From Massilia frigida (GTDB lineage: Bacteria; Pseudomonadota; Gammaproteobacteria; Burkholderiales; Burkholderiaceae_D), in the NCBI RefSeq assembly GCF_011682175.1, contig NZ_WHJG01000010.1, positions 124,001 through 188,000 on the forward strand: a stretch of DNA of 64,000 nt, given 5' to 3'. This document shows positions 1-64,000 of the stretch, piece by piece (the stretch's first letter is position 1; each line of letters begins with the position of its first letter). The position numbers were made by a program, and so were the translations under genes. Below the pieces are notes generated by a model. That model did not search any database. It saw nothing but the letters and a program-made list of their open reading frames with translations, and was not told the origin of the DNA.

Positions 1-12
1 CATCCAAAGCCG

Positions 13-558
13 GTGGGCAGCCGCAAACCCGTCGCTGTGCTGGTTCAACGCGAACGGCTCGATTCAGCAAACCGCGTCACCATTGACGCGCCGATGATGC
101 CGCTGCCGCTGCCGCTGCCGGTGCTCGGACCGGGCCTGGTGCCGGCGGCCGCACCTGAGACGGTGCAGTTTTCGGTGCGCTATGCGCTGCCGGAATATGT
201 CAGTTTCATGTGGCAGCATGCCGGATATATCATCCGCCGCCGCCGCATTGGTACTCTTGCTACGTATTGGATGCAAACCAAGAGTACCTGGTCCGCGGCC
301 TTGCATTTCGTCACGCAGGGGCGTTCCCGGAATACCTATGAATTCACGATCGACACGCATGGCATCGTGCGCGCCAGCCGCAGTGGCGTGACCCTGGTAC
401 CGTGGGGCGATGTGTATTCGATCCGGCGCTATTCGCGCGGCTTCATGATGGTTCTCAAGCGCGGCACCCTGCCGGTACCGTTCCGCTGCCTGAACGCCGC
501 GCAGGGCGAGAGCATGGTCCGCTTCAGCGAGTCGCTGCGGGCCGCCACGCGGCTCTGA
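13..558 (+). CDS. YcxB-like domain protein (5' end uncertain)
   Basis: The frame is open to the left edge, so the start may lie outside the window. GTG 13 is only the first start codon visible, and the ATG pair at 94/97 is an alternative. From about residue 50 the protein reads like a YcxB-type C-terminal domain: a beta-rich segment ending in VPWGDVYSIRRYSRGFMM and a basic tail. YcxB proteins usually carry two N-terminal membrane helices. Here the N-terminus is a Pro/Leu repeat (PLPLPLPV) and no clear helix is seen, so the gene may be partial. It is convergent with the metallopeptidase gene and ends 15 bp from it. Function is unknown. Confidence 0.6.
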   Translation: MGSRKPVAVLVQRERLDSANRVTIDAPMMPLPLPLPVLGPGLVPAAAPETVQFSVRYALPEYVSFMWQHAGYIIRRRRIGTLATYWMQTKSTWSAALHFVTQGRSRNTYEFTIDTHGIVRASRSGVTLVPWGDVYSIRRYSRGFMMVLKRGTLPVPFRCLNAAQGESMVRFSESLRAATRL

Positions 559-572
559 GAGCGCGCTGCGCC

Positions 573-1574
573 TCAGGCGCAAAATACCACCGGCATTTCC
601 TGCGAGCGCTGCTTGAGCGCCGTCCTGGCGCCGTCATAATCGGGATACACCGACTCCACCCTGGCCCAGAAGCGCGCACTGTGGTTCATTTCGATCAGGT
701 GCGCCAGTTCGTGCGCCACCACGTAGTCGACCAGCGGCAGCGCGTAGTGGATCAGGCGCCAGTTCAGGCGGATGTGGCCATCGACGGTGCACGAACCCCA
801 GCGCGTGCCGGCCGACGACAGCGCCAGCGAGGCGTGGCGCACGCCCAGTTTTCCCCCATACAGGTCGAGCCGTTCGGCGAACAGGCGCTTGGCCTCGGCC
901 TGGAACCAGATCTTCACCCGTTCCTGCAACTGCCATTCGGCCAGCCCGGCCACCACGCCCACCGTCAGCACGCGCGCATCCGCATCGAACTCGCAGCGGC
1001 TGCGCGGCGCCTCGATCAGGCGCAGCGTGATGTTCGCGCCCAGGTAGGGCAGCTGGGCGCCGTCGACCCACACCACCGGCGCGCGTTCCTGGCGCAGTGC
1101 GCGCCGCTCGCCGCGTTCGCGCAGCTTGGTGATGATCCAGCGCTGCTTGGCGCGGATGGCGTTGTCGATGTCGGCCAGGGTGATGCGCCTGGGCGCGGTG
1201 ACGCGCAGGCCATGGTCGTCGATCATGAAACCGATCGAGCGCCGGCTGGAGCGGCGCAATTCAAATTCGAGGCTGTGGGGGCCGAGCTGGATGCGCCGCA
1301 GCGGCGGCGCGTCCGGTGCGCGCACCGGCGTGGGGAAAACGACTTTGGGCGGCGCCGGCGGCGCCTTGAACAGCGGCTGCGGCGCGATCGACTGCTTTGC
1401 GGCCGGTTCCAGCGCCGCAAAAAAATCCTGGGCGAATAATTCGAGCTGGTCGCCGTTGCTCTTGGGAGAGGACTCGGTCTGCTGCGGCGCCGCTGCCTGG
1501 ATCAGGGCGCCGACCCCGCTCAGCCAGCGCTGTAGACGTGGGGCGAAATGACGCGCATTTCGGATTCTATCCAA
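573..1574 (-). CDS. YgjP/DUF45-family metallopeptidase
   Basis: A 333-aa protein whose C-terminal half is a DUF45 (YgjP-like) metal-dependent hydrolase domain. The zinc motif HELAH lies at about residues 288-292, followed by NHSARFW with a likely third histidine near 298. The E. coli relative YgjP has been described as a UTP pyrophosphatase, so protease activity should not be assumed. The N-terminal ~80 residues are low in complexity (Ala/Pro/Gln-rich). The start is a TTG inside the end of plsC (55-bp overlap), and no in-frame start after the plsC stop was found near the N-terminus. It is the last gene of the glyQ-glyS-gmhB-plsC series, a common Burkholderiales arrangement. Confidence 0.82.
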   Translation of the reverse strand: MDRIRNARHFAPRLQRWLSGVGALIQAAAPQQTESSPKSNGDQLELFAQDFFAALEPAAKQSIAPQPLFKAPPAPPKVVFPTPVRAPDAPPLRRIQLGPHSLEFELRRSSRRSIGFMIDDHGLRVTAPRRITLADIDNAIRAKQRWIITKLRERGERRALRQERAPVVWVDGAQLPYLGANITLRLIEAPRSRCEFDADARVLTVGVVAGLAEWQLQERVKIWFQAEAKRLFAERLDLYGGKLGVRHASLALSSAGTRWGSCTVDGHIRLNWRLIHYALPLVDYVVAHELAHLIEMNHSARFWARVESVYPDYDGARTALKQRSQEMPVVFCA

Positions 1575-2260
1575 TTTTCTACCTCTTGCATCAAGCTGTC
1601 AGGGGTGTGCCCGTCCGGTGAAATCGGTTTGCCGATCGATACCGTGATCACACCAGGGCGTTTCAGAAAAGAGTTCTTGGGCCAGCATTCACCTGAATTA
1701 TGCGCGATCGGCACCACCACCGCATTGGTTTCAATCGCCAGGCGCGTTCCGCCACTTTTGTATTTACCTTTTTGTCCGACCGGGATGCGGGTCCCTTCAG
1801 GGAACATGATAATCCATTGGCCGTCGGCCAGGCGGCGTTTGCCATGCGCGACCACGTGCTTGAAGGCGTGCTTGCCCTGCTTGCGGTCGATCGGGATCAT
1901 GCGCAGCAGCGCCATGCCCCAGCCGAAGAAGGGGATATACAAGATCTCCTTCTTGAAGACGTACACCAGGGGGCGCGTCAGGTTCGGCAGCAGGAAAATC
2001 GTCTCCCACGCCGACTGGTGTTTCGACAGCACGATGGCCGGTTCGTCGGGCAGGTTCTGGTAACCCTTGAATTCATAATGGATGCCGCAAATGACCTTGG
2101 CGCACCAGATCACGAAGACGTTCCAGCGCGAGGTGACCCAGAAGCGTTTGTTGTACGGCAGCGGCGCGGCCAGGAAGCATACGCAGGCCCACACGATGGT
2201 GGCAATCGCCATGACCACGGTAAACAGCATGGAACGCAGGAACAGGATGGTATGACGCAA
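1520..2260 (-). CDS. plsC: 1-acyl-sn-glycerol-3-phosphate acyltransferase
   Basis: PlsC acylates lysophosphatidic acid to phosphatidic acid at the inner membrane, the second acylation of phospholipid synthesis. The 246-aa protein has an N-terminal hydrophobic segment (about residues 8-35), the acyltransferase block I variant KHQSAWET, and block III FPEGTRIPVGQKGKYKSGG. The chosen start is TTG 2260, because GGAGAC lies six bases upstream. The in-frame ATG at 2230 has no ribosome binding site and would remove part of the hydrophobic anchor. The gene follows gmhB and overlaps the start of the metallopeptidase gene. Confidence 0.93.
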   Translation of the reverse strand: MRHTILFLRSMLFTVVMAIATIVWACVCFLAAPLPYNKRFWVTSRWNVFVIWCAKVICGIHYEFKGYQNLPDEPAIVLSKHQSAWETIFLLPNLTRPLVYVFKKEILYIPFFGWGMALLRMIPIDRKQGKHAFKHVVAHGKRRLADGQWIIMFPEGTRIPVGQKGKYKSGGTRLAIETNAVVVPIAHNSGECWPKNSFLKRPGVITVSIGKPISPDGHTPDSLMQEVENWIESEMRVISPHVYSAG

Positions 2261-2307
2261 AGAAGTCTCCGGGGATGCGTGAGTCGATGGGGAGTCGGAT
2301 ACGGCAA

Positions 2308-2871
2308 TCAGATGGGGATGTGCGCGGCCGCGGCATTGACCTTGAGCAGCGCGCTGACCATCGTCGCCAGGTCGGGGAAGACCTGGGTGCCGGGCGGCAG
2401 GCCGCCGGTCTGGCGCGTCTTTTCGCCCTTGCCGGTCAGGACCAGATAGGGCGTGCAGCCGCTGATGAAGCCCGCCTGCAGGTCGCGCAGCGAGTCGCCC
2501 ACGGTCGGCACGCCTTTCAGGCTGACTTTGAAGCGCTTGGCGATTTCATCGAACATGCCGGCTTTCGGTTTGCGGCAATCGCAGTTGTCGATGGCCGCGT
2601 GCGGGCAAAAGAAGATGGCGTCGATGTCGGCGCCAACCTGCTGCGCGCTGGCGTGCATCTTCTGGTGAATCGCGTTGAGGATCGCCATGTCGAACAGTTC
2701 GCGCGCAATGCCCGACTGGTTCGAGGCGATGACCACCCGATAACCCGCCTGGTTCAGGCGGGCGATCGCTTCGAGCGAGCCGGGGATCGGAATCCACTCC
2801 GCCGGCGACTTGATGAAGGCCGGCGAATCGTGGTTGATGACGCCGTCTCGGTCGAGGATGATCATCTTCAT
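2308..2871 (-). CDS. gmhB: D-glycero-beta-D-manno-heptose-1,7-bisphosphate 7-phosphatase
   Basis: A HAD-superfamily phosphatase of 187 aa that removes the 7-phosphate from heptose bisphosphate in ADP-heptose (LPS core) synthesis. The nucleophile motif LDRDGVIN places Asp7 and Asp9 at the N-terminus. SNQSGIAR is motif II, and the zinc-loop signature CPHAAIDNCDCRKPK is characteristic of GmhB within the HAD family. It starts 12 bp after the glyS stop and is followed by plsC, an envelope gene cluster. The other heptose genes are not in the window. Confidence 0.93.
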   Translation of the reverse strand: MKMIILDRDGVINHDSPAFIKSPAEWIPIPGSLEAIARLNQAGYRVVIASNQSGIARELFDMAILNAIHQKMHASAQQVGADIDAIFFCPHAAIDNCDCRKPKAGMFDEIAKRFKVSLKGVPTVGDSLRDLQAGFISGCTPYLVLTGKGEKTRQTGGLPPGTQVFPDLATMVSALLKVNAAAAHIPI

Positions 2872-2882
2872 GCCGGTGTCTC

Positions 2883-4973
2883 CTAGGCCGCCAGCTTGGA
2901 AATGTCGGCGACGCGGTTCATCATGCCGTGCAGGACCGACAGCAGGGCCAGGCGGTTGTTGCGCAGCGCCAGATCCTCGTCCATCACCATCACGTCATCA
3001 AAAAACCTGGCGACGTCGTCGCGCAGCTGGGCCAGCGTTTTCAGGGTGCCGGCGAAGTCGCGCGCCGCGAAGGCCGCATCGATTTCCGGACGCACGCGCG
3101 TAACGGCCGCGAACAGGGTGCGTTCGGCGTCTTCCTTGAGCAGCGCCTCGATTGGTGCGCCGGTGACGGCGCCATTTTTCTTGAGGATGTTGGTAATGCG
3201 CTTGTTCGCTTCGGCCAGGGTGACGCTTTCCGGCAGGGCGGCAAAGGCTTGCACCGCTTCCAGGCGCTCGACGATGTCGTGCAGGCGGTCCACGTGCGAG
3301 GTGAGCACGGCTTCGACTTCGTTGGCGCTAAAGCCACGCTCGCGCAGCACGCCGCGCAGGCGGTCGAACATGAAGGCGCGCACGTCGAGCACCGGATCGG
3401 TAAAGCCGGCGATGCCGTCGAAGCGCGCATTGGCAAAACCGAGCAGCTCGATGATCGACACGTCCATGCGCTTTTCGACCAGCATGCGCAGTACGCCCAG
3501 CGCATGGCGGCGCAGTGCGAACGGATCTTTTTCGCCGGTTGGCTGCAGGCCGATGCCCCAGATGCCGACCAGCGTTTCGAGCTTGTCGGCCAGCGCCACG
3601 GCGGTGCCGGTCTCGGTCGATGGCAGGGTGTCGCCGGCAAAGCGCGGCTGATAGTGTTCGGTCGCGGTCAGCGCCACTTCTTCCGGCTCGCCGTCGTGAC
3701 GCGCGTAATAGGTGCCCATGATGCCTTGCAGCTCGGGGAACTCGCCCACCATGTCGGTCAGCAGGTCGGCCTTGGACAGTTGCGCGCCGCGCGCGGCCAG
3801 TTGTTCGTTGTAGCCCATGGTGTGGGCGATGGCGGTGGCAATGGCCACCACGCGCTGCGAGCGCGCGGCCTGGGTGCCCAGCTTGTTGTGGTAGACCACA
3901 TTGGCCAGCAGCGGCAGGCGCGATTCCAGGGTCTTCTTTTTATCCTGCTCGAAGAAGAACTTGGCGTCGGACAGGCGCGGACGCACCACGCGCTCGTTGC
4001 CGCCGATGATGTGCTGCGGATCGTCGGTCTCGATGTTGGACACGATCAGGAAGCGCGAACGCAGCTTGCCGTCGGCATCGGTCAGCGCAAAGTACTTCTG
4101 GTTGGTTTGCATGGTGAGGATCAGGCATTCCTGCGGCACGGCCAGGAATTCTTCCTCGAAGTGGCATTCGTACACCACCGGCCATTCGACCAGCGCCGAC
4201 ACTTCGTCCAGCAGCGACTCGGGCATCAGCACCTGGTCGGCGCCGGCCTTTTGCAGCAGCGCGCTGCGGATCTTTTCCTTGCGCGCTTCGATGTTGGCGA
4301 TGACTTTGCCCTGCGCTTCGAGCGTGGCCGCGTACTGGTCGGCATGCGCGATCGTCAGGGGCGCGCCATCGGTCAGGAAGCGGTGGCCGAGCGTCTGCTT
4401 GCCGGACGAAAGGCCGAGCAGGGCCAAAGGCACGACGGCCTCGCCATGCAGGGCGACCAGCTTGTGGGCCGGGCGCACGAACTGCACGGTGGTGCCGTCC
4501 GGACGCTGGTAGCTCATCAATTTTGGGATCGGCAGCTTGGCGGCGGATTCTTCCAGCGCGGCTTGCAGGCCGGTGTGCAGCGCGCTGCCAGCCACGCTGC
4601 GGGTGTAGAACAGGCTTTCAGCCTTGCCGTCCACGGCGCGTTCGAGCGTAGCGATATCGAGGTCGGGCACGCCGAGGGCTGCGAGTTTTTTCGCCAGCGG
4701 CGCGGTGCCCTTGCCGTCGGCATCCAATGCGACGCTGACCGGCAAGACTTTTTCGCGCACCGATTTATCGGGCGACATGGCGCGCACGCCGGTGATCGAG
4801 ACGGCCAGGCGGCGCGGCGAGGCGTAGGCGGTAGCCACGCTGTCGTCGCCCAGGAAGTCGCGCGATTTGAGGCCGTTGGTAATGCCGGTGGCAAAAGCGG
4901 CGCCCAGTTTGACCAGCGCTTTCGGGGGCAGTTCTTCGGTCAGCAGTTCGACCAGTAAGGTGTTGTTCATCAT
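2883..4973 (-). CDS. glyS: glycine--tRNA ligase beta subunit
   Basis: The 696-aa beta subunit of the bacterial heterotetrameric glycyl-tRNA synthetase, which recognises tRNA-Gly for the catalytic alpha subunit. The N-terminus [19 protein letters not shown] is the family signature. The length matches the family (about 690 aa), and the C-terminal region corresponds to the anticodon-binding domain. Two adjacent ATGs (4973, 4970) are both possible starts. The gene lies 14 bp after glyQ, as is usual for this pair. Confidence 0.97.
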
Positions 4974-4987
4974 TCTAGTTTTATCTT

Positions 4988-5899
4988 TCAGGCGGCGAGC
5001 GGCGCTTTGGGAGCCATCGGGAATCCCAGCTTTTCGCGCGAGTCGTAATAGGCTTGTGCGACCAGGCGTGACAGCGTGCGCACGCGCCCGATGTAGGCGG
5101 CGCGTTCGGTGACCGAAATGGCGCCACGCGCGTCGAGCATGTTGAAGCTGTGCGAAGCCTTCATGATCTGCTCATAGGCCGGCAGGGTCAGTTCGAGTTC
5201 GATCAGGCGCTTGGCTTCCGATTCGTGATTGGCGAATTGGGTAAACAGCAGGTCGGTGTTGGCGTGTTCGAAGTTATAGGTCGATTGCTCGACTTCGTTC
5301 TGATGGAACACGTCGCCGTAGCTGAGCGACTTCCTGGTACCGTTTTCTTCCCACTCGGTCCAGACCAGGTCGTACACATTCTCGACGCCCTGCAGGTACA
5401 TGGCCAGCCGTTCGATACCATAGGTAATTTCGCCGAGCACCGGCTTGCAATCGAGGCCGCCCACTTGCTGGAAATAGGTGAACTGTGTCACTTCCATGCC
5501 GTTCAGCCACACTTCCCAGCCCAGGCCCCAGGCACCCAGTGTCGGGCTTTCCCAGTCATCTTCGACGAAGCGCACATCGTTCTTTTGCAGGTCGAGGCCG
5601 AGCGCCTTGAGCGAGCCGAGGTACAGGTCGAGGATGTTTTCCGGCGCCGGCTTGAGGACCACCTGATACTGATAGTAGTGCTGCATGCGGTTCGGGTTTT
5701 CGCCATAGCGGCCATCTTTCGGGCGGCGCGACGGCTGCACGTAGGCGGCACGCCAGGGTTCCGGTCCGATTGCGCGCAGGAATGTACCCGTGTGAAAGGT
5801 GCCCGCGCCGACTTCCATATCGTATGGCTGGAGCAAGGCGCAGCCCTGCTTGTCCCAGTAGGTTTGCAAGGTCAGGATAATTTGTTGAAATGTGAGCAT
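4988..5899 (-). CDS. glyQ: glycine--tRNA ligase alpha subunit
   Basis: The catalytic alpha subunit of glycyl-tRNA synthetase, which forms glycyl-adenylate and charges tRNA-Gly. The ATG at 5899 gives 303 aa beginning [20 protein letters not shown], the same length as E. coli GlyQ. The 19 extra codons upstream have no family equivalent and are rejected. Conserved blocks such as [16 protein letters not shown] and [10 protein letters not shown] are present. It sits upstream of glyS, presumably in one transcript. Confidence 0.97.
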
Positions 5900-6002
5900 C
5901 TTGGTGGCTGTCGCGCGGCTGACGGCGCGAACGAATGAGTTTGCTAAAGCGACCAATTTTAGCGGGTTTTAGCGGGACGCTGGGGGGCAAGTGACGACAA
6001 TG

Positions 6003-7559
6003 TCATGTTTGCTGCGTTTTTGCGTACATGCGGCCCGAGAACCAGGCAAAAGCCAATGCCAGCGCCGCCAGTGCGAGGAACAGATAATTGCCCATGCGGA
6101 TGAATGGCGTCATGCCGCCCATCCCTTGTACCTGGGCAGCCAGGGTGCCGTGCGTGTACATCGGCAAGGTGTTGACGATCTTGCCACGGCCATCGATCAC
6201 GACGGTCGCGCCGGTGTTGGTGGCGCGCAGCATCGGGCGCCTGGTTTCCAGCGAACGCATCTGCGACATTTGCACATGCTGGGGAATCGCCACCGATTCC
6301 CCGAACCAGGCCAGGTTCGACATATTAAGAAGCATCGTGGCCGGACGCGGCATGGTGCGCAGTTGCAGGGCAATTTCTTCGCCGAAGACGTCTTCATAGC
6401 AGACGTTCGGCAACACCAGCTGGTCCTTGACGGCGAAAGCGCCCTGGACTTGCGCGCCACGGCTCATGTCGCCCAGCGGAATGCGCATCATGTCGACGAA
6501 CCAGCGGAAGCCGGCCGGCACGAACTCGCCGAACGGCACCAGGTGGTGCTTGTCGTAGCGGTAAGACTGGCCGGACGGGCTGACACCGACCGCGCTGTTG
6601 GCATAGCTGCCGGGACCGTCGGACAAGGGGATGCCGAACAGCACGTGACTGCCCGTGTCGGCGGCAAATTTTTTGATCGACGGCAAATAATCGGGTGGCA
6701 GATACTGAGGCAGGGTGGCGACGGCCGTTTCCGGCAGGGCGATCAGGTCGGCTGGCTGGGCCGTGATCATGCCGCGATACATCTCCACCGCGCGCATGAC
6801 ATGATCCGGATCAAACTTCTTCATCTGTTCCACATTGCCCTGCATCAGGCGCACGCTGATGGGATTGCCCTGGGGGGCGGTCCAGGCGACGAAAGTCAGG
6901 CCGTAGCCGGCCGCGAGGATGGCGCCGAGCAAGCCCATGCCGGGCCAGCGCGCGCGCTGGGTCAGCATGACGATGCAACTGGCGCACAGGGCGGCGATGG
7001 CCCCGATGCCGTACACGCCGACCAGCGGCGCGTAGCCGCCCAGCGGGCTGGCGTTATGGGCGTAACCGGTGGCAACCCAGGGGAAGCCGGTCATGACCCA
7101 GCCGCGCATCCAGTCCGACCAGCCCCAGGCCACCGGCAGCACCAGCAGCAGGAAACTGGTGACCGGCAGCGACCAGCGCTTGCGCAGCCAGGTGGACAAG
7201 CCGCTGGCGAAGGCACCGAACAAGCCCATGTACAGGCCCAGCAGGCACACGGCCGCCACCGCCATCGGTCCCGGAATATTGCCGAAGCGATTCATGGTGA
7301 TGTATAGCCAGTGCATGCCGGCAACCGACCAGCCGAAGCCGAAGGCCCAGCCGATCAGGCTGCTGCGGCGGACATTGGTGTCCATGCCGACCTGGTAGAA
7401 CAGGAAGGCGAGCGCGAGGATTTGCAGCGGCCACCAGCCGATGGGCGCGAACGCCAGCACGCTGGTCGCGCCTGCGAGGGCGGCGAACAGCATGGGCAGC
7501 AGCGTGGTGCGGGGGGCGCGCAGCGCCGGATCGAGCGGAACGGTCGAGCGGCGCAACAT
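6003..7559 (-). CDS. lnt: apolipoprotein N-acyltransferase
   Basis: An inner-membrane enzyme that transfers the third acyl chain to the N-terminal cysteine of lipoproteins. Of the 518 aa, the first ~230 hold several membrane helices, followed by a nitrilase-fold domain. The catalytic triad is visible as Glu277 (ALPETAV), Lys337 (YDKHHLVPFGEF) and Cys387 (NVCYEDVFGEE). The ATG at 7559 shares one base with the corC stop (TGATG), so translation is probably coupled to corC. The corC-lnt order is conserved in many proteobacteria. Confidence 0.96.
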   Translation of the reverse strand: MLRRSTVPLDPALRAPRTTLLPMLFAALAGATSVLAFAPIGWWPLQILALAFLFYQVGMDTNVRRSSLIGWAFGFGWSVAGMHWLYITMNRFGNIPGPMAVAAVCLLGLYMGLFGAFASGLSTWLRKRWSLPVTSFLLLVLPVAWGWSDWMRGWVMTGFPWVATGYAHNASPLGGYAPLVGVYGIGAIAALCASCIVMLTQRARWPGMGLLGAILAAGYGLTFVAWTAPQGNPISVRLMQGNVEQMKKFDPDHVMRAVEMYRGMITAQPADLIALPETAVATLPQYLPPDYLPSIKKFAADTGSHVLFGIPLSDGPGSYANSAVGVSPSGQSYRYDKHHLVPFGEFVPAGFRWFVDMMRIPLGDMSRGAQVQGAFAVKDQLVLPNVCYEDVFGEEIALQLRTMPRPATMLLNMSNLAWFGESVAIPQHVQMSQMRSLETRRPMLRATNTGATVVIDGRGKIVNTLPMYTHGTLAAQVQGMGGMTPFIRMGNYLFLALAALALAFAWFSGRMYAKTQQT

Positions 7560-8437
7560 CAATCGTGTTCGTCTTCGGGCAGCGGCAGTTTTTCCACCAG
7601 CAAGACGTGAACCTGGCGCGCGTCGGCGCGCAGCACCTCGAAGCGCAGGTTGGCGATATCGAACACGTCGCCCTTGTGCGGCATGCGGCCGAGATGGCTG
7701 GCAACGAGGCCGCCGATGGTATCGACGTCGTCTTCCGGCAAGCTGGTGCCGAGTTCTTCGTTGAACTGGCTGATCTCGGTCAGCGCCTTGATGCGCCAGC
7801 GCGGGCCGAGCAGGCCTTCCTTAATCGACAGAATGTTGTCTTCTTCTTCATCGAAATCGTATTCGTCTTCGATGTCGCCGACAATCTGTTCAAGCACGTC
7901 TTCGATCGTGATCAGGCCGGCAACGCCGCTGTATTCGTCGACCACGATGGCCATGTGATTGTGATTGGCGCGGAAATCGCGCAGCAGCACATTCAGGCGT
8001 TTCGATTCGGGAATGAAGATGGCGGGACGCAGCATGTCGCGTACGTCAAAAGTTTCTTCGGCGTAATAGCGCAGCAAGTCCTTGGCCAGCAGGATGCCGA
8101 TGACCTTGTCGCGTTCGCCTTCGATGGCAGGGAAGCGCGAGTGGGCTGTTTCCAGCACCTGCGGCATCCATTCCTCGATCGGCTTGCTGATGTCGATGAC
8201 GTCCATCTGCGAGCGCGGAACCATGATGTCGCGCGCGGACAGGTCCGAGACCTGGAACACCCCTTCGATCATGGACAGCGCATCGGCGTCGATCAGGTTG
8301 CGTTCATGGGCGTCGTGCAGGACTTCTAGCAGCTCGGCGCGGTTTTCGGGCTCGGGAGAGATCAGTGCGGTCAGGCGTTCAAACAGTGACCGGTGGGTCT
8401 TGGCGTCCGTTCGGACGTCATAAGGGTGCTCTGGCAT
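7559..8437 (-). CDS. corC: CorC/YbeX-type CBS-domain protein
   Basis: A 292-aa cytosolic protein with paired CBS domains (signature ARDIMVPRSQMDVID near residue 75, then IVVDEYSGVAGLITIEDVLE) and a C-terminal CorC_HlyC domain. CorC (YbeX) was linked to Mg2+/Co2+ efflux and, in E. coli, to ribosome metabolism. The membrane DUF21 domain of larger relatives is absent, as in CorC. The ATG at 8437 is chosen by the typical N-terminus MPEHPYD; 17 upstream in-frame codons are not family-like. It is coupled to lnt. Its usual upstream partner ybeY lies 6.7 kb away because three unrelated genes are interposed. Confidence 0.92.
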   Translation of the reverse strand: MPEHPYDVRTDAKTHRSLFERLTALISPEPENRAELLEVLHDAHERNLIDADALSMIEGVFQVSDLSARDIMVPRSQMDVIDISKPIEEWMPQVLETAHSRFPAIEGERDKVIGILLAKDLLRYYAEETFDVRDMLRPAIFIPESKRLNVLLRDFRANHNHMAIVVDEYSGVAGLITIEDVLEQIVGDIEDEYDFDEEEDNILSIKEGLLGPRWRIKALTEISQFNEELGTSLPEDDVDTIGGLVASHLGRMPHKGDVFDIANLRFEVLRADARQVHVLLVEKLPLPEDEHD

Positions 8438-8558
8438 AGTTGGCGTGAGCCGTTGTTGCGATAGGCGTAGGATACACCAAAAGCGCAATTGCCTGTTTTT
8501 TAAGCGGAATGGGGGTATGCATGGGTGGTTCGATGTTGCCCGTCTAACCCCCGCCCCC

Positions 8559-8592
8559 CCCCGTCGCCCCCGCGAAGGCGGGGGCGACGGGG
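8559..8592. repeat. Long perfect GC-rich palindrome, REP-like or terminator
   Basis: Two perfect 15-bp arms (8559-8573 and 8578-8592, core CGTCGCCCCCGC) separated by a 4-base GAAG loop form a very stable hairpin. It lies in the gap between corC and the downstream end of the Rieske oxidoreductase gene. It has no T-tract, so it is more like a REP-type extragenic palindrome than a classical terminator, although it could still block read-through or protect the mRNA end. A related but weaker palindrome occurs at 26517-26556. Confidence 0.7.
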
Positions 8593-8615
8593 ACGCGCGG
8601 GGGCGACGTTAACAG

Positions 8616-10211
8616 TTATTCAGTCCTGCGCTCTTGCCCCGCTACCGGATGCGTCCCGGCACCCGTTACTCCTTCCAGCGTGGCAGCCGTCAGCGCGCGC
8701 CTGGCCGGCCCATGCAGCACCTCCCCATCCGGCGCGAAGTGCGAGCCATGGCAAGGACAGTCCCACGACTTCTCGCCCGCGTTCCAGTGCACTGCGCATC
8801 CCAGGTGCGTGCAGGCCGCCGATACCGCTTGCAGCCCGCCATCGTCGCCACGGTACACAGCCAGCAGACGTCCGCCGTCGCGCAGCAGGGCGCCTTCGCC
8901 GATGGCAATCTGGTCAGCGCTTTCCACATCGCCGCCGCGCAGCCAGTCGGTGTGCTGGGTCAAGGTGTTGGCCTGCTCGGTAATAAAATCGCCCAGCCCA
9001 TGCAGCACCGTGCGCGACGGCGAATACAGCTCGGCCCACACATTGCTGCGTCCGACGATCAGGTCCGTCACCAGGATCGCTCCCGCCGTGCAGTGCGTCA
9101 TGCCGTTGCCGGAGTCGCCCGTGAGCACATACACATTCTCCTGGCCGGAGCGCTTGCGGCCCAAAAAGGCGATGCCGTCGGATGGCTCCATCACGTCGCC
9201 CGACCAGCGGTACGCCACCTCGCCGGCGATCGGGAAGCGCTGGCGCGTCCACGCCTCGATCGCATCGTAGCGCTGCTGCGGATGCGCATCCTGCCCGCTC
9301 TTGTGATCCTGGCCGCCGACGATCAGCAGTTCATGGTCGGCGCCGCTGCCGGCCGCAGCCAGGCGCACGTAGTAATACGGCTCGCCCGTGTCCCACAGTA
9401 GCACGCGCGGCAGGGCGTCCTTGGGCACCCGCAGCGCCACCACGTAGGTGCGGTAGGCGGCCTGCCTGGCATGCATGAGGACAGGTTCGTTGAACGGGGT
9501 ATTGGTCGCCACCACCACGGCCGCCGCATCGACCTGTCCATGCTCGGTGGTGACGTGCTGGCGCGCCTGGTCGGCGCGCAGGCTAAGCGCGCGCGTGCGG
9601 TCGTAGATGCGGCCACCCAAGCGTTCGATGGCGCGCGCCAGCCCGTCGAGATAGTTGAGCGGATGGAACTGGCCCTGGCGCGCAAAGCGCAGGCATGGGC
9701 CGGTATCGAAGTGCAGGCCAGGCACACGCTCGAAACGGCGCACGTTCAAACCCAGGCGCGTGGTGATGGCGTACTCGCGTTCGAGAATATCGTTCCAGGC
9801 TCCATCGGGCGTGAACAGGTAGCCGTCGACGCGCTCGAATTCGCAGTCGACATGCTCGGTGCGGACGATAGCCTCGATGCAGTCGGTGGCCTTGCGGTAG
9901 GAATCGGCCACCAGCGCGGCCTTGTCGCTGCCGAAGCTGCGTTCGATCTCGAAGAAGCGCTCGTCGGGCGGGAAAAGATGCGCGGTGCTGCGCCCGGTTT
10001 CGCCGGCGCCCACGCCGACAGCGTCGAGCACCACCACCGGTTTGCCTTCGCGCAGGAGCATGTAGGCAGTGGTCAGGCCGGCAATGCCGGCGCCGATCAC
10101 GCACACGTCGGCGCGTTCCGGATTCGTCAAGGGGGAGTAGCGGGGAAGGCTCGCGGTGGCGAGCCATGCGGATGCCGTAGCGTGGGGTGCTTGCGTTGTT
10201 GCTGCTGTCAT
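8616..10211 (-). CDS. FAD-dependent oxidoreductase with C-terminal Rieske domain
   Basis: A 531-aa two-domain protein. Residues ~35-400 form a DAO-type FAD domain (dinucleotide motif VIGAGIAGLTTAY at 38-50). Residues ~435-531 form a Rieske [2Fe-2S] domain with both ligand pairs, Cys467-x-His469 (CTHLGC) and Cys485-x2-His488 (CPCHGSHF). This fusion is known in proteins such as Bacillus YhfW, and the substrate is unknown. An AGGAGG-like site precedes ATG 10211. No signal peptide is seen. It follows the two large paralogs in the same direction and is inserted with them between ybeY and corC. Confidence 0.9.
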   Translation of the reverse strand: MTAATTQAPHATASAWLATASLPRYSPLTNPERADVCVIGAGIAGLTTAYMLLREGKPVVVLDAVGVGAGETGRSTAHLFPPDERFFEIERSFGSDKAALVADSYRKATDCIEAIVRTEHVDCEFERVDGYLFTPDGAWNDILEREYAITTRLGLNVRRFERVPGLHFDTGPCLRFARQGQFHPLNYLDGLARAIERLGGRIYDRTRALSLRADQARQHVTTEHGQVDAAAVVVATNTPFNEPVLMHARQAAYRTYVVALRVPKDALPRVLLWDTGEPYYYVRLAAAGSGADHELLIVGGQDHKSGQDAHPQQRYDAIEAWTRQRFPIAGEVAYRWSGDVMEPSDGIAFLGRKRSGQENVYVLTGDSGNGMTHCTAGAILVTDLIVGRSNVWAELYSPSRTVLHGLGDFITEQANTLTQHTDWLRGGDVESADQIAIGEGALLRDGGRLLAVYRGDDGGLQAVSAACTHLGCAVHWNAGEKSWDCPCHGSHFAPDGEVLHGPARRALTAATLEGVTGAGTHPVAGQERRTE

Positions 10212-10387
10212 TGGCAGGTTCCTCCTGTCTTGGTTTTCCTCTTTTTGAGAAGACCAAGTAGAACCTGTCGTGCCAATTGCTACAGTGCGGTGACGTACAA
10301 AAGCGGGTGAGTGGAGTTAGCTTTTCATGTAGGCCTGGAAGCCGCGCGCGAGTGCGGCAAATACTACCTTGCCTCACTCGCCGTCAT

Positions 10388-12721
10388 TCATACCATCGCG
10401 CCCGACTTCCACGCTGTGACCAGTTCCTGCGGCCAGAACTGGCGCGGCGCGATCATCAGGCACAGCGTGTCTGGATGCGTGAGCACCGGGAACCAGGCGC
10501 CCTGCATCACGTCGGCCGGCATGTGCTTGCGCACCGCCAGGAAGGCCGAAATCATCACGCGGCGGCGCGTGAGCATGTCCGGCAGCGCCAGGTCTTGCGG
10601 CCGTTGCAGTTCATTCGACAGGCAGGTGGCGATGTGCTGCAGCGGCGCCGGTACGTCCTTGCCCTTGTACGCAAACAGCGCCTGCGCGACGCGCTGCAAG
10701 GCTTGCGGGCGCGCTTCGAAATGGCGGTCAAGGCTGTAGGCCAGCAGCGCCGGCATGTCGTGCGGTCCCTCGGCGAACAGGGCGTTGTTGGCCTGTACCA
10801 GCGAGGCCCACACCACCATGCCGCGTTCCAGAAGCATGTGCTGGCGGCGGTAGATCTCGGCCAGGCTGTCGTTGCCAAGCCAGCCCGGATTGCCGGCGTA
10901 TAGCGTGTCGTAGTCGGCCGCCGTGGCCGCGCGGCGCCACTTCATGATGGCGTTGCGGACCTTGTCGAGCGCCAGGTCCATCTTGGGATCGGCCGGCCAT
11001 TGTTCGATATCGGCTGGCGCCAGCGGGTTGGCACCGTCGCCGGCGCTGTGCGGCAGCAGCTTGCGCGCGTAGTCTTGCAGCGATTCGGCGCGCGCGTCGG
11101 TCAGCACGGCGCTGATGCTGGCCAGCGGGTAGGTGGTGTATTCGACGCTGTCGAGAAACACCAGGAAATCGCGTGCGCGCGGACGCTGGCGCGCAAAGGC
11201 GGGATGGGCGCGCACCATGTCGTCGTAGTTCATCCATTGCCACTGGCTGGCGTCCGGCGTATTGCTGCGGATGACTTCACCGAGATAGGCGCCAGCCGCA
11301 TCGATCAGACGCGCCAGCAGCGGCGCCGCAAGCTCGCCGGCCGCATGGCGCTGGCGCACCAGGCCGAGCCAGGCTTCGAGCGGGCGCAGCGAGGCGAAGC
11401 TGTAGTCGAGTTTATCGCGCGGCAGCTGTGCTTCGAGCGGCAGGCAGGCGCCGTCCGCGACATCGCCTTGTCCGAGCAGCATGGCGCACAGGCGCGGGAT
11501 GCGGCAGGCCAGGTCGTCGGCGCGCGCGCAGGCGCTGGCGTCGCTCACGGCCAGTTGCGCATACCAGCGCGCCACGCTGTCGTGGGCGCCGTTGATGATG
11601 TGGTCGAGCACCTGCAGGTGCGGATGGCATACGCGCCCGCGGTGCGTGCGCACCACCGTCAGGCGCCGCTGGCCGCGCGTGACGTAGCCCCACTGGCCGC
11701 CGATCTGGCTGGCGATCACGGAACCGAGGTAGCTGCCGGCGCGGATTGCCCAGCTGGTGGCGATCGCGCTGCTGAAGGCGGCGTTGGCCGGCTGCTTGCC
11801 GCGTTCGTGCACGTAGAAGGCGTGCAGCTTGTCGAGCAGACCGGCCAGCGCGGTGATGCTGACGCTGCTGCCGTCGAGGGCGATCCGGTATTTGTCGCGC
11901 GCGTACGCGACCAGTTTGGCTTGTTCGGCGTGGGCGCTGGCATACACGCCGCGGTCGCTGGCAAAACCGGGCAGGTGCGTGCTCAGGCCGGGACCGGGGC
12001 TGACCATGGTGGCGCGGTGGGCGAGCGTGCCCAGTGGCGCCGATTCCATGAACAGCAGCGAACTGGCGTCGTGCGCGAAGCGGTAGAACGGATGGTAGCC
12101 GGGATTGGCGCCGACCGCGGCGTCGGCGCGCGCGGTCAGGTTGCGCAGCACGCGCAGGGTGGCGCTGTTGCATGCCTCGGGCCGCGTCGCCAGTTCGATC
12201 GTCAATTCCTTGGCTGCCGCCTCGCCGTGATCGAACAGTTGCAGGTACGGGCCGTTGGCGTTGACGCTGGGGTAGCGCAGGGCAGGGCGCTGCGGGTCCG
12301 GCATGGCCGTTTCCAGCTGCTCGGGCCAGAGCTGCTGGGCGCTGTCGATGCGCCGCACGCCGTTGACGCAGGCGTCCCGCATGGCGGACGGCAGGCCGTG
12401 TGCGCCATGCAGCGGCGTGTAGATCATGTCCAGGGCGTCGTCGAAGGCGACGCAGCCCAGCTGGCGCATGCATTCCCAGACCAGCGCGCGCAGGGGCGCG
12501 TCGAAATGCGGACGCTCGAAGCCGACGCACAGCGCGCCGCCGGTGCGCGCGCCGATGACGGTGGCGCCTGCGGCGGTGCGGCCGGCTTCGAAGGTGATTT
12601 CAGTGTCGTGCAAACCGCGTCCGGGTTTGCCGTGGCGCGCGAGGATGGAGATCAGGACATCGAAAGGCATGGCTGCCGGTTCGCCGTTGGCGAATCGCTG
12701 CAGGTAAAGAAAAGTGGTCAC
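10388..12721 (-). CDS. Unrecognised ~777-aa protein, tandem paralog A
   Basis: I do not recognise a family. GTG 12721 is chosen because the protein then begins VTTFLYLQRFANGEPAAMPF, aligning with MTSFLFLQRFDNGKPAPLPY of the next gene; the frame itself could start at 12769. The two proteins align along their length: WEC near residue 83, FDD, GGQWGY, RTHRG, PHLQVLDHI, NYDD. Inside the protein an AG-x-YLG-x-VI segment followed by a QW occurs twice (about residues 328-345 and 476-495), pointing to an internal duplication. No signal peptide or membrane helix is evident, so it is probably cytosolic. Codon use resembles the neighbours. Confidence 0.75.
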   Translation of the reverse strand: MTTFLYLQRFANGEPAAMPFDVLISILARHGKPGRGLHDTEITFEAGRTAAGATVIGARTGGALCVGFERPHFDAPLRALVWECMRQLGCVAFDDALDMIYTPLHGAHGLPSAMRDACVNGVRRIDSAQQLWPEQLETAMPDPQRPALRYPSVNANGPYLQLFDHGEAAAKELTIELATRPEACNSATLRVLRNLTARADAAVGANPGYHPFYRFAHDASSLLFMESAPLGTLAHRATMVSPGPGLSTHLPGFASDRGVYASAHAEQAKLVAYARDKYRIALDGSSVSITALAGLLDKLHAFYVHERGKQPANAAFSSAIATSWAIRAGSYLGSVIASQIGGQWGYVTRGQRRLTVVRTHRGRVCHPHLQVLDHIINGAHDSVARWYAQLAVSDASACARADDLACRIPRLCAMLLGQGDVADGACLPLEAQLPRDKLDYSFASLRPLEAWLGLVRQRHAAGELAAPLLARLIDAAGAYLGEVIRSNTPDASQWQWMNYDDMVRAHPAFARQRPRARDFLVFLDSVEYTTYPLASISAVLTDARAESLQDYARKLLPHSAGDGANPLAPADIEQWPADPKMDLALDKVRNAIMKWRRAATAADYDTLYAGNPGWLGNDSLAEIYRRQHMLLERGMVVWASLVQANNALFAEGPHDMPALLAYSLDRHFEARPQALQRVAQALFAYKGKDVPAPLQHIATCLSNELQRPQDLALPDMLTRRRVMISAFLAVRKHMPADVMQGAWFPVLTHPDTLCLMIAPRQFWPQELVTAWKSGAMV

Positions 12722-12860
12722 AAAGGTCCAGGAAAAGATGCTGCGCGGCGCAACAGCGCCGCCGTACATGCGATTTAGATTTTTCCGTATGGTACTTCAC
12801 AGCCCTGTGCCGGGTCCATCAAAGTGTTAGCATTGTGGCATTAAAGTGACACGCGGCGAA

Positions 12861-15116
12861 TTAATAGAGCTGACCCCTGTTCCACATATCGAGCAGATGC
12901 GGCGGCCAGAACCAGCTCGGCACGATCATCACGGCGCGCACGCCGGGATGGACCAGCACGGGAAACCAGGCGCCGCTGAGGATCCTCTCGGGCAGGTGTT
13001 TGCGGAACGCCATGAAGGACGACATCAGCACTTCCTGGTCGGTGAGCAGGTCGGGTACGGGCAGATTGAAAGAGCGCACGGTTTCCGCAGCCAGGTTTTG
13101 GCCGATGATCTTGAAGGCGCCCGCCGCCGTCTCGCTTTTGTGCGAAGACACCGCGCGGGCGATGCGTTTGAGGGCTTGGGGGCGGCCATCGACATGCGGA
13201 TCGCGGCTGTAGAGCAGATCGCCAGGACAGTCGTGCACGCCCGGCTCGAACAGCATGCTGTTCGCTTGCACCAGCGCGCCCCACACAACGGTTCCCTTGG
13301 CCAGCAGGTCCAGCTGGCCTTCGAGGATGATGCCGAGCGGGTCGTCGGCCAGCCAGCCCGGATCGGCGCCGCGCAAGACCTCGAAGTCGCCCTTGTTGGC
13401 GACGCCGCGCCAGCGGATCAGGGCCGCGCGCACGTCGTCGAGCGCGCCGGCCATGACCGGGTCGCACGGCCAGTCGTTGATCTCGTCCGGGCCGAGTACA
13501 GGGGCATTGGTGCCGTGGATCAGCTGCCGTGCGTAGGCGCGCAGCTTGCCCTGGCCCGCCAATGCCAGCGCCGCCTGCGCCATCGGAAACGCCATGCCGG
13601 CGGCGCTGTCGAGCAAGCCGCGCATGCCCGCTTCGCGCGGCTGCTGCTGCGCGAAGCGGGGGTGGAGCGCGGCGGCGTCGTCGTAATTGGTCCATTGCCA
13701 GGCGTCCGGCGCGGCGCCATTGGTACGCACCACTTCGCCCAGATAGGCGCCGCAGGCCATGACCATGCGCGCTTCGTCCTGGGCCGCGATGGCGCCGGCC
13801 TGGGCCAGGTAGCCGTCCACATGGCGCAGCGAGGCCAGGCTGAAATCGAGCCGCGCGTGCGGCAGGCGCGCCAGCAGCATCTGGCACAGGGCGGGCACGT
13901 TGGCGGCCACGTCGTCGGCGCGCGCGGTGCTCGAGGCGTGGATCAGCGCGAGCTGGCGCATGCGCTGCGCCACGTTGTCGGCGGCGCCGTTGACGATGTG
14001 GTCGAGCACCAGCAGGTGCGGAAAACACAGACCGCCCCGATGCGTGCGCACAGCCGGTTCGCGCCGCGCGCCGTGCAGGCAATAACCCCACTGGCCGCCG
14101 ATGCAGCGCGCGATGACGGCGCCGAGGTAGCTGCCGGCCCTGGCCGCCCAGCTGGCGGCCAGCTCGCTGACGTAGGGCGTGTCCGCCGCATGCACGGCGC
14201 GCTCGCGGCGGACCATGGCATGCACCTTGTCGAGCAGCGGCGCGAGCGCGTCGATGCTTTCGGCGCTCAGGTCGAGGACGATGCCGTAGCGTTCCCGCAC
14301 CTGGGTGGCCAGGCGCGCCGCCTCGCCGCTGGCGCTGGCCGACAGCGCGCGGTCCATGACGAAGCCGGCCGATGGCGGCGTCTCGCTCCAGGATGCGTGG
14401 TCGATGCTGTCGCTGTGTTTCAGGACGCCCAGCGCGGGCGAGCTTTTGAGCAGCCGCGCCACCTCCAGGTAGGCATGCCGGTACTCGCACTGGTATCCGG
14501 GATTGGCCCTGAGGGCCGCGTCGACCCGCAGTTCGAGGTTGCGCAGCACACGCAGGGTGGCACCGTTGCAGGCTTGCGGGCGCATGCCCAGGACAATCTC
14601 GACCTGGTGCGCGTCGCTGTCGATCCTGTCGAACAGCTGCACGCTGCGGCCGGCCCCGTTGGCATTGCGGTAGTGCAGCGCCGGCATTGCAGCGTCATTA
14701 CCCGGCGCGGCGTCGTGCGACCACAGTTGTTGAATGCTGGCGACCTGGCGCGCTCCGGCGGCGCAGGCGGCGCGTAGCGGCTGGGGCAGTGCATCGAGGC
14801 CGCCGGGCGCCGCGCCGACGCTATGGAGCGTGTCGTCGAACACGGTGCAGCCGAAGCGCTCGATGCACTCCCAGGCCAGCGCGCGCAGGGCGGCATCGTA
14901 GCGCGGGCGCTCGAAGGCGATGCAGGCGGCGCCCGAGGCGGCGTCGCCAACGACGGTGCAGCTGGCGGCGATTTTTCCAGGGCCGAAGCTCACTTCGGTA
15001 TCGACCGGCCAGCGGCGCGCCTTGCCGTGGCGCCGCAGCAGCGCCATGACATCGTCGTAAGGAAGCGGCGCCGGCTTGCCGTTGTCGAAGCGTTGCAGGA
15101 ACAGGAAGGAAGTCAT
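12861..15116 (-). CDS. Unrecognised ~751-aa protein, tandem paralog B
   Basis: A second copy of the unknown family, directly upstream of paralog A (139-bp gap). ATG 15116 is selected by N-terminal alignment with paralog A; GTG 15149, just after ybeY, is an alternative. It shares WECIERFGCTVFDD, GAR..SIQQLW, ASWAARAGSYLGAVIARCIG, GGQWGYCLHGAR, THRGGLCFPHLLVLDHIVNG, ARADDVAANVPALCQMLL and TNYDDAAALHP. The same internal YLG repeat is present (second copy CGAYLGEVVRTNG). The N-terminal ~150 residues and the C-terminal ~200 are also similar between the copies, so whole-gene duplication followed by divergence is likely. Function is unknown. Confidence 0.75.
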   Translation of the reverse strand: MTSFLFLQRFDNGKPAPLPYDDVMALLRRHGKARRWPVDTEVSFGPGKIAASCTVVGDAASGAACIAFERPRYDAALRALAWECIERFGCTVFDDTLHSVGAAPGGLDALPQPLRAACAAGARQVASIQQLWSHDAAPGNDAAMPALHYRNANGAGRSVQLFDRIDSDAHQVEIVLGMRPQACNGATLRVLRNLELRVDAALRANPGYQCEYRHAYLEVARLLKSSPALGVLKHSDSIDHASWSETPPSAGFVMDRALSASASGEAARLATQVRERYGIVLDLSAESIDALAPLLDKVHAMVRRERAVHAADTPYVSELAASWAARAGSYLGAVIARCIGGQWGYCLHGARREPAVRTHRGGLCFPHLLVLDHIVNGAADNVAQRMRQLALIHASSTARADDVAANVPALCQMLLARLPHARLDFSLASLRHVDGYLAQAGAIAAQDEARMVMACGAYLGEVVRTNGAAPDAWQWTNYDDAAALHPRFAQQQPREAGMRGLLDSAAGMAFPMAQAALALAGQGKLRAYARQLIHGTNAPVLGPDEINDWPCDPVMAGALDDVRAALIRWRGVANKGDFEVLRGADPGWLADDPLGIILEGQLDLLAKGTVVWGALVQANSMLFEPGVHDCPGDLLYSRDPHVDGRPQALKRIARAVSSHKSETAAGAFKIIGQNLAAETVRSFNLPVPDLLTDQEVLMSSFMAFRKHLPERILSGAWFPVLVHPGVRAVMIVPSWFWPPHLLDMWNRGQLY

Positions 15117-15157
15117 GGCGGTGCCGATGCGTGGACACGGCGTGCCCACGTGGACAA

Positions 15158-15622
15158 TCAGGTGGCGTAAGGGTCGGGGTAGCCGAGCGCCGCCAGGATG
15201 TCGCGTTCGAGCTGCTCCATCTCGGCCGCTTCCTCGTCGTCGTCGTGGTCGTAGCCCTGCGCGTGCAGCACGCCGTGCACGATCAGGTGCGCGCTGTGCT
15301 CTTCCACGGTTTTCTTTTGTTCGAGCGCTTCTTTTTCAAGCACGTCGGTGCACAGGATGATGTCGGCGCGGGTTGGCTCGTCCTCGGCGATGTCTTCGCC
15401 TTCGTTGTAGGCGAAGGTCAGCACGTTGGTGGCGTAATCCTTGGCGCGGTAATCGCGATTGAGAATGCGGCCTTCCTCGGCGCCGACGAAGCGGATGGTC
15501 AGTTCGGCCGGCGCGAACAGCGCCGCCTGCACCCAGCGCCGCACCTTCGGGCGTGTGATCGATTCTTGCAGGCGGGCGTCGGGATACTGGACCGAGAGGG
15601 AGAGCTTATTTTTTGCGGACAT
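15158..15622 (-). CDS. ybeY: Endoribonuclease YbeY (16S rRNA maturation, quality control)
   Basis: A 154-aa zinc-dependent endoribonuclease involved in 16S rRNA 3' processing and 70S quality control. The zinc-binding signature [16 protein letters not shown] is near residues 110-125. ATG 15622 ([15 protein letters not shown]) is preferred over an upstream start that would add 22 non-conserved residues. The gene overlaps the 3' end of phoH by 17 bp, the normal ybeZ-ybeY coupling. It is followed not by corC but by the unknown paralog pair. Confidence 0.95.
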
Positions 15623-16655
15623 TTTTAGCTGCGGCAGGTTTTGGCAAGGCCACCAGGTCGTCGACCGAGGCGGCGGACTCGTAAGCATCGACGATGCGCG
15701 CCACCAGCGGGTGACGCACCACGTCGGCGCTGGAGAACTGGGTAAAGGCGATCCCGCGCACGTCTTTCAGCACATGCACGGCGTCGCTCAAGCCGCTTTT
15801 TTGCGTCTTGTGCAGGTCGACCTGGGTAACGTCGCCGGTGACCACGGCCTTGCTGCCGAAGCCGATCCGGGTCAGGAACATCTTCATCTGTTCGACCGTG
15901 GTGTTCTGCGCTTCGTCGAGGATCACGAAGGCGTGATTGAGCGTGCGCCCGCGCATGTAGGCCAGCGGGGCGATCTCGATCACCTGTTTTTCGAACATCT
16001 TCTGGGTGCGGTCGAAACCGAGCAGGTCGTACAGCGCGTCGTACAGGGGGCGCAGGTAGGGATCGATCTTCTGGGTCAGGTCGCCCGGCAAAAAGCCGAG
16101 GCGCTCGCCCGCTTCCACCGCGGGGCGGGTCAGGATGATGCGCTTGACGGCGTCGCGTTCGAGCGCATCGACCGCGCAGGCCACCGCCAGGTAGGTCTTG
16201 CCGGTGCCGGCCGGGCCGACGCCAAAGCTGATGTCGTGGTCGAGGATCGAGCGCAGGTACTGGATCTGGTGCGGGGTGCGCCCGCGCAGGTCGTGGCGGC
16301 GGGTTTTCAGCACCGGGCTGTTGATTTCGATATCGGGCAGCGCTTCGGTCGGGGTGCTGTCCGGGCTGTGCTGGCTATGCAGGCCGGAACGCTGTTCGAC
16401 CAGCGCCAGTTGCACTTCCTCGATCGGGACGACTTTGTTGGCGACCTCGTAGAAGCGTTCCAGGATCTGGACCGCGTGCCCGGCGTTATGGCCGCTGACG
16501 ATGAACTTTTCGCCGCGCCGGAAAATGGTCACGTCGAGCGCGGACGAAATCTGGCGCAGGTTCTCGTCGAGCGGCCCGCACAGGTGGGCCAGGCGCGTGT
16601 TGTCGAGCGGTTCGGGGATGAAGTAGTGGGGCTGGATAGGTGTCTTGGTTTTCAA
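15606..16655 (-). CDS. ybeZ: PhoH-family ATPase (YbeZ/PhoL type)
   Basis: A 349-aa PhoH-like P-loop ATPase, thought to work with YbeY in RNA metabolism. Walker A GPAGTGKT is at residues 147-154, and Walker B appears as [11 protein letters not shown]. The N-terminal ~110 residues contain a KH-like region ([15 protein letters not shown]). The start is TTG 16655 overlapping the miaB stop (TTGA), and no strong Shine-Dalgarno is seen, which suggests translational coupling. The miaB-phoH-ybeY order is conserved. Confidence 0.94.
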
Positions 16656-18013
16656 CTGGCGCAGGCTAAAGTGTCACCGCGCGCAACGAGTTCGCCGCGC
16701 AGGGTGTAGTTAAAACTCTCGGTGATGCGCACGTCGGCCATCTGGCCGATCAGCGCGCTCGCATTGATGCCGGGTTCGAAATTGACGACCCGGTTGTTTT
16801 CGGTACGGCCCTGCAGTTCGGCGGCATTCTTGACGGACGGGCCTTCGACCAGGATGCGCTGCACGCTGCCGACCATGGCGGCGCTGTACTTGCGCGTGTT
16901 GGCGTCGATCGCCGCCTGCAACTGCTGCAGGCGCGCCAGCTTGACCTCGTGCGCTGTGTCGTCGGCCAGGTTGGCGGCCGGGGTGCCGGGACGCTTGCTG
17001 AAGATGAAGCTGTAGCTGGTGTCGAAACCGACGTCCGCGATCAGCTTCATCATGGCGTCGAAGTCGGCCTGGGTCTCGCCGGGGAAGCCGACGATGAAGT
17101 CGGACGAAATCGACATGTTCGGGCGCACCGCGCGGATGCGGCGGATGATCGACTTGTATTCGAGGCCGGTGTAGCCGCGCTTCATGGCGGCGAGGACATT
17201 GTCGGCGCCATGCTGGGCCGGCAGGTACAGGTGGTCGACCAGCTGCGGGATCTTGGCGTAGGCGTCGATCAGGCGCTGGGTGAATTCCTTCGGGTGGCTG
17301 GTGACGAAGCGGATCCGTTCGATGCCGGGAATGTCAGCCACGTATTCGAGCAGCAGGGCGAAGTCGGCGATCTCGCCGCCTTCCATCACGCCGCGGAAGG
17401 CGTTCACGTTCTGGCCGAGCAGGGTGATTTCTTTTACGCCCTGGGCGGCCAGGCCCGCCACTTCGGTGAGCACGTCCTCGAAGCGGCGCGAGACTTCCTC
17501 GCCGCGCGTGTAGGGCACCACGCAGTAGCTGCAATATTTGCTGCAGCCTTCCATGATCGAGACGAACGCCGAGGCGCCGTCGACCTTGGCCGGCGGCAGG
17601 TGGTCGAATTTTTCGATTTCGGGGAAGCTGATGTCGACCTGGGCGTCGCCGCTCGCGCGCCGTTCGCGCATCATCTGCGGCAGGCGGTGCAGCGTTTGCG
17701 GGCCGAACACCATGTCGACATACGGCGCGCGCTTGACGATGGCGGCGCCTTCCTGCGAGGCAACACAGCCGCCGACGCCGATCAGCAGGTCGGGCCGGGC
17801 CAGTTTCAGTTCGCGCAGGCGGCCGAGGTCGGAAAAGACTTTTTCTTGCGCTTTTTCACGGACCGAGCAGGTATTGAGCAAAATCACATCGGCGTCTTCC
17901 GGCGTGTCGGTGCGGATCAGGCCGTCGGAAGCGCCGAGCACGTCCGCCATCTTGTCCGAGTCGTACTCGTTCATTTGGCAACCGAAGGTTTTGATGAAGA
18001 CTTTTTTCTGCAT
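16652..18013 (-). CDS. miaB: tRNA-2-methylthio-N6-dimethylallyladenosine synthase
   Basis: A radical-SAM methylthiotransferase that adds the 2-methylthio group to i6A37 of tRNAs. ATG 18013 gives 453 aa starting [20 protein letters not shown]. The three UPF0004-domain cysteines are visible ([25 protein letters not shown]). The radical-SAM cluster is in [17 protein letters not shown], and a TRAM domain closes the protein. The upstream in-frame extension of 40 codons is rejected as not family-like. Its substrate is made by MiaA, encoded at 44.9 kb in this window. Confidence 0.96.
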
Positions 18014-18620
18014 GGAATGATCAACGTGGCGCTGCTGCCTGGTTTCAGGCGGGGTTGCCAGTTTATCGTAAATCAGCGGGGGCGGCCATGTCCACGACAG
18101 CGGACCCTGTCCGGCCCGCTTCATTGCACGCAATCAAGGGTTGAGCTAGCCACCCGTCACTCTTGCATATCGCAGGGAAAAGTTTCGCACAATAATCTTT
18201 CACAATTGCTTAATTGCACACTACCTATTTCTTCTTGTAAATCAATGAGTTCCGGCAGTATTCTCACAAGGAACTGAGCACACGAAAAGTTCTTGCGTGC
18301 GCCACCATTTATCTCCCTGTGTTGAAATGACTATGTGACAAGCTTTCCGGCGGATACCTTGATTTCAAACAATGTCACCCATGCGCGAGTAAGTTGTACT
18401 AAAGGCTTATGAGTCTCATAATTAGTTTGCATTTCAAGTGCGTTGGAAGTGAGTAGCGCAGAGCGCATACGATCCGGGAACGTGCTTTTAAGCCAGTTAT
18501 CAGATTTGTTCTGTTTAATCACGCTCAAGGGCGATTTTTCCGGGAACTTTATTAAGACACGTATGGTCTTTAACATAGTTCGTAACGGCATTATTTCAAC
18601 CACTCACCACGAGGTAAATC
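18014..18620. other. AT-rich intergenic region, about 600 bp
   Basis: This gap between miaB and the small HTH gene is clearly lower in GC than its surroundings. It has no reading frame with coding-like third-position bias. A weak 90-codon frame on the minus strand (18331-18603) lacks recognisable features. The region ends with an AGGTAAATC ribosome binding site for the HTH gene. It probably holds that gene's promoter and regulatory DNA. I see no RNA gene or convincing palindrome here. Confidence 0.5.
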
Positions 18621-18962
18621 ATGGCACACCATGCTCTGGCATCACAGGAAAGTTATAATCCCAACCACCTGCTCGACATTCTGCTTGGCAAGATGCAGCT
18701 GAAAAACGATGCAGCGCTGTCGCGCATGCTCGAAGTCGCGCCACCGGTCATCAGCAAGATCCGCCACCACCGCCTGCCGGTTGGCGCCTCGCTCCTGATC
18801 CGCATGCACGAGGTGACCGGCATGAGCATTCGCGACCTGCGCGACCTGATGGGCGACCGCCGCACCAAGTATCGCCTGTCGGACGCCCAGGGCCGTCCCA
18901 AAGCGGCCGAGGAAAAAGGCACGCCACCAGACGCAGCGACGTCCGGTAACTATGCGCACTAA
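18621..18962 (+). CDS. Small helix-turn-helix protein
   Basis: A 113-aa protein whose residues ~15-75 look like an XRE/Cro-type helix-turn-helix: LKNDAALSRMLEVAPPVISK (first helices and turn), then a basic RHHRLPVGASLLIRMHE helix and SIRDLRDLMGD. The C-terminal tail is polar and Lys/Ala-rich. A GAGGT site lies nine bases before ATG 18621. It stands alone after an AT-rich upstream region. A DNA-binding regulator is likely, but targets are unknown. Confidence 0.8.
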   Translation: MAHHALASQESYNPNHLLDILLGKMQLKNDAALSRMLEVAPPVISKIRHHRLPVGASLLIRMHEVTGMSIRDLRDLMGDRRTKYRLSDAQGRPKAAEEKGTPPDAATSGNYAH

Positions 18963-19020
18963 GTTCTCCGGCATGGCGGTGTCCGCTGTCATGCCAGCGG
19001 AACGGGGCGCCTGATTGGCG

Positions 19021-19036
19021 CCTCTGCACGCAGAGG
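19021..19036. terminator. Short hairpin between converging genes
   Basis: CCTCTGC and GCAGAGG form a perfect 7-bp stem with a 2-base loop, just after a GGCGCC-N5-GGCGCC pair. The position, between the 3' ends of the HTH gene and the HDOD gene, suggests a role in transcription termination, but there is no T-tract. Confidence 0.35.
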
Positions 19037-19044
19037 CGGGTCGG

Positions 19045-19887
19045 TCAGCCCATCAGGATCATCGTGATTTCCTCGTACTGCAGTTCGGTTTCGCGGAACA
19101 CTTGCAGGTAGCATTCTTCGTTCAGTCCCAAGGCGGTCCAGGCGACCGGCGACACGGCTGGCACCAGATCGTTTTCTTCGCGCCCCAGGTCGAGCGCATG
19201 CACGATGGCGTTGGCCACATGCACGATGGTGGCCAGCAGCCCCGCATCCGGGGCGCCCGGATCATGATGGAAGGCGATCGCCATCTTCATCGTATCCGAA
19301 AAATTCCAGTGCTCGGCCAGCGCCACGCCGGCCAGCACATGGTCCACTCCCAATATGGCCAGCTCCGCATCCTGCACGTAGGTGTCGTTGGCGGCGCGGT
19401 ATTCCATCACCTGCTGATATAAATCCGGATAGCTGCTCACCAGCACCAGGCGCCCGATATCGTGCAGCAGCCCGGCGGTGAAGGCGTAATCCTGGTTGAA
19501 GCGCACGCGCCGCGCCAGCACCTTGGCGCAGGCGGCGGTGGCGATCGAGTGGCGCCAGAAGGCCTTGTGGTCGAAGGCGGGGCAGCGGCCCTCGGCGAAG
19601 CAGCCGGTCAGGGCCGAGGCCGTGATCAGGTTGCGCGTGGTCTGGAAGCCGAGATAGGTGATCGCTTGCTGGATGGTGGTCACCCGGACCTGCAAGCCGT
19701 ACAGCGAGGAATTGGCCAGGCGCAGGGTCTTGGCCGTGAGGGCCTGGTCGTGCGAGACTTTCTTGGCCAGCACCGCGATGTCGATGTCTTCCTGGTCGAT
19801 GCTGGTGAGCAGTTCCATGACCACGGCCGGCAGCGAGGGCAGGTCGGCCAGGCGCCGCAGCACGTCGTCGAGCACGATGGCGCTCAT
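19045..19887 (-). CDS. HDOD-domain protein
   Basis: A 280-aa protein made mainly of an HDOD domain, the catalytically inactive relative of HD phosphohydrolases found in signalling proteins. The family pattern LPSLPAVVMELLTSIDQEDI, KVSHDQALTAKTLRLANS and AITYLGFQTTRNLITA occupies residues ~15-95. HDIGRLVLVSS is the helix that carries the HD in active relatives. ATG 19887 overlaps the stop of the upstream small gene (ATGA), so the two are translationally coupled. A role in c-di-GMP-type or chemotaxis-like signalling is inferred only from the family. Confidence 0.9.
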   Translation of the reverse strand: MSAIVLDDVLRRLADLPSLPAVVMELLTSIDQEDIDIAVLAKKVSHDQALTAKTLRLANSSLYGLQVRVTTIQQAITYLGFQTTRNLITASALTGCFAEGRCPAFDHKAFWRHSIATAACAKVLARRVRFNQDYAFTAGLLHDIGRLVLVSSYPDLYQQVMEYRAANDTYVQDAELAILGVDHVLAGVALAEHWNFSDTMKMAIAFHHDPGAPDAGLLATIVHVANAIVHALDLGREENDLVPAVSPVAWTALGLNEECYLQVFRETELQYEEITMILMG

Positions 19888-20231
19888 AAGGCGACCTCGC
19901 GCGCGGCGCGGTAATCCTCCACGTAGCGGCGCAGGGCGCTGGTGGCCCAGTCGTGGGTGTCGTCCGGCTGGTGCTTGCGAAACAAGATGGCCAGGCGCTT
20001 CCCGCTGGCGGCCAGGTCGGGCGCGGAACGGGGCTGGGCCGGGGCCGCGCCGGCGCTGCGCAGCACGGGCACGGCATCGATGCCATGGCTGGGCAGCAAG
20101 GCGATGGTACGGTCGGTCAGGATGGCGCCCTTGGGCAGCAGGACTTGCCCCTGCCGGTCGAGCAGTTCGTCGGACAAGACCATTCCCGGCTCCACGTCGG
20201 CCAGGGCCAGGTGCTGGTAAGCTGCGCTCAT
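19884..20231 (-). CDS. Small conserved protein coupled to HDOD gene
   Basis: A 115-aa protein (ATG 20231, MSAAYQHLALADVEPGMVL) with a short beta-rich N-terminal motif of the type DVEPGMVLSDELLDRQGQVL and LLPKGAILTDRTIALLPSHG. This resembles the N-terminal segment often found before HD-GYP or HDOD domains. The C-terminal part is basic. It overlaps the HDOD gene by 4 bp, so together they look like a split signalling protein. No catalytic motif is seen. Confidence 0.75.
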   Translation of the reverse strand: MSAAYQHLALADVEPGMVLSDELLDRQGQVLLPKGAILTDRTIALLPSHGIDAVPVLRSAGAAPAQPRSAPDLAASGKRLAILFRKHQPDDTHDWATSALRRYVEDYRAAREVAL

Positions 20232-20401
20232 AGGCATCCTCCCTCTCATGCTACGATCTTACCATTGCTGATCCGGGCTGTGCGCCACGCAAAAACCTTT
20301 ACTTTGCACAGGTGCGCACCTCAATTTCTTGCCAAGAAGTAGTGCTTACCGTACATTCGGAGCTACATCGCGCGCATGCGCTGGTGATCGGGAGGAATCG
20401 G

Positions 20402-22003
20402 ATGTTCAGTATTCAAAGCCGGCTGAAACTGCTGTTCGTGGTGATCGTCACCCTGGTGCTGAGCATTTCGGGCAGTTATACCCAGTATTCGCTGGGCAAG
20501 GCGCTGGAAGAAAGCAACCAGCGCCTGCGCAAGGGCGTGATCACGCGTTTGCAGATCAGCCTGCCGTCAGCCCTGTGGGACCTGGACAAATCGAAGGTCG
20601 ACAGCATCGTCGAGGCCGAAATGCTGCCGCCCGAAGTGGTGGCGATCCGCGTCTACGACAGCTCGGTCGGCTTGTTCGCCGGCAAGCTGCGCGCGGCCGA
20701 CGGCAGGCTGGTCACGGTCGAGCGCGCGCCGGAACCGGGCGGCCAGGCGGTCGACGCGCCGCTGGTGTTCCTCGAAGGCGGCTCGGCCAGCGCCTCGATC
20801 AAGCCGGTCTCGGTGGGGCGGGTGGTGATCAATTTCAGCCGCGCCCAGATCGACCAGGCCCTCGCCTCCGAACTGATGCGCAAGGTGATCGAGGTGCTGC
20901 TGCTCGACCTGATCCTGGTGGCGGCGCTGGCGCTGTCGCTGCGGGTGGTGTTCGAGCCGCTCAAGCAATTGCGCGATGGCCTGTTCGACCTGGCCACGCG
21001 CGGCAGCGACGAGGTCGAGGAATTGCCCGAGAACCGGCGCGACGAGCTGGGCGACGTGATCCGCGGCTTCAACCAGATCCAGCGCCGCTTGAAATCGACC
21101 ATCGGGCGCATCCGCGAAGCCGAGGATGCGGCGCGCCGCTCGGCCCAGCAGACCGCCCAGGCGCTGCAAGACTTGCGCCAGACCCAGGAATCCCTGCTCC
21201 AGGCTGAACGGCTGGCCTCGCTCGGCAGCCTGGTGGCCGGGGTCGCCCATGAAATCAACACCCCGGTCGGCATCGCCCTGACCAGCGCGTCGGTGCTCAA
21301 GGCCGCCACCGATGAGCTGGAACTGGCCGTCAAAGGCGCCGGCCTGAAAAAGTCCGACATCCTGCGCTACGTCGAGACCGCCAGCGAAAGCGCGCGCCTG
21401 ATCATGAACAATGCCTACCGCGCGGCGCACCTGATCCACAGCTTCAAGCAGATCGCGGTCGACCAGACCAGCGAGGCGCGCCGCCCCTTCGCCCTGCACG
21501 AATACATCGAAGAAATCGTCTCCAGCCTGCAGCCCAAGCTCAAGAAAACCCCGATCACGCTGGTGCTGAACTGCCCCGAAGCGATCATGCTCGACAGTTA
21601 TCCGGGCGCCTTTGCCCAGGTCATCACCAACCTGACCCTCAACTGCGTCGAGCACGCCTTCGAGGTCGATACCGCCGGCGAAATCATGATCAGCGCCCGT
21701 CTCGACGGCGAGGTGGTCGAGTTGCACGTCAAGGATGATGGCAGGGGCATCGCGCCGGAAGTGCTCGACCGCATCTTCGATCCGTTTTTCACCACCCGGC
21801 GCGGCCAGGGCGGCACCGGGCTGGGCCTCAATATCGTGTACAACCTGATCGTCAAGCAGTTCAGCGGCACCATCGCCGTGAGCAGCACCCTGGGGCAGGG
21901 CACCCATTTCACCCTGCGCATCCCGCGCGTGACGCCGGTCGATGGCCAGGCCGAGGCCGAGGTCCAGGCCGCGCCAGCCGGGGCGCTGGGCGTGCGCGCA
22001 TGA
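20402..22003 (+). CDS. Membrane sensor histidine kinase (orphan)
   Basis: A 533-aa kinase. GGGAGGAATCGG precedes ATG 20402, which fixes the start and removes a 30-codon upstream extension. The order is: membrane helix at ~8-28, periplasmic sensor region, second helix at ~165-185, HAMP linker, coiled coil (QQTAQALQDLRQTQ), HisKA with AHEINTPVGI as the phospho-acceptor motif, and a HATPase domain with DDGRGIAPEVLDRIFDPFFTT and GTGLGLNIVYNLI. No response regulator is adjacent, so its partner must be elsewhere. Confidence 0.92.
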   Translation: MFSIQSRLKLLFVVIVTLVLSISGSYTQYSLGKALEESNQRLRKGVITRLQISLPSALWDLDKSKVDSIVEAEMLPPEVVAIRVYDSSVGLFAGKLRAADGRLVTVERAPEPGGQAVDAPLVFLEGGSASASIKPVSVGRVVINFSRAQIDQALASELMRKVIEVLLLDLILVAALALSLRVVFEPLKQLRDGLFDLATRGSDEVEELPENRRDELGDVIRGFNQIQRRLKSTIGRIREAEDAARRSAQQTAQALQDLRQTQESLLQAERLASLGSLVAGVAHEINTPVGIALTSASVLKAATDELELAVKGAGLKKSDILRYVETASESARLIMNNAYRAAHLIHSFKQIAVDQTSEARRPFALHEYIEEIVSSLQPKLKKTPITLVLNCPEAIMLDSYPGAFAQVITNLTLNCVEHAFEVDTAGEIMISARLDGEVVELHVKDDGRGIAPEVLDRIFDPFFTTRRGQGGTGLGLNIVYNLIVKQFSGTIAVSSTLGQGTHFTLRIPRVTPVDGQAEAEVQAAPAGALGVRA

Positions 22004-22179
22004 GCGCCGCGCGCGGCGGGGCCGCCGTATCGCCCTGAGCGCCACCCTTGCGCGTGCCCAAGCGCGAGCGCTGGTTTTATTGTACGCTTGCCATTCTTTG
22101 GCGGCGCCCTCGCCGGGCGCCGGCCTTTCCGACGCGCCATGCATGCCGGCTGCGCCCATTCGCCTCTCAAAGGATCATC

Positions 22180-22788
22180 ATGAAACTGTACTTCAGTCCC
22201 GGTGCCTGCTCCCTCTCTCCCCACATCGTCCTGCTCGAAGCAGGGCTGGCATTCACGACCGAAAGCGTCGATTTGCGAAAGAAGGCCACTGCCAGCGGGG
22301 CCGACTTCAGCGTGATCAATCCCAAGGGCTACGTGCCGGCCCTCGAAACCGAGCAGGGCATGCTGCTGACCGAAGGCCCGGCCATCGTCCAGTACCTCGC
22401 CGACCTGGCTCCCGAGAAAAAGCTGGCCCCGGCCGCCGGCACCCCGGAACGCTATGTGCTGGTCGAGTGGCTGAACTTCATTTCGACCGAGCTGCACAAG
22501 AGCTTCAGCCCCCTGTTCCGCCCCAACGCGGGTGAAGAATTGACCAGCTACGCGCGCGCCAACCTGACCCTGCGTTTCGGCTACGTCGAACGCATGCTCG
22601 ACGGGCGCGACTACCTGACCGGCACCCAGTTCACGGTGGCCGATGCCTATCTGTTTACGGTGGCGAACTGGGCGAACCTGGTCAAGTTCGACCTGTCGGC
22701 CTTTCCGCTGCTGCAAGCGTTCCAGAAGCGCGTGGGCGAGCGTCCCCTGGTGCAGCAGGCGCTGCGCGACGAAGGCTTGCTCAAATAA
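22180..22788 (+). CDS. Glutathione S-transferase (bacterial beta class-like)
   Basis: A 202-aa GST that conjugates glutathione to electrophiles. The thioredoxin-like N-terminus MKLYFSPGACSLSPHIVL carries Cys10, the beta-class catalytic position, and LLTEGPAIVQYLADL is the glutathione-binding loop. The all-helical C-terminal domain includes TGTQFTVADAYLFTVANW. ATG 22180 follows AAAGGATCATC. It is preceded by a 176-bp gap with no gene and followed 11 bp later by a DUF1697 gene. Confidence 0.93.
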   Translation: MKLYFSPGACSLSPHIVLLEAGLAFTTESVDLRKKATASGADFSVINPKGYVPALETEQGMLLTEGPAIVQYLADLAPEKKLAPAAGTPERYVLVEWLNFISTELHKSFSPLFRPNAGEELTSYARANLTLRFGYVERMLDGRDYLTGTQFTVADAYLFTVANWANLVKFDLSAFPLLQAFQKRVGERPLVQQALRDEGLLK

Positions 22789-22799
22789 GCCGCCCGGCC

Positions 22800-23354
22800 A
22801 TGACCCGGCAACGCTATATTGCCCTGCTGCGCGGCATCAACGTCGGCCGCGCCAAGCGCATCGCCATGGCCGATCTGCGCCAGCTCGTCGGCGAACTGGG
22901 CTGCACCGAGGTGCGCACCCTGCTCAACAGTGGCAATGTGGTGTTCAGCGCCCCGCGCCAGGCCCCGGCGGCGCTGGCGGCCCTGATCCAGGATGCGCTG
23001 GTGCTCAAACTGGGCGTGGCGGCCAGGGTGATGGTGCTCGTCAGCGACGAGCTCGACCGCATCGTCGCCGCCAATCCCCTGCTGCCGGTGGCGACCGACC
23101 ATGCGCGCCTGCTGCTGTTCGTGTTCAGCGACCCGGGCGCGCCGGCCTTGCTGGCGCCGCTGGCGGCGGCGCACTGGGCGCCGGAACAATTGGCCGTGGC
23201 CGGGCAAGCCGCTTACCTGTGGTGCCCTACTGGCGTGCTCGACAGCAAAATCGCCGTGGCCATAGGCAAACTGCTGGGCGATGGCTTGACTTCGCGCAAC
23301 TGGAATACCGTGTGCAAGCTGCAGGCCTTGTGCGCCGGCTCCGTCAAGGAGTGA
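22800..23354 (+). CDS. DUF1697 protein
   Basis: A 184-aa member of DUF1697. The family's opening pattern is clear: RYIALLRGINVGRAKRIAM, DLRQLVGELGCTEVRTLLNS, and GNVVFSAP. The C-terminal signature LGDGLTSRNWNTVCKL is also present. The family is widespread and of unknown function. It follows the GST gene closely, so co-transcription is likely, and it ends just before a bidirectional terminator. Confidence 0.92.
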   Translation: MTRQRYIALLRGINVGRAKRIAMADLRQLVGELGCTEVRTLLNSGNVVFSAPRQAPAALAALIQDALVLKLGVAARVMVLVSDELDRIVAANPLLPVATDHARLLLFVFSDPGAPALLAPLAAAHWAPEQLAVAGQAAYLWCPTGVLDSKIAVAIGKLLGDGLTSRNWNTVCKLQALCAGSVKE

Positions 23355-23369
23355 GGTGGGCGTGCAGGC

Positions 23370-23400
23370 AAAAAAAATCCCGCACGATGCGGGATTTTTT
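23370..23400. terminator. Bidirectional intrinsic terminator
   Basis: Perfect 8-bp arms ATCCCGCA (23377-23384) and TGCGGGAT (23388-23395) with a CGA loop are flanked by an A-run and a T-run. They serve both the DUF1697 gene from the left and the PEP-CTERM gene from the right. Confidence 0.92.
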
Positions 23401-23415
23401 GATGCTATTCTGTGA

Positions 23416-23679
23416 TTAACGGAATTTTTCGCCACTTTCGCGGCGTGCGCGGTAACCGATCAGCACCAGACCGAGCAACATCATGGCGAAGACTTCAGGC
23501 TCGGGCAATTCCGACATGTGCGGGGCGGGCATGGTGGCCATTTCCATGGCGCTCATCTGCGGATGGGAATCCATCTGGGCGGCTGACGCCTGTGCATTGT
23601 CCACGACTTCGATAGCGCTGGCCGGTGCGGCGGCGACCAGGGCGAGCATGAAAGCTGCTGCGACTGCGTATTTTTTCAC
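23416..23679 (-). CDS. Very small PEP-CTERM protein, Met/His-rich
   Basis: An 87-aa exported protein. GTG 23679 is preceded by GAGGAAA at good spacing, so the longer upstream frame is rejected. The order is: signal peptide VKKYAVAAAFMLALVAAAPASA, given here only as residues 1-22 and ending ASA; a short mature segment rich in Met, His and Gln (DSHPQMSAMEMATMPAPHMS); and a PEP-CTERM tail with LPEPE, a hydrophobic helix (VFAMMLLGLVLIGY) and a basic end (RARRES). PEP-CTERM proteins are processed by exosortase, which is not in this window. Only about 40 residues would be exposed, and the role is unknown. Confidence 0.85.
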   Translation of the reverse strand: MKKYAVAAAFMLALVAAAPASAIEVVDNAQASAAQMDSHPQMSAMEMATMPAPHMSELPEPEVFAMMLLGLVLIGYRARRESGEKFR

Positions 23680-23929
23680 GGTGTTTCCTCTTCTTTTTGG
23701 TTTTCGCAAGTGCAGGATTGCTCATGCTGCATTGCAACCAGATGAGCAGTAAATGCGAATCATCCAGCTCCGTATTTAACCACGCTCACCACCGATTTCC
23801 AAGCCATTCCGCTATAAACGTCGTTTTTTTGATGTTTTATTGTCTAGAGGAATTAACATTTCTCGGTCAATGCTGCACTGCGGCAAAGTACAAGAAGACT
23901 GTTAAGAAGATACGGAGGTTGACGTGGAG
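23680..23929. other. AT-rich gap upstream of PEP-CTERM gene
   Basis: No gene is seen. The sequence is AT-rich and contains the minus-strand promoter area of the PEP-CTERM gene (GAGGAAA ribosome binding site at its left edge). Base composition changes sharply at about 23930, where a GC-rich short frame begins. Confidence 0.45.
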
Positions 23930-24067
23930 TTACAGCTCGCGGTCGTGCGACAGCAGTCCCAGGCAGTAGGCGGCATCGGACAGGTCGACCGCGCCGGTCA
24001 GGTGGTCGTCCTCGGCAAGTGGGCGGGCGCCGAACAGGCCGGCAAAGTAAGCAAGGAGTCGACGCAT
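23930..24067 (-). CDS. Possible 45-aa small protein
   Basis: A 45-codon frame (MRRLLAYFAGLFGARP..., ending SHDREL) whose third positions are strongly GC-biased like real genes here, although it sits as a GC-rich islet between AT-rich stretches. The N-terminus is amphipathic or hydrophobic and the rest acidic. No clear Shine-Dalgarno is seen before ATG 24067. It may be a genuine small protein or a remnant of a longer gene. No homology is recognised. Confidence 0.4.
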   Translation of the reverse strand: MRRLLAYFAGLFGARPLAEDDHLTGAVDLSDAAYCLGLLSHDREL

Positions 24068-24520
24068 GGCACTGATCCAATCGTGGGGTTTTAAGGATCA
24101 TCTAATGATCCGGATTTACCATCAAGGGCTGATACGAAATGTTACGAACATACGCATCTGTCCCTGGCACGCCTTGCGCTTGATCAGGTCCAGCGCAAGA
24201 CGCATTGTCGAGTTGATCAGAGGTGTTGCGCCGCAAAATTTTTTCAGCACATCCAGGTATACCTGGCTTTTTTTTGGCGGTATAGTTTCTCTATCCTATT
24301 GCTCATAGGCATTTTATTGATGGCAATTGGACATGCTGGTGCCACGTCGCCCCGCATGCAGCTGTACCGTCAGGCGACATCGATTGGCCACATGGTTTGC
24401 GGAAATTCTCATGGTCCAGATATCGAACGTCGCTGTCACTGCCGCTCCCTACCATTGCGCGGCAGAAAACGATGTTTGCATAGTAATTCCGTCCGCAGCC
24501 ACCATTCATAGAGTAACCAC
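24068..24520. other. AT-rich intergenic region before FtsH-like gene
   Basis: A 450-bp gap with no convincing gene. A perfect 7-bp palindrome, GGATCAT-CTA-ATGATCC, lies at 24095-24111 and could be an operator. A plus-strand frame at 24066-24308 has a fair AAGGAG site but no coding bias and is not called. The remainder probably contains the promoter of the FtsH-like gene. Confidence 0.45.
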
Positions 24521-26485
24521 ATGCCCAATCTTGCCAAGCTTCAGCTCGCCTTCAAGAATGTCTACGTGCGCATCGGTGCCGGCCTCCTGTTCGTGCTGCT
24601 TGTCGGCTTGGCCATCTACAGTGCCGACGTGGAGCAGAACACCAGCCCGCTGGTCCATTCGCAAGACATTTCGCGCATCACCGCGCTCGCTGCGCAAAAG
24701 GACAAGCTGGAATACCTGATGGTGGCCAAGCCGCTGTCGGAATCGCCGCGCTACATCTTCAAGTTCAAGGATGCGCCCCAGCTGCACGTGATCAAGGTGC
24801 CGAGCACCTCGCACCTGAGCCTGGAGCGCGAAGTGCTGCTCAAGAACGCGATTCCCTATTCGATCGCCAAGGAAGACTACCTGGCATCGCACAAGGCGGT
24901 CCTGCTCGACGAAGGCCAGAGCGCCGCCAGCGCCGAAGCGATCGCCTTCCTCAAGCGCCATGCGCTCGATATCTTCCTGATTCTTTTGATTCTCTACGCG
25001 ATCAAGTTCGGCATTCCGGGCATGGGCATGAGCGCCGCCGTCATCATGCCGGACAAGCTCAAAGGCAGCATGGATGACCTGATCGGCATGGACGACATCA
25101 AGCAGGAAGTGCTGCATTTGGAAGACATGATCCGCAACCGCGGCGAATACAAGTCGCACAACATCGACAAGCCGTTCAACGTGATGCTGACCGGCCCCGC
25201 CGGCACCGGCAAGACCAAGCTGGTTGGCTACCTGGCCAAGAAACTCAATGTGCCGCTGATCCAGGCATCCGGCTCGGCGCTCGAATCGGGCTACGTGGGT
25301 GGCGGTTCCAAGGCCCTCAATGCGCTGTACCGCAAGGCGTGCGCGCGCGGCAGCTGCATCATCTTCCTGGACGAAGCGCAAACCCTGTTCATGCCGCGCG
25401 GCCGTGGCGAGAAGAAGTGGGAAGACGATACCGCCAACACGCTTTTGGGCCTGCTCGACGGCGTCAAGAGCGACAAGGGCGCCGGCGTGATCTGGGTAGT
25501 GGCCTCGAATTTCGACGATGCGTCGGTCGAGATGGACGAAGCGATGCTGCGCCGCTTCTCGGTCAAGATCAACTTCCGCCTGCCGAACAAGGGCGAGCGC
25601 GGTGCGCTGCTCAAGAGCTTTTTGGGCCGCAAGAAGGATGGCCTGGTCGACTGGAACGACCTCGATCTGGGCCAGGTCGCCGAAATGACGGCCAACCTCA
25701 GTCCCGCGCTGCTGGAAACCGTGGTCGAACGCGCCAGCATGATCTCGATCCAGGAAAAGGCGATCATCAACACCGACCTGATGTTCCGCGCCTTCGAGCG
25801 CGCCACCCTGGGCCTGACCGACCGCGCCACCACGGCCGAAAAGCACAAGCAGCGCGAGCGCGTGGCGCTGCATGAACTGGGACACTTCTTCATGCAGATC
25901 GACCCCTATCTGCGCCAGGGCATGACCTTGGCCGAGGTCAAGGAAAAGTCGCACCTGCTCAAGATCAGTACCGAATCGGTGTCCAAGCTTGGCGCGCTGG
26001 GGTATGTGCTGCAGTCGGGCGACGATGTCTCGCTGCGCACGCTGGAAGAACTGGAGCAGGACGTGATCCAGCTGTACGGCGGCGTCGCAGCCGAGGAACT
26101 GTTTTATGGGGCGCGCGGGATTTCCGTGGGCAGCCAGAACGATATCGAAAAAGCCACCAAGATGCTCAACCTGATGGTCAACCGCCTGTCGATGTATTCG
26201 CGTTCGAAGATCGACTACACGCAGTTGAAGCACGAAGGCAGCGGCGAGCACACCATCCGCCAGGTGGAAGAGAAGTCGGACGAGTTATACAGCTACACCC
26301 TGGGCGCGATCCGCGATTACAAGGCAGTGATCGAGTCGCTCAAGGATACCTTGCTCGATCAGTACGTGCTGTCGAAGGATGCCGTGTTCGCGCTGCTGGA
26401 AGAGCGCCGCGATCTGCTGGCCTTCCACGTTGCCAGCCAGCGTTTGGGTAATCTGAAGCTGTGTACCGAGGCTGCCGCGGTCTAA
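24521..26485 (+). CDS. Divergent FtsH-like membrane AAA+ metalloprotease
   Basis: A 654-aa protein with FtsH architecture but distant sequence. TM1 is ~17-35, then a periplasmic region, then TM2 at ~149-166. The AAA+ module has Walker A GPAGTGKT (225-232), pore loop YVGGG (258-262), Walker B IIFLDEAQ (280-287) and arginines R344/R345. The M41 protease module has HELGH (451-455; canonical FtsH has HEAGH) and the third zinc ligand Asp541 in GSQNDIEKAT. All catalytic residues appear intact, so it should be an active membrane-anchored ATP-dependent protease. It stands alone, unlike housekeeping ftsH, which is normally next to rlmE. Substrates are unknown. Confidence 0.88.
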   Translation: MPNLAKLQLAFKNVYVRIGAGLLFVLLVGLAIYSADVEQNTSPLVHSQDISRITALAAQKDKLEYLMVAKPLSESPRYIFKFKDAPQLHVIKVPSTSHLSLEREVLLKNAIPYSIAKEDYLASHKAVLLDEGQSAASAEAIAFLKRHALDIFLILLILYAIKFGIPGMGMSAAVIMPDKLKGSMDDLIGMDDIKQEVLHLEDMIRNRGEYKSHNIDKPFNVMLTGPAGTGKTKLVGYLAKKLNVPLIQASGSALESGYVGGGSKALNALYRKACARGSCIIFLDEAQTLFMPRGRGEKKWEDDTANTLLGLLDGVKSDKGAGVIWVVASNFDDASVEMDEAMLRRFSVKINFRLPNKGERGALLKSFLGRKKDGLVDWNDLDLGQVAEMTANLSPALLETVVERASMISIQEKAIINTDLMFRAFERATLGLTDRATTAEKHKQRERVALHELGHFFMQIDPYLRQGMTLAEVKEKSHLLKISTESVSKLGALGYVLQSGDDVSLRTLEELEQDVIQLYGGVAAEELFYGARGISVGSQNDIEKATKMLNLMVNRLSMYSRSKIDYTQLKHEGSGEHTIRQVEEKSDELYSYTLGAIRDYKAVIESLKDTLLDQYVLSKDAVFALLEERRDLLAFHVASQRLGNLKLCTEAAAV

Positions 26486-26516
26486 TAACGTCCCTTGGCA
26501 CCGCTAAAAGAAGTTC

Positions 26517-26556
26517 CGTCGTTCCCGCCGAGTGCCGCCTTGGCGCGGGAACGACG
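26517..26556. repeat. Palindrome between converging genes (REP-like/terminator)
   Basis: 12-bp arms CGTCGTTCCCGC (26517-26528) and GCGGGAACGACG (26545-26556) flank a 16-base loop. They lie between the 3' ends of the FtsH-like gene and the antiporter gene. The arms resemble those of the palindrome at 8559-8592, suggesting one REP-like family that could also act as a terminator. Confidence 0.65.
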
Positions 26557-26565
26557 AGCTAGTTG

Positions 26566-28278
26566 TTAATGCGGCTTCACCCCCGCCAGTTCCACGCCGA
26601 CCCGCTCCGCCATGCTGCGCGCCAGCTCGCGCTCCCCGACGAACACCTGGCTGCCGGTCTCCTTGCGCAGCAATTGCGCCTCTTCCTCGTTATGCGTGCG
26701 CACCAGCGTGCGAATCCCCGGATTGAGCGCGCGTGCCGTCTCGATCATGGCACGCACATGGAAGGTATCGGGCGTGGCAATCACCAGCAAGGCCGCGCGC
26801 GCGATATGCGCCTGGATCAGCACCGCCGGTTCCGCCGCGTTGCCCGCCACCGCCGCGATATCGCGCTTGCGCAGCTGGTCGACCAGCTCGCGGTTCTGCT
26901 CCGCCACCACGATATGCACGCCCTGCGCCATGAGCGCATCGGCGATCATGCGTCCGACCCGCCCGTACCCGACCAGCACCACCTGGCCGCTCAGGCGCTC
27001 CTGCGGCACCGACATCGGCAGCTCGGCCAGCGGATCGGTCGAACGTTCCAGCTTGCGCGCCGCGTCCGACTTGCCGCGCAGCCAGCGCTGCAGCGGCTCG
27101 ATCGTCTTGAACAGCAGCGGATTGAGCGCGATCGAAATAATCGCTCCAGCCAGGATCAGGCTCTGGCCCTCTTTCGGCAGCAAGCCGAGCGCCATGCCCA
27201 GCGCCGCCAGGATGAACGAGAACTCGCCGATCTGCGCCAGGCTGGCCGACACCGTCAGCGCGGTATTGAGCGGATAGCGCAGCGCGATCACCAGCGCGAA
27301 CGCCACCAGCGACTTGCCGAACATGATCACGCCGACCACCGCCAGCACCCTTAGCGGGCTCTCGACCAGCACCATCGGATCGGCCAGCATGCCGACCGAG
27401 ACGAAGAACAGCACCGAAAATGCATCGCGCAGCGGCGGCGATTCCTCGGCGGCGCGGTGGCTCAGGGGTGACTCGCGCAGCACCATCCCGGCAAAGAACG
27501 CGCCCAGCGCGAACGACACCCCAAACAGCTCCGACGAACCATAGGCGATGCCCACCGCCGTGGCGACGACGGCCAGCGTAAACAGTTCGCGCGAGCCGGT
27601 GCGCGCCACGCGCCACAAGAACCACGGGAACAGCTTGCGCCCGACCACCAGCATGAACACAATGAAGGCGGCAACCTGGCCCAGGGTTAGCCCCAAGGTT
27701 TTCCAGATGTTCGCGTCCGCAGCGGCGGCGGCGCCATCCGGGCCTGTTCCGCCCAAGGCACCGGCCAGCGCCGGCAGCATCACCAGCATCAGCACCGTCA
27801 CCAGGTCCTCGACCACCAGCCAGCCGACCGCGATGCGGCCGTTGATCGAATCGAGGATGCCCAGGTCTTCCAGCGCGCGCAGCAGCACCACCGTGCTGGC
27901 CACCGACAGCGCCAGCCCGAACACCAGCCCCGCGCCCAGGCTCCAGCCCCACAGGTGCGCCATGCCGATCCCCATGCCGGTGGCCGCGCCGATCTGCAGC
28001 ACGGCCCCGGGCAGCGCGATGGCGCGCACTTCCATCAGGTCGTCCAGCGAGAAGTGCAGGCCAACCCCGAACATCAGGAGCATCACGCCGATTTCGGCCA
28101 GTTGCCCGGCCAGCGCCACGTCGGCAACGAAGCCCGGCGTGGCCGGCCCGATCACGATCCCGGCGGCCAGGTAGCCGACCAGCGCCGGCAGCTTGAAGCG
28201 CACGGCGATCATGCCGAATATGAGGCCGAAGCCAAGTGCGGCGGCGATGGTGGTGATCAGGCTGATGTTGTGGTGCAT
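26566..28278 (-). CDS. ybaL: YbaL/KefB-type monovalent cation:proton antiporter
   Basis: A 570-aa CPA2 antiporter. Residues ~8-385 form the Na+/H+-exchanger domain with about 12 membrane helices (LVGYLAAGIVIGPATPG near residue 34, GVMLLMFGVGLHFSLDDL near 65). Residues ~415-545 form a TrkA-N nucleotide-binding domain (VVLVGYGRVGRMIADAL). The layout matches E. coli YbaL/KefB, which exchange K+ or Na+ for H+ and can be controlled by nucleotides or glutathione adducts. It is not next to a KefF/KefG-like gene. Ion specificity cannot be read from sequence. Confidence 0.9.
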   Translation of the reverse strand: MHHNISLITTIAAALGFGLIFGMIAVRFKLPALVGYLAAGIVIGPATPGFVADVALAGQLAEIGVMLLMFGVGLHFSLDDLMEVRAIALPGAVLQIGAATGMGIGMAHLWGWSLGAGLVFGLALSVASTVVLLRALEDLGILDSINGRIAVGWLVVEDLVTVLMLVMLPALAGALGGTGPDGAAAAADANIWKTLGLTLGQVAAFIVFMLVVGRKLFPWFLWRVARTGSRELFTLAVVATAVGIAYGSSELFGVSFALGAFFAGMVLRESPLSHRAAEESPPLRDAFSVLFFVSVGMLADPMVLVESPLRVLAVVGVIMFGKSLVAFALVIALRYPLNTALTVSASLAQIGEFSFILAALGMALGLLPKEGQSLILAGAIISIALNPLLFKTIEPLQRWLRGKSDAARKLERSTDPLAELPMSVPQERLSGQVVLVGYGRVGRMIADALMAQGVHIVVAEQNRELVDQLRKRDIAAVAGNAAEPAVLIQAHIARAALLVIATPDTFHVRAMIETARALNPGIRTLVRTHNEEEAQLLRKETGSQVFVGERELARSMAERVGVELAGVKPH

Positions 28279-28341
28279 ACGGACGCTCTCCTCGTGATGG
28301 ACGGAGCTCCCAGTATAGGGTACATGCCTCTGTAAAGACGC

Positions 28342-28977
28342 CTACGGCACCGTGGCCAGCGCCAGCAGCACCTTGCGCACCGAGGCGCGCACCGCCAGGA
28401 ATTCGGCGCGCCGTCCGGATTTATCGAGCCGGAACAGCATCAGGCCTTCGATCTGCGCCACCATCAGGATCGCGCGCTGGCGGTATTCGTCGTCGCCGAT
28501 GGCGGGATTGAGGCCGCGAATGAGCTTGAAGATGGCCTTGCGCTCGCGTGCCATCATGGTATCCATCAGGCTCGATGCGAAGGCATTGCGCGAGGCCAGG
28601 GCCCAGATCTCGAAGAAGATCGCATGCGTCACCGGGTCGGTGATCTCGTCGAGGAACATGTCGCAGGTCGAGAAAAACTGGTCCAGGCGCGAGGCGCTCG
28701 TCATGGCCGCCGAAATCGAATCCATCTTCGACTGGAACAGGTCCATCGTATAGAGCAGCAGCGCTTCGAGCAGCGCATCCTTGCTCTGGTAGTAGTGCTG
28801 CACGTTCGAGAGGCTGATGCCCACCTCCTGTGCCACCCTGCGCATCGACAGCCCGGCATAGCCCTCGGCTGCGAGCAGGGTGCGCGCCGCGCGCAGGATA
28901 TCGTGGGCCCGTCCCAACCCTTTTTCGGTGGTGACGGAGGCTTTGTGTTTGAGGGCGCTGGCGACGGTACTGGACAT
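28342..28977 (-). CDS. TetR-family transcriptional regulator
   Basis: A 211-aa regulator. The N-terminal HTH is evident in ILRAARTLLAAEGYAGLSMR, RVAQEVGISLSNVQHYYQSK and DALLEALL. The larger C-terminal part should bind the ligand and form the dimer. It is transcribed divergently from the thiolase/acyl-CoA dehydrogenase/CoA-transferase operon. A palindrome overlaps the predicted start of that transcript, so it most likely represses the operon and responds to an acyl-CoA-type ligand (inference). Confidence 0.92.
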   Translation of the reverse strand: MSSTVASALKHKASVTTEKGLGRAHDILRAARTLLAAEGYAGLSMRRVAQEVGISLSNVQHYYQSKDALLEALLLYTMDLFQSKMDSISAAMTSASRLDQFFSTCDMFLDEITDPVTHAIFFEIWALASRNAFASSLMDTMMARERKAIFKLIRGLNPAIGDDEYRQRAILMVAQIEGLMLFRLDKSGRRAEFLAVRASVRKVLLALATVP

Positions 28978-29022
28978 GGGACGGATTATCGCATGGCGCT
29001 ATGCAAAGCAGGTCGGCTGACC

Positions 29023-29028
29023 TATAAT
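29023..29028 (+). promoter_or_regulatory. -10 hexamer of thiolase operon promoter
   Basis: A perfect TATAAT lies 51 bp before the thiolase ATG. No good -35 is present at 17 bp spacing. Another dyad, AGGTC-N4-GACCT (29010-29023), sits immediately upstream and may bind a regulator. Confidence 0.6.
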
Positions 29029-29035
29029 CGGTGCA

Positions 29036-29053
29036 CTAGGTCGAGCGACCTAG
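29036..29053. promoter_or_regulatory. Palindromic operator, likely TetR binding site
   Basis: CTAGGTCG-AG-CGACCTAG is a perfect 8-bp inverted repeat with a 2-base centre, eight bases after the TATAAT. It would cover the transcription start, a typical repressor position. It lies between the divergent TetR gene and the acyl-CoA operon. Confidence 0.75.
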
Positions 29054-29079
29054 TTCATAAAACATCTCAGGAGACGCGC

Positions 29080-30264
29080 ATGAGCCGCAACGTATTTGTC
29101 ACTGGCGTGGGCATGATCCCGTTCGCCAAGCCGGGCGCCAGCGCGCCATACGACCAGATGGGCGCCATGGCGGCGCGCCAGGCGCTCGACGACGCCGGCG
29201 TGGCCTACGACGACATCGAGCAAGCCTATGCCGGCTACGTGTACGGCGACTCGACCAGCGGCCAGAAGGCGCTGTACCAGGTCGGCATGAGCGGCATCCC
29301 GATCGTCAACGTGAATAACAACTGCTCGACCGGATCGACCGCCCTGTTCCTGGCCCGCCAGGCCATTGCCAGCGGCGCCGCCGAATGCGTGCTGGTCCTC
29401 GGCTTCGAGCAAATGAGCCCGGGCGCGCTCGGTTCCGTGTTCGCCGACCGTCCCAGCCCGTTCGAGCCGTTCGATGCCGTGACCGATGAACTGGTCGGCA
29501 TGCCCGACCTTCCGCTGGCGCTGCGCTACTTCGGCGGCGCCGGCCTGGCCCACATGAAAAAATACGGCACCCCGTTCGACGCCTTTGCCAAAATCCGCGC
29601 CAAGGCCAGCCGCCACGCCGTGAACAATCCGCTGGCGCTGTTCCGCAAGGAAGTGACCACCCAGGACGTGCTGGACGCGCCGATGATCTGGCCGGGTGTG
29701 ATGACGCGCCTGATGGCCTGCCCGCCCACCTGCGGCGCCGCCGCGGCGGTGCTGGTATCGGAAGACTTCGCGAAAAAGCGCGGCCTGAAGGCGAATGTGT
29801 ATATCGCCGCGCAAGCCATGACCACCGACCGTCCCGGCACGTTCGAGTCGGGCGACATGATGCGCCTGGTCGGCTACGACATGAGCCGCGCCGCCGCCGA
29901 CAAGGTGTACGCGCAGGCCGGCATCGGCCCGGGCGAGCTCGATGTGGTCGAACTGCACGACTGCTTCGCCCACAATGAACTGATCACCTACGAGGCGCTG
30001 GGCCTGTGTCCCGAGGGCGGCGCCGACAAATTCATCAACGACGGCGACAACACCTACGGCGGCAAGGTCGTCACCAATCCGTCCGGCGGCCTGCTCTCGA
30101 AAGGGCACCCGCTCGGCGCCACCGGCCTGGCCCAGTGCTACGAGCTGACCCACCAGTTGCGCGGCAGCGCCGGGGCGCGCCAGGTCGACGGCGCCCGCAT
30201 CGCCCTGCAGCACAATCTGGGCCTGGGCGGCGCCTGCGTGGTCACCATGTACCGGGCGGCATGA
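29080..30264 (+). CDS. Thiolase-family (SCP-x/lipid-transfer-like) protein
   Basis: A 394-aa thiolase-fold protein of the lipid-transfer/SCP-x type. CAGGAGACGCGC precedes ATG 29080. The N-terminal catalytic cysteine is Cys82 (NNNCSTGSTALFLARQ), and the C-terminal motif GHPLGATGLAQC supplies the histidine. A classical C-terminal CxG cysteine motif appears only loosely (LGLGGACVV), so thiolytic activity on 3-ketoacyl-CoA is likely but not certain. It is the first gene of a three-gene fatty-acyl or sterol/branched acyl-CoA catabolic operon. Confidence 0.88.
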   Translation: MSRNVFVTGVGMIPFAKPGASAPYDQMGAMAARQALDDAGVAYDDIEQAYAGYVYGDSTSGQKALYQVGMSGIPIVNVNNNCSTGSTALFLARQAIASGAAECVLVLGFEQMSPGALGSVFADRPSPFEPFDAVTDELVGMPDLPLALRYFGGAGLAHMKKYGTPFDAFAKIRAKASRHAVNNPLALFRKEVTTQDVLDAPMIWPGVMTRLMACPPTCGAAAAVLVSEDFAKKRGLKANVYIAAQAMTTDRPGTFESGDMMRLVGYDMSRAAADKVYAQAGIGPGELDVVELHDCFAHNELITYEALGLCPEGGADKFINDGDNTYGGKVVTNPSGGLLSKGHPLGATGLAQCYELTHQLRGSAGARQVDGARIALQHNLGLGGACVVTMYRAA

Positions 30265-31412
30265 TGGATATGCACTCCGCATCGCCCTGGATGACGCCCG
30301 AACTGGACGGCTTTCGCGACGCCGTGCGCCGCTTCGTGGACGGCGAAGTGGCGCCGCACCAGCAGCGCTGGCGCGAGCAGCAGCACGTCGACCGCGACCT
30401 GTGGCACAAGGGCGGCGCCATGGGCATCCTGTGCGCCGACATCCCTGAGCAGTACGGCGGTTCGGGCGGCAGCTTCGCGCACCAGGCCATCGTGTTCGAG
30501 GAACTGGGCTATTGCGGCGACATGGCCTTCGGCATCCACGTGCACGCCATCGTCGCCCATTACCTGCTGAACCAGGGCACCGAAGCGCAAAAGCTCAAGT
30601 ACCTGCCCAAGCTGGCCAGCGGCGAGATGGTGGCGGCGATCGCCATGTCAGAGCCAGGCGCCGGCTCCGACCTGAAAGGCATCCGCACCACCGCCGTCAA
30701 GACGGCCGACGGCTACAAGGTGAACGGCTCCAAGACCTTCATCTCGAACGGCTACCTGGCCGACCTGGTCGTGGTGGTGGTCAAGACCGATGCCGACGCG
30801 GGCGCCAAGGGCGTCTCGCTGCTGCTGATGGAAACGAAGGAGAACCCGGGCTTTCGCGTCGGCCGCATCCTGGAAAAGGTCGGGCAAAAGGGCCAGGACA
30901 CCTGCGAGCTGTTTTTTGATAACGCCCATGTGGCGCTGGACAATGTGCTGGGCGGCGCCGAGGGCCAGGGCTTCGCCCAGCTGATGACCGAGCTGCCGTA
31001 CGAACGCACCATTCTCGGCGTCGCCGGCGTGGCCGCCATCGAACGCGCGCTGCGCCTGACAATCGACCACACGCGCGAGCGGCGTGCTTTCGGCCAGGCG
31101 CTGATCGAGATGCAGAACACGCGCTTCGTGCTGGCCGAAATCAAGACCGAGGCCACGATTGCGCGCATCTTCATCGACCGCTGTATCGCCGAGACCATCG
31201 CCGGCCGGATGGACACGGTGACCGCCTCGATGGCCAAATACTGGATCTCGGACCTGCAATGCAAGGTGATCGACCAGTGCGTGCAGCTCTTTGGCGGCTA
31301 CGGCTACATGCTCGAATACCCGATCGCCCAGATGTACGTGGACGCGCGCGTGCAGCGCATCTACGGCGGCGCCAATGAGATCATGAAGGAAATCATCGCC
31401 CGTTCACTTTAG
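30261..31412 (+). CDS. Acyl-CoA dehydrogenase
   Basis: A 383-aa FAD acyl-CoA dehydrogenase that makes the alpha,beta double bond of an acyl-CoA. ATG 30261 overlaps the thiolase stop (ATGA). Family signatures are AAIAMSEPGAGSDLKGIRTT, GSKTFISNGYLADLVVVVVK and, at the C-terminus, QLFGGYGYMLEYPIAQMYVD followed by RIYGGANEIMKEIIARSL. The Glu in MLEYP or NEIMK regions is a candidate catalytic base; which one depends on subfamily (long-chain/isovaleryl-like). Substrate chain length is not determinable here. Confidence 0.94.
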   Translation: MMDMHSASPWMTPELDGFRDAVRRFVDGEVAPHQQRWREQQHVDRDLWHKGGAMGILCADIPEQYGGSGGSFAHQAIVFEELGYCGDMAFGIHVHAIVAHYLLNQGTEAQKLKYLPKLASGEMVAAIAMSEPGAGSDLKGIRTTAVKTADGYKVNGSKTFISNGYLADLVVVVVKTDADAGAKGVSLLLMETKENPGFRVGRILEKVGQKGQDTCELFFDNAHVALDNVLGGAEGQGFAQLMTELPYERTILGVAGVAAIERALRLTIDHTRERRAFGQALIEMQNTRFVLAEIKTEATIARIFIDRCIAETIAGRMDTVTASMAKYWISDLQCKVIDQCVQLFGGYGYMLEYPIAQMYVDARVQRIYGGANEIMKEIIARSL

Positions 31413-31424
31413 GAGTGCACCACC

Positions 31425-32576
31425 ATGGCAGGACCGCTGGCAGGAATCAAAGTGATCGAAATGGCCGGCCTAGGACCCTGTCCGTTCGCCGCCATGATGT
31501 TGGCCGACATGGGCGCGCAAGTGATCCGCATCGAGCGCAAGACCGCGCCCGGCGCGGCCACCCCGTTCCCAATGCTGGGCACCAAGTACGACGTGCTGGC
31601 GCGCGGACGGCGTTCGCTGGCGCTGGACCTCAAGCAGCCGGCCGCGCAAGCGATCGCGCTGGACCTGATATCCAAAGCCGACGTCGTGCTCGAAGGCTTC
31701 CGCCCCGGCGTGATGGAACGTCTCGGCCTGGGACCGGACGCCTGCCTGGCGCGCAACGCCGCGCTGGTGTACGGGCGCGTCACCGGCTGGGGTCAGACTG
31801 GCCCGCTGGCGCAGGCGGCGGGGCACGACATCAACTACATCGCCCTGACCGGCATGCTGCACGCGATGGGCCGCGCCGATGCGCCGCCGGCGCCGCCCCT
31901 GAACCTGGTGGGCGACTTCGGCGGGGGAGGGATGATGCTCGCCTTCGGCGTGGTCTGCGCCGTGCTGGAAGCGCGCGGTTCGGGCAAGGGCCAGGTGATC
32001 GACGCCGCCATGACCGACGGCGCCGCGCTGCTCGGCGCCATGATGTACGGCCTGCGCGCGCAGGGCGGCTGGAGCGACCGGCGCGAGGCCAACCTGCTCG
32101 ACGGCGGTGCCCATTTCTACGATACCTACGCCTGCGCCGACGGCAAGTTCGTTTCGGTGGGCGCGATCGAGCCGCAGTTCTACGCCCTGCTGCTCAAGCT
32201 CGCCGGCGCCGACGATCCGGCCTTCGACGCCCAGATGGACCCGGCCAGCTGGCCCCTGCTCAGCGACAAACTGGCGGCGCTGTTTGCGCGGCGCACGCGT
32301 GACGAGTGGTGCGCGCTGATGGAAGGGACCGACGCGTGCTTCGCGCCCGTGCTCGACCTGGACGAAGCGCCCCTGCATCCGCACAACGCCGCCCGCGCCA
32401 GCTTCGTGGAGGTCGACGGCGTGATGCAGCCGGCGCCGGCCCCGCGCTTTTCGCGCACGGTGCCGGAACTGGGCGGTGCCCCGGCCTATCCTGGCCAGCA
32501 CAGCGCGGCGGTACTGATGGACTGGGGCTGGGATGACGCCGCGATTGCCAGCCTGGCGGCCCAGGGAGTCATTTAA
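31425..32576 (+). CDS. CaiB/BaiF CoA-transferase or alpha-methylacyl-CoA racemase
   Basis: A 383-aa family III CoA-transferase fold protein. The N-terminus [20 protein letters not shown] and the segment [17 protein letters not shown] (with the conserved Asp) match the alpha-methylacyl-CoA racemase branch best. AGGAGTGCACC precedes ATG 31425, 12 bp after the acyl-CoA dehydrogenase stop. Together with thiolase and dehydrogenase it suggests breakdown of 2-methyl-branched acyl-CoAs. This substrate assignment is inferred from context. Confidence 0.9.
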
Positions 32577-32665
32577 TCGGATGTTGCGCGTGTGTGGCCG
32601 GATTAACCGGCATCGGCGGCGATCAGGAGTAAGATCGTCATAGTCAAACACCATGCGGAGGCATC

Positions 32666-33010
32666 ATGCAAGATACCCTGAACGGCCCCGATTCCTTCCC
32701 CGGGGACGACACGGCCGATGGCACGGCGGAAGCGCAGGCGATTCCGGGACGCGACCTGTTCATCGTCGCGACCTTCTTCACGCCGACCGATGCGCACCTG
32801 GTGCGCGGCTTCCTGGTCGCCGAGGGCATTCCCGCCGTCGTGGCCGACGCCAACCTGGCCCAGGCCAACCAGTTCCTGCTGCCGGCCATGGGCGGCGTGC
32901 GTGTGCTGGCACCGGCCGAATACCTGCAGCAGGCCCAGGACCTGCTGGCCGCGCGCGAGCATGGCGATTTCACCCTGAGCGACGACGCCGACGTCGGCCC
33001 GTCCGCCTAG
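32666..33010 (+). CDS. DUF2007-type small protein
   Basis: A 114-aa protein with a DUF2007-like core (residues ~30-95): LFIVATFFTPTDAHLVRGFL, VAEGIPAVVADANLAQANQF and GGVRVLAPAEYLQQAQDLL. DUF2007 domains are ferredoxin-like and proposed to bind other proteins or signalling ligands; function is unproven. GCGGAGGCATC precedes ATG 32666. The 89-bp upstream gap includes a GCCGG/CCGGC hairpin. It is separate from the acyl-CoA operon and convergent with the LysR gene. Confidence 0.8.
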   Translation: MQDTLNGPDSFPGDDTADGTAEAQAIPGRDLFIVATFFTPTDAHLVRGFLVAEGIPAVVADANLAQANQFLLPAMGGVRVLAPAEYLQQAQDLLAAREHGDFTLSDDADVGPSA

Positions 33011-33019
33011 GCGCCAGCG

Positions 33020-33937
33020 CTAGCGGTCGACCGTCGCCATCCATCCTGGCAGGGCGCCGATGCGCTGTGCCAGGAAGTCCATGAACAGGCGTGCGCGCGC
33101 CGGCTGGTAGCGCCTGGACGGATACACCAGCGCCACCTGCTGCGGCGTGCCGCTCCACGCCGGCAGCACGCGCACCAACTGGCCTGCCTGCACCAGGTCG
33201 TGCACCAGCCAGTGCGGACACAGGCCGATTCCGGCGCCGGCCAGCAGGCTGTCGCGAATCGCCAGCGCGTTATTGACCCGATAGCGCCCGCGCGTCGTCA
33301 CCTTCACTACTTCCGCACCGCGCTGCAGCGCCATCTCGTCGCCCGTGGCCAGCCACGCAAAGCGGAGAAAATCGTGCCGCGCCAGGTCGTCCGGCAGCTT
33401 GATGCGTGGGTGCCGCGCCAGATAGGCGGGCGCCGCCAGCAGCGAGCGCGGTGATGCGGCAATCGTGCGGGCCACGGCATCGGGCGGCAGCGGCCCGCCC
33501 AGGCGCACGGCCACGTCCACGCCATCGCCGACCAGGTCGACGAAGCGGTCGTCGAGAATGAGTTCGATCTCGATATCCGGATGCAGTGCCAGGAATTCCT
33601 GCGCCAGCGCGTTCAGATGAAACTGGCCCAGCGCCACCGGAGCGTTCACGCGCAGCAGGCCCTGCGCTTGCCGCGCATGGCCGCGCACGTCCGCCAGCGC
33701 ATCGTCGTACTCGTCGAGCAGGCGCCGGGCGCGCTCGTGGAAGCGCAGGCCTTCGGCCGTCGCCAGCAGGCCGGTGGTGCTGCGTTCGAGCAGGCGCACG
33801 CCCACATGCGCCTCCAGCGCGTTGATCGCCTTGCTGACCGTCGGCTGCGTGGTGCCGGATTCGCGTGCCACTGCCGACAGGCTGCCCAGGTCGACCGCGC
33901 GGGTGAACAGGTGCATCAGGCGCAGGGTATCCATCAT
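33020..33937 (-). CDS. LysR-family transcriptional regulator
   Basis: A 305-aa LTTR. The HTH is clear at the N-terminus (LHLFTRAVDLGSLSAVARES, GTTQPTVSKAINALEAHVGV) and is followed by the effector-binding type 2 periplasmic-binding fold. Two adjacent ATGs (33937, 33934) can start it. It is divergent from the SGNH esterase gene across 106 bp, which contain a symmetric ATTCC-type LysR box, so it probably regulates itself and the esterase. Confidence 0.93.
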   Translation of the reverse strand: MMDTLRLMHLFTRAVDLGSLSAVARESGTTQPTVSKAINALEAHVGVRLLERSTTGLLATAEGLRFHERARRLLDEYDDALADVRGHARQAQGLLRVNAPVALGQFHLNALAQEFLALHPDIEIELILDDRFVDLVGDGVDVAVRLGGPLPPDAVARTIAASPRSLLAAPAYLARHPRIKLPDDLARHDFLRFAWLATGDEMALQRGAEVVKVTTRGRYRVNNALAIRDSLLAGAGIGLCPHWLVHDLVQAGQLVRVLPAWSGTPQQVALVYPSRRYQPARARLFMDFLAQRIGALPGWMATVDR

Positions 33938-33945
33938 CGCTCCTT

Positions 33946-33960
33946 ATTCCATATTGGAAT
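33946..33960. promoter_or_regulatory. Putative LysR box
   Basis: ATTCCA-TAT-TGGAAT, a perfect dyad fitting the T-N11-A LysR pattern, starts 9 bp upstream of the lysR start codon in the divergent intergenic region. Confidence 0.6.
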
Positions 33961-34043
33961 GGATGATAGTCGATTTACCCGTCTACCAGCGCTGGATGGA
34001 ATGGCCTACCTTGAGCGGCTACTTCACTCAAAGGAGAAATACC

Positions 34044-35324
34044 ATGTCGATATGGCGAACATTGCCGGTGCTGTTCATGTTGTGCGTTCAGGCTGCGGCC
34101 GCGAGTCCACACCGCTGGGTTGCCAGCTGGGGCGCCAGTCCCCAGGCGCGCTGGGACGACAGCTTCATCCTGCCGGTCGGGGTGCCGGCGTCGTTCGAGC
34201 GGCAGTCGGTACGCGATGTAGTGAGGCTGAGCGTGGGCGGGCGGCGCCTGCGCATCGTGCTGTCGAACCGCCATGGCGCGACGCCGCTGCAAGTGGGCGA
34301 GATGCGGGTTGGCCTGGCCGGCGACGGCGCCGCCGTGGTAGCGGGCAGCAGCCGCGCGGTGACCTTCGGCGGCAGTGCCCACGCCAGCGCGGCGCCTGGT
34401 GCGGTGCTGGTCAGCGATCCGGTCGACCTGCCCGCCGGCGCGTTGGCCCGGCTGGCCATCACGACCTACTACCCGGCGCCCACGCCGGTATCGACTTTTC
34501 ACTGGGGCGCGCAGCAAACGCCGTATCTGGCACGCGGCAATGCCACGGCGGCGCCCGACCTGCCGGCGGCAGCGCGTTTTGCGGGCCGCGCGTTCCTGAA
34601 CGCGGTGCTGGTCGAGGCGCCTGCCGCTGCGCGCAGTGTGGTGGTGCTGGGCGACTCGATCACCGACGGCAATGGCTCCTCGCCCGACCAGGACCGGCGC
34701 TGGACCGACGTGCTGGCGCAGCGCCTGGCGCCGGCCGGCGTGGGCGTCGTCAACGCCGGGATTTCCGGCGCACGCCTGCTGGGGGACCGCATGGGCGCCA
34801 ATGCGCTGGCGCGCTTCGACCAGGATGTGCTGGCGCAGCCCGGCGTGGCCAGCGTGATCGTCATGATGGGCATTAACGACATCGGCTGGCCCGGCAGCCC
34901 GTTCGCGCCGCACGATACAGCCATGAGCGCCGAGCAGGTCATCACCGCCTTGCGCCAGCTGATCGCGCGCGCCCGCGCGCACAATGTGCGCATCGTCGGC
35001 GCCACGATCACGCCGTTCGAGGGGGCGCTGGCCGGCACGCCTTTCGAAGGTCATTACAGTCCTGCCAAGGAAGCGGTGCGCCTGCGCGTGAACCGCTGGA
35101 TCGTCAGCGGCGGCGAATTTGATGCCGTGTTCGATGCCGATGCGGCGCTGCGCGATCCTGCGCGGCATGCGCGCATGCGGGCCGAATACGACTCCGGCGA
35201 CCATTTGCATCCGGGTGACGGCGGCTACCGCGCGCTGGCACATGCGCTCGATTTGAGCGAGCTGATGGGAAAAAGCGAGCGCCGCGCTGAACCAGATGGC
35301 ACCGGGAGGCGTCCAAGGAGATGA
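34044..35324 (+). CDS. Secreted SGNH/GDSL hydrolase
   Basis: A 426-aa exported esterase or lipase-type enzyme. AAAGGAG precedes ATG 34044, and a signal peptide (MSIWRTLPVLFMLCVQAAAA) opens the protein. The SGNH blocks are visible: GDSITDGNG with the nucleophile near Ser203, INAG-like NAGISGARLLGD, GIND near residue 277, and DHLHP near 386 for the Asp-His pair. The N-terminal ~190 residues form an additional beta-rich domain common in these secreted enzymes. The ester substrate is unknown. The divergent LysR gene is the likely regulator. Confidence 0.9.
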   Translation: MSIWRTLPVLFMLCVQAAAASPHRWVASWGASPQARWDDSFILPVGVPASFERQSVRDVVRLSVGGRRLRIVLSNRHGATPLQVGEMRVGLAGDGAAVVAGSSRAVTFGGSAHASAAPGAVLVSDPVDLPAGALARLAITTYYPAPTPVSTFHWGAQQTPYLARGNATAAPDLPAAARFAGRAFLNAVLVEAPAAARSVVVLGDSITDGNGSSPDQDRRWTDVLAQRLAPAGVGVVNAGISGARLLGDRMGANALARFDQDVLAQPGVASVIVMMGINDIGWPGSPFAPHDTAMSAEQVITALRQLIARARAHNVRIVGATITPFEGALAGTPFEGHYSPAKEAVRLRVNRWIVSGGEFDAVFDADAALRDPARHARMRAEYDSGDHLHPGDGGYRALAHALDLSELMGKSERRAEPDGTGRRPRR

Positions 35325-35347
35325 AATCACCTGCCAAGGAGTTGCCC

Positions 35348-35560
35348 ATGAACGATTTTTTTGAAGCGCGCAACAAAAAGCTGATGCGCGACCTGCAAAC
35401 CGCCGCGCTTAACGTGCTCGACCATAACCGGACCGAAGCGCTGTGCATGCCGATCGACGGCACCGACCCCGTGCTGTACGTGTTCGTGGGCGATGCCGCC
35501 GCCCTGGCGCGCCTGAGCGCCATCATCGACAGCGAGGGCGGTCCCATGAATTTTTCCTAG
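35348..35560 (+). CDS. Small hypothetical protein
   Basis: A 70-aa protein (ATG 35348, with AAGGAG six bases upstream). A longer frame from 35321 overlapping the esterase stop lacks a usable site. The sequence DFFEARNKKLMRDLQTAALN and PIDGTDPVLYVFVGDAAALA suggests a small alpha/beta protein. No signal peptide or known motif is seen. It is close to the 3' end of the esterase gene and ends just before a strong terminator, so co-transcription is probable. Confidence 0.6.
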   Translation: MNDFFEARNKKLMRDLQTAALNVLDHNRTEALCMPIDGTDPVLYVFVGDAAALARLSAIIDSEGGPMNFS

Positions 35561-35590
35561 GGAGCCGGATGCCAGCGGGCGAATCAACGT

Positions 35591-35627
35591 AAAAAAACCC
35601 CTGAGCGGTTGAGGTCTCAGGGGTTTT
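35591..35627. terminator. Bidirectional terminator, diverged copy of the tRNA-Met terminator
   Basis: CCCCTGAG (35598-35605) and CTCAGGGG (35616-35623) form a stem flanked by A7 and TTTT. The sequence CGTAAAAAAACCCCT at its left edge is repeated exactly at 44676-44688 beside the tRNA-Met terminator, so it is one half of the duplicated element border. Confidence 0.9.
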
Positions 35628-35641
35628 AAGGCAAATCGTTA

Positions 35642-35672
35642 TTTGCCGTGTTCGTGGTGGGATAGGTGGACT
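35642..35672. other. Putative left attachment site (attL)
   Basis: TTTGCC-N-TGTT..TGGTGG and the exact 12-mer GATAGGTGGACT (35661-35672) match the 3' end of the tRNA-Met gene and its flank at 44734-44765, with one base missing within the copy. This is the expected scar of site-specific integration at the tRNA 3' end. Confidence 0.75.
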
Positions 35673-36272
35673 CGGATTGTGGCCTGTAAGCCGCACTGGC
35701 ACTCACTCTCGCATATTCCAGCACGGTTTCTGCCCCTAAATCTGCCCCCAAATATTCTTTCTTAACCCTTGTGTGGAGAACTTGATTTTACCAAAATCAA
35801 ATGCCCCGGATCAGGGCACTTCTCCCATGGCGGCAGACTAATTTTTCGCCTGCCATTTGCTGAATCCTTTGAAATAGGGGAAAAGTTCTGCGCGTGAGGG
35901 AACTAGGGGTGTCCAGGGAAAATCACCCCAGACTTTCGACCCGCCCCCTCGCGTACGCGCGCGCACAACGCTGCTGGTTGCCGGCCAGGGGATCGAGAAC
36001 CCCGATTCGGGGGCCTGGCGTTTTGTGGGTTAGCGTTAAATTCGAGGGAGAGCGCGGTCCTGTTCTGCGTGGCCGTGCAGAGTTTCGATGCCCCCACTCT
36101 GGGTCTGATTCTGGCGGCAGGTGCCGTTCCAGAAAAATATTCTCAATTCGCGGTTGTGCGCATCGAGGGTCGGAGCGGTCCTGTGTGGGTGACCTTCCGC
36201 CAGTCTCGACGCCCCCCCTCTGGCAAGGGTTGGATTCTAAGTCTGACCCTCTGCGCACCTGGCGCCGGACGC
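35673..36272. other. Gene-free left end of the integrated element
   Basis: About 600 bp with no convincing gene. It contains two TGCCCC(C/T)AAA sites (35731-35740 and 35743-35752), an exact TTGATTTT-ACC-AAAATCAA hairpin (35782-35800), and two diverged copies of a ~110-bp unit starting at about 36045 and 36166. The units share GCGGTCCTGT, a TCGA/TGCCCCCC block and a CTCTGG...GATTCT stretch. The region may be the distal att half-site plus debris of lost genes. Confidence 0.5.
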
Positions 36273-36300
36273 AAAAAGGCCCAGCGTGTGAGGCTGGGCC
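36273..36300 (-). terminator. Intrinsic terminator after capsid gene
   Basis: On the minus strand GGCCCAGC (36300-36293), a short loop and GCTGGGCC (36285-36278) are followed by a U5 run. It ends the capsid transcript about 90 bp after the stop codon. Confidence 0.9.
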
Positions 36301-36386
36301 AGTCCTGCATCAGCCGCAAGGATGACGTCCTGCAGGTCTCATGGTTTGTCGTGCGGGCCACTCATGAGTTACGCCCTGCTGCCACG

Positions 36387-37559
36387 TTATGGGAGGAACA
36401 CGCCCTTGATCAGCACTTCAGGACGGTTGACGGTCAGAGCCAAACGCTCTTCGGCCAGGATCGCCAACAGGTTGCGGGTGAAGTAGTCCGCATGTTGGGT
36501 AGCGATTTCGACAGTGGCCTGCTGGCGGTCGTACAGCCGTGCAGCGCGGGCGAAGTCCCCTACCATGAACTCTGTTTCCCCCATCACGTCGGTGACCACG
36601 ACAGGCACACGCCACACGCTGGCGCGGCCGTTGTCATCGGTCACGTTGTACGAGAACTGGTAGCGGCCTTCCTTATCCTTGTCCAGCTCGAGGCGCTCCA
36701 GGCCGATCGGATTGATGACGATGCCAGTGGCCACGCCCCGCGCCAGCTGCACCTGGGTGATTGCACGGCGCAGTGTGTCGCTTGGGGTGTCACCAGTAAC
36801 GTGACGAATGTAGCCTGTCGCCACAGTCCACATGCCCATGATGTTGGCGCCGGTGCCGGTGCCTTTCAGGAGTTGAGCATCCTCGGCAAGTTGGAGAGCA
36901 TCGCGCAGCTCAGTGTCGATGTAGTCGGCCAGCATCACTTCATCATCGAGAGCCTGGCGCGAGGCTGGGATCCATACCGCGATGGTGCGGACGGGCGCGG
37001 ACTCGAGCGCGATGTTCAGGCCGATTTCCGATTTGGTGTCACCTTCGACTACTTGGACCGCTGCGGCGCCAGTGCGAACACCCTTGAGGTATTCGATGCT
37101 GGCCGCTGTGGTCGGTCGGGTAATCAGCAGGTCACGAACGGCAGTGCGGCGCCCCATGGTTCCATAAATCTCGGTGTCACGTGCGGCCTGGACGCGCACC
37201 GCGCTACTGGTCACGGTTGCCTTCTGACCCAGCTCGAATCCCTTAACGGAGATGCGCAGGTTCTTGATCGAACTATCGCGCAGCATACTCAGGCCGTCGC
37301 TCTTGAGTACGAGAGAGCTTACCGATGGGGTGCCGCTATCCTCACCGCCTTGGCGTCGCGCGCCCTTCTGCTCAAGCTCCATGATTTGGGCGCTCGTCTC
37401 TTGTTTGAATTCCTTGAGCTCGGCGGCGGTTGCGTCGATGCGTGCGTTTGCCGACTTGGTCAGCTCGGTGATGGCCTGGGCCACGTCGCCGGCGCCGCCG
37501 TGCTGGTCGCCGTAGGATTTGGTCAGCAGGGGCGTGGTGGTGGTGTTCTGAGTTTTCAT
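36387..37559 (-). CDS. HK97-family phage major capsid protein
   Basis: A 390-aa HK97-fold capsid protein. The N-terminal ~110 residues are a polar, predicted coiled-coil delta region (AQAITELTKSANARIDATAA, ELKEFKQETSAQIMELEQ), normally removed by the prohead protease. The rest shows the fold's hallmarks: LESAPVRTIAVWIPASRQAL, LADYIDTELRDALQLAEDAQ and LLKGTGTGANIMGM. Its ATG overlaps the protease stop (ATGA). It is the last gene of the element, followed by a terminator. No portal or terminase gene is seen next to it. Confidence 0.93.
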   Translation of the reverse strand: MKTQNTTTTPLLTKSYGDQHGGAGDVAQAITELTKSANARIDATAAELKEFKQETSAQIMELEQKGARRQGGEDSGTPSVSSLVLKSDGLSMLRDSSIKNLRISVKGFELGQKATVTSSAVRVQAARDTEIYGTMGRRTAVRDLLITRPTTAASIEYLKGVRTGAAAVQVVEGDTKSEIGLNIALESAPVRTIAVWIPASRQALDDEVMLADYIDTELRDALQLAEDAQLLKGTGTGANIMGMWTVATGYIRHVTGDTPSDTLRRAITQVQLARGVATGIVINPIGLERLELDKDKEGRYQFSYNVTDDNGRASVWRVPVVVTDVMGETEFMVGDFARAARLYDRQQATVEIATQHADYFTRNLLAILAEERLALTVNRPEVLIKGVFLP

Positions 37560-38206
37560 TGGGATGCTTTCGTAAATTGTTGAGTGGCGGCTTTGAGTGC
37601 CGCGATGATTTCGTTCGATGGGTCGGGCTCGCCAGACAGGGAAAATCCCTTGGCGGCGATGTGCCGTGCTTCGCTTCGTGAGAACCCGATTTGCTCCATT
37701 GCCTTTTCAAAGGCTCGGAGTGTGGTCGGCTTGATCCCTGCTGCTTTCACTTCGCTGATCCGGGCCGACGAATCGGCAGGCACGGATACCACTGAGATTT
37801 CCGCCAGGTCGATAGCGGTCAGGACGTTGACCCCTTCTCGCATCTTGGCGCCACCTTTGACGACCCGGTAGCCGATGCTCAGGCCCGTGATATCGCCAGC
37901 ACGAAGGTGCTCAAAAGCTTGCTGGCCGGCAGTCGTCTTGAGGTTGATCTGTCCGGTTACCAGAAGCCCGCGTGAGTCCTCGGATATTTCGACCCATCGC
38001 CCGATTGGCGTGTCGGCTTTGTGCGCCCACAGCATGACTGGGGCGGTGCCATGGGCGCGGTGGTGTGCCAGTGAGGCGCCGAAAGCGCCCTTGGCAACTT
38101 GGTCCCCGTACGAGTCGATACCGCCGAAAACGGAGGCGTAACCTGTGACGATTCCTTCGGCCTGCGAGCGTACTTCCAGGAGTGGTAGAGAGTGAGATAG
38201 CGACAT
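37556..38206 (-). CDS. HK97-family prohead protease
   Basis: A 216-aa prohead serine protease of the HK97/U35 type. Features are GYASVFGGIDSYGDQVAKGA, HKADTPIGRWVEI with the likely catalytic His, and ITGLSIGYRVVKGG with the likely catalytic Ser. It processes the capsid delta domain during prohead maturation. It is translationally coupled to the capsid gene. A 145-bp gap without features separates it from the upstream small ORF. Confidence 0.93.
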   Translation of the reverse strand: MSLSHSLPLLEVRSQAEGIVTGYASVFGGIDSYGDQVAKGAFGASLAHHRAHGTAPVMLWAHKADTPIGRWVEISEDSRGLLVTGQINLKTTAGQQAFEHLRAGDITGLSIGYRVVKGGAKMREGVNVLTAIDLAEISVVSVPADSSARISEVKAAGIKPTTLRAFEKAMEQIGFSRSEARHIAAKGFSLSGEPDPSNEIIAALKAATQQFTKASQ

Positions 38207-38351
38207 TATGTGGATCCTTTAGTCCGAGCGAAATTGAACACCGTTGAAGGTGTCGATTTGACTTCGGCAGGCATCCCGCGCTGCTGTTGAAGTGGACCGG
38301 GCTTGCATCCCGCAAGCTCGATCACTGACCGTAAGTTTACGTTACTCCTGA

Positions 38352-38645
38352 TCAATTCGCAACTCCGGTGACACCATTTCCGATGGTTTGCACGGTCGCC
38401 AGGGTGCGATGCGTTCCTTCGCGCTCGACAGCAACCAGGCTGATCTGGTTAGAGCCGTGGCGGTCGATCGTGATTTCGATGCCGACGCGCCCGCCACCGG
38501 CCAGCAAGCGGTTAAGACCCTCCTGCTTTTCCAGGCCAAGGTCGACCATGAGGGTGTGCATCAACGTGCCGGATGCGCGGACCAATGCGGCGCACTGGGC
38601 GGACAGGTCGGCGGCGTTTGCGGCGGGGATAAACTTGTCAGTCAT
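38352..38645 (-). CDS. Small satellite/phage protein, unknown
   Basis: A 97-aa protein overlapping the preceding gene by 8 bp. The N-terminal half is helical (AANAADLSAQCAALVRASGT, LMHTLMVDLGLEKQEGL). The C-terminal half looks beta-rich (RVGIEITIDRHGSNQISLVA). No family is recognised. The position between replication and head genes is typical of small connector or regulatory ORFs in satellites, but nothing in the sequence assigns a role. Confidence 0.65.
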   Translation of the reverse strand: MTDKFIPAANAADLSAQCAALVRASGTLMHTLMVDLGLEKQEGLNRLLAGGGRVGIEITIDRHGSNQISLVAVEREGTHRTLATVQTIGNGVTGVAN

Positions 38646-39105
38646 TTTGTGCTTTCAGTAGGGTGGATGCGTTCAGGGTGCGCAGCTCGGCGCGGAACCA
38701 TTCGATTGCTGTGGGGATGCTTGCCAGGCTTTGGGAAGCGGCGACGGCGTGTAGGCGCTGCTTGGCCTCTTGGCTGACCTGGGCGCTGTCGCAGTACGTC
38801 GCAATCAACGTGTTCAATTCAGCGATCAGGCCCAGCCAGACGGCGGGCGTGCGCGGTTGGACGGAGATTGCCGCCATGGCCTCGGCTTCGGTCCGGGTCA
38901 AGCCGTCAACCTCCATGAACTCGGCCACCAGGTCGATGGCGGAGCTGGCCGACAGGTGCGCCAGCAGCGCCGCCTTGTTAGCCCGGACCTTTGCGGATAC
39001 CGCATTGACGGCTTCGGCCGTGCCGCGAAGCTTGAGGCCATCACCGGCCAGGTGGACGGAAACGCCGACCGCTTTGCAGCTGTCGATCAGTGCTTGCGGG
39101 TTCAT
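38638..39105 (-). CDS. Small protein with TubC-N-like start
   Basis: A 155-aa protein, ATGA-coupled to the primase gene. Residues 1-50 (LIDSCKAVGVSVHLAGDGLK, LRGTAEAVNAVSAKVRANKA, ALLAHL) resemble a TubC N-terminal docking domain, a small fold common in mobile-element proteins. The rest is helical with no motif seen. Its phage role is unknown; association with the replication protein is inferred from coupling. Confidence 0.7.
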   Translation of the reverse strand: MNPQALIDSCKAVGVSVHLAGDGLKLRGTAEAVNAVSAKVRANKAALLAHLSASSAIDLVAEFMEVDGLTRTEAEAMAAISVQPRTPAVWLGLIAELNTLIATYCDSAQVSQEAKQRLHAVAASQSLASIPTAIEWFRAELRTLNASTLLKAQND

Positions 39106-41360
39106 ATCGACACCTCGACGGTGGATTCTTGGTCGGTCGTCGTGTCACAAGAATCCGGACAAGAAACACAAGAAACACACTCAATTTCTGTGGATTCTTG
39201 TGTTTCTTGTGGATTGCCTCTAAGTAATTTCGTGGTCCCGAACGGGTCTTCGGGGTCGGGCTGTTGATCGGTGGTTTCCCGAAGACCGCCACGAAGACCG
39301 CCATTTTTACCGAAGACCGTCACATTATTTGTGTGGCGGTCTTCGGAGTTTTTGGCGGTCTTCGGAAGAAACCATTGCCAACCTTCCTTCATCCCGACCT
39401 TCACCGCCTCGATGCCAAGATCGCGTTTTGCTCGCTCGATCGTGCGCCAGGAGTAACCGGCCCCGGCAGCATCGGCTTTCACCTGCTTGGTCGATATCGG
39501 GCCATCAACCAGCAGATCAGACAGGAATTGTTCTGCATCCGCCTTGCCGCCGCCGTCACCGTTTTCGTCATGCTCGACCTCGCCCAAAATCTCCCGTGCA
39601 GTCCCCTCGATAGTGCCTTCCCATACAGCGTGAGTCGCCTCAATACCGCCATCAATCGTTACCATTGCTAGGCCGTACGACACGCCCCCATCATCCGGAG
39701 CGATGTTCGACTTAGCACGGGCGAGAACACGCCGGCTGCTGTCTTCTTCCTTTGCGGTGACCAACACCATGCGAGCCAGCGCGCCGAACGCCTGGGAGCC
39801 GATTACGCGGTCCTGGGGCGACTTGCCGGCGCCGCCCTTGGCAAAGTGCGTAATGCCGATGACAGCGCAGCTATGAGCCTCTGCGAAGTCCACAACCGCC
39901 TGTAGGCTTCGGCGCACATCGTTGGCGCGGTGCATGTCGCCAGCGACAGCCGACACAATCGGGTCGATGATCAGCAGTGACACCCCGCCAATGCGGTCCA
40001 CGGCCCTGTGCAGCTCCGGGATATCCTGCGACGGATCGAACGGCACGCTCTCGCCGTTGTGAACAATGCCCTCGATGAAGTGACAGCGGTTCAGATCGGC
40101 ACCCGATGCGATCAGGCGGGGCACCAGCGTGTCATCGGCCACATCCTCACTGGACCAGACCAACACATTGCCTTTACGGTGGCACGGGCTACCGTCAGGC
40201 CAGCGCCCGCCAGATGTCAGCACCGCCGCAAGAGCCAATGCAAGCGTGGTCTTGCCGGTGCCGGCCGCACCAGCCAGGATCGTCAGTTTGCCGGCCGGGA
40301 GCCAGCCCGGCCACAACCAGGTGATGGGCAGCGGCTTGATGTCGTTACCACACCGGATTTTCACCACCCGGCTTTCGGGCGGAGCGGTAGGGCGCATGCT
40401 TGGAGGCTGTGCCGGCTGGTGGGCTGGCAATTCGAAGTACACAGCTTTTGAGAGCGCCTCGACTAGCGCTTCGTCGCCCTGGCGCTGGGCCAGGTCGTTG
40501 AAGTCAGTTGGGTTTCCTTCGTCGGATTCGAACTCCGGCACTGCGAGCCAGCCGCCGACCGCGCGCGCTGCGGCCTTGGCTTTCTCCACTCCCACGTTGC
40601 CGACAGTGTTGAACCGGTCGTTGTCAGCGCATAGGATGATCTGGACGCCTGGCAGTTTGCCGCGCAGCGCCAGCGCCACCGCCTCCAGGTTGCCAGCGTT
40701 GAAGGCGACAGCTACCGGATGGCCGAGGGCCGCGAACAGGCTTGCACCTGTGGCGAACCCTTCGCAGACCAGCAGCGTATCGACAGGCTTGCCGCCGAAG
40801 CTGTAATAGCAGCCCTTGACCTTGCCGTGCGACTTGAAGCGCTTGGTGCCGTCCTTGGCGATGAATTGCAGACTGGTGACTGCGCCGCCAGCGTCACGGA
40901 TCGGCACAATCAGGGTGCGCTTGTCCTTGTCCTCTTTCAGCCCGTACGGCTTGATCCCTTTGCGCACGCAATAGGGGTTGTCGTCAGTGGCGTCATGCGC
41001 GCCGGCCAGGATGCGCACGCACGCGGTCGCTGCTTCGGCTTCCAGCTGTAAGCGGGTCAGCTCGGCTTCCTGGCGTGCCTTGTCAATACGCGTCCGGTAT
41101 TCGGCATTCTCTATCGGCGTCATTTTCTGGTCAGACTTACCGCACCACTTCTCCGACAGGTCAGTTTTCCAGTTGCCGAATGCCCCAGCCGGCACACCAT
41201 CGCCGTGCAGGATGTACCAGGCTGATTTATTGCCTTTCTTGTCGTCGGCGGCATCAAAGCGGCGGCGCTTGCCGTCCGCGATGATCTCGGCCGGCGCCAG
41301 GTCGTAGACGGCCATTGCTGCGCCGAACTCGGCCTCGATGTTGGTCATGGTCGCTTGCAT
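39102..41360 (-). CDS. Toprim/RepA-type primase-helicase
   Basis: A 752-aa replication protein. The N-terminal ~150 residues resemble a primase zinc-less leader (DUF3987-like). Residues ~150-290 form a Toprim-type domain (TLLVCEGFATGASLFAALGH, GVQIILCADNDRFN). Residues ~345-560 form a RecA/RepA-like helicase (AAA_25) with Walker A GAAGTGKTTLALAL and Walker B LLIIDPIVSAVA. The C-terminal tail is Thr/Ser/Glu-rich and Cys-containing (CVSCVSCPDSC). It should initiate and unwind element DNA. Two starts (41360 and 41348) are close together. This is the largest gene of the element. Confidence 0.88.
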   Translation of the reverse strand: MQATMTNIEAEFGAAMAVYDLAPAEIIADGKRRRFDAADDKKGNKSAWYILHGDGVPAGAFGNWKTDLSEKWCGKSDQKMTPIENAEYRTRIDKARQEAELTRLQLEAEAATACVRILAGAHDATDDNPYCVRKGIKPYGLKEDKDKRTLIVPIRDAGGAVTSLQFIAKDGTKRFKSHGKVKGCYYSFGGKPVDTLLVCEGFATGASLFAALGHPVAVAFNAGNLEAVALALRGKLPGVQIILCADNDRFNTVGNVGVEKAKAAARAVGGWLAVPEFESDEGNPTDFNDLAQRQGDEALVEALSKAVYFELPAHQPAQPPSMRPTAPPESRVVKIRCGNDIKPLPITWLWPGWLPAGKLTILAGAAGTGKTTLALALAAVLTSGGRWPDGSPCHRKGNVLVWSSEDVADDTLVPRLIASGADLNRCHFIEGIVHNGESVPFDPSQDIPELHRAVDRIGGVSLLIIDPIVSAVAGDMHRANDVRRSLQAVVDFAEAHSCAVIGITHFAKGGAGKSPQDRVIGSQAFGALARMVLVTAKEEDSSRRVLARAKSNIAPDDGGVSYGLAMVTIDGGIEATHAVWEGTIEGTAREILGEVEHDENGDGGGKADAEQFLSDLLVDGPISTKQVKADAAGAGYSWRTIERAKRDLGIEAVKVGMKEGWQWFLPKTAKNSEDRHTNNVTVFGKNGGLRGGLRETTDQQPDPEDPFGTTKLLRGNPQETQESTEIECVSCVSCPDSCDTTTDQESTVEVSI

Positions 41361-41362
41361 TG

Positions 41363-41653
41363 TTACGCCTCCGCCCGTGGTTGGAAGTCTCGACCGTCGA
41401 TCAGGGCGTACGCGTCCATGCCGTAGTGGATGGCTGCGGCGCAGAGAAGCTGCTCACGTCCGCCGCGTCCGGTCTCTTGGAACTGGTCGATGACACGCAA
41501 TACCGACTCGACCGAATGGGCAAGCCACTCCTCGCCGTTCTTGTCAACGAAATAGATCCACGGCTTTTGGTCGCTGTCGCTGTTCAGGCCCAGGTCGCCG
41601 CCAGTGAAGCGGTAAGGGGGCACAGGGAATGTCATCGCAACAGGGGCGTTCAT
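41363..41653 (-). CDS. Small element protein, unknown
   Basis: A 96-aa protein between a 91-aa ORF (ATGA overlap) and the primase gene (2-bp gap). The central part (KPWIYFVDKNGEEWLAHSVE, SVLRVIDQFQETGRGGREQL) is compatible with a small alpha/beta fold. No known motif is seen. Tight packing in the operon and good coding bias support it as a real gene. Confidence 0.65.
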   Translation of the reverse strand: MNAPVAMTFPVPPYRFTGGDLGLNSDSDQKPWIYFVDKNGEEWLAHSVESVLRVIDQFQETGRGGREQLLCAAAIHYGMDAYALIDGRDFQPRAEA

Positions 41654-41925
41654 GCTGCACCGCCGATCTTTGCGACAGCGGCGCGCCAGATAGTCTTGCC
41701 TTCCTCGATACCAGCGAAGTAGGCATCAGCCGCGGCTGTGCCCGCCTGATACGGCATGTCGAAGTTCTTGCGCTCGATGCGGTGCTCAAGCGCCATGCGT
41801 GCGCCGGCCTTGTATTCCTGGCTGCGTGGCGTGCGACCGTTGTAGAACGCGGTTTGAAAAAGCTGCTCGACGGACAGGGTGCCGACGGATGATGGGGAAT
41901 GTTGGGATGTGGTGGTGCCTGGCAT
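41650..41925 (-). CDS. Small element protein, unknown
   Basis: A 91-aa protein beginning MPGTTTSQHSPSSV at ATG 41925. The body FYNGRTPRSQEYKAGARMAL, GTAAADAYFAGIEEGKTIWR resembles small proteins frequent in prophage replication modules, with no assigned function. The same frame is open up to 42213, so a larger protein (187 codons) passing through the C4-like RNA and an ash-like leader is possible. The shorter form is preferred because coding bias begins there. Confidence 0.6.
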   Translation of the reverse strand: MPGTTTSQHSPSSVGTLSVEQLFQTAFYNGRTPRSQEYKAGARMALEHRIERKNFDMPYQAGTAAADAYFAGIEEGKTIWRAAVAKIGGAA

Positions 41926-41975
41926 GGTTGCCTCCGTGTGTGGTGTAGAACCGCACAACCCGCTGTCAAACGGGG

Positions 41976-42053
41976 TGAGCGGCAAATGGCAGGGTTGACA
42001 GACCGGTACACAGGGAAACCGGCAGGCCGAAGCCTCCCCACCATCGCCGCTCA
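41976..42053 (-). ncRNA. C4-like antisense RNA
   Basis: On the minus strand an outer stem TGAGCGGC (42053-42046) pairs with GCCGCTCA (41983-41976). It encloses a 4-bp hairpin with a UUCG loop (AGGC-UUCG-GCCU, 42035-42024) and a CCGGT-N10-ACCGG hairpin (42022-42003). The total of 78 nt matches the C4 antisense RNA of phages P1/P7/N15 and P4-like satellites, and it lies inside an ash-like leader frame downstream of alpA, where C4 is normally found. The call rests on fold, size and context; no covariance model was run. Confidence 0.6.
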
Positions 42054-42209
42054 TAGGAGACGCAATGGTATGGACGAAAAAATACCGCCTTGTGGCGGTC
42101 GTCCGCCGTGTGTAGTTCGAGCTGTCAAACTCGGTCGCTTCTTTTTTCGCGACAGGATCAGCATAGGCCGGCAACGGGTGCTCGGTCAAGTAAATCATGC
42201 TGGCGGCGC

Positions 42210-42440
42210 TCATTTAGTTTCCGCCGTGTAATTCACCGGATCGGCAAAGAAACGGTGCAGCTCACGGTTCTGATACGCGGTGCAGCGCTCCGACAGGCGG
42301 TGAGCTGGGGGCGCTTTGCCTGCAATAACAAGTTGGCGGAATTTCTCGCGGCTGAATGGCGAGAAGGGGGCGATCTGATTCCAGCGGCTCATGCCGTCAA
42401 CTGGAAGGGTCTTGCTAAGTTCTGCGGTCGAATGTGCCAT
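42210..42440 (-). CDS. alpA: AlpA-family transcriptional regulator/excisionase
   Basis: A 76-aa MerR-like HTH protein of the AlpA family, the usual transcriptional activator or excision regulator of P4-type elements. GMSRWNQIAPFSPFSREKFR and QLVIAGKAPPAHRLSERCTA, followed by YQNRELHRFFADP, fit the family. AGGTAGGCAACC precedes ATG 42440. In satellites such as PICIs an AlpA homologue switches on the replication module; here the replication and head genes all lie downstream in the same direction. Confidence 0.85.
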   Translation of the reverse strand: MAHSTAELSKTLPVDGMSRWNQIAPFSPFSREKFRQLVIAGKAPPAHRLSERCTAYQNRELHRFFADPVNYTAETK

Positions 42441-42543
42441 GGTTGCCTACCTTTGCATGTTGCCGCCGTGATTCAGCGGATTGATGCAAAGGTTAGCGAT
42501 TGAAGCTTTGTGAGTCGCGGAGCATTACACGGATTTCCCGGCG

Positions 42544-43350
42544 CTAATCTTCCGGTTGTGCCTTGTTCAGTTTAAGCATTTCCTTTTCGTCATTCCCAAG
42601 TGGAAAAATTTTACCCACCAGATTCGGAGTTATATCCGGGTCGTCAAGCGCCACACTGCAAAAGATTGCAATGCGTGAAGGCGAGTAATCCGCGTACGTG
42701 ATGAAGAAAAAATCTACAATTACTTTGGTGAAATACGTCCGGAAAGTGTTCTTGTCGTTCACTTTCCTCGGTAGCCTTAGTTTGCTCGACTGTCGGACTG
42801 CTTCTTCTATTGCGCTCTTGGAAAGGCGCGTCAATTGCTTGTCAATTGCCGGCAGGTAATATGTCAGGCTAAACGGCGCTAATGCCCGTCTGCGCGAGAG
42901 TATGTCAGGGTGCATCATTAGGCGGGCACGTTCAATCTGTTCGCTATCCAACAACGAGTGCAGAGGAAAAGGGTTGTAACACGCACCCGCATTGCTGAAT
43001 TTGCTCAACTTGCGCGCAAGGGTATCGGCAAGCTTGGCAATCTCGTGCATTTCTTCCTCGTATCCCCTCCGTGTGAACTTTGGGTTTTCCTCGTAATTTC
43101 GCACCGCCCTATTAACGGTAGCTAGCAGCCCGCCATTTGTTCGCAATGTACACATGACTTGATTGTCTAACCCAATAATGAAGCGCCACACAAGTTCCAT
43201 TTCCGTCCTTGTAACGAGCCGTGTCCACATCTCATGAAGGCGCAGAGTAATTGCCGCTTCATTTTCGCTAAGCACGCCGAGTCCCCGATAGTCGCTAAGC
43301 TCGGTAAGGTACTCAATAATCTCTGGTGGTGCCCAGTTAGGAAAGCTCAC
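42544..43350 (-). CDS. Unrecognised 268-aa protein of the element
   Basis: I do not recognise this protein. It is 268 aa, mostly helical and charged, without signal peptide or clear membrane helices. Notable stretches are NWAPPEIIEYLTELSDYRGL, YEENPKFTRRGYEEEMHEIA, HPDILSRRRALAPFSLTYYL and FRTYFTKVIVDFFFITYADY. Base composition is visibly lower in GC than its neighbours, indicating separate acquisition. It overlaps the end of int by 14 bp and precedes alpA by 103 bp, a place where satellites often carry accessory (cargo) genes. Confidence 0.75.
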   Translation of the reverse strand: MSFPNWAPPEIIEYLTELSDYRGLGVLSENEAAITLRLHEMWTRLVTRTEMELVWRFIIGLDNQVMCTLRTNGGLLATVNRAVRNYEENPKFTRRGYEEEMHEIAKLADTLARKLSKFSNAGACYNPFPLHSLLDSEQIERARLMMHPDILSRRRALAPFSLTYYLPAIDKQLTRLSKSAIEEAVRQSSKLRLPRKVNDKNTFRTYFTKVIVDFFFITYADYSPSRIAIFCSVALDDPDITPNLVGKIFPLGNDEKEMLKLNKAQPED

Positions 43351-44581
43351 TTTTAACCCCTGCCACGGCGTCCAGGTAGTCGGCGTACTCCTGCATCATC
43401 ACGCGGCGCTCATCCAGGAACAGCGCCCGGTCGTATGCCTCGCCATATGCATCACCGGAGGCGTGCGAGAGCTGGCGGTCCACAACCTCATGCCGGTAGC
43501 CCAGCCGCTCTTTGATGACCCCCATCGCCAGCGAGCGGAAGCCGTGGCCGGTCATCTTGCCGGCGTAACCCATGCGCTTGAGAGCCGCGAGGATGCCAAA
43601 GTTCGTCGCCGGCTTGGTGTGGTCGCGCATGTTGGGGAACAGGAACTGGTTCCCGCCAGTGATCGTGTGCAGTTCGCGCAGCAGCTCCCAGCCTTGGCGC
43701 GGCAGGAACACATGGTGATTGACCTTGCGCGGGTTGACCTTCTTCTTTCCCATCTTCATGCGGTGCCAGTCGATGACCCATGACTCGTTCACCAGGTCGA
43801 TTTCTGACCACGGCGTCTCGGTCAGCTCACTGGTGCGCACGAAGGTCATCATCATCAGCCGGAACATGACCTTAGTCGGCACGAACATGCGCCCCTCGAT
43901 CTTGGCGAAGGCTTTCAGGAAGTCCGGCAGGTCGTCGGCGGTGATGGCGGCATGGTGGCCGCCCATGGTGGGCTTGAGAGCGCCCCGTAGGCTTGGCACG
44001 GGGTCTGTGTCGGCCTTGCCCGATGCGATGGCGTACCGGAACACCTGGCCGCACACTTGCCCCTGGCGCTTTGCCATGTCGAGAGCGCCACGCTTTTCGA
44101 TCTGCCGCAGAACGTCCAGGATGACCGGAGCCTTGATTTCTGCAATTGGGTGCCGCCCGATCAGCGGGAATACGTCGACTTCCAGCCGGTGAATGATGTT
44201 CGCCGCCGTGCGGGGTTGCCAGGAATCCAGCTTGTTCGCGTGCCACTCGCGCGCCACAGCCTCGAACGTGTTGCTCGCCAGTGTTGCTTTCTGCTGCTTC
44301 TCGATGCGGCGGGCCTGGGCCGGGTCCACGCCGCCGGCCATTTGCTTGCGGGCCGCGTCGCGCTTGTCACGGGCCTCGGCCAGCGACACCTCGTCGTAGG
44401 AACCGAACGACAGGCGACTCTCTTTGCCGTTCGCCTGCTTGAACTTCATGCGCCATAGCTTCACGCCAGTGGGCATCACCTCCAGGTAGAGCCCGCCGCC
44501 GTCAGCAAGCTTGTACGCACGGTCCTTCGCCTTGGCGTTTTTGATGGTTTTGTCAGCGAGAGGTAGAACAATTTTTGGCAT
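43337..44581 (-). CDS. int: P4-type tyrosine integrase
   Basis: A 414-aa tyrosine recombinase. The N-terminal arm-binding domain (DUF4102, YKLADGGGLYLEVMPTGVKL) is followed by a core-binding SAM-like domain and the catalytic domain. The visible residues are R in VRTSELTETPWSEID, HGFR as the His-x-x-Arg, LSHASGD, and Y in YGEAYDRALFLDERR. ATG 44581 (MPKIVLPLADKTIKNAK) is preferred over 44635, whose extra codons read through repeats that look like integrase arm sites. It starts 166 bp from the 3' end of tRNA-Met, the presumed target. Confidence 0.93.
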   Translation of the reverse strand: MPKIVLPLADKTIKNAKAKDRAYKLADGGGLYLEVMPTGVKLWRMKFKQANGKESRLSFGSYDEVSLAEARDKRDAARKQMAGGVDPAQARRIEKQQKATLASNTFEAVAREWHANKLDSWQPRTAANIIHRLEVDVFPLIGRHPIAEIKAPVILDVLRQIEKRGALDMAKRQGQVCGQVFRYAIASGKADTDPVPSLRGALKPTMGGHHAAITADDLPDFLKAFAKIEGRMFVPTKVMFRLMMMTFVRTSELTETPWSEIDLVNESWVIDWHRMKMGKKKVNPRKVNHHVFLPRQGWELLRELHTITGGNQFLFPNMRDHTKPATNFGILAALKRMGYAGKMTGHGFRSLAMGVIKERLGYRHEVVDRQLSHASGDAYGEAYDRALFLDERRVMMQEYADYLDAVAGVKSELS

Positions 44582-44637
44582 TTTGGGGGCATCGCCTTTT
44601 GGGGGCATCGGTTTGGCCCCCAAGACTGCCCCCAAAA
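44581..44637. repeat. Right arm-type repeat cluster
   Basis: TTTTGGGGGCA occurs at 44581-44591 and 44597-44607, TTTGGCCCCCAA at 44612-44623 and TGCCCCCAAAA at 44627-44637. Matching TGCCCC(C/T)AAA units are found at the other end (35731-35752). These are candidate arm-type binding sites of the integrase. Confidence 0.6.
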
Positions 44638-44677
44638 TACATAGGTGTCAATGGGCAAACTTTGGCGCTATAGGCGT

Positions 44678-44710
44678 AAAAAAACCCCTAAGCGTTTGAT
44701 TTCTTAAGGG
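44678..44710 (-). terminator. Terminator downstream of tRNA-Met
   Basis: On the minus strand CCCTTAAG (44710-44703) and CTTAGGGG (44692-44685) pair, followed by U7. A diverged copy is at 35591-35627. Confidence 0.8.
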
Positions 44711-44733
44711 TTTCTTGGCAAACTTGGTCATAC

Positions 44734-44765
44734 TTTGCCATGTTTTTGGTGGTGATAGGTGGACT
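44734..44765. other. Putative right attachment site (attR) over tRNA 3' end
   Basis: The tRNA 3' end with encoded CCA, the acceptor strand and half the T arm carry the 12-mer GATAGGTGGACT (44754-44765), shared with 35661-35672. The element's integrase is adjacent and the tRNA is intact. Confidence 0.75.
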
Positions 44766-44823
44766 TGAACCACCGACCCCAGCATTATGAATGCTGTGCT
44801 CTAACCAACTGAGCTATATCACC
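44747..44823 (-). tRNA. tRNA-Met(CAU), CCA encoded
   Basis: On the minus strand the acceptor stem GGTGATA pairs with TATCACC. The D arm is GCTC-AGTTGGTTA-GAGC, the anticodon stem CAGCA/TGCTG encloses the loop TTCATAA with anticodon CAT, and the T stem GGTGG/CCACC encloses TTCAAGT. The discriminator is A and the CCA is encoded (44749-44747). The CAU anticodon could also belong to tRNA-Ile2 (lysidine), but the overall pattern fits elongator tRNA-Met better. It is the insertion site of the neighbouring element. Confidence 0.9.
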
Positions 44824-44835
44824 CGACAGACCAAG

Positions 44836-44864
44836 ATTATAGAGAACTGCTTTTTGCGTGTCAA
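44836..44864 (-). promoter_or_regulatory. Consensus sigma-70 promoter of the tRNA
   Basis: TTGACA (44864-44859), a 17-base spacer and TATAAT (44841-44836) match consensus exactly. The -10 ends 12 bp before the tRNA, so the tRNA has its own promoter and does not rely on miaA read-through. Confidence 0.9.
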
Positions 44865-44874
44865 GGCCGTCTGA

Positions 44875-45819
44875 TTATTTTTGCTGTCGGGCCACAATCA
44901 AGTCCAGCATCTGCCCGGCAGGGTTATCACTCAGGCAATCAATCACGACCCGTTCCGGCATTGAACGCAGCCAGGTCAGCTGGCGCTTGGCCAACTGGCG
45001 GGTGGCGATGATACCGGTTTCGCGCAGGGCGGCGCGGTCGATCTTGCCATCGAGATAATCCCACGCTTGGCGGTAGCCCACGCAGCGCATCGACGGCAAG
45101 CCCGGATGCAGGTCGCCGCGCGCGCGCAGGCCGGCCACTTCGGCCACGATGCCGGCGTCGTCGCGCGCGCCCAGCATCTGGTCGAAGCGGGTGGCGATGC
45201 GCGCGTGCAGCACGCTGCGGTCAAGCGGCTCCAGCCCGAACGAGAGCAGATCGAAGGGCAGCACGGTTTTTTCGCGTTTGGCCAGCAGTTCCGACATTGG
45301 TTTGCCCGACAGCGCGATGATTTCGAGCGCACGGTTGATGCGCTGGGCGTCGTTGGGCGCCAGCCGCTCGGCCGTTTGCGGATCGAGCGCGCGCAATTTG
45401 TCGTGCATGCCGGGCCAGCCGATGACGGCCGCTTCGGCATCGAGCCGCACGCGCAGGGCCGGATCGGCCACCGGCAAGTCATCCAGGCCATCGGCCAGGC
45501 CCTTGAAATACATCATGGTCCCGCCGACCAGCAGCGCCAGGTTGCCGCGCGCGCTGATCTCGGCCACCAGGCGCAGCGTATCGTCGCGGAACTGGGCCAC
45601 CGAATACGACTCGGTCGGATCGATGATGTCGATCAGGTGATGCGGCGCGCTGGCCAGTTCCTCGGGCGTGGGCTTGGCGGTGCCGATATCCATGTCGCGG
45701 TACACCAGCGCCGAATCGACCGAGATGATCTCGGCGGGGATGGCGCGCGCGATGGCCAGCGCGGCCGCGGTCTTGCCCGACGCGGTCGGGCCCATGATGG
45801 CAACGGCGAATGGTTTCAT
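44875..45819 (-). CDS. miaA: tRNA dimethylallyltransferase
   Basis: A 314-aa enzyme that adds the dimethylallyl group to A37 of tRNAs reading UNN codons, the step before MiaB. Walker A GPTASGKT is at residues 10-17. [20 protein letters not shown] and [20 protein letters not shown] are family blocks. Its ATG overlaps the stop of the bcr-type gene (ATGA). The usual mutL-miaA neighbourhood is kept, with one transporter gene between them. Confidence 0.96.
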
Positions 45820-47045
45820 GAAGTGGCCCTCGTCACTGGCGTGGCGGTCATGCGCACCGACGCAAACACGGCCAGACCGAGCCCGCACGACATCAGCGCC
45901 AGCGGATACAGGCTGCCGTCGAAGCTCGCGCCGACGACGGTGCCGACGCCGAACGCCACGCACATATATAAAGCGCCCATCAAACCGGCGGCGGTGCCGG
46001 CCTGCTGGGGGAAGGGCGAGACCGAACCCGATTGCGACACCGGAAAATTGATCCCGTGCGCGCCCATCGTCATGAACATGGCCAGCACCACCACGCTCCA
46101 ATGCGCCAGGCCCGCGCCGACGGCGGCCAGGAACACCGCGCCGGCGGCCAGCGACAGGGTGCTGCCGATGCGCAGCGTGACGGCGGCGCCGAACAGCGGC
46201 AGCAGGCGGCGGCACACGATGGTGCCGGTCAGGTAGCCGGACACGCCGAGCGCGAAGCAGTAGCCGAACCACTCGGTCGGCACCCCCAGCACGCGGATCA
46301 GCACCAGCGAGGAACCCGAGATGAAGGCGAAGATCGATCCGAACGACAGCGCGCCGGGCAGCGCATGGGCCCAGAATTCGCGCGCACCGAGCACCAGCCG
46401 GTAATTGGCCGCGAGGCCACCGATCTCGGTCGCCCTGGGGTTTTTATGCGCATTGGTCTCGGGCAGGCGCAGCACGACCGCCGCCAGCAGCAGCGCCGAC
46501 AGGATCGACAGCGCCACGAACGCGGCGCGCCAGCCGAAGGCCACCTGCAGGTAGGAGCCGAGAATGGGGCCGGTGAGGGGCGCCAGCGAGATCCACGAGC
46601 TGGCGCGCGCGATCACGCGCACGCTGTCGGCCGGCGCATAGGCATCGCGCACGATCGCGCGCGCCACGATCACGCCCGAGCAGCAGCCTAGCGCCTGCAG
46701 GAAGCGCGCCACGATCAGCAGGCCGATATTGGGCGAGGCCGCGCACAGCAGGCTGGCCACCACGTACAGCGACAAGCCCCATAGCAGCACGGGGCGGCGT
46801 CCGAAGCGGTCCGACAGCGGGCCGATAATCAACTGCGCGCCGCCGAAGCCGATCACGAACATCGACAAGGTCAGTTGCACGGTGGCGGCGGGCACGCCGA
46901 AGCCGGTGGCCAGGCTCGGGAGCGACGCCAGGTACAAATCGGTGGACAGCGGCTGCAGCATCAGGAAACCGATGATCAGCAGGAGGATCGGGGCGTGCGC
47001 GTACTGCGCCAGCGGAGCGATGGTGTCGGTCTGGCGCATCGTCAT
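45816..47045 (-). CDS. Bcr/CflA-type MFS drug exporter
   Basis: A 409-aa major facilitator with about 12 membrane helices. The Bcr/CflA subfamily start [29 protein letters not shown] and the MFS motif A variant [17 protein letters not shown] are visible. ATG 47045 overlaps the mutL stop (ATGA), making it preferable to an earlier in-frame start. Proton-driven efflux of drugs or metabolites is expected. It is coupled on both sides to DNA-repair and tRNA-modification genes, a position without obvious functional logic. Confidence 0.9.
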
Positions 47046-48919
47046 TGACCGCGCAGGAACAGCTTGTCGAGCGAGGAGATATCGAGCTGCACCCAGGTCG
47101 GACGCCCGTGGTTGCACTGGTCGGCGCGTTCGGTGCTTTCCATCTGGCGCAGCAGGGCGTTCATTTCGGGCTGGTTCAGGATGCGGTTGGCGCGTACCGC
47201 CGTGTGGCAGGCCAGGGTCCCGAGCAACTCGTTGCGGCGCTCGATCAGCACGCGCGAGCCGCCGAATTCGCGCACATCGCGCAGCACGTCGCGCGCCAGC
47301 GTCTGGGCATCGGCGTTCTTGAGCAGGGCCGGCACCGAGCGCACCGCCAGCGTGGTGGGCGACAGCGCCGCGATGTCGAAGCCGAGCGCCTGCAAGGTCT
47401 CGCGGTTCTCCTGGGCGGTGCCCACTTCCACCGCATCGGCGAAGAAGGTCACCGGGATCAGGAGGGCCTGGACCTGCATCTCCTGGCCGCCGACCTGCGC
47501 GTCGAGCGCGTTTTTCAGCTGTTCGTACAAGATGCGTTCGTGCGCGGCGTGCATGTCGACCAGCACCAGGCCCTTGGTGTTCTGGGCCAGGATATAGATA
47601 CCGTGCAGCTGGGCCAGGGCGAAGCCGAGCGGATATTCATCGTTCGACATGCTCTGCGCCGGCGCGGTGTAGGGCGTGACGGGCGCGCAGGCCGCATCGG
47701 TGCTGCCGGAAGCGCCGGAAAAAAGCGCGCCGTAGCTGTCCATCGTTTGCGCCACGCCGGGGCCGTCGTAGCGGCTGCCGGGCGGGTAGGGCGAGGGCGA
47801 ATAGGTGGCCGAGAGCTGCGCGCCGAAACTGGTCTGCTCGTGCTCGCGGCGCCAGGTCGACGCGCCGCCCACTTCAGCGGCCATTTGCGGCGCCGGCACG
47901 CTGCCGTGGTCCGTGGCCGAGGTCTTGGCCAGCGCGCGCTGGACCGCGTGGAACACAAACTGGTGCACCGCGCGGCTGTCGCGAAAGCGCACTTCGATTT
48001 TGGACGGGTGCACGTTGACGTCGACCAGCGAAGGGTCGAGGTCCAGCGCCAGCACGTAGGAAGGAAAACGGTCGCCGTGCAGCACATCCTGGTAGGCCGC
48101 GCGCACCGCGTGCACCAGCAGCTTGTCGCGCACGTAGCGCCCGTTCACGTAAAAGAACTGGCCATCGGCGCGCGCCTTGGACGCGGTGGGCAGCCCGGCA
48201 TAGCCGTGCACGCGCAGGGGGCCGGCCGATTCATCGATGGCCAGGCGCGCCTCGGCGAAATCGCTGCCGAGGATATGGGCGCTGCGGCGCGCCATCTCGC
48301 TCACATTCCAGTGATCGATGGTGCGGCCGTTGTGCGACAGCGAAAAGGCCACGTCCGGACGCGCCAGGGCGATGCGGCGCACCACTTCCGCGCAATGGCC
48401 GTATTCGGTCTGCTCCGATTTGAGGAACTTGCGCCGTGCCGGGGTGTTGAAGTACAGGTCCTGGACATCGATGGTGGTGCCGTGCGCGCCGGAGGACGGG
48501 GCGACGGTGCCGTGATGCGAGCCGACGATTTCCCAGGCGTGCGGCGCATCGGCGGTGCGCGAGGTGACCGAGACGGCGGCCACGGCCGCGATGGACGCGA
48601 GTGCCTCGCCGCGAAAGCCGAGTGTCGCCACGTTTTCGAGGTCGGTCAGGGAAGCGATCTTGGACGTCGCATGGCGCGCCAGGGCGAGCGGCAGCTGGTC
48701 GGGCGCGATGCCGCGGCCGTTATCGGTGATCGCGATGCGTTTCACGCCGCCTTCTTCGAGGCGCACGGTGATCTGGGTGGCGCCGGCGTCGAGCGCGTTT
48801 TCCAGCAATTCCTTGACCACGGCCGACGGCCGCTCGACCACCTCGCCGGCGGCAATTTGCGAAATCAGCTGGTCGGGGAGGGCCTGGATCGGGCGGTGCG
48901 CGGAAATAGGAGCGTTCAT
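47042..48919 (-). CDS. mutL: DNA mismatch repair protein MutL
   Basis: A 625-aa MutL. The GHKL ATPase signatures are IAAGEVVERPSAVVKELLEN (motif I, with the catalytic Glu), ITDNGRGIAPDQLPLALARH and TLGFRGEALASIAAVAAVSV. The C-terminal dimerisation domain contains ACHTAVRANRILNQPEMNAL and ADQCNHGRPTWVQLD. A variable Ala/Ser/Pro/Tyr-rich linker at ~345-430 is normal. It couples MutS mismatch recognition to repair. It is the first gene of the mutL-bcr-miaA series. Confidence 0.96.
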   Translation of the reverse strand: MNAPISAHRPIQALPDQLISQIAAGEVVERPSAVVKELLENALDAGATQITVRLEEGGVKRIAITDNGRGIAPDQLPLALARHATSKIASLTDLENVATLGFRGEALASIAAVAAVSVTSRTADAPHAWEIVGSHHGTVAPSSGAHGTTIDVQDLYFNTPARRKFLKSEQTEYGHCAEVVRRIALARPDVAFSLSHNGRTIDHWNVSEMARRSAHILGSDFAEARLAIDESAGPLRVHGYAGLPTASKARADGQFFYVNGRYVRDKLLVHAVRAAYQDVLHGDRFPSYVLALDLDPSLVDVNVHPSKIEVRFRDSRAVHQFVFHAVQRALAKTSATDHGSVPAPQMAAEVGGASTWRREHEQTSFGAQLSATYSPSPYPPGSRYDGPGVAQTMDSYGALFSGASGSTDAACAPVTPYTAPAQSMSNDEYPLGFALAQLHGIYILAQNTKGLVLVDMHAAHERILYEQLKNALDAQVGGQEMQVQALLIPVTFFADAVEVGTAQENRETLQALGFDIAALSPTTLAVRSVPALLKNADAQTLARDVLRDVREFGGSRVLIERRNELLGTLACHTAVRANRILNQPEMNALLRQMESTERADQCNHGRPTWVQLDISSLDKLFLRGQ

Positions 48920-49249
48920 GCGCGAATTATATCCCCTGCTCCCGCGATTGCCGCAGCGCTCTCCCGAGTTCCCATAACATGAATCAAATTCCTACAACCG
49001 GGGTCTGACCTCTGACTTGCAACTTTGTAAAACCCAGGGCCGGTAAACTGTGAACAAACAGAATTTCAGCGATCTTGGTGCGATGAGCCGACGGACTATG
49101 GCGCAAATGCTACAGATTGTTGCCCAACCAGGGTCAGACCTCAGTTGGGCAAGGGAAAAGTTGCAAGTCAGAGGTCAGGCCCCGGTTGGGGGAGGGGCTG
49201 TTGTGAAACGAAAAAGTTTCGAGTCAGAGGTCAGACCCCGGTTGGGGAA
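48920..49249. repeat. Repeat-rich intergenic region
   Basis: No gene is seen. Related blocks carry the core GTCAGAGGTCAG: A at 48995-49026 and C at 49157-49188 are inverted copies of one 32-mer with a single difference; B at 49122-49150 has GCCCAAC/GTTGGGC ends; D at 49221-49247 is a shortened direct copy of C ending three bases before the cyclophilin stop. The arrangement suggests a small non-autonomous repetitive element rather than regulatory DNA. Confidence 0.7.
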
Positions 49250-50182
49250 TTATTGCTGTTCGCGCACGGGGATGGGGGCGTTGCACAGGTCGAGGTGGCC
49301 GGCGGCGACCTTGGTCCAGGGGCCGCCACGGTTGCGCTGGGCTTCGAGCGCCGCTTTGTAGGCGGCGCTGTCGGTGCGCATCACTTCAAATTTGCTGCGC
49401 TCGGATTCCGGCACGTCGGCCGCTACCTTGAACGAGGCGATCGGGACGTGCTGCTCGGGCTTGTCGTAAAACCCCATCGGCGCGGCGCCGCGCGGCAGGG
49501 TCGATAACAGCGGCATGCCGGAAATGACGCGCCCCACCACCGTGATGTTGCGGTCCAGATGACGCGGGGCGTGCCCGATCACCACGTACAGCGAGGAGCC
49601 GCCGCCGCTGTCGGCGCCGTTGTCGCGCCCCACCCCGACCATGCCGTAGCAGTGGGTCAGCCAGGCCTGCCCCGATTTCGGGTCGCGCGCCGATGGAAAG
49701 CCGTTCGAGTGCCCGACCCGCGGCGCATAGCCGTCGCGGTCGGGCAGGCGCGTGAAGTGGACGTCGTTTTTCATCGCTACCGTGAATTCGGCGGGCAGGG
49801 TGGCCTTGGCCGTTTTCATCGGGCGCGGATTCTTTTCGTCCGGGTCGCCCCATTGCACCACCCAGTTGTCCTGCGAGCGGATGATCGCCAGGCCGTCGAA
49901 GTAGTTTTCGCGGGCCAGCGTCTTGATGTTGGCCGCATGCCTGGGCGCGAACACCGGCGCCAGTTCGATGACCACCCGCCCGCCGGGGATATCCATATAG
50001 AGGGTGTTCTCGGGGTCGAGCGCGCGCCAGTCCGCTGGCGTCGATGCCTTGACCACGTCGGCCACCGTCGGCTTGGTCGCCAGTTCCCTGGCCGGCCGCG
50101 CAGCCTGCGCCGGCAGCACCAGGCTGCCCGCCGCCATGGCCGCCAGCAGGCTGGCCTTGTTTATTCCATGTAATACATCCAT
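49250..50182 (-). CDS. Secreted cyclophilin-type peptidylprolyl isomerase
   Basis: A 310-aa protein with a signal peptide (KASLLAAMAAGSLVLPAQAA ends near residue 27) and a cyclophilin-like domain. ENTLYMDIPGGRVVIELAPV, FAPRHAANIKTLARENYFDG, GLAIIRSQDNWVVQWGDPD and CYGMVGVGRDNGADSGGGSS fit the family. Whether all catalytic residues are kept (the usual Arg/Phe/Gln set) is unclear. GGAGACAACAG precedes ATG 50182, which fixes the start against a longer frame. Probably periplasmic folding of proline-containing proteins. Confidence 0.87.
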   Translation of the reverse strand: MDVLHGINKASLLAAMAAGSLVLPAQAARPARELATKPTVADVVKASTPADWRALDPENTLYMDIPGGRVVIELAPVFAPRHAANIKTLARENYFDGLAIIRSQDNWVVQWGDPDEKNPRPMKTAKATLPAEFTVAMKNDVHFTRLPDRDGYAPRVGHSNGFPSARDPKSGQAWLTHCYGMVGVGRDNGADSGGGSSLYVVIGHAPRHLDRNITVVGRVISGMPLLSTLPRGAAPMGFYDKPEQHVPIASFKVAADVPESERSKFEVMRTDSAAYKAALEAQRNRGGPWTKVAAGHLDLCNAPIPVREQQ

Positions 50183-50364
50183 CTGTTGTCTCCAGGTCGG
50201 TTGCTGGCATGGCGTCCGCTGCGCCGCTCGCGACAATTGTAAACCGCAAGATGGCCAGTGAGGAAACTTCCGGGGCGCCTCGATTTCTTGCTGCCCCCCC
50301 GCCAGCGGATACAATTTTCGACACCGAGTGATGTTATGATGCGGCGCTACCTTTTAGGATATTT

Positions 50365-51009
50365 ATGGATCTGATGCAATTCTTCGACATGATTCTGCAT
50401 GTCGATAAGACGCTTGGGGTGTTGCTGGCCAAGTATGGTGTCTATGTTTACGCCGTCCTGTTTGCCATCGTGTTTTGCGAAACCGGCCTGGTAGTGCTGT
50501 TCTTTTTTCCCGGCGATACACTCTTGTTCATCGCGGGCGCGGCCTGCGTCAGCGGCCAGCTCGATTATTGGGTCCTGATCACCTTGCTGATCACCGCCGC
50601 CGTCACCGGCAATACCCTCAATTACTGGATCGGCGAAGCCATCGGGCAGCGGGTGTTTACCCATAATTACCGCTGGATCAACAAGGATGCCATGCGCCGC
50701 ACCCACGATTTCTTCGAGAAGCACGGCGGCAAGACCATCATCCTGGCGCGCTTCGTGCCGGTGGTGCGCACCTTCGCGCCGTTCGTGGCCGGGGTATCGG
50801 ACATGACGCATGCGCGTTTCCAGTTGTATAACTTCGCCGGCGCGGCCATCTGGGTGATCAGCCTGGTGACGGCGGGATTCTTCTTTGGCAATTTGCCTAT
50901 CGTGCGCGACAACCTGACCCTCATCGTCCTGCTCGGCGTGAGCGCGGCCATCGTGCCGCTGGCGCTCGGCGGTTTGTGGAAAGTCAGCCGCAAGATGCTC
51001 AGCCGTTAA
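50365..51009 (+). CDS. DedA-family membrane protein
   Basis: A 214-aa inner-membrane protein with the DedA/SNARE-associated core. The signature FPGDTLLFIAGAAC, the amphipathic loop, and the motif FEKHGGKTIILARFVPVVRT, FAPFVAGVSDMTH with the conserved Arg/Pro residues are present. At least five membrane segments are visible. DedA proteins are thought to act as proton-dependent lipid (undecaprenyl phosphate or phospholipid) transporters. It stands alone, with a hairpin terminator downstream. Confidence 0.93.
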   Translation: MDLMQFFDMILHVDKTLGVLLAKYGVYVYAVLFAIVFCETGLVVLFFFPGDTLLFIAGAACVSGQLDYWVLITLLITAAVTGNTLNYWIGEAIGQRVFTHNYRWINKDAMRRTHDFFEKHGGKTIILARFVPVVRTFAPFVAGVSDMTHARFQLYNFAGAAIWVISLVTAGFFFGNLPIVRDNLTLIVLLGVSAAIVPLALGGLWKVSRKMLSR

Positions 51010-51030
51010 GCGACGGCCATCGCCATCCCC

Positions 51031-51057
51031 CATCGGCGCGAGATTTTCGCGCCGATG
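51031..51057 (+). terminator. Hairpin terminator after dedA
   Basis: CATCGGCGCGA (51031-51041) and TCGCGCCGATG (51047-51057) form an 11-bp stem with a GATTT loop, followed by TTGCTTTA. It is a likely terminator, although the T-run is short. Confidence 0.65.
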
Positions 51058-51128
51058 TTGCTTTATGGACTCAAGTTTCCGCGCGCACCCGCCGATAACC
51101 AGACTGTATTTCTACTTTCTGGAACATC

Positions 51129-52163
51129 ATGCGCAACCTGATCGCCCTCTTTGCTTGCAGTTTGGCCATCTCGACGGCAAGCGCCAACGATCCTCCCGCC
51201 GCCGCCCACGCTGCCGCGTCCAAACCGGCGGCGTCCAAGCCGGCGCCCGCCGAAGCGGCCAGGGAGCCGGCCGCCGCCAAGCCCTCGGCCAAGGCGGCCG
51301 CCGCCCAGGCGCTGAGCGAGGCCGATGCCGAAGCCGAACTGTCGGCCAAGATCGCCGCCCGCCTGGCCGTCATGCGCGCCAACCAGGCGGCCCGTGTGGC
51401 CGCCGCCGCCAAGGCCAAAAAGGCGGCCGTCACGCGCCGCGAAGCCGTCGCCGCGATCACCCAGCCGCCGCCGGCGCGCCCCTTCCACAGCGAGCACTGG
51501 TCGTATGAAGGCGAAACCGGGCCGGCCAACTGGGGCAAGATCAATTCGGCCTGGGCCAAGTGCGATACCGGCACGCGCCAGTCGCCGATCGACCTGCGCG
51601 ATGGCATGAAGGTCGACCTGGAGCAGATCACCTTCGATTACAAGCCGTCGGGCTTCAGCGTGGTCGATAACGGCCATACCGTGCAGGTGACGGTCGGCGG
51701 CGGCAATTTTCTCACGGTGCAGAACCGCTCCTACGAGCTGCTGCAGTTCCACTTCCATCGCCCGTCCGAGGAGCGCGTCAACGGCAAGGGTTTCGAGATG
51801 GTGGTGCACATGGTGCACAAGGACCCGGAGGGCAAGCTGGCGGTGCTGGCGGTGCTGCTCGAACGCGGCAAGGGGAATAATCTGATCCAGACGGTGTGGA
51901 ACAATCTGCCGCTGGAAAAGCTCGATGTCGTCAATCCGAACGTGGTGCTCGATGTAGCCGACATGCTGCCGCAGCGCCGCGATTACTTCACGTTCATGGG
52001 CTCGCTCACCACGCCGCCTTGCAATGAAGGCGTGCTGTGGCTGGTGATGAAGCAGCCGATGCAGGCGTCGCCGGCCCAGATGGCGCTGTTTTCCCGCATG
52101 TATCCGCTCAACGCCCGGCCGCTTCAATCGAGCGCCGGACGCATGATCAAGGAATCGAACTAA
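51129..52163 (+). CDS. Periplasmic alpha-carbonic anhydrase with Ala/Lys-rich N-terminal extension
   Basis: A 344-aa protein that hydrates CO2 to bicarbonate. A signal peptide (about residues 1-20) is followed by a ~90-residue Ala/Lys/Glu/Pro-rich, partly coiled-coil segment (residues ~21-115). Then comes a complete alpha-CA domain: EHWSYEGETGPANWGKI, CDTGTRQSPIDL, zinc ligands in LLQFHFHRPSEE and VVHMVHKD, and GSLTTPPCNEGVLWLVM. Two cysteines (in AKCDTG and PPCNEG) can form the usual disulfide. The N-terminal extension is unusual for the family and may anchor or space the enzyme. Confidence 0.93.
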   Translation: MRNLIALFACSLAISTASANDPPAAAHAAASKPAASKPAPAEAAREPAAAKPSAKAAAAQALSEADAEAELSAKIAARLAVMRANQAARVAAAAKAKKAAVTRREAVAAITQPPPARPFHSEHWSYEGETGPANWGKINSAWAKCDTGTRQSPIDLRDGMKVDLEQITFDYKPSGFSVVDNGHTVQVTVGGGNFLTVQNRSYELLQFHFHRPSEERVNGKGFEMVVHMVHKDPEGKLAVLAVLLERGKGNNLIQTVWNNLPLEKLDVVNPNVVLDVADMLPQRRDYFTFMGSLTTPPCNEGVLWLVMKQPMQASPAQMALFSRMYPLNARPLQSSAGRMIKESN

Positions 52164-52166
52164 GGC

Positions 52167-52985
52167 TTATTGCGCCTCGATGCGGACCTGGTGCGCACCG
52201 CGCCAGGTCGCGCCCGGGGCCAGTGTCAACGGCGCGATCAGGGCCGGTTCGATGCACACGAAGCGCTGGTACTCGGCCTCGATCATGTCGCTCAGCGCGG
52301 CCGCGTCGAGTGCGCCGGGGTTCCACACCACCGCGTCGCCAAAGCCGCTTTGCGCAAGGTGCAGGGTGGTGCCGCCATCGGCGAGCGTCATGGCGCCGTC
52401 GATGCCCTGGAAGATATGGTCGAATTTGTCCTCGATGTGCAGCAGCCCTTCCTGCACTCCGCCGATGCGCACCCGCGCCAGCTGGCTGACCGAAAAATAG
52501 GTGTGCAGGGCGGCCGAAAACGCAAAGGCGTCCAGGCCCGTATTGCGCACCTCGAACGCCAGCGCCAGTGCGGCGCCATGCACCTCCACCCGCAGCGTCA
52601 GCGCGAAGCCGTGCGGCCAGGCTTGCGCCAGCGCCGGTGCCAGGTCGCTATTTTCCAGCGCGAAGACGGCAAACGCGGCGCCATCGTGCGCACCGCTGTC
52701 CTGCAAGCGCCAGCTAGCCACGCGCGCGAAGCCATGGCGCATGCCGGTACCACGTTCGGCGAACTGGGGGAAGATCACCGGCACGCCGCCGCGAATCGCC
52801 CGGCTGCCGTCGAGTGCCGATCTGGCGCTGCAAAACAGGCGCTCGGTGCCATCGGCACCCTGCCACGACACCAGGTGCGCGCCGTACAGCGTGACGATGG
52901 CCTGGGCGCCGTCGGCGCTGCGAATGCGTACGGCCGGCAGTTGGCCGTACTCGGCCATCTCGATGGTACTCATGGATTTGCTCAT
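52167..52985 (-). CDS. D-hexose-6-phosphate mutarotase (YeaD-like)
   Basis: A 272-aa aldose-1-epimerase fold enzyme of the YeaD type, interconverting anomers of glucose-6-phosphate. Signatures are GAHLVSWQGADGTERLFCS, IRGGVPVIFPQFAERG, MRHGFARVASWRLQD and the catalytic ALHTYFSVSQLARVRIGG region with the His. The start at ATG 52985 overlaps the amiC stop (ATGA); ATG 52973 is an alternative. It is convergent with the carbonic anhydrase gene, with three bases between stops. Confidence 0.9.
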   Translation of the reverse strand: MSKSMSTIEMAEYGQLPAVRIRSADGAQAIVTLYGAHLVSWQGADGTERLFCSARSALDGSRAIRGGVPVIFPQFAERGTGMRHGFARVASWRLQDSGAHDGAAFAVFALENSDLAPALAQAWPHGFALTLRVEVHGAALALAFEVRNTGLDAFAFSAALHTYFSVSQLARVRIGGVQEGLLHIEDKFDHIFQGIDGAMTLADGGTTLHLAQSGFGDAVVWNPGALDAAALSDMIEAEYQRFVCIEPALIAPLTLAPGATWRGAHQVRIEAQ

Positions 52986-54499
52986 GTCTGGCGGCCCTTG
53001 GCCAGCGGCGGATTGGCCGCGAAATAGCGCTTGATGCCCTTGCTGATGGCAGCCGCGATCTGGTCCTGGTAGCCGTTGTCGCGCAGCTTGGCTTCTTCTT
53101 CGGGGTTCGAAATGAAGGCCGTCTCGATCAGGATCGAGGGGATGTCGGGCGCTTTCAGCACCGCGAAGCCGGCTTGTTCGACCGAACCTTTGTGCAGGCG
53201 CGCGATGCCGCTGATTTCGCCCAGCACCGCTTTGCCGAGTTTCATGGAGTCGTTGATCTGGGCCGTCGTCGACAGGTCCAGCAGCACGCTGGCGATCTGC
53301 TTGTCGTGGCTCTGCATGTTCACGCCGCCGATGGCGTCGGCCAGGTTTTCCTTGTTGGCGAGCCAGCGCGCCGCGGTCGAGGTGGCGCCTTTTTCGGACA
53401 GCACGAACACCGACGAGCCGCGCGCGGTCGGCAGCATGAAGGCGTCGGCGTGGAGCGACACGAACAGGTCGGCCTGCACCTTGCGCGCTTTTTCGACGCG
53501 CACGCCGAGCGGCACGAAGTAGTCGCCGTCGCGCGTGAGCATGACGCGCATGTTGGGCTGCTCTTCGAGCTTGAATTTGAGCCGCTTGGCGATCGCCAGC
53601 ACGATGTCTTTTTCGCGCGTGCCGGACGCGCCGATCGCGCCCGGGTCTTCGCCGCCGTGGCCGGGGTCGAGCGCGATGGTCATCATGCGCACCACCTTGC
53701 CTCCCTTGTCACCCTTCGATGCCGCCACGCGCGGCGGGTCGGGACGCACCGGGGCCGGTTCGGGCAGTTCGGTTTTCGGTACCGCCACGGCGGGCGGCGC
53801 CGGCACGCTTGGCTGGGCCAGCACCGGAGCAGCCGGCGCCACGACGACCACTGGTGCCGGCGCAGGCGTCAGCACGGGTGGCGGCGTGACGGCGGGCGCG
53901 GTCACTGGCGCGCTCGCCGCTGGCGTTGCCGCCAACGGTGGCTTGGGCGCGGGCGCCGGCATTTCCGGGCTGCCGGGCGGCGCGTCGGCGCGCGACCACT
54001 CGCCTTTTTCGATCATCGCCGCGATCGGGTCGACCGCCTTGACCGGATATAAATCGAAAATCAGGCGGTGCTTGTAGCTGCCGACCGGTGCCAGCGTAAA
54101 CACCTGCGGCTTGATTTCTTCTTTCAGGTCGAACACCAGGCGCACCACGTTGGGCCGGTTCTGGCCCACCCGCACCTGCTTGATGTACGGGTCGCCCGAC
54201 TGGATCTTGGCCACCAGGCTTTTCAGGGTGGGATTGAGTTCCAGCCCTTCGATGTCGACCACCAGGCGCTGCGGGTCGGGCACGGTGAAGTGGGTGACTT
54301 TGAGGTCGCTGTCGTTTTCGAGCGTGACGCGGGTGTAGTCGGCGGCCGGCCAGACGCGCACCGCGAGAATTTGCGCGGCGGCGGCGGGCAGAACGGGAAA
54401 CACGGAAAGCAGCAGGGTGCCGCCAGCTTTCAGGATGGTGCGCCGGGTTACTGGTCCCGGAATCAAAGGTTTGGTGCGAAAGTAAGGCGGTTGAGGCAT
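52982..54499 (-). CDS. amiC: N-acetylmuramoyl-L-alanine amidase AmiC
   Basis: A 505-aa periplasmic cell-division amidase that cleaves peptide stems from glycan strands. A Tat signal is visible (TRRTILKAGGTLLLSV), as in E. coli AmiC. An AMIN domain (residues ~45-145) targets the septum. A Pro/Ala/Val-rich linker covers ~175-255, and an Amidase_3 domain covers ~270-490 with LDPGHGGEDPGAIG, SLHADAF and ETAFISNPEEE supplying the zinc ligands and catalytic Glu. It overlaps tsaE by 37 bp; the tsaE-amiC order is common. Confidence 0.94.
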   Translation of the reverse strand: MPQPPYFRTKPLIPGPVTRRTILKAGGTLLLSVFPVLPAAAAQILAVRVWPAADYTRVTLENDSDLKVTHFTVPDPQRLVVDIEGLELNPTLKSLVAKIQSGDPYIKQVRVGQNRPNVVRLVFDLKEEIKPQVFTLAPVGSYKHRLIFDLYPVKAVDPIAAMIEKGEWSRADAPPGSPEMPAPAPKPPLAATPAASAPVTAPAVTPPPVLTPAPAPVVVVAPAAPVLAQPSVPAPPAVAVPKTELPEPAPVRPDPPRVAASKGDKGGKVVRMMTIALDPGHGGEDPGAIGASGTREKDIVLAIAKRLKFKLEEQPNMRVMLTRDGDYFVPLGVRVEKARKVQADLFVSLHADAFMLPTARGSSVFVLSEKGATSTAARWLANKENLADAIGGVNMQSHDKQIASVLLDLSTTAQINDSMKLGKAVLGEISGIARLHKGSVEQAGFAVLKAPDIPSILIETAFISNPEEEAKLRDNGYQDQIAAAISKGIKRYFAANPPLAKGRQT

Positions 54500-54948
54500 A
54501 GCAAACCCAGGTCGGACAACGCTTGCAATTCTACATCACGGCCGAGTCCGGCAACGTGAAGGAATACACTCAGGTCGGGCGCCGGCAGCACCGGATCGGC
54601 TTTTTCCGGCCATTCGACGATGCAGATGTTGTCCCCATTGAATTCTTCGCGAAAACCGGCGTCCAGGAATTCTTCGGCACTGCCCATGCGGTACAGGTCG
54701 AAATGGATGATATTCACCGCGCGCCCGTCGAGCTTGATGCTGTAGGGCTCGGACAAGGTGTAGGTCGGGCTCTTGACGGTGCCCGCGTGGCCGGCCGCGT
54801 GCAGCAGGGCGCGGGTGAGGGCGGTCTTGCCGGCGCCAAGGTCGCCGTGCAGGTGGATGGCCAGGCCCGGCAGCAGGGCGCGCGCCAGTGCGGCGCCCAG
54901 GGCGGCGGTGCCGGCTTCGTCGTGGAGGTGGGCTTTGAAGTGCTGCAT
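54463..54948 (-). CDS. tsaE: tRNA threonylcarbamoyladenosine synthesis ATPase
   Basis: A 161-aa P-loop ATPase needed with TsaB and TsaD for t6A37 of tRNA. Walker A HGDLGAGKTALTRALL, SPTYTLSEPY and the conserved HFDLYRMGSAEEF are visible, followed by ICIVEWPEKAD. The length is typical for the family. It is divergent from queG (56 bp between start codons) and overlaps amiC downstream, which suggests one transcript. Confidence 0.95.
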   Translation of the reverse strand: MQHFKAHLHDEAGTAALGAALARALLPGLAIHLHGDLGAGKTALTRALLHAAGHAGTVKSPTYTLSEPYSIKLDGRAVNIIHFDLYRMGSAEEFLDAGFREEFNGDNICIVEWPEKADPVLPAPDLSVFLHVAGLGRDVELQALSDLGLLCLNRLTFAPNL

Positions 54949-55004
54949 GGAATAGAATGTGGTCTGTAATGTTTGTCAGTCCCCCGATTGTACTCCCGCC
55001 TACC

Positions 55005-56099
55005 ATGCTTTCTTCTCACGCCGAACCCGATTTGTCCGCATTGGCGCACTCCATCAAGCGCTGGGGGGCGGAACTGGGCTTTGCCGACGTGCGCATCAGC
55101 GACGCCGACCTGTCGCATGCCGAGGCGGGCTTGCAAGCCTGGCTGGACGCGGGCCGCCATGGCGAGATGGAGTACATGGCCAGCCACGGCATGAAGCGGG
55201 CCCGTCCCGCCGAACTGGTGCCGGGCACGGTGCGGGTCATCAGTGCGCGCATGGATTACCTGCCCAGCGCCACCCCGGACGATTGGCGCGAGCGCGAAGC
55301 GGCGCGCCTGCGCGACCCGGGCGCAGCGGTCATTTCGATCTATGCGCGTGGGCGCGACTATCATAAGGTGCTGCGCAGTCGCCTGCAGCAGCTGGCCGAG
55401 CGCATCGAGCGCGAGACCGGGCAGCTGGGCTTCCGGGTGTTTACCGACTCGGCGCCGGTCATGGAATTGCCGCTGGCCGAAAAGGCCGGCATCGGCTGGC
55501 GCGGCAAGCACACTCTGATTCTCAATCGCGATGCCGGGTCGATGTTTTTCATCGGCGAGATCCTGGTCGACGTGGCGCTGCCGGTCGATGCGCCGGCCAG
55601 CGCCCACTGCGGCCAGTGCAGCGCGTGCATCACGGCCTGCCCGACCCAGGCGATCCTGGCGCCCGGACGGCTCGATGCGCGCCGCTGCATTTCCTACCTG
55701 ACCATTGAATTGAAAAACAGCATTCCGGAAGAGCTGCGCCCCCTGATTGGCAACCGCGTGTACGGCTGCGATGATTGTCAGACAGCGTGCCCGTGGAATA
55801 AGTTCGCGCAGCGCGCCGTGGTGCCCGATTTCGATGAGCGCAATGAACTCGGCAGTGCGGATATGGTGAGTTTGTTCGGCTGGAGCGAGGAGGAGTTCGG
55901 GCGCAAGCTGGAGGGCAGCCCGATCCGGCGCATCGGGCACCAGCGCTGGCTGCGCAATCTGGCGGTGGGGCTGGGCAATGCGGCCGAGGGTAGCCGTGGC
56001 GATGCGCGCATCGTGGCGGCATTGCAGGCGCGCGCCGACCATGCCTCGCCGATGGTGCGCGAGCATGTGGCGTGGGCGTTGAAGCGGCATGCTCAATAG
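55005..56099 (+). CDS. queG: Epoxyqueuosine reductase
   Basis: A 364-aa cobalamin- and [4Fe-4S]-dependent enzyme, the last step of queuosine synthesis in tRNA. ATG 55005 (MLSSHAEPDLSALAHSIKRW) is preferred; a start at 54957 would add 16 residues not expected in the family, but no strong Shine-Dalgarno distinguishes them. Cluster motifs CGQCSACITACPTQAI and CDDCQTACPWNKFA are present, and a C-terminal HEAT-like region follows. It is divergent from tsaE, another tRNA-modification gene. Confidence 0.94.
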   Translation: MLSSHAEPDLSALAHSIKRWGAELGFADVRISDADLSHAEAGLQAWLDAGRHGEMEYMASHGMKRARPAELVPGTVRVISARMDYLPSATPDDWREREAARLRDPGAAVISIYARGRDYHKVLRSRLQQLAERIERETGQLGFRVFTDSAPVMELPLAEKAGIGWRGKHTLILNRDAGSMFFIGEILVDVALPVDAPASAHCGQCSACITACPTQAILAPGRLDARRCISYLTIELKNSIPEELRPLIGNRVYGCDDCQTACPWNKFAQRAVVPDFDERNELGSADMVSLFGWSEEEFGRKLEGSPIRRIGHQRWLRNLAVGLGNAAEGSRGDARIVAALQARADHASPMVREHVAWALKRHAQ

Positions 56100-56113
56100 C
56101 CACCGCCGTTCCC

Positions 56114-56488
56114 CTACAAGCGCTTCAACCTCACCGCCGACCAGTCGCTATCCATCGACACCATTGCCACGCCGGTCACCCCTTGCTCCTTGGCCCACGC
56201 AAAAATGCTATCGCGGGTGATGTCGGTGGCTTTCGGCGCGCTCGGCTTGAGGTAGGCAACCCACAGCGACCCCTTTTCGCCCAGCCGCTCGAGTGCGGCC
56301 GGAAACCATTTTTCAAGCTCAGCCTGGTTCAGCGCGAACACCAGCACCACATCCGCCGGTCCTTCGTCGTCGTTGATCAAGCTCTTCGGCAACTGTTCCA
56401 TCATGGCGGCATGCACCGCGCCATTGAAGACCGCCAGCGACTTGGCAGTCTTCAGGTACATCTTGTCGGCTATCGTCTTTTCGCTCAT
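56114..56488 (-). CDS. DUF3052-like protein
   Basis: A 124-aa cytosolic protein. The segment VVLVFALNQAELEKWFPAAL, ERLGEKGSLWVAYLKPSAPK and SIFAWAKEQGVTGVAMVSMD matches the DUF3052 pattern, and the C-terminus ends SDWSAVRLKRL. The family is small and uncharacterised. It is convergent with queG (14-bp gap), and the 33-bp gap to the next gene gives no hint of an operon. Confidence 0.8.
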   Translation of the reverse strand: MSEKTIADKMYLKTAKSLAVFNGAVHAAMMEQLPKSLINDDEGPADVVLVFALNQAELEKWFPAALERLGEKGSLWVAYLKPSAPKATDITRDSIFAWAKEQGVTGVAMVSMDSDWSAVRLKRL

Positions 56489-56521
56489 CGGATGGTACCC
56501 AGATTGAATTAGGAAGCGAAA

Positions 56522-56989
56522 TTATGCTACCAGTGTTTGACCCGGGTACGCACCATTGCGTTCAATGTCATTTTGAATATCTTGTTCAATTTCTTCCCGG
56601 CCAACCTTGCCGAAGCGGTCCCACAGGCGGTCATGGAAGGGCAGGACGATGACGTTAAGCAGCGGTTCGATCAGCGCGGCCAGCCCGCCAAAGGCCAGCG
56701 AGCCGCTGGCCCAGGCCATCACCCCGAAGGCAAGCACGATGTGCAAGCCGGTCTGGCTGAGCTTTTCCAGGGCCAGCGCCAGCATGCGGGCGCGCGCCGT
56801 GCGCGCCAGTCCGGCCAGCGCGTGCCAGGCTTTCTCATGCAGCGGCAGCAGCGCCACGTTGAGCACCGGCTCGATGACGGCGGCCAGCCCGCCCAGCGCG
56901 ATCGAGCCCGTCATCAGCCAGGTCAGGGCGCAGGCGATCGCCATGTGGGTGGCGATCCTGCTCGTCGTTTTTGCCGCTGCCCTGACCAT
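56522..56989 (-). CDS. Membrane protein with two DUF2061 domains
   Basis: A 155-aa protein with an internal tandem repeat: AIACALTWLMTGSIALGGLA with AVIEPVLNVALLPLHEKAWH, and IVLAFGVMAWASGSLAFGGL with AALIEPLLNVIVLPFHDRLW. Each copy has two membrane segments and the short EPLLN turn typical of DUF2061. The C-terminal tail is acidic and polar. Probably an inner-membrane protein; function is unknown. Confidence 0.85.
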   Translation of the reverse strand: MVRAAAKTTSRIATHMAIACALTWLMTGSIALGGLAAVIEPVLNVALLPLHEKAWHALAGLARTARARMLALALEKLSQTGLHIVLAFGVMAWASGSLAFGGLAALIEPLLNVIVLPFHDRLWDRFGKVGREEIEQDIQNDIERNGAYPGQTLVA

Positions 56990-57097
56990 GATGCCATCCT
57001 TCCTGTTGCGTGACCGATCATTGAATGATAATCGTTCGCATTTGGAAAAGACAGTTGATTCTACATGCCGGCGCGATAGCGCGCGGCTATGAGCCGG

Positions 57098-57682
57098 CTA
57101 TTTGAGCAGGCCGGCCAGTTCCACCGCCGTCTTGACCTGCATTTTGTCGAAGATGTGGGCGCGGTGCACTTCCACGGTGCGCATGCTGATGCCGAGCTGG
57201 TCGGCGACGACCTTGTTCATCTTGCCGGCCAGGATCAGGTCCAGCACTTCGCGTTCGCGCGCCGACAGGCTGGCCAGGCGCGCCTGCACCAGCGCGCTGG
57301 CGCCCGCCTGGCGCGACAGGGCCAGCGCTTCCTCGACCCGGTCCATCAGGCGGTTGCCGTCGAACGGCTTTTCAAAGAAGTCGAAGGCGCCGCGTTTCAG
57401 GCTGTCGACCGCCATCGGCACGTCGCCGTGGCCGGTCAGGAAGATGACGGGCAGGCGCGCAGTCAGGCCGCGCGCGACCAATTGGTCGAACACGGCCACC
57501 CCGTTCAGGTCGGGCATGCGCACGTCGAGCAGCAGGCAGTCGCCGTGCGCGTCGAAGCGGCCCGCGGCCTGCTCCAGGAAAAGGTGGGCGCTGGCGTGCC
57601 CGCAGGCGTCAATCCCGCGGGAGCGCGCCAGCCAGACGAGGGAGTCGCGCAGGACGTCCTCGTCGTCGACGATATGCAACAT
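57098..57682 (-). CDS. FixJ/DctR-type response regulator
   Basis: A 194-aa response regulator. The receiver domain has DDED at residues 6-9, the phosphorylated Asp53 (LLDVRMPDLNG) and Lys in FEKPFDG. The C-terminal LuxR-type HTH (LSAREREVLDLILAGKMNK, VVADQLGISMRTVEVHRAHI) makes it FixJ/NarL-like, without a sigma-54 domain. GGAGACTCCC precedes ATG 57682. It lies 25 bp after the sensor kinase and probably controls the divergent dctPQM transport operon. Confidence 0.93.
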   Translation of the reverse strand: MLHIVDDEDVLRDSLVWLARSRGIDACGHASAHLFLEQAAGRFDAHGDCLLLDVRMPDLNGVAVFDQLVARGLTARLPVIFLTGHGDVPMAVDSLKRGAFDFFEKPFDGNRLMDRVEEALALSRQAGASALVQARLASLSAREREVLDLILAGKMNKVVADQLGISMRTVEVHRAHIFDKMQVKTAVELAGLLK

Positions 57683-57707
57683 GGGAGTCTCCGGTTTTTC
57701 GCGTAGT

Positions 57708-59696
57708 CTACCCCAGCGGCGCCGCTTGCGCCGGCAAGCTGAAGCTGAAGATGGTGCCGCCGTCCGGATTGGCGGCGTGTTTCAGGCTGCCGCCGTGAAA
57801 TTCGACGGCGCTGCGGCAGACCGACAAACCCATCCCCATGCCTTCGGCCTTGGTCGAGAAAAACGGTGAAAACAAGCGTTCGGCCACCTCGGGCGCGATG
57901 CCGTGGCCCTGGTCGGTCACGGCCACGCACACCTGGCCCTGCTCGTGGGTGGCGCTGATGCGCAGCAGGCGCCGCCCGGGGGCGATGTCTTGCATCGCTT
58001 CGATGCCGTTGCGCGTCAGGTTCAGCAAGACTTGTTCGAGCATCATGCGGTCGGCGCTCACGCACGGCAGGTCGGGCGCGATATGGGTGTCGAGGACCAC
58101 GTAAAACTTGCGCGCCTGGAGCTCAATGAGCGCGTAAATGCCGTCGACCAGGGCCTGGATGCCGATCTGCTGGCGCTGCGGTTCGCGCTTTTTGACGAAT
58201 TCGTGCACGCTGCGGATGATTTGCCCGGCGCGCTGGGCTTGCAGGCTGGCTTGTTCCAGCGCCGGTTGCAGCAGGCCGGCGTCGACCGCCTGGCCGCTGG
58301 CCTGGGCACGCCCCAGCACGTTCAGGGCCCCGGTGGTGTAGCTGGCAATGGCCGCCAGCGGCTGGTTCAGCTCGTGCGCCAGCATCGATGAGATCTCGCC
58401 CATGGTGGCCAGGCGCGCGCTCGCTTGCAGCTTTTCCTGCTGCTGGCGGTTGAGTTCTTCGACGCGCTTCAAGTCCGAAATGTCGAGAATCGAACTCATC
58501 CAGCCGGTCTGGCGCCCGTCGCTGTCGACCAGCGGGGCTTCGAAAATGAGCACCGGCACGCGCACGCCATCGCTGCGCTGGAAAATGGTTTCGAACTGCT
58601 GGGTCGCTTCGCCGGCCAGCACGGCGGCGAAGCGCTGCTGGTAGACCGCCATCGCTTCCGGCGCCCAGTAGGGCATGGGCGGGGTCTTGCCAAGCAACTC
58701 CTCGGGCGGCAGGCCGACCATCTGGCAAAAGGCCGGGTTGACGTAGGTGACGCGCCCTTCCAGGTCGCGCGCGCGCAAGCCGGTGACCAGGGAATTTTCC
58801 ATGGCCGTGCGAAACGCCATCTGCTGGCGCAGCGCGCCTTCGGCCGCCAGCCGGCGCGCGATGTGGCGCCACAGCGCCGCCAGGCTGGCCACCAGCCCGA
58901 GCGCCAGCAGCACCACCGAACCGACCAGCAGGTTGGGCAGCAGGCGCGGTTCGCTCTTGACGCTGTCGGTGGCCAGCATGACCGAGGCGCCGCTCAGGTC
59001 GAGCGCGCGCTTGTGGGTGTACACCCCGCGCCCGGGGCCGGCGGCGGCGCGCTTGGCCAGCAGCGCATCGTCGCGGTCGAGTAGCGAGATGGCGTTATCC
59101 TGGGCGAACCACCAGGGCACGGTTTCGTCGAGCAGGATCTTGAGGTCGACCGTGGCCACCAGGCTGCCCATGTAGCGGCCGTCGCGAAACAGCGGCAGAT
59201 GGTAGTCGAGCAGGCGCTGGGCCGGCAGGGCGCCCGCATACGGTTCGGCGTAGCGCCCCAGGCGGCCGGCGCGCGCCATCTCGGCGGCGTCGCGCGCGGG
59301 CGCGCGCAGCAGCTGGGCGCCGGGCGCCGCGCTCGATGCCAGCAGGCGCGCATCGGCGTCGAACCAGCGCACCTGCTCCAGTTCGTGGCCGAGCTTGAGC
59401 ATGGTGGCCAGGCGCGCCTGCAAGGCCGCCGCGCCGAGCTTGCCCTCGACCAGCTCGGCGCCCAGCGCCGCCAGCGCTTCCTCGTTGCGGGTCAGCTCGA
59501 AGCGGATGGTTTGCTCGACCCACAAGGTGTCGGCGATCAATTGTTCCTGGCGCTCGGTGGATTCCATCTGGCGCGCCTGCCATGGCAGCCAGAACAGCAC
59601 CGCCAGAAACAACAGTACCAGCAGCACCGGCAGCAGCCAGCGCCAGGGGCCGCCGAGCATGAAAAGAGGACGCGTGGGCTTGGAAGTGGAATTCAT
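57708..59696 (-). CDS. DctB/FixL-like membrane sensor histidine kinase
   Basis: A 662-aa sensor kinase. Two membrane helices (about residues 12-35 and 270-290) flank a periplasmic double-Cache-like domain (LLDYHLPLFRDGRYMGSL). A PAS domain follows (LRARDLEGRVTYVNPAFCQM, PYW). The HisKA motif is MLAHELNQPLAAIASYTTGA, and HATPase has NLTRNGIEAMQ, DQGHGIAPEVAERLFSPFFS and GMGMGLSVCRSAVEFHGG. ATG 59696 is preferred over an earlier in-frame start. It should sense a C4-dicarboxylate or similar acid and phosphorylate the adjacent regulator (inference from context). Confidence 0.92.
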   Translation of the reverse strand: MNSTSKPTRPLFMLGGPWRWLLPVLLVLLFLAVLFWLPWQARQMESTERQEQLIADTLWVEQTIRFELTRNEEALAALGAELVEGKLGAAALQARLATMLKLGHELEQVRWFDADARLLASSAAPGAQLLRAPARDAAEMARAGRLGRYAEPYAGALPAQRLLDYHLPLFRDGRYMGSLVATVDLKILLDETVPWWFAQDNAISLLDRDDALLAKRAAAGPGRGVYTHKRALDLSGASVMLATDSVKSEPRLLPNLLVGSVVLLALGLVASLAALWRHIARRLAAEGALRQQMAFRTAMENSLVTGLRARDLEGRVTYVNPAFCQMVGLPPEELLGKTPPMPYWAPEAMAVYQQRFAAVLAGEATQQFETIFQRSDGVRVPVLIFEAPLVDSDGRQTGWMSSILDISDLKRVEELNRQQQEKLQASARLATMGEISSMLAHELNQPLAAIASYTTGALNVLGRAQASGQAVDAGLLQPALEQASLQAQRAGQIIRSVHEFVKKREPQRQQIGIQALVDGIYALIELQARKFYVVLDTHIAPDLPCVSADRMMLEQVLLNLTRNGIEAMQDIAPGRRLLRISATHEQGQVCVAVTDQGHGIAPEVAERLFSPFFSTKAEGMGMGLSVCRSAVEFHGGSLKHAANPDGGTIFSFSLPAQAAPLG

Positions 59697-59729
59697 GGCA
59701 CAAAGTGTCCGTATTTGTGTCTCTTGCCT

Positions 59730-59747
59730 ATTGTGGTTATCCACAAT
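59730..59747. promoter_or_regulatory. Dyad between kinase gene and dctP
   Basis: ATTGTGG-TTAT-CCACAAT is a perfect 7-bp inverted repeat in the divergent intergenic region, 75 bp from the dctP ATG. It is a candidate site for the FixJ-like regulator. Confidence 0.55.
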
Positions 59748-59821
59748 TGCAGTGCAGAATGACGGTGGGCAGACTACCTTGCAGTCAAGAAATGTTGGTT
59801 ACCATTAACAGGGAGACAAGT

Positions 59822-60814
59822 ATGCAGATTAAATCGCTCGTCGTCGCGCTCGCCGCCGCGGCCAGTTTCAATGCATGGGCGCAAGCGCCTATCGTGATCA
59901 AGTTCAGCCATGTTGTGGCAACCGACACTCCCAAAGGCCAGGCTGCCGAACGCTTCAAGGCGCTGGCTGAAAAAGCCACCAATGGCCGGGTGAAAGTCGA
60001 AGTCTACCCGAACAGCCAGCTGTACAAGGACAAGGAAGAGCTGGAAGCGTTGCAGCTGGGCGCGGTGCAGATGCTGGCCCCCTCGCTGGCCAAGTTCGGC
60101 CCGCTGGGCGTGAAGGAATTCGAAGCCTTCGACCTGCCGTACATTTTCCCGAGCAAGGCGGCGCTGTACAGCGTGACCGAAGGACCGATCGGCAAGGGCT
60201 TGCTGCAAAAACTCGAACCGAAGGGCATTACCGGCCTGGCGTATTGGGATAACGGCTTCAAGGTGATGTCGGCCAACAAGCAGTTGCGCGTGCCGGCCGA
60301 CTTCCGCGGCCAGAAGCTGCGCATCCAGTCGTCCAAGGTGCTCGACGCGCAAATGCGCGCGCTCGGCGCCAATCCGCAGGTGCTGGCCTTCTCCGAGGTG
60401 TACCAGGCGCTCCAGACCGGCGTGGTCGACGGCACCGAAAACCCGCCATCGAACATGTTCACGCAAAAGATGCACGAAGTGCAGAAGCACGTGACCCTGT
60501 CCAACCACGGCTACCTGGGCTATGCCGTCATCGTCAACAAGAAGTTCTGGGATGGCTTGCCGGCCGATCTACGCGCCAGCCTGGTCAAGGCGATGGCCGA
60601 GGCCACCACGTTCGAGAAAGCCATCGCCCAGCGCGATAACGACCTGGCGCTCGAAGCGATCAAGAAAACCGGCAAGACCGCCATCTACACGCCAACTGCG
60701 GCCGAACAGGCCGAATGGCGCAAGGTACTGCTGCCGGTGCACAAGCAGATGGAAAGCCGCATCGGCGCTGAGCTGATCGGTTCGATCAACAAGACGGCCG
60801 CAGCAGCGAAGTAA
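59822..60814 (+). CDS. dctP: TRAP transporter solute-binding protein
   Basis: A 330-aa periplasmic binding protein of the DctP family. A signal peptide ends near residue 20 (SFNAWAQA). The core includes VIKFSHVVATDTPKGQAAER, the conserved Arg in RGQKLRIQSSKVLD that binds the substrate carboxylate, and VYQALQTGVVDGTENPPSN. AGGGAGACAAG precedes ATG 59822. It delivers a C4-dicarboxylate or related acid to the DctQM permease encoded next. The exact substrate is not certain. Confidence 0.95.
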   Translation: MQIKSLVVALAAAASFNAWAQAPIVIKFSHVVATDTPKGQAAERFKALAEKATNGRVKVEVYPNSQLYKDKEELEALQLGAVQMLAPSLAKFGPLGVKEFEAFDLPYIFPSKAALYSVTEGPIGKGLLQKLEPKGITGLAYWDNGFKVMSANKQLRVPADFRGQKLRIQSSKVLDAQMRALGANPQVLAFSEVYQALQTGVVDGTENPPSNMFTQKMHEVQKHVTLSNHGYLGYAVIVNKKFWDGLPADLRASLVKAMAEATTFEKAIAQRDNDLALEAIKKTGKTAIYTPTAAEQAEWRKVLLPVHKQMESRIGAELIGSINKTAAAAK

Positions 60815-60901
60815 ACACACAGGTCCCCGGCGCCCGCTGTGTGCAGCGTGCGCCGGCGTGCGCCGCACCCATTTCCCTTTCCTTTTTTTGAAGGATTCGA
60901 C

Positions 60902-61471
60902 ATGAAATTTCTCGACCATCTGGAAGAGTGGATCATTGCGAGCCTGATGGGCGCAGCCACGCTCGTTGTGTTCGTCGCGGTGGTCCACCGCTACCTGTCC
61001 GGCCTGCCGATTCCCGGCCTGCAAGACTGGCTGATTCAAATTAACACGAGCTGGGCACAGGAGCTGTGCATCTACATGTTCGTCTGGATGGCGAAATTCG
61101 GGGCGGCATATGGCGTGCGCACCGGTATCCACGTCGGCATCGACGTGCTGATCAACCGCCTGAGCGACAAGTGGCGCGACAAGTTCATCGTGTTCGGCCT
61201 GCTGGCCGGGGCCACGTTCACCGCCATCGTCGGCACCCTGGGCGCGAATTTTGTGTGGCACATGGCGCAGACCGACCAGACCTCGTCCGACCTCGAACTG
61301 CCGATGTGGCTGGTGTACCTGGCGGTACCGCTCGGCTCCTACCTGATGTGCTTCCGCTTCATCCAGGTGGCCGTGCATTTCATCCGCACCGGCGCCCTGC
61401 CCAAGCATGACCACGGCCATGTCGAAGGCCTCGAAGACGAGATCGCCGCGGCGAAAGGCGGTGCCGCATGA
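60902..61471 (+). CDS. dctQ: TRAP transporter small permease
   Basis: A 189-aa inner-membrane subunit with four membrane helices, the DctQ fold. HLEEWIIASLMGAATLVVFV opens the first helix, and WAQELCIYMFVWMAKFGAAY carries the conserved WxxE-like block. ATG 60902 follows a GAAGGATTCGAC site, 87 bp after dctP. It forms the permease with DctM, whose start codon overlaps its stop by 4 bp. Confidence 0.95.
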   Translation: MKFLDHLEEWIIASLMGAATLVVFVAVVHRYLSGLPIPGLQDWLIQINTSWAQELCIYMFVWMAKFGAAYGVRTGIHVGIDVLINRLSDKWRDKFIVFGLLAGATFTAIVGTLGANFVWHMAQTDQTSSDLELPMWLVYLAVPLGSYLMCFRFIQVAVHFIRTGALPKHDHGHVEGLEDEIAAAKGGAA

Positions 61472-62748
61472 GCGCCGCCATCATCTTCACCCTGCTGATC
61501 TTGCTGATGCTCACGGGCATGCCGATTTCGATTTCGCTCGGCCTGACCGTACTGACCTTCCTGTTTACCATGACCGACGTGCCGATCCAGTCGGTCGCGC
61601 TGAAACTGTTTACCGGCATCGAGAAGTTCGAGATCATGGCGATCCCGTTCTTCATTTTGGCGGGCAATTTCCTGACCCACGGCGGGGTGGCGCGGCGCAT
61701 GATCAACTTCGCCACCTCGATGGTGGGCCACTGGCACGGCGGCCTGGCGCTGGCTGGCGTGGTGGCGTGCGCGCTGTTCGCGGCGGTGTCCGGTTCCAGC
61801 CCGGCCACGGTGGTGGCGATCGGCTCGATCATCCTGCCGGCCATGGTGCGCCAGGGTTATCCGCGCGGCTTCGGCGCCGGCGTGATCACCACCTCGGGCG
61901 CGCTCGGGATCCTGATTCCGCCCTCGATCGTGATGGTGATGTATTCGGTCACCACCAATACCTCGGTCGGCCAGCTGTTCATGGCCGGCGTGGTGCCGGG
62001 CATCATGCTGGCCAGCCTGCTGGGCCTGACCACCTGGTTCCTGGCGCGCAAGCATAACTATCCGCGCATGCCAAAGGCGAGCTGGGGCGAGCGCTGGCTG
62101 GCGTTCCGCAAGAGCGCCTGGGGCTTGCTGCTGATCGTCATCGTGATGGGCGGGATTTATTCCGGCAAGTTCACCCCGACCGAAGCGGCCGCGATGGCGG
62201 CGGTGTACGCCTTCATCATCGCCGTGTTCGTCTACAAGGACTTGAAGCTCAAGCAGGTCGCCAAGGTGCTGCTCGATTCGGCGTCGATGTCGGCCATGCT
62301 GCTGTACATCATCACCAACGCGATGCTGTTCTCTTTCCTGATGACCAGCGAAGGCATTCCGCAAGCGATGGCGGCCTGGATTACCGGCCAGGGTTTGGGC
62401 GTGGTGAGCTTCCTGCTGGTGGTAAACATCTTGCTGCTGTTGGCCGGCAACGTGATGGAGCCATCCTCGATCGTGCTGATCATGGCGCCCATCCTGTTCC
62501 CGGTGGCGATGAAACTGGGCATCGATCCTGTGCACTTCGGCATCCTGATCATCGTCAACATGGAAGTGGGCATGTGCCATCCTCCGGTCGGCCTGAACCT
62601 GTACGTGGCCTCGGGCATCACCAAGATGGGCATCTCGGAATTGACGGTGGCGGTGATGCCGTGGCTGCTGACGATGCTGGGCTTCCTGGTGATCGTGACC
62701 TACGTACCACAGATTTCCCTGTGGCTGCCAAATTTAATTTATAAGTAA
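61468..62748 (+). CDS. dctM: TRAP transporter large permease
   Basis: A 426-aa Na+-coupled permease with about 12 membrane segments, the DctM/SiaM family. Typical stretches are IFTLLILLMLTGMPISISLG, GSSPATVVAIGSIILPAMVR, GVITTSGALGILIPPSIVMV and NMEVGMCHPPVGLNLYVASG. It completes the TRAP system with DctP and DctQ. The ATGA overlap with dctQ shows translational coupling. Confidence 0.96.
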   Translation: MSAAIIFTLLILLMLTGMPISISLGLTVLTFLFTMTDVPIQSVALKLFTGIEKFEIMAIPFFILAGNFLTHGGVARRMINFATSMVGHWHGGLALAGVVACALFAAVSGSSPATVVAIGSIILPAMVRQGYPRGFGAGVITTSGALGILIPPSIVMVMYSVTTNTSVGQLFMAGVVPGIMLASLLGLTTWFLARKHNYPRMPKASWGERWLAFRKSAWGLLLIVIVMGGIYSGKFTPTEAAAMAAVYAFIIAVFVYKDLKLKQVAKVLLDSASMSAMLLYIITNAMLFSFLMTSEGIPQAMAAWITGQGLGVVSFLLVVNILLLLAGNVMEPSSIVLIMAPILFPVAMKLGIDPVHFGILIIVNMEVGMCHPPVGLNLYVASGITKMGISELTVAVMPWLLTMLGFLVIVTYVPQISLWLPNLIYK

Positions 62749-62979
62749 AATATATTTTCCCCCACCGTGAAAAAAAAGCCACATTTTCTGAAATTAAATA
62801 AGTTATGATGAGCACCGATTCAGCACCATACTGGTGCGAATGGGGCGAACGGATTGCAGGTTGGGGGAGTGGGAAGATAGAAGAAACGGTAGTCCATACC
62901 GGAGAAATATCGAGGAGACACGCGTTTTACAGAATGCTGTTGGCATGACCAAACAGCCGGGAACGTGAATAAAATTTGG
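62749..62979. other. Intergenic region with NtrC-like site
   Basis: AT-rich just after dctM, then GC-mixed. It contains AGCACC-GATTC-AGCACC and a perfect dyad GCACCA-TAC-TGGTGC (62823-62837), which fits the NtrC binding-site pattern. A GG-N10-GC element of sigma-54 type follows (GGC at 62844, TTGCA at 62854-62858). No protein-coding frame is visible. The stretch may be the promoter of a small RNA ending at the terminator at 62980. Confidence 0.5.
62823..62837. promoter_or_regulatory. NtrC-type dyad
   Basis: GCACCA-TAC-TGGTGC resembles the NtrC consensus (GCACC-N5-GGTGC). No nitrogen-assimilation gene is adjacent in the window, so its target is uncertain. Confidence 0.55.
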
Positions 62980-63006
62980 AACGCACCGCAAGGTGCGTTT
63001 TTTTTC
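62980..63006 (+). terminator. Strong intrinsic terminator
   Basis: AACGCACC (62980-62987), loop GCAA and GGTGCGTT (62992-62999) are followed by a long T-run. It is far (230 bp) from dctM, so it may terminate a separate short transcript. Confidence 0.92.
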
Positions 63007-63063
63007 GTCTGCCGGAAAGCGCGCCGGATTGGTTTGGCGCCGTCGCTGCGCTACACTGCGTAC

Positions 63064-63585
63064 ATGAACAATCCAGCAGAGACCATCTTCTCGGCCATCG
63101 TGGCTGCGCCCTTCGGCGCCATCGGCATCCGCACCGAGGCCGCGCGCGTGCGCGAGCTGGTGTACCTGCCTCCCCATTTCGGTGAAAAAGACGCGCTCGA
63201 TGCGGTCGCCGAACTGGCCGCGCAGCAGGTCGGACACTACCTGCTCGACCCCGATTTCCGCTTCGACTTGCCGCTCGTCGATGCCGGCAGCACCTTCCAG
63301 CGCAAGGTGTGGGACGCGATCGCCGCGATCCCGCGCGGCACGGTGCGCACCTACGGACAGGTCGCCAAGCACATCGGCTCGGCGCCGCGCGCGGTGGGGC
63401 AGGCCTGCGGCGCCAACTGGTTCCCGATCATCATTCCCTGCCACCGGGTCACCGCCGCCGGCGGGCTGGGCGGCTTTTCACACCATGACGATGAAAATGG
63501 TTTCCACCTGGGCGTCAAGCGCTGGCTGCTGGCGCATGAAGGGGCTGGCAAGGGACCATGGCAACAGCAATCAATCTTCAACTGA
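63064..63585 (+). CDS. ogt: Methylated-DNA--protein-cysteine methyltransferase
   Basis: A 173-aa O6-alkylguanine-DNA repair protein that transfers the alkyl group to its own cysteine. The active site IIIPCHRVTAAGGLGGFS and the preceding HTH segment (FQRKVWDAIAAIPRGTVRTY, GQVAKHIGSAPRAVGQA) are complete. The length and lack of an AdaA domain fit Ogt/MGMT. It overlaps xerD by 28 bp. Confidence 0.95.
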   Translation: MNNPAETIFSAIVAAPFGAIGIRTEAARVRELVYLPPHFGEKDALDAVAELAAQQVGHYLLDPDFRFDLPLVDAGSTFQRKVWDAIAAIPRGTVRTYGQVAKHIGSAPRAVGQACGANWFPIIIPCHRVTAAGGLGGFSHHDDENGFHLGVKRWLLAHEGAGKGPWQQQSIFN

Positions 63586-64000
63586 TCGACGCCTTCTGCG
63601 ACCAGCTGTGGCTGGAGCAGGGGCTGGCGAAAAACTCGATCGACGCTTACCGGCGCGACTTGCGCCTGTTCGCGCGCTGGCTGGAAGTCACGCGTCCGGC
63701 GCTGGCCAGCCTGCACGCGGTGGCCGCAAGCGACCTGGAAGCGTATTTTTCCGACCGCCATGCCGAGTCCAAGCCGAGTACGGCCAACCGGCGCCTGTCG
63801 GTGCTCAAGCGCTTTTACCAGCTGGCGCTGCGCAACAAGGAGCTCACGGCCGATCCCTGCCTGCAACTGGCCTCGGCCAAGCAGCCGCAGCGGTTCGTGC
63901 ATACCCTGACCGAAGCGCAGGTGGAAGCCTTGCTGGCCGCGCCCGACGTGAGCACGCCGCTGGGGCTGCGCGAGCGCACCATGCTCGAATTGATGTATGC
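63558..64000 (+). CDS. xerD: Tyrosine recombinase XerD (truncated by window end)
   Basis: The N-terminal ~147 residues of XerD, which with XerC resolves chromosome dimers at dif. ATG 63558 lies within the end of ogt. The core-binding domain is evident: LIDAFCDQLWLEQGLAKNSI, DAYRRDLRLFARWLE, TANRRLSVLKRFYQLAL, NKELTADPCLQL. The catalytic domain begins (GLRERTMLELMY) and continues beyond 64000. Confidence 0.94.
   Translation, partial: MATAINLQLIDAFCDQLWLEQGLAKNSIDAYRRDLRLFARWLEVTRPALASLHAVAASDLEAYFSDRHAESKPSTANRRLSVLKRFYQLALRNKELTADPCLQLASAKQPQRFVHTLTEAQVEALLAAPDVSTPLGLRERTMLELMY

Follow-up and report, generated by a model that had tools for sequence, protein, structure and literature searches.

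A window of 64,000 nucleotides from Massilia frigida (the whole stretch of DNA that was analysed) harbours a compact element that is best read as a cos-packaged, PICI-like satellite, a reading to which we give about two chances in three. As judged from its DNA, this satellite would make its own shell and rely on any of several helper phages for portal, terminase and tail. A sequence-only reading had left two options, i.e. a reduced prophage or a satellite with a capsid of its own and a helper for the remaining functions, and it is the second of these that finds support.

An element bounded by exact att sites

The element lies between two exact copies of a 12-bp att core, GATAGGTGGACT, which start at 35661 and 44754 of the Massilia frigida window; the spacing of these core positions gives an att-bounded element of 9,093 bp in a tRNA-Met site. 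The proximal att (44734..44765, no strand assigned) lies at the 3' end of tRNA-Met (44747-44823), with the core from 44754, and the distal att (35641..35672, likewise without strand) consists of a displaced tRNA-Met 3' end plus adjoining DNA, with the exact core at 35661-35672, as placed by alignment and by the core positions. In five congeners (G002, G007, G009, G012, G014) this site is empty and window DNA up to 35672 directly joins the uninterrupted tRNA. The element thus combines what marks a PICI or satellite in the broad sense, namely an integrase, its own replication gene (a primase-helicase) and exact att ends.

Gene order, coordinates and minus-strand placement as first described were all borne out on re-examination, and profile matches upheld the identities of integrase, primase-helicase, prohead protease and HK97 major capsid protein. 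From the tRNA inwards, and all on the minus strand, the element carries a tyrosine integrase (43337..44635; PF22022, PF13356, PF00589), a 268-aa ORF (42544..43350) with zero tblastn matches in the Massilia aquatica copy of the element, a 76-aa ORF (42210..42440), an ORF region of at most 187 aa (41650..42213; a shorter internal start is possible) that overlaps a C4 antisense RNA (41971..42058), a 96-aa protein (41363..41653), a 752-aa primase-helicase (39102..41360; Toprim_3 and AAA_25), a 155-aa protein (38638..39105) with a weakly TubC_N-like N-terminus below cut-off, a 97-aa protein without family match (38352..38645), an HK97-family prohead protease of 216 aa (37556..38206; PF04586 at 106 bits, TIGR01543) and an HK97-type major capsid protein of 390 aa (36387..37559; PF05065 at 145 bits, TIGR01554). 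The terminator proposed to follow the capsid gene is visible in the sequence as a terminator-like hairpin with a T-run (36272..36300, minus strand). The suspected C4-like RNA scores 66.7 bits with RF01695, whose gathering score is 45, and C4 RNA is also present at L018, L179 (C44), L180 (C221) and L082. An ORF does occupy the place assigned to alpA, but its identity as AlpA did not hold, with zero matches in Pfam (E<=1), PHROGs and NCBIfam. The 155-aa and 97-aa proteins have relatives in L018 and partial ones in C44, and the 96-aa protein is a marker that also occurs in the C44 satellite and on the capsid-forming island of C221; a search of 148 genomes found it only in G000 (three places) and G016.

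The reported lack of terminase, portal, connector and tail genes was confirmed in that none of the ten tested ORFs matches such families, and a search for the PF04860 portal on the element's contig (C11) found none. For six of the ten (97, 155, 96, 187, 76 and 268 aa) no family scores above cut-off, but at 268 aa even the largest of these falls short of the usual size of a portal or large terminase. Own TerS, HNH and connector proteins gave no family match in the ten ORFs, among which the six small ORFs without family could include such proteins in diverged form.

Cos-like sites in the gap behind the capsid gene

The gene-free 600 bp that had been taken as empty space 3' of the capsid gene hold a tandem array of three cos-like sites, which are of different types and share a single orientation. 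The earlier statement that packaging genes are missing is correct for proteins, as far as these are recognised, but not for the cis packaging signal, which is apparently present three times. This array, which the sequence-only reading missed, is the more unusual feature of the element.

All three sites are on the minus strand. The first, cos1 (type B, 36122..36226), has a G-run plus GTCGAGACT, AGGACCGC and CACAACCGCGAATTGAGAATATTTTTCTGG, and gives matches of 31-35 nt to the DNA immediately preceding TerS in Pantoea phage AH07 (positions 10-41 of the record) and Serratia OS31, with further such matches at the same position in Klebsiella ST899-OXA48phi17.2 and prophage L024; individually these matches are weak (E 0.006 to 9) and it is their position that carries the evidence. 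The second, cos2 (type A, 36012..36100), has a G-run plus ATCGAAACT, AGGACCGCGCTC and TTTAACGCTAACCCACAAAACGCC and is 92-94% identical over 50 nt (G007, G009) and 85% over 54 nt (G060) to prophage DNA abutting terS. With type A goes a GC-alternating box (35948..35971, minus strand), identical over 24 nt to DNA inside terS of L020, where it is within the terS frame; it is retained in the element, which lacks that frame, and similar boxes occur next to the A box in Paucimonas, Polaromonas and Ramlibacter loci. The third, cos3 (type C, 35842..35950), consists of a G-run plus GTCGAAAGT, a cosN-like stretch, a CCCTCACGCGCAGAA box and then ATGGCAGGCG, which is likewise found where TerS begins in L026; the site matches the end of the record of Burkholderia phage Bcep176, Bordetella phage PHB09, MT835699 and prophage L026; loci L114 and L115 also match, having been retrieved with this same DNA. 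Each site thus resembles DNA just ahead of terS in another phage group, represented by Pantoea phage AH07 for cos1, by Massilia prophages for cos2 and by Burkholderia phage Bcep176 for cos3, and a cos site matching potential helper phages, as expected of a satellite, is found by sequence and position for three candidate sites.

Several tests bear on the cos-like identity of these sites. When the 706-bp gap was compared by BLAST with 50,697 phage records (E<=10), eight records matched, and six of the eight have the match immediately ahead of a gene annotated as small terminase, always in the same relative orientation (the SC_8 gene being annotated only as 'terminase'). The seventh, MT835699, is unannotated and has a TerS-like start, and the eighth, in an S-CREM2 endolysin, looks like chance. 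Three matches are at record ends (Bcep176, 44803-44851 of 44856; AH07, 10-41; VW-6S, 21-51). At prophage loci picked by capsid similarity alone, the best match of the gap is at TerS in 8 of 10 (10 of 14 such places were taken, and some TerS starts were estimated by eye), against at most 4 for 300 random Markov queries and at most 2 for 47 other slices of the window. A matrix of site-by-phage scores is block-diagonal (cos1 with B, cos2 with A, cos3 with C, and the A' sites of sister copies with A' phages), for cos boundaries and 24 phage regions that were delimited manually once the sequences had been inspected, and the best TerS families also differ by type, i.e. phrog_83 for B, phrog_5601 for A (one TerS tested) and phrog_641/18735 for C.

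The gap had zero matches to plasmids at E<=0.1, and a scan of IMG/VR for the tandem B-to-A pattern gave none; the sole IMG/VR match to an A'-to-next pattern, L207, sits at a phage terS and was rejected as an array. The 16-mer of the A box occurs at 33 loci on genome contigs, many plainly by chance, and, with weak A/A' cross-matches set aside, more than one cos type is present only in M. aquatica (L134), Polaromonas (L143) and Ramlibacter (L124); in IMG/VR, 0 of 22 A-box loci have more than one type. A tandem of several cos types would suit a sponge as well as it suits packaging, and interference with helpers is common among satellites (PMC6739421). The array might then be a decoy that occupies the terminases of many phages and shields the host or resident element, packaging being secondary. 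We consider this improbable, however, as a sponge could do without an integrase, a primase, a capsid and a protease, and its sites would not have to be present once per type, oriented for packaging and close to an att.

Sister copies and a second capsid lineage

Whether the layout ends at the capsid in intact copies had been named as a check, and the M. aquatica copy, which has the same layout, does stop at the capsid and a cos array: in both intact copies, capsid, cos sites and att follow in this order. A third copy, in the element's own genome (C44), is located at tRNA-Leu with an integrase only 40% identical and the gene order kept, although foreign cargo interrupts its protease-capsid part. 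That the layout recurs in M. aquatica and also, with different integrase and tRNA, in the same genome supports the satellite option. The arrays of the sister copies read B-A'-A and B-A'-A-C, the type C site of the C44 copy being weak (scores of 21-39 with C phages and up to 28 with others). From these sequences, the B-A-C array of the window looks like the four-site form after a deletion from one cosN repeat to another.

The capsid protein is about 99.5% identical to that of the M. aquatica copy, with 12 synonymous and 2 nonsynonymous codon differences, and about 35-39% identical to Massilia prophage capsids. In 148 genomes this satellite of M. aquatica provides the only close relative, the rest being at most 41% identical, except for a 29-residue capsid remnant in the element's own genome; none of 16 pattern stretches from IMG/VR encodes a relative. 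The same genomes contain 44 PF05065 places, of which 37 have a PF04860 portal within 6 kb on the same contig (one on the opposite strand), as found by reading the two lists of matches against each other. The remaining seven are two satellites, a contig-edge case (G034), G106, G044, G017 and G093; long frames in G106, G044 and G017 may mean that other portal families are in use.

These data also bear on the idea that the element is a prophage reduced by deletion, its capsid and protease being leftovers and its cos stretches recombination debris at terS. The protease-capsid order is indeed phage-type, the C44 copy is truly broken by inserted cargo, codon changes in the protease (3 synonymous, 2 nonsynonymous) leave its constraint doubtful, and the HNH-terS region is a site of recombination. 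Against this stand the exact att ends with an empty site in five congeners, a layout repeated in a second species and with another integrase and tRNA, the few nonsynonymous changes in the capsid, the one orientation shared by sites of differing type and the comparable arrays that two more genera carry next to capsids of a different lineage. Neither portal, terminase or tail genes nor their remains are found by the capsid gene, and a search of 148 genomes found none of the relatives that would speak for a deletion, in which this capsid would be followed at once by terminase, portal and tail genes and the att would be the same. A deleted prophage is therefore highly improbable.

The arrays of the other lineage, in Polaromonas and Ramlibacter, are A-C two-site arrays beside HK97 capsids, and blastp detects no likeness between the two array-associated capsid lineages. 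A search of both genomes for an S78 protease over cut-off found none. The Polaromonas capsid has relatives at 23 places in 399 genomes; one relative is close (60% identical, interrupted by stop codons), none has these cos types in its retrieved flanks, and a search for the distal att of the Ramlibacter locus found none. On balance, and with odds somewhat better than even, we see here an unnamed kind of satellite, spread over three Burkholderiales genera and two capsid lineages, in which a shell protein of its own goes together with a modular cos array, the sites of which look like those of phage groups that are unrelated to each other.

Proposed packaging and relation to known satellites

If the element is a cos-packaged satellite, a helper would trigger its excision and its own primase-helicase would replicate the excised DNA, while two genes, for prohead protease and major capsid protein, would provide an HK97-type shell. 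TerS and TerL of whichever helper is active would then cut the satellite concatemer at the site of the matching type, the DNA would be loaded via the helper portal, which the satellite capsid would have to accept, and a helper tail would complete the particle. Several helpers would thus be usable, one per cos type, with the cos repertoire turning over among copies, but this capsid might not accept unrelated portals. A co-resident prophage with a matching cos type was looked for in the window's genome and not found: the C173 prophage is of another type, and the C189 and C214 prophages are cut within TerL at a contig edge, so their cos regions lie out of sight.

The host range of satellites is expected to be limited by their helpers and would be widened by several of them (PMC8628076). 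Arrays of three or four sites, each like the site of another phage group, hint at how this could be achieved, and each site could be tested separately. If this reading is true, it would be an exchangeable series of packaging signals in the DNA, and not proteins, that determines the range of helpers, and such arrays would gain and lose sites through recombination at cosN. A cos array would also be a DNA signature for finding more satellites, and perhaps their helpers, by sequence alone.

Among known systems, the cos-type SaPIs (SaPIbov4/5) likewise have a phage-like cos site, an HK97-fold capsid homologue and mobilization by cos phages. In SaPIbov5, the capsid homologue Ccm forms pentamers and the helper protein hexamers (PMC8569155), and Ccm blocks cos phages (PMC5052747), which sets the precedent for a satellite capsid homologue. 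Accordingly, the Massilia capsid protein, instead of building a shell alone, could mix with that of a helper to give small heads and starve the helper, with the array still serving several helpers. A portal gene is absent here too, a small head would fit a 9.1-kb genome, and the Polaromonas and Ramlibacter genomes lack an S78 protease over cut-off. We regard such mixing as unlikely, if well worth keeping in mind: the element has its own protease, whereas none has been identified in SaPIbov5 (PMC8569155); its capsid aligns to the HK97 prohead protein (PDB 3qpr; E 2e-49) from residue 27 to 388 with the delta-domain part included, whereas the delta domain of Ccm is described as shorter (PMC5052747); and identity to the Massilia prophage capsids is only about 35-39%. 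The shortened delta domain and missing protease typical of SaPIbov5/Ccm are thus not found here. SaPIbov5 is moreover described as having the cos of phages that share basically one cos site (PMC5052747), and SaPIbov4 as having two putative cos sites (PMC6092414), while the Massilia element has three sites matching three phage groups.

EcCICFT073 also carries two cos sites, both reported functional, and a putative capsid protein gene (PMC6092414, PMC6739421), and capsid homologues are reported for EcCICFT073 and PmCI172 (PMC6092414). Precedents exist for two cos sites in one satellite and for satellite-borne capsid homologues, and a capsid-homologue satellite without portal or terminase is not without example either. 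The cosQ and cosN of EcCICFT073 are, however, like those of lambda and phi80, without the phage cosB, and its cos1 is recognized through Rpp-TerS, whereas each Massilia site bears the type-specific box of a different phage group, and no Rpp is recognized among the ten ORFs, six of which are small and without family.

The cf-PICIs resemble the element in encoding both an HK97 capsid and a protease. According to the summary in PMC10690885, they have their own portal, connectors, TerS, TerL and HNH and need the helper only for tails; in contrast, none of these proteins, including the portal and large terminase expected of a cf-PICI, is recognized in the Massilia element. The same genome also contains a capsid-protease-portal-TerS-TerL island (C221), which shares a C4 RNA with the element and has ORFs related to those of 96 and 187 aa. 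P4 combines integrase, primase-helicase, a C4-type RNA and cos packaging via the helper terminase. P4-like satellites share these features with the Massilia element, where packaging by a helper terminase is likely, but the element differs from them in having its own HK97 capsid and several cos types, and its ten ORFs, six of them small and without family, show no match to the Sid, Psu or Delta families. Its two-gene shell cassette of capsid and protease would be a satellite module between Ccm-type redirection and full cf-PICIs.

Boundaries, gene content and sister copies

The element (at 35642-44765) spans 9,093 bp between two copies of GATAGGTGGACT at 35661 and 44754, the latter within the 3' end of a tRNA-Met (44747-44823). 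Its ends are exact, because in five congeners (G002, G007, G009, G012 and G014) the left flank directly joins this tRNA; among the 17 loci compared at this site, our own and that of M. aquatica are occupied, these five are empty and the other ten have no left-flank match. GC content is 59% in the element versus 66% in the flanks. The genes are encoded on the minus strand throughout, in the order integrase, a 268-aa ORF (42544-43350), a 76-aa ORF at the alpA position, a C4 antisense RNA (66.7 bits) overlapping a small ORF, a 96-aa ORF, primase-helicase, two small ORFs, HK97 prohead protease and, as the last gene, the HK97 major capsid protein, which over residues 27-388 matches the HK97 prohead protein (PDB 3qpr, E 2e-49), with the delta part covered by the alignment. 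The sequence-only reading had described this layout correctly, except that the AlpA identity of the 76-aa ORF was not confirmed by family searches.

That reading had left a choice between a reduced prophage and a satellite with a capsid of its own. A close capsid (99%) occurs in one of 148 related genomes, that of M. aquatica CCM 8693, where a copy at the same tRNA, with att cores 9,629 bp apart, has the same gene order except for the 268-aa slot (this ORF has no tblastn match there) and likewise ends at the capsid gene. The two capsid genes differ at 14 bases, i.e. in 12 synonymous and 2 nonsynonymous codons; constraint on the protease is less clear, because 3 synonymous stand against 2 nonsynonymous codons. 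A third copy, in the window's own genome (contig C44, 82649-101678), adjoins a tRNA-Leu and has a 40% identical integrase, followed in conserved order by 187-aa, 96-aa and primase matches and then by parts of the 155-aa ORF, the 97-aa ORF and the protease. A cargo cluster that includes a VgrG-type protein (PF05954, PF22178; ~90.1-100.6 kb) splits its protease-capsid part; beyond the cluster lie 27 residues of the capsid end, a four-site cos array and the tRNA-Leu 3'-end repeat. In none of the three copies was a portal, a terminase or a capsid-linked tail gene recognised (for C44, by tblastn and ORF list), in line with the first reading of the window element. With the same layout in the M. aquatica and C44 copies and few nonsynonymous capsid changes, a deleted prophage is unlikely, and of the two options the satellite is the better supported.

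The slot after the integrase varies between copies (268 aa in the window, 255 aa at 84108-84875 in C44) and is likely an accessory-gene slot. The M. aquatica copy has ~0.9 kb of DNA, with a 232-aa ORF, separating its distal att from the chromosomal flank (L018:7570-8437), for which blast finds no equivalent in the window. The window's genome also carries an island resembling capsid-forming PICIs (cf-PICIs; contig C221, 11517-19350), with capsid, protease, portal, TerS and TerL. It shares the C4 RNA with the window element, and the 96-aa and 187-aa ORFs have relatives on it; this genome thus harbours three related satellites (window, C44 and C221).

Cos-like sites after the capsid gene

The 706 bp following the capsid gene (35681-36386), of which the first reading had taken 600 bp to be gene-free DNA, hold three cos-like units in tandem and, judged by their resemblance to phage DNA, are a cos array. 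Searched against 50,697 phage records, they matched three at E<=1 and eight at E<=10. Six of these eight matches precede an annotated small terminase gene by at most about 135 nt (Bordetella PHB09, Bcep176, Serratia OS31, Pantoea AH07, Pseudomonas VW-6S and Pseudomonas SC_8), all in identical orientation relative to TerS; the unannotated record MT835699 has a TerS-like start beside the match, and the remaining one, to an S-CREM2 endolysin, looks like chance. In Bcep176, AH07 and VW-6S the match is at the end of the linear record, and CGCACGTTCC is present at both ends of the Bcep176 record, as expected of a cohesive end. Several matches are weak singly (E 2e-1 to 9), and the evidence is their common position: a rough binomial estimate for a 38-kb genome, which ignores relatedness among records, puts the chance of seven out of eight lying no more than 300 bp from TerS at p ~1e-14. 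In prophage loci picked by capsid similarity only, the best gap match was at TerS in 8/10, some TerS starts being estimated by eye; these were ten of 14 capsid-similar places, the other four being short loci or having distant capsids (three ~30% alike). At the same ten loci, 300 random Markov queries reached a maximum of 4 and 47 other window slices a maximum of 2.

Most phage cos regions examined share a design of G-run, TCGAAAGT-like motif and cosN-like stretch, often with GACCG, followed by a terS-abutting box that varies by phage group. By this box, cos1 (36226-36122) is of type B, as in AH07, OS31, Klebsiella ST899-OXA48phi17.2 and prophage L024; cos2 (36100-36012) is of type A, as in prophages of G007 (M. 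rubra), G009 and G060 (M. eurypsychrophila); and cos3 (35950-35842), which includes ATGGCAGGCG, the start point of the L026 TerS, is of type C, as in Bcep176, PHB09, MT835699, prophage L026 and loci L114 and L115. Local alignment scores are 35-44 with B and <=31 elsewhere for cos1, the least similar site, 79-88 with A and <=37 elsewhere for cos2, and 51-74 with C and <=43 elsewhere for cos3; the site-by-phage matrix thus forms blocks by type, over 24 hand-delimited phage regions, some originally found with the gap DNA itself. The best TerS family is phrog_83 for type B (3/3 tested), phrog_5601 for type A (one tested, with a faint phrog_83 match, E 0.003) and phrog_641/18735 for type C (4/4).

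The M. aquatica array reads B, A', A, and that of C44 B, A', A plus a weaker C. Type A', whose TerS is a divergent phrog_83 relative, also occurs in three prophage loci of G009 and one of G060 and, with lower similarity, in a single G008 locus. In the alignment, the window's cos2 consists of the left half of an A' unit and the right half of an A unit, joined at their common AGGACCGCGCTC, and may have arisen by deletion between two cosN repeats. In type-A phages a GC-alternating box forms part of the terS frame; the satellites lack this frame but retain the box close to the A box, which argues that it is the DNA itself that is functional. A Paucimonas MAG (G080; L082/L137), for which the survey of related genomes lists no PF05065 capsid, has a single type-A cos with this box near a C4 RNA, a 187-aa ORF relative and a tRNA-Leu, possibly another satellite. 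Two 5.7-5.8-kb contigs of M. eurypsychrophila (C49 and C50 of G060; L027, L028) carry similar capsid-to-terminase modules with different cos types (A' and A), an apparent case of cos/TerS swapping between related phages.

Shell, packaging and other genera

Most likely, the satellite would make its own shell and borrow portal, terminase and tail from helpers matching its cos sites. In E. coli, HK97 shell protein and protease form proheads with no portal needed, so a shell can be made from two genes. The satellite's capsid and protease would provide this shell and a helper the rest, on the assumption that the capsid accepts foreign portals. Because the array lies near att in phage cos orientation, a terminase that cut the circular or concatemeric satellite here would package it by way of att and int in the direction of the capsid gene. 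By simple arithmetic, a small shell would take one 9.1-kb copy and a full 37-45-kb head about four. No helper with a matching cos type was seen in the window's own genome, where the C173 prophage is, like its M. aquatica relative, of another type and two further prophages end at a contig edge, with cos outside the sequence.

A 16-base stretch of the A box, searched for in an 84,980-species collection, was found at 33 loci; with the A site as bait, the scan gives no measure of how frequent such arrays are. Apart from M. aquatica, two of the loci, one each in Polaromonas sp. AER18D-145 and Ramlibacter aurantiacus AW1, carry A and C in tandem and have an HK97 capsid gene nearby (124 and 122 bits, respectively); both islands have a tRNA, an integrase and replication-type genes (primase-like; AAA_25), and that of Polaromonas spans ~8.9 kb with a 17-bp att repeat. 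Their capsids are 52% alike and have no detectable likeness to the Massilia capsid (E>0.05), so capsid and several cos types seem to have been paired more than once. In contrast to the Massilia type, no protease was found in either island. The Polaromonas genome has no PF04860 portal or S78 protease match, and the Ramlibacter genome has no S78 match above cut-off and one portal, on a different contig from the island. The Ramlibacter island also differs in having its array between helicase and capsid, and it is not capsid-only, because genes with tail-fibre-like and structural-protein PHROGs follow the capsid (L333:14146-15982).

Comparison with known satellites

In the open-licence papers searched, no satellite was seen to be described as having three or four cos sites that belong to different phage groups. 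Two cos sites are reported for EcCICFT073 and SaPIbov4, and the reason for two unlike sites in some PICIs is raised as an open question (PMC6092414, PMC6739421); the window array, in contrast, has three cos-like sites, of different phage groups. Among satellites with capsid genes, SaPIbov5 has a capsid homologue described as redirecting the helper's head (PMC8569155, PMC5052747), and PmCI172, with a gene for a capsid homologue, is reported to make small heads (PMC6092414). Whereas cf-PICIs have a full set of head and packaging genes (PMC10690885), the window element has capsid and protease with no portal or terminase recognised.
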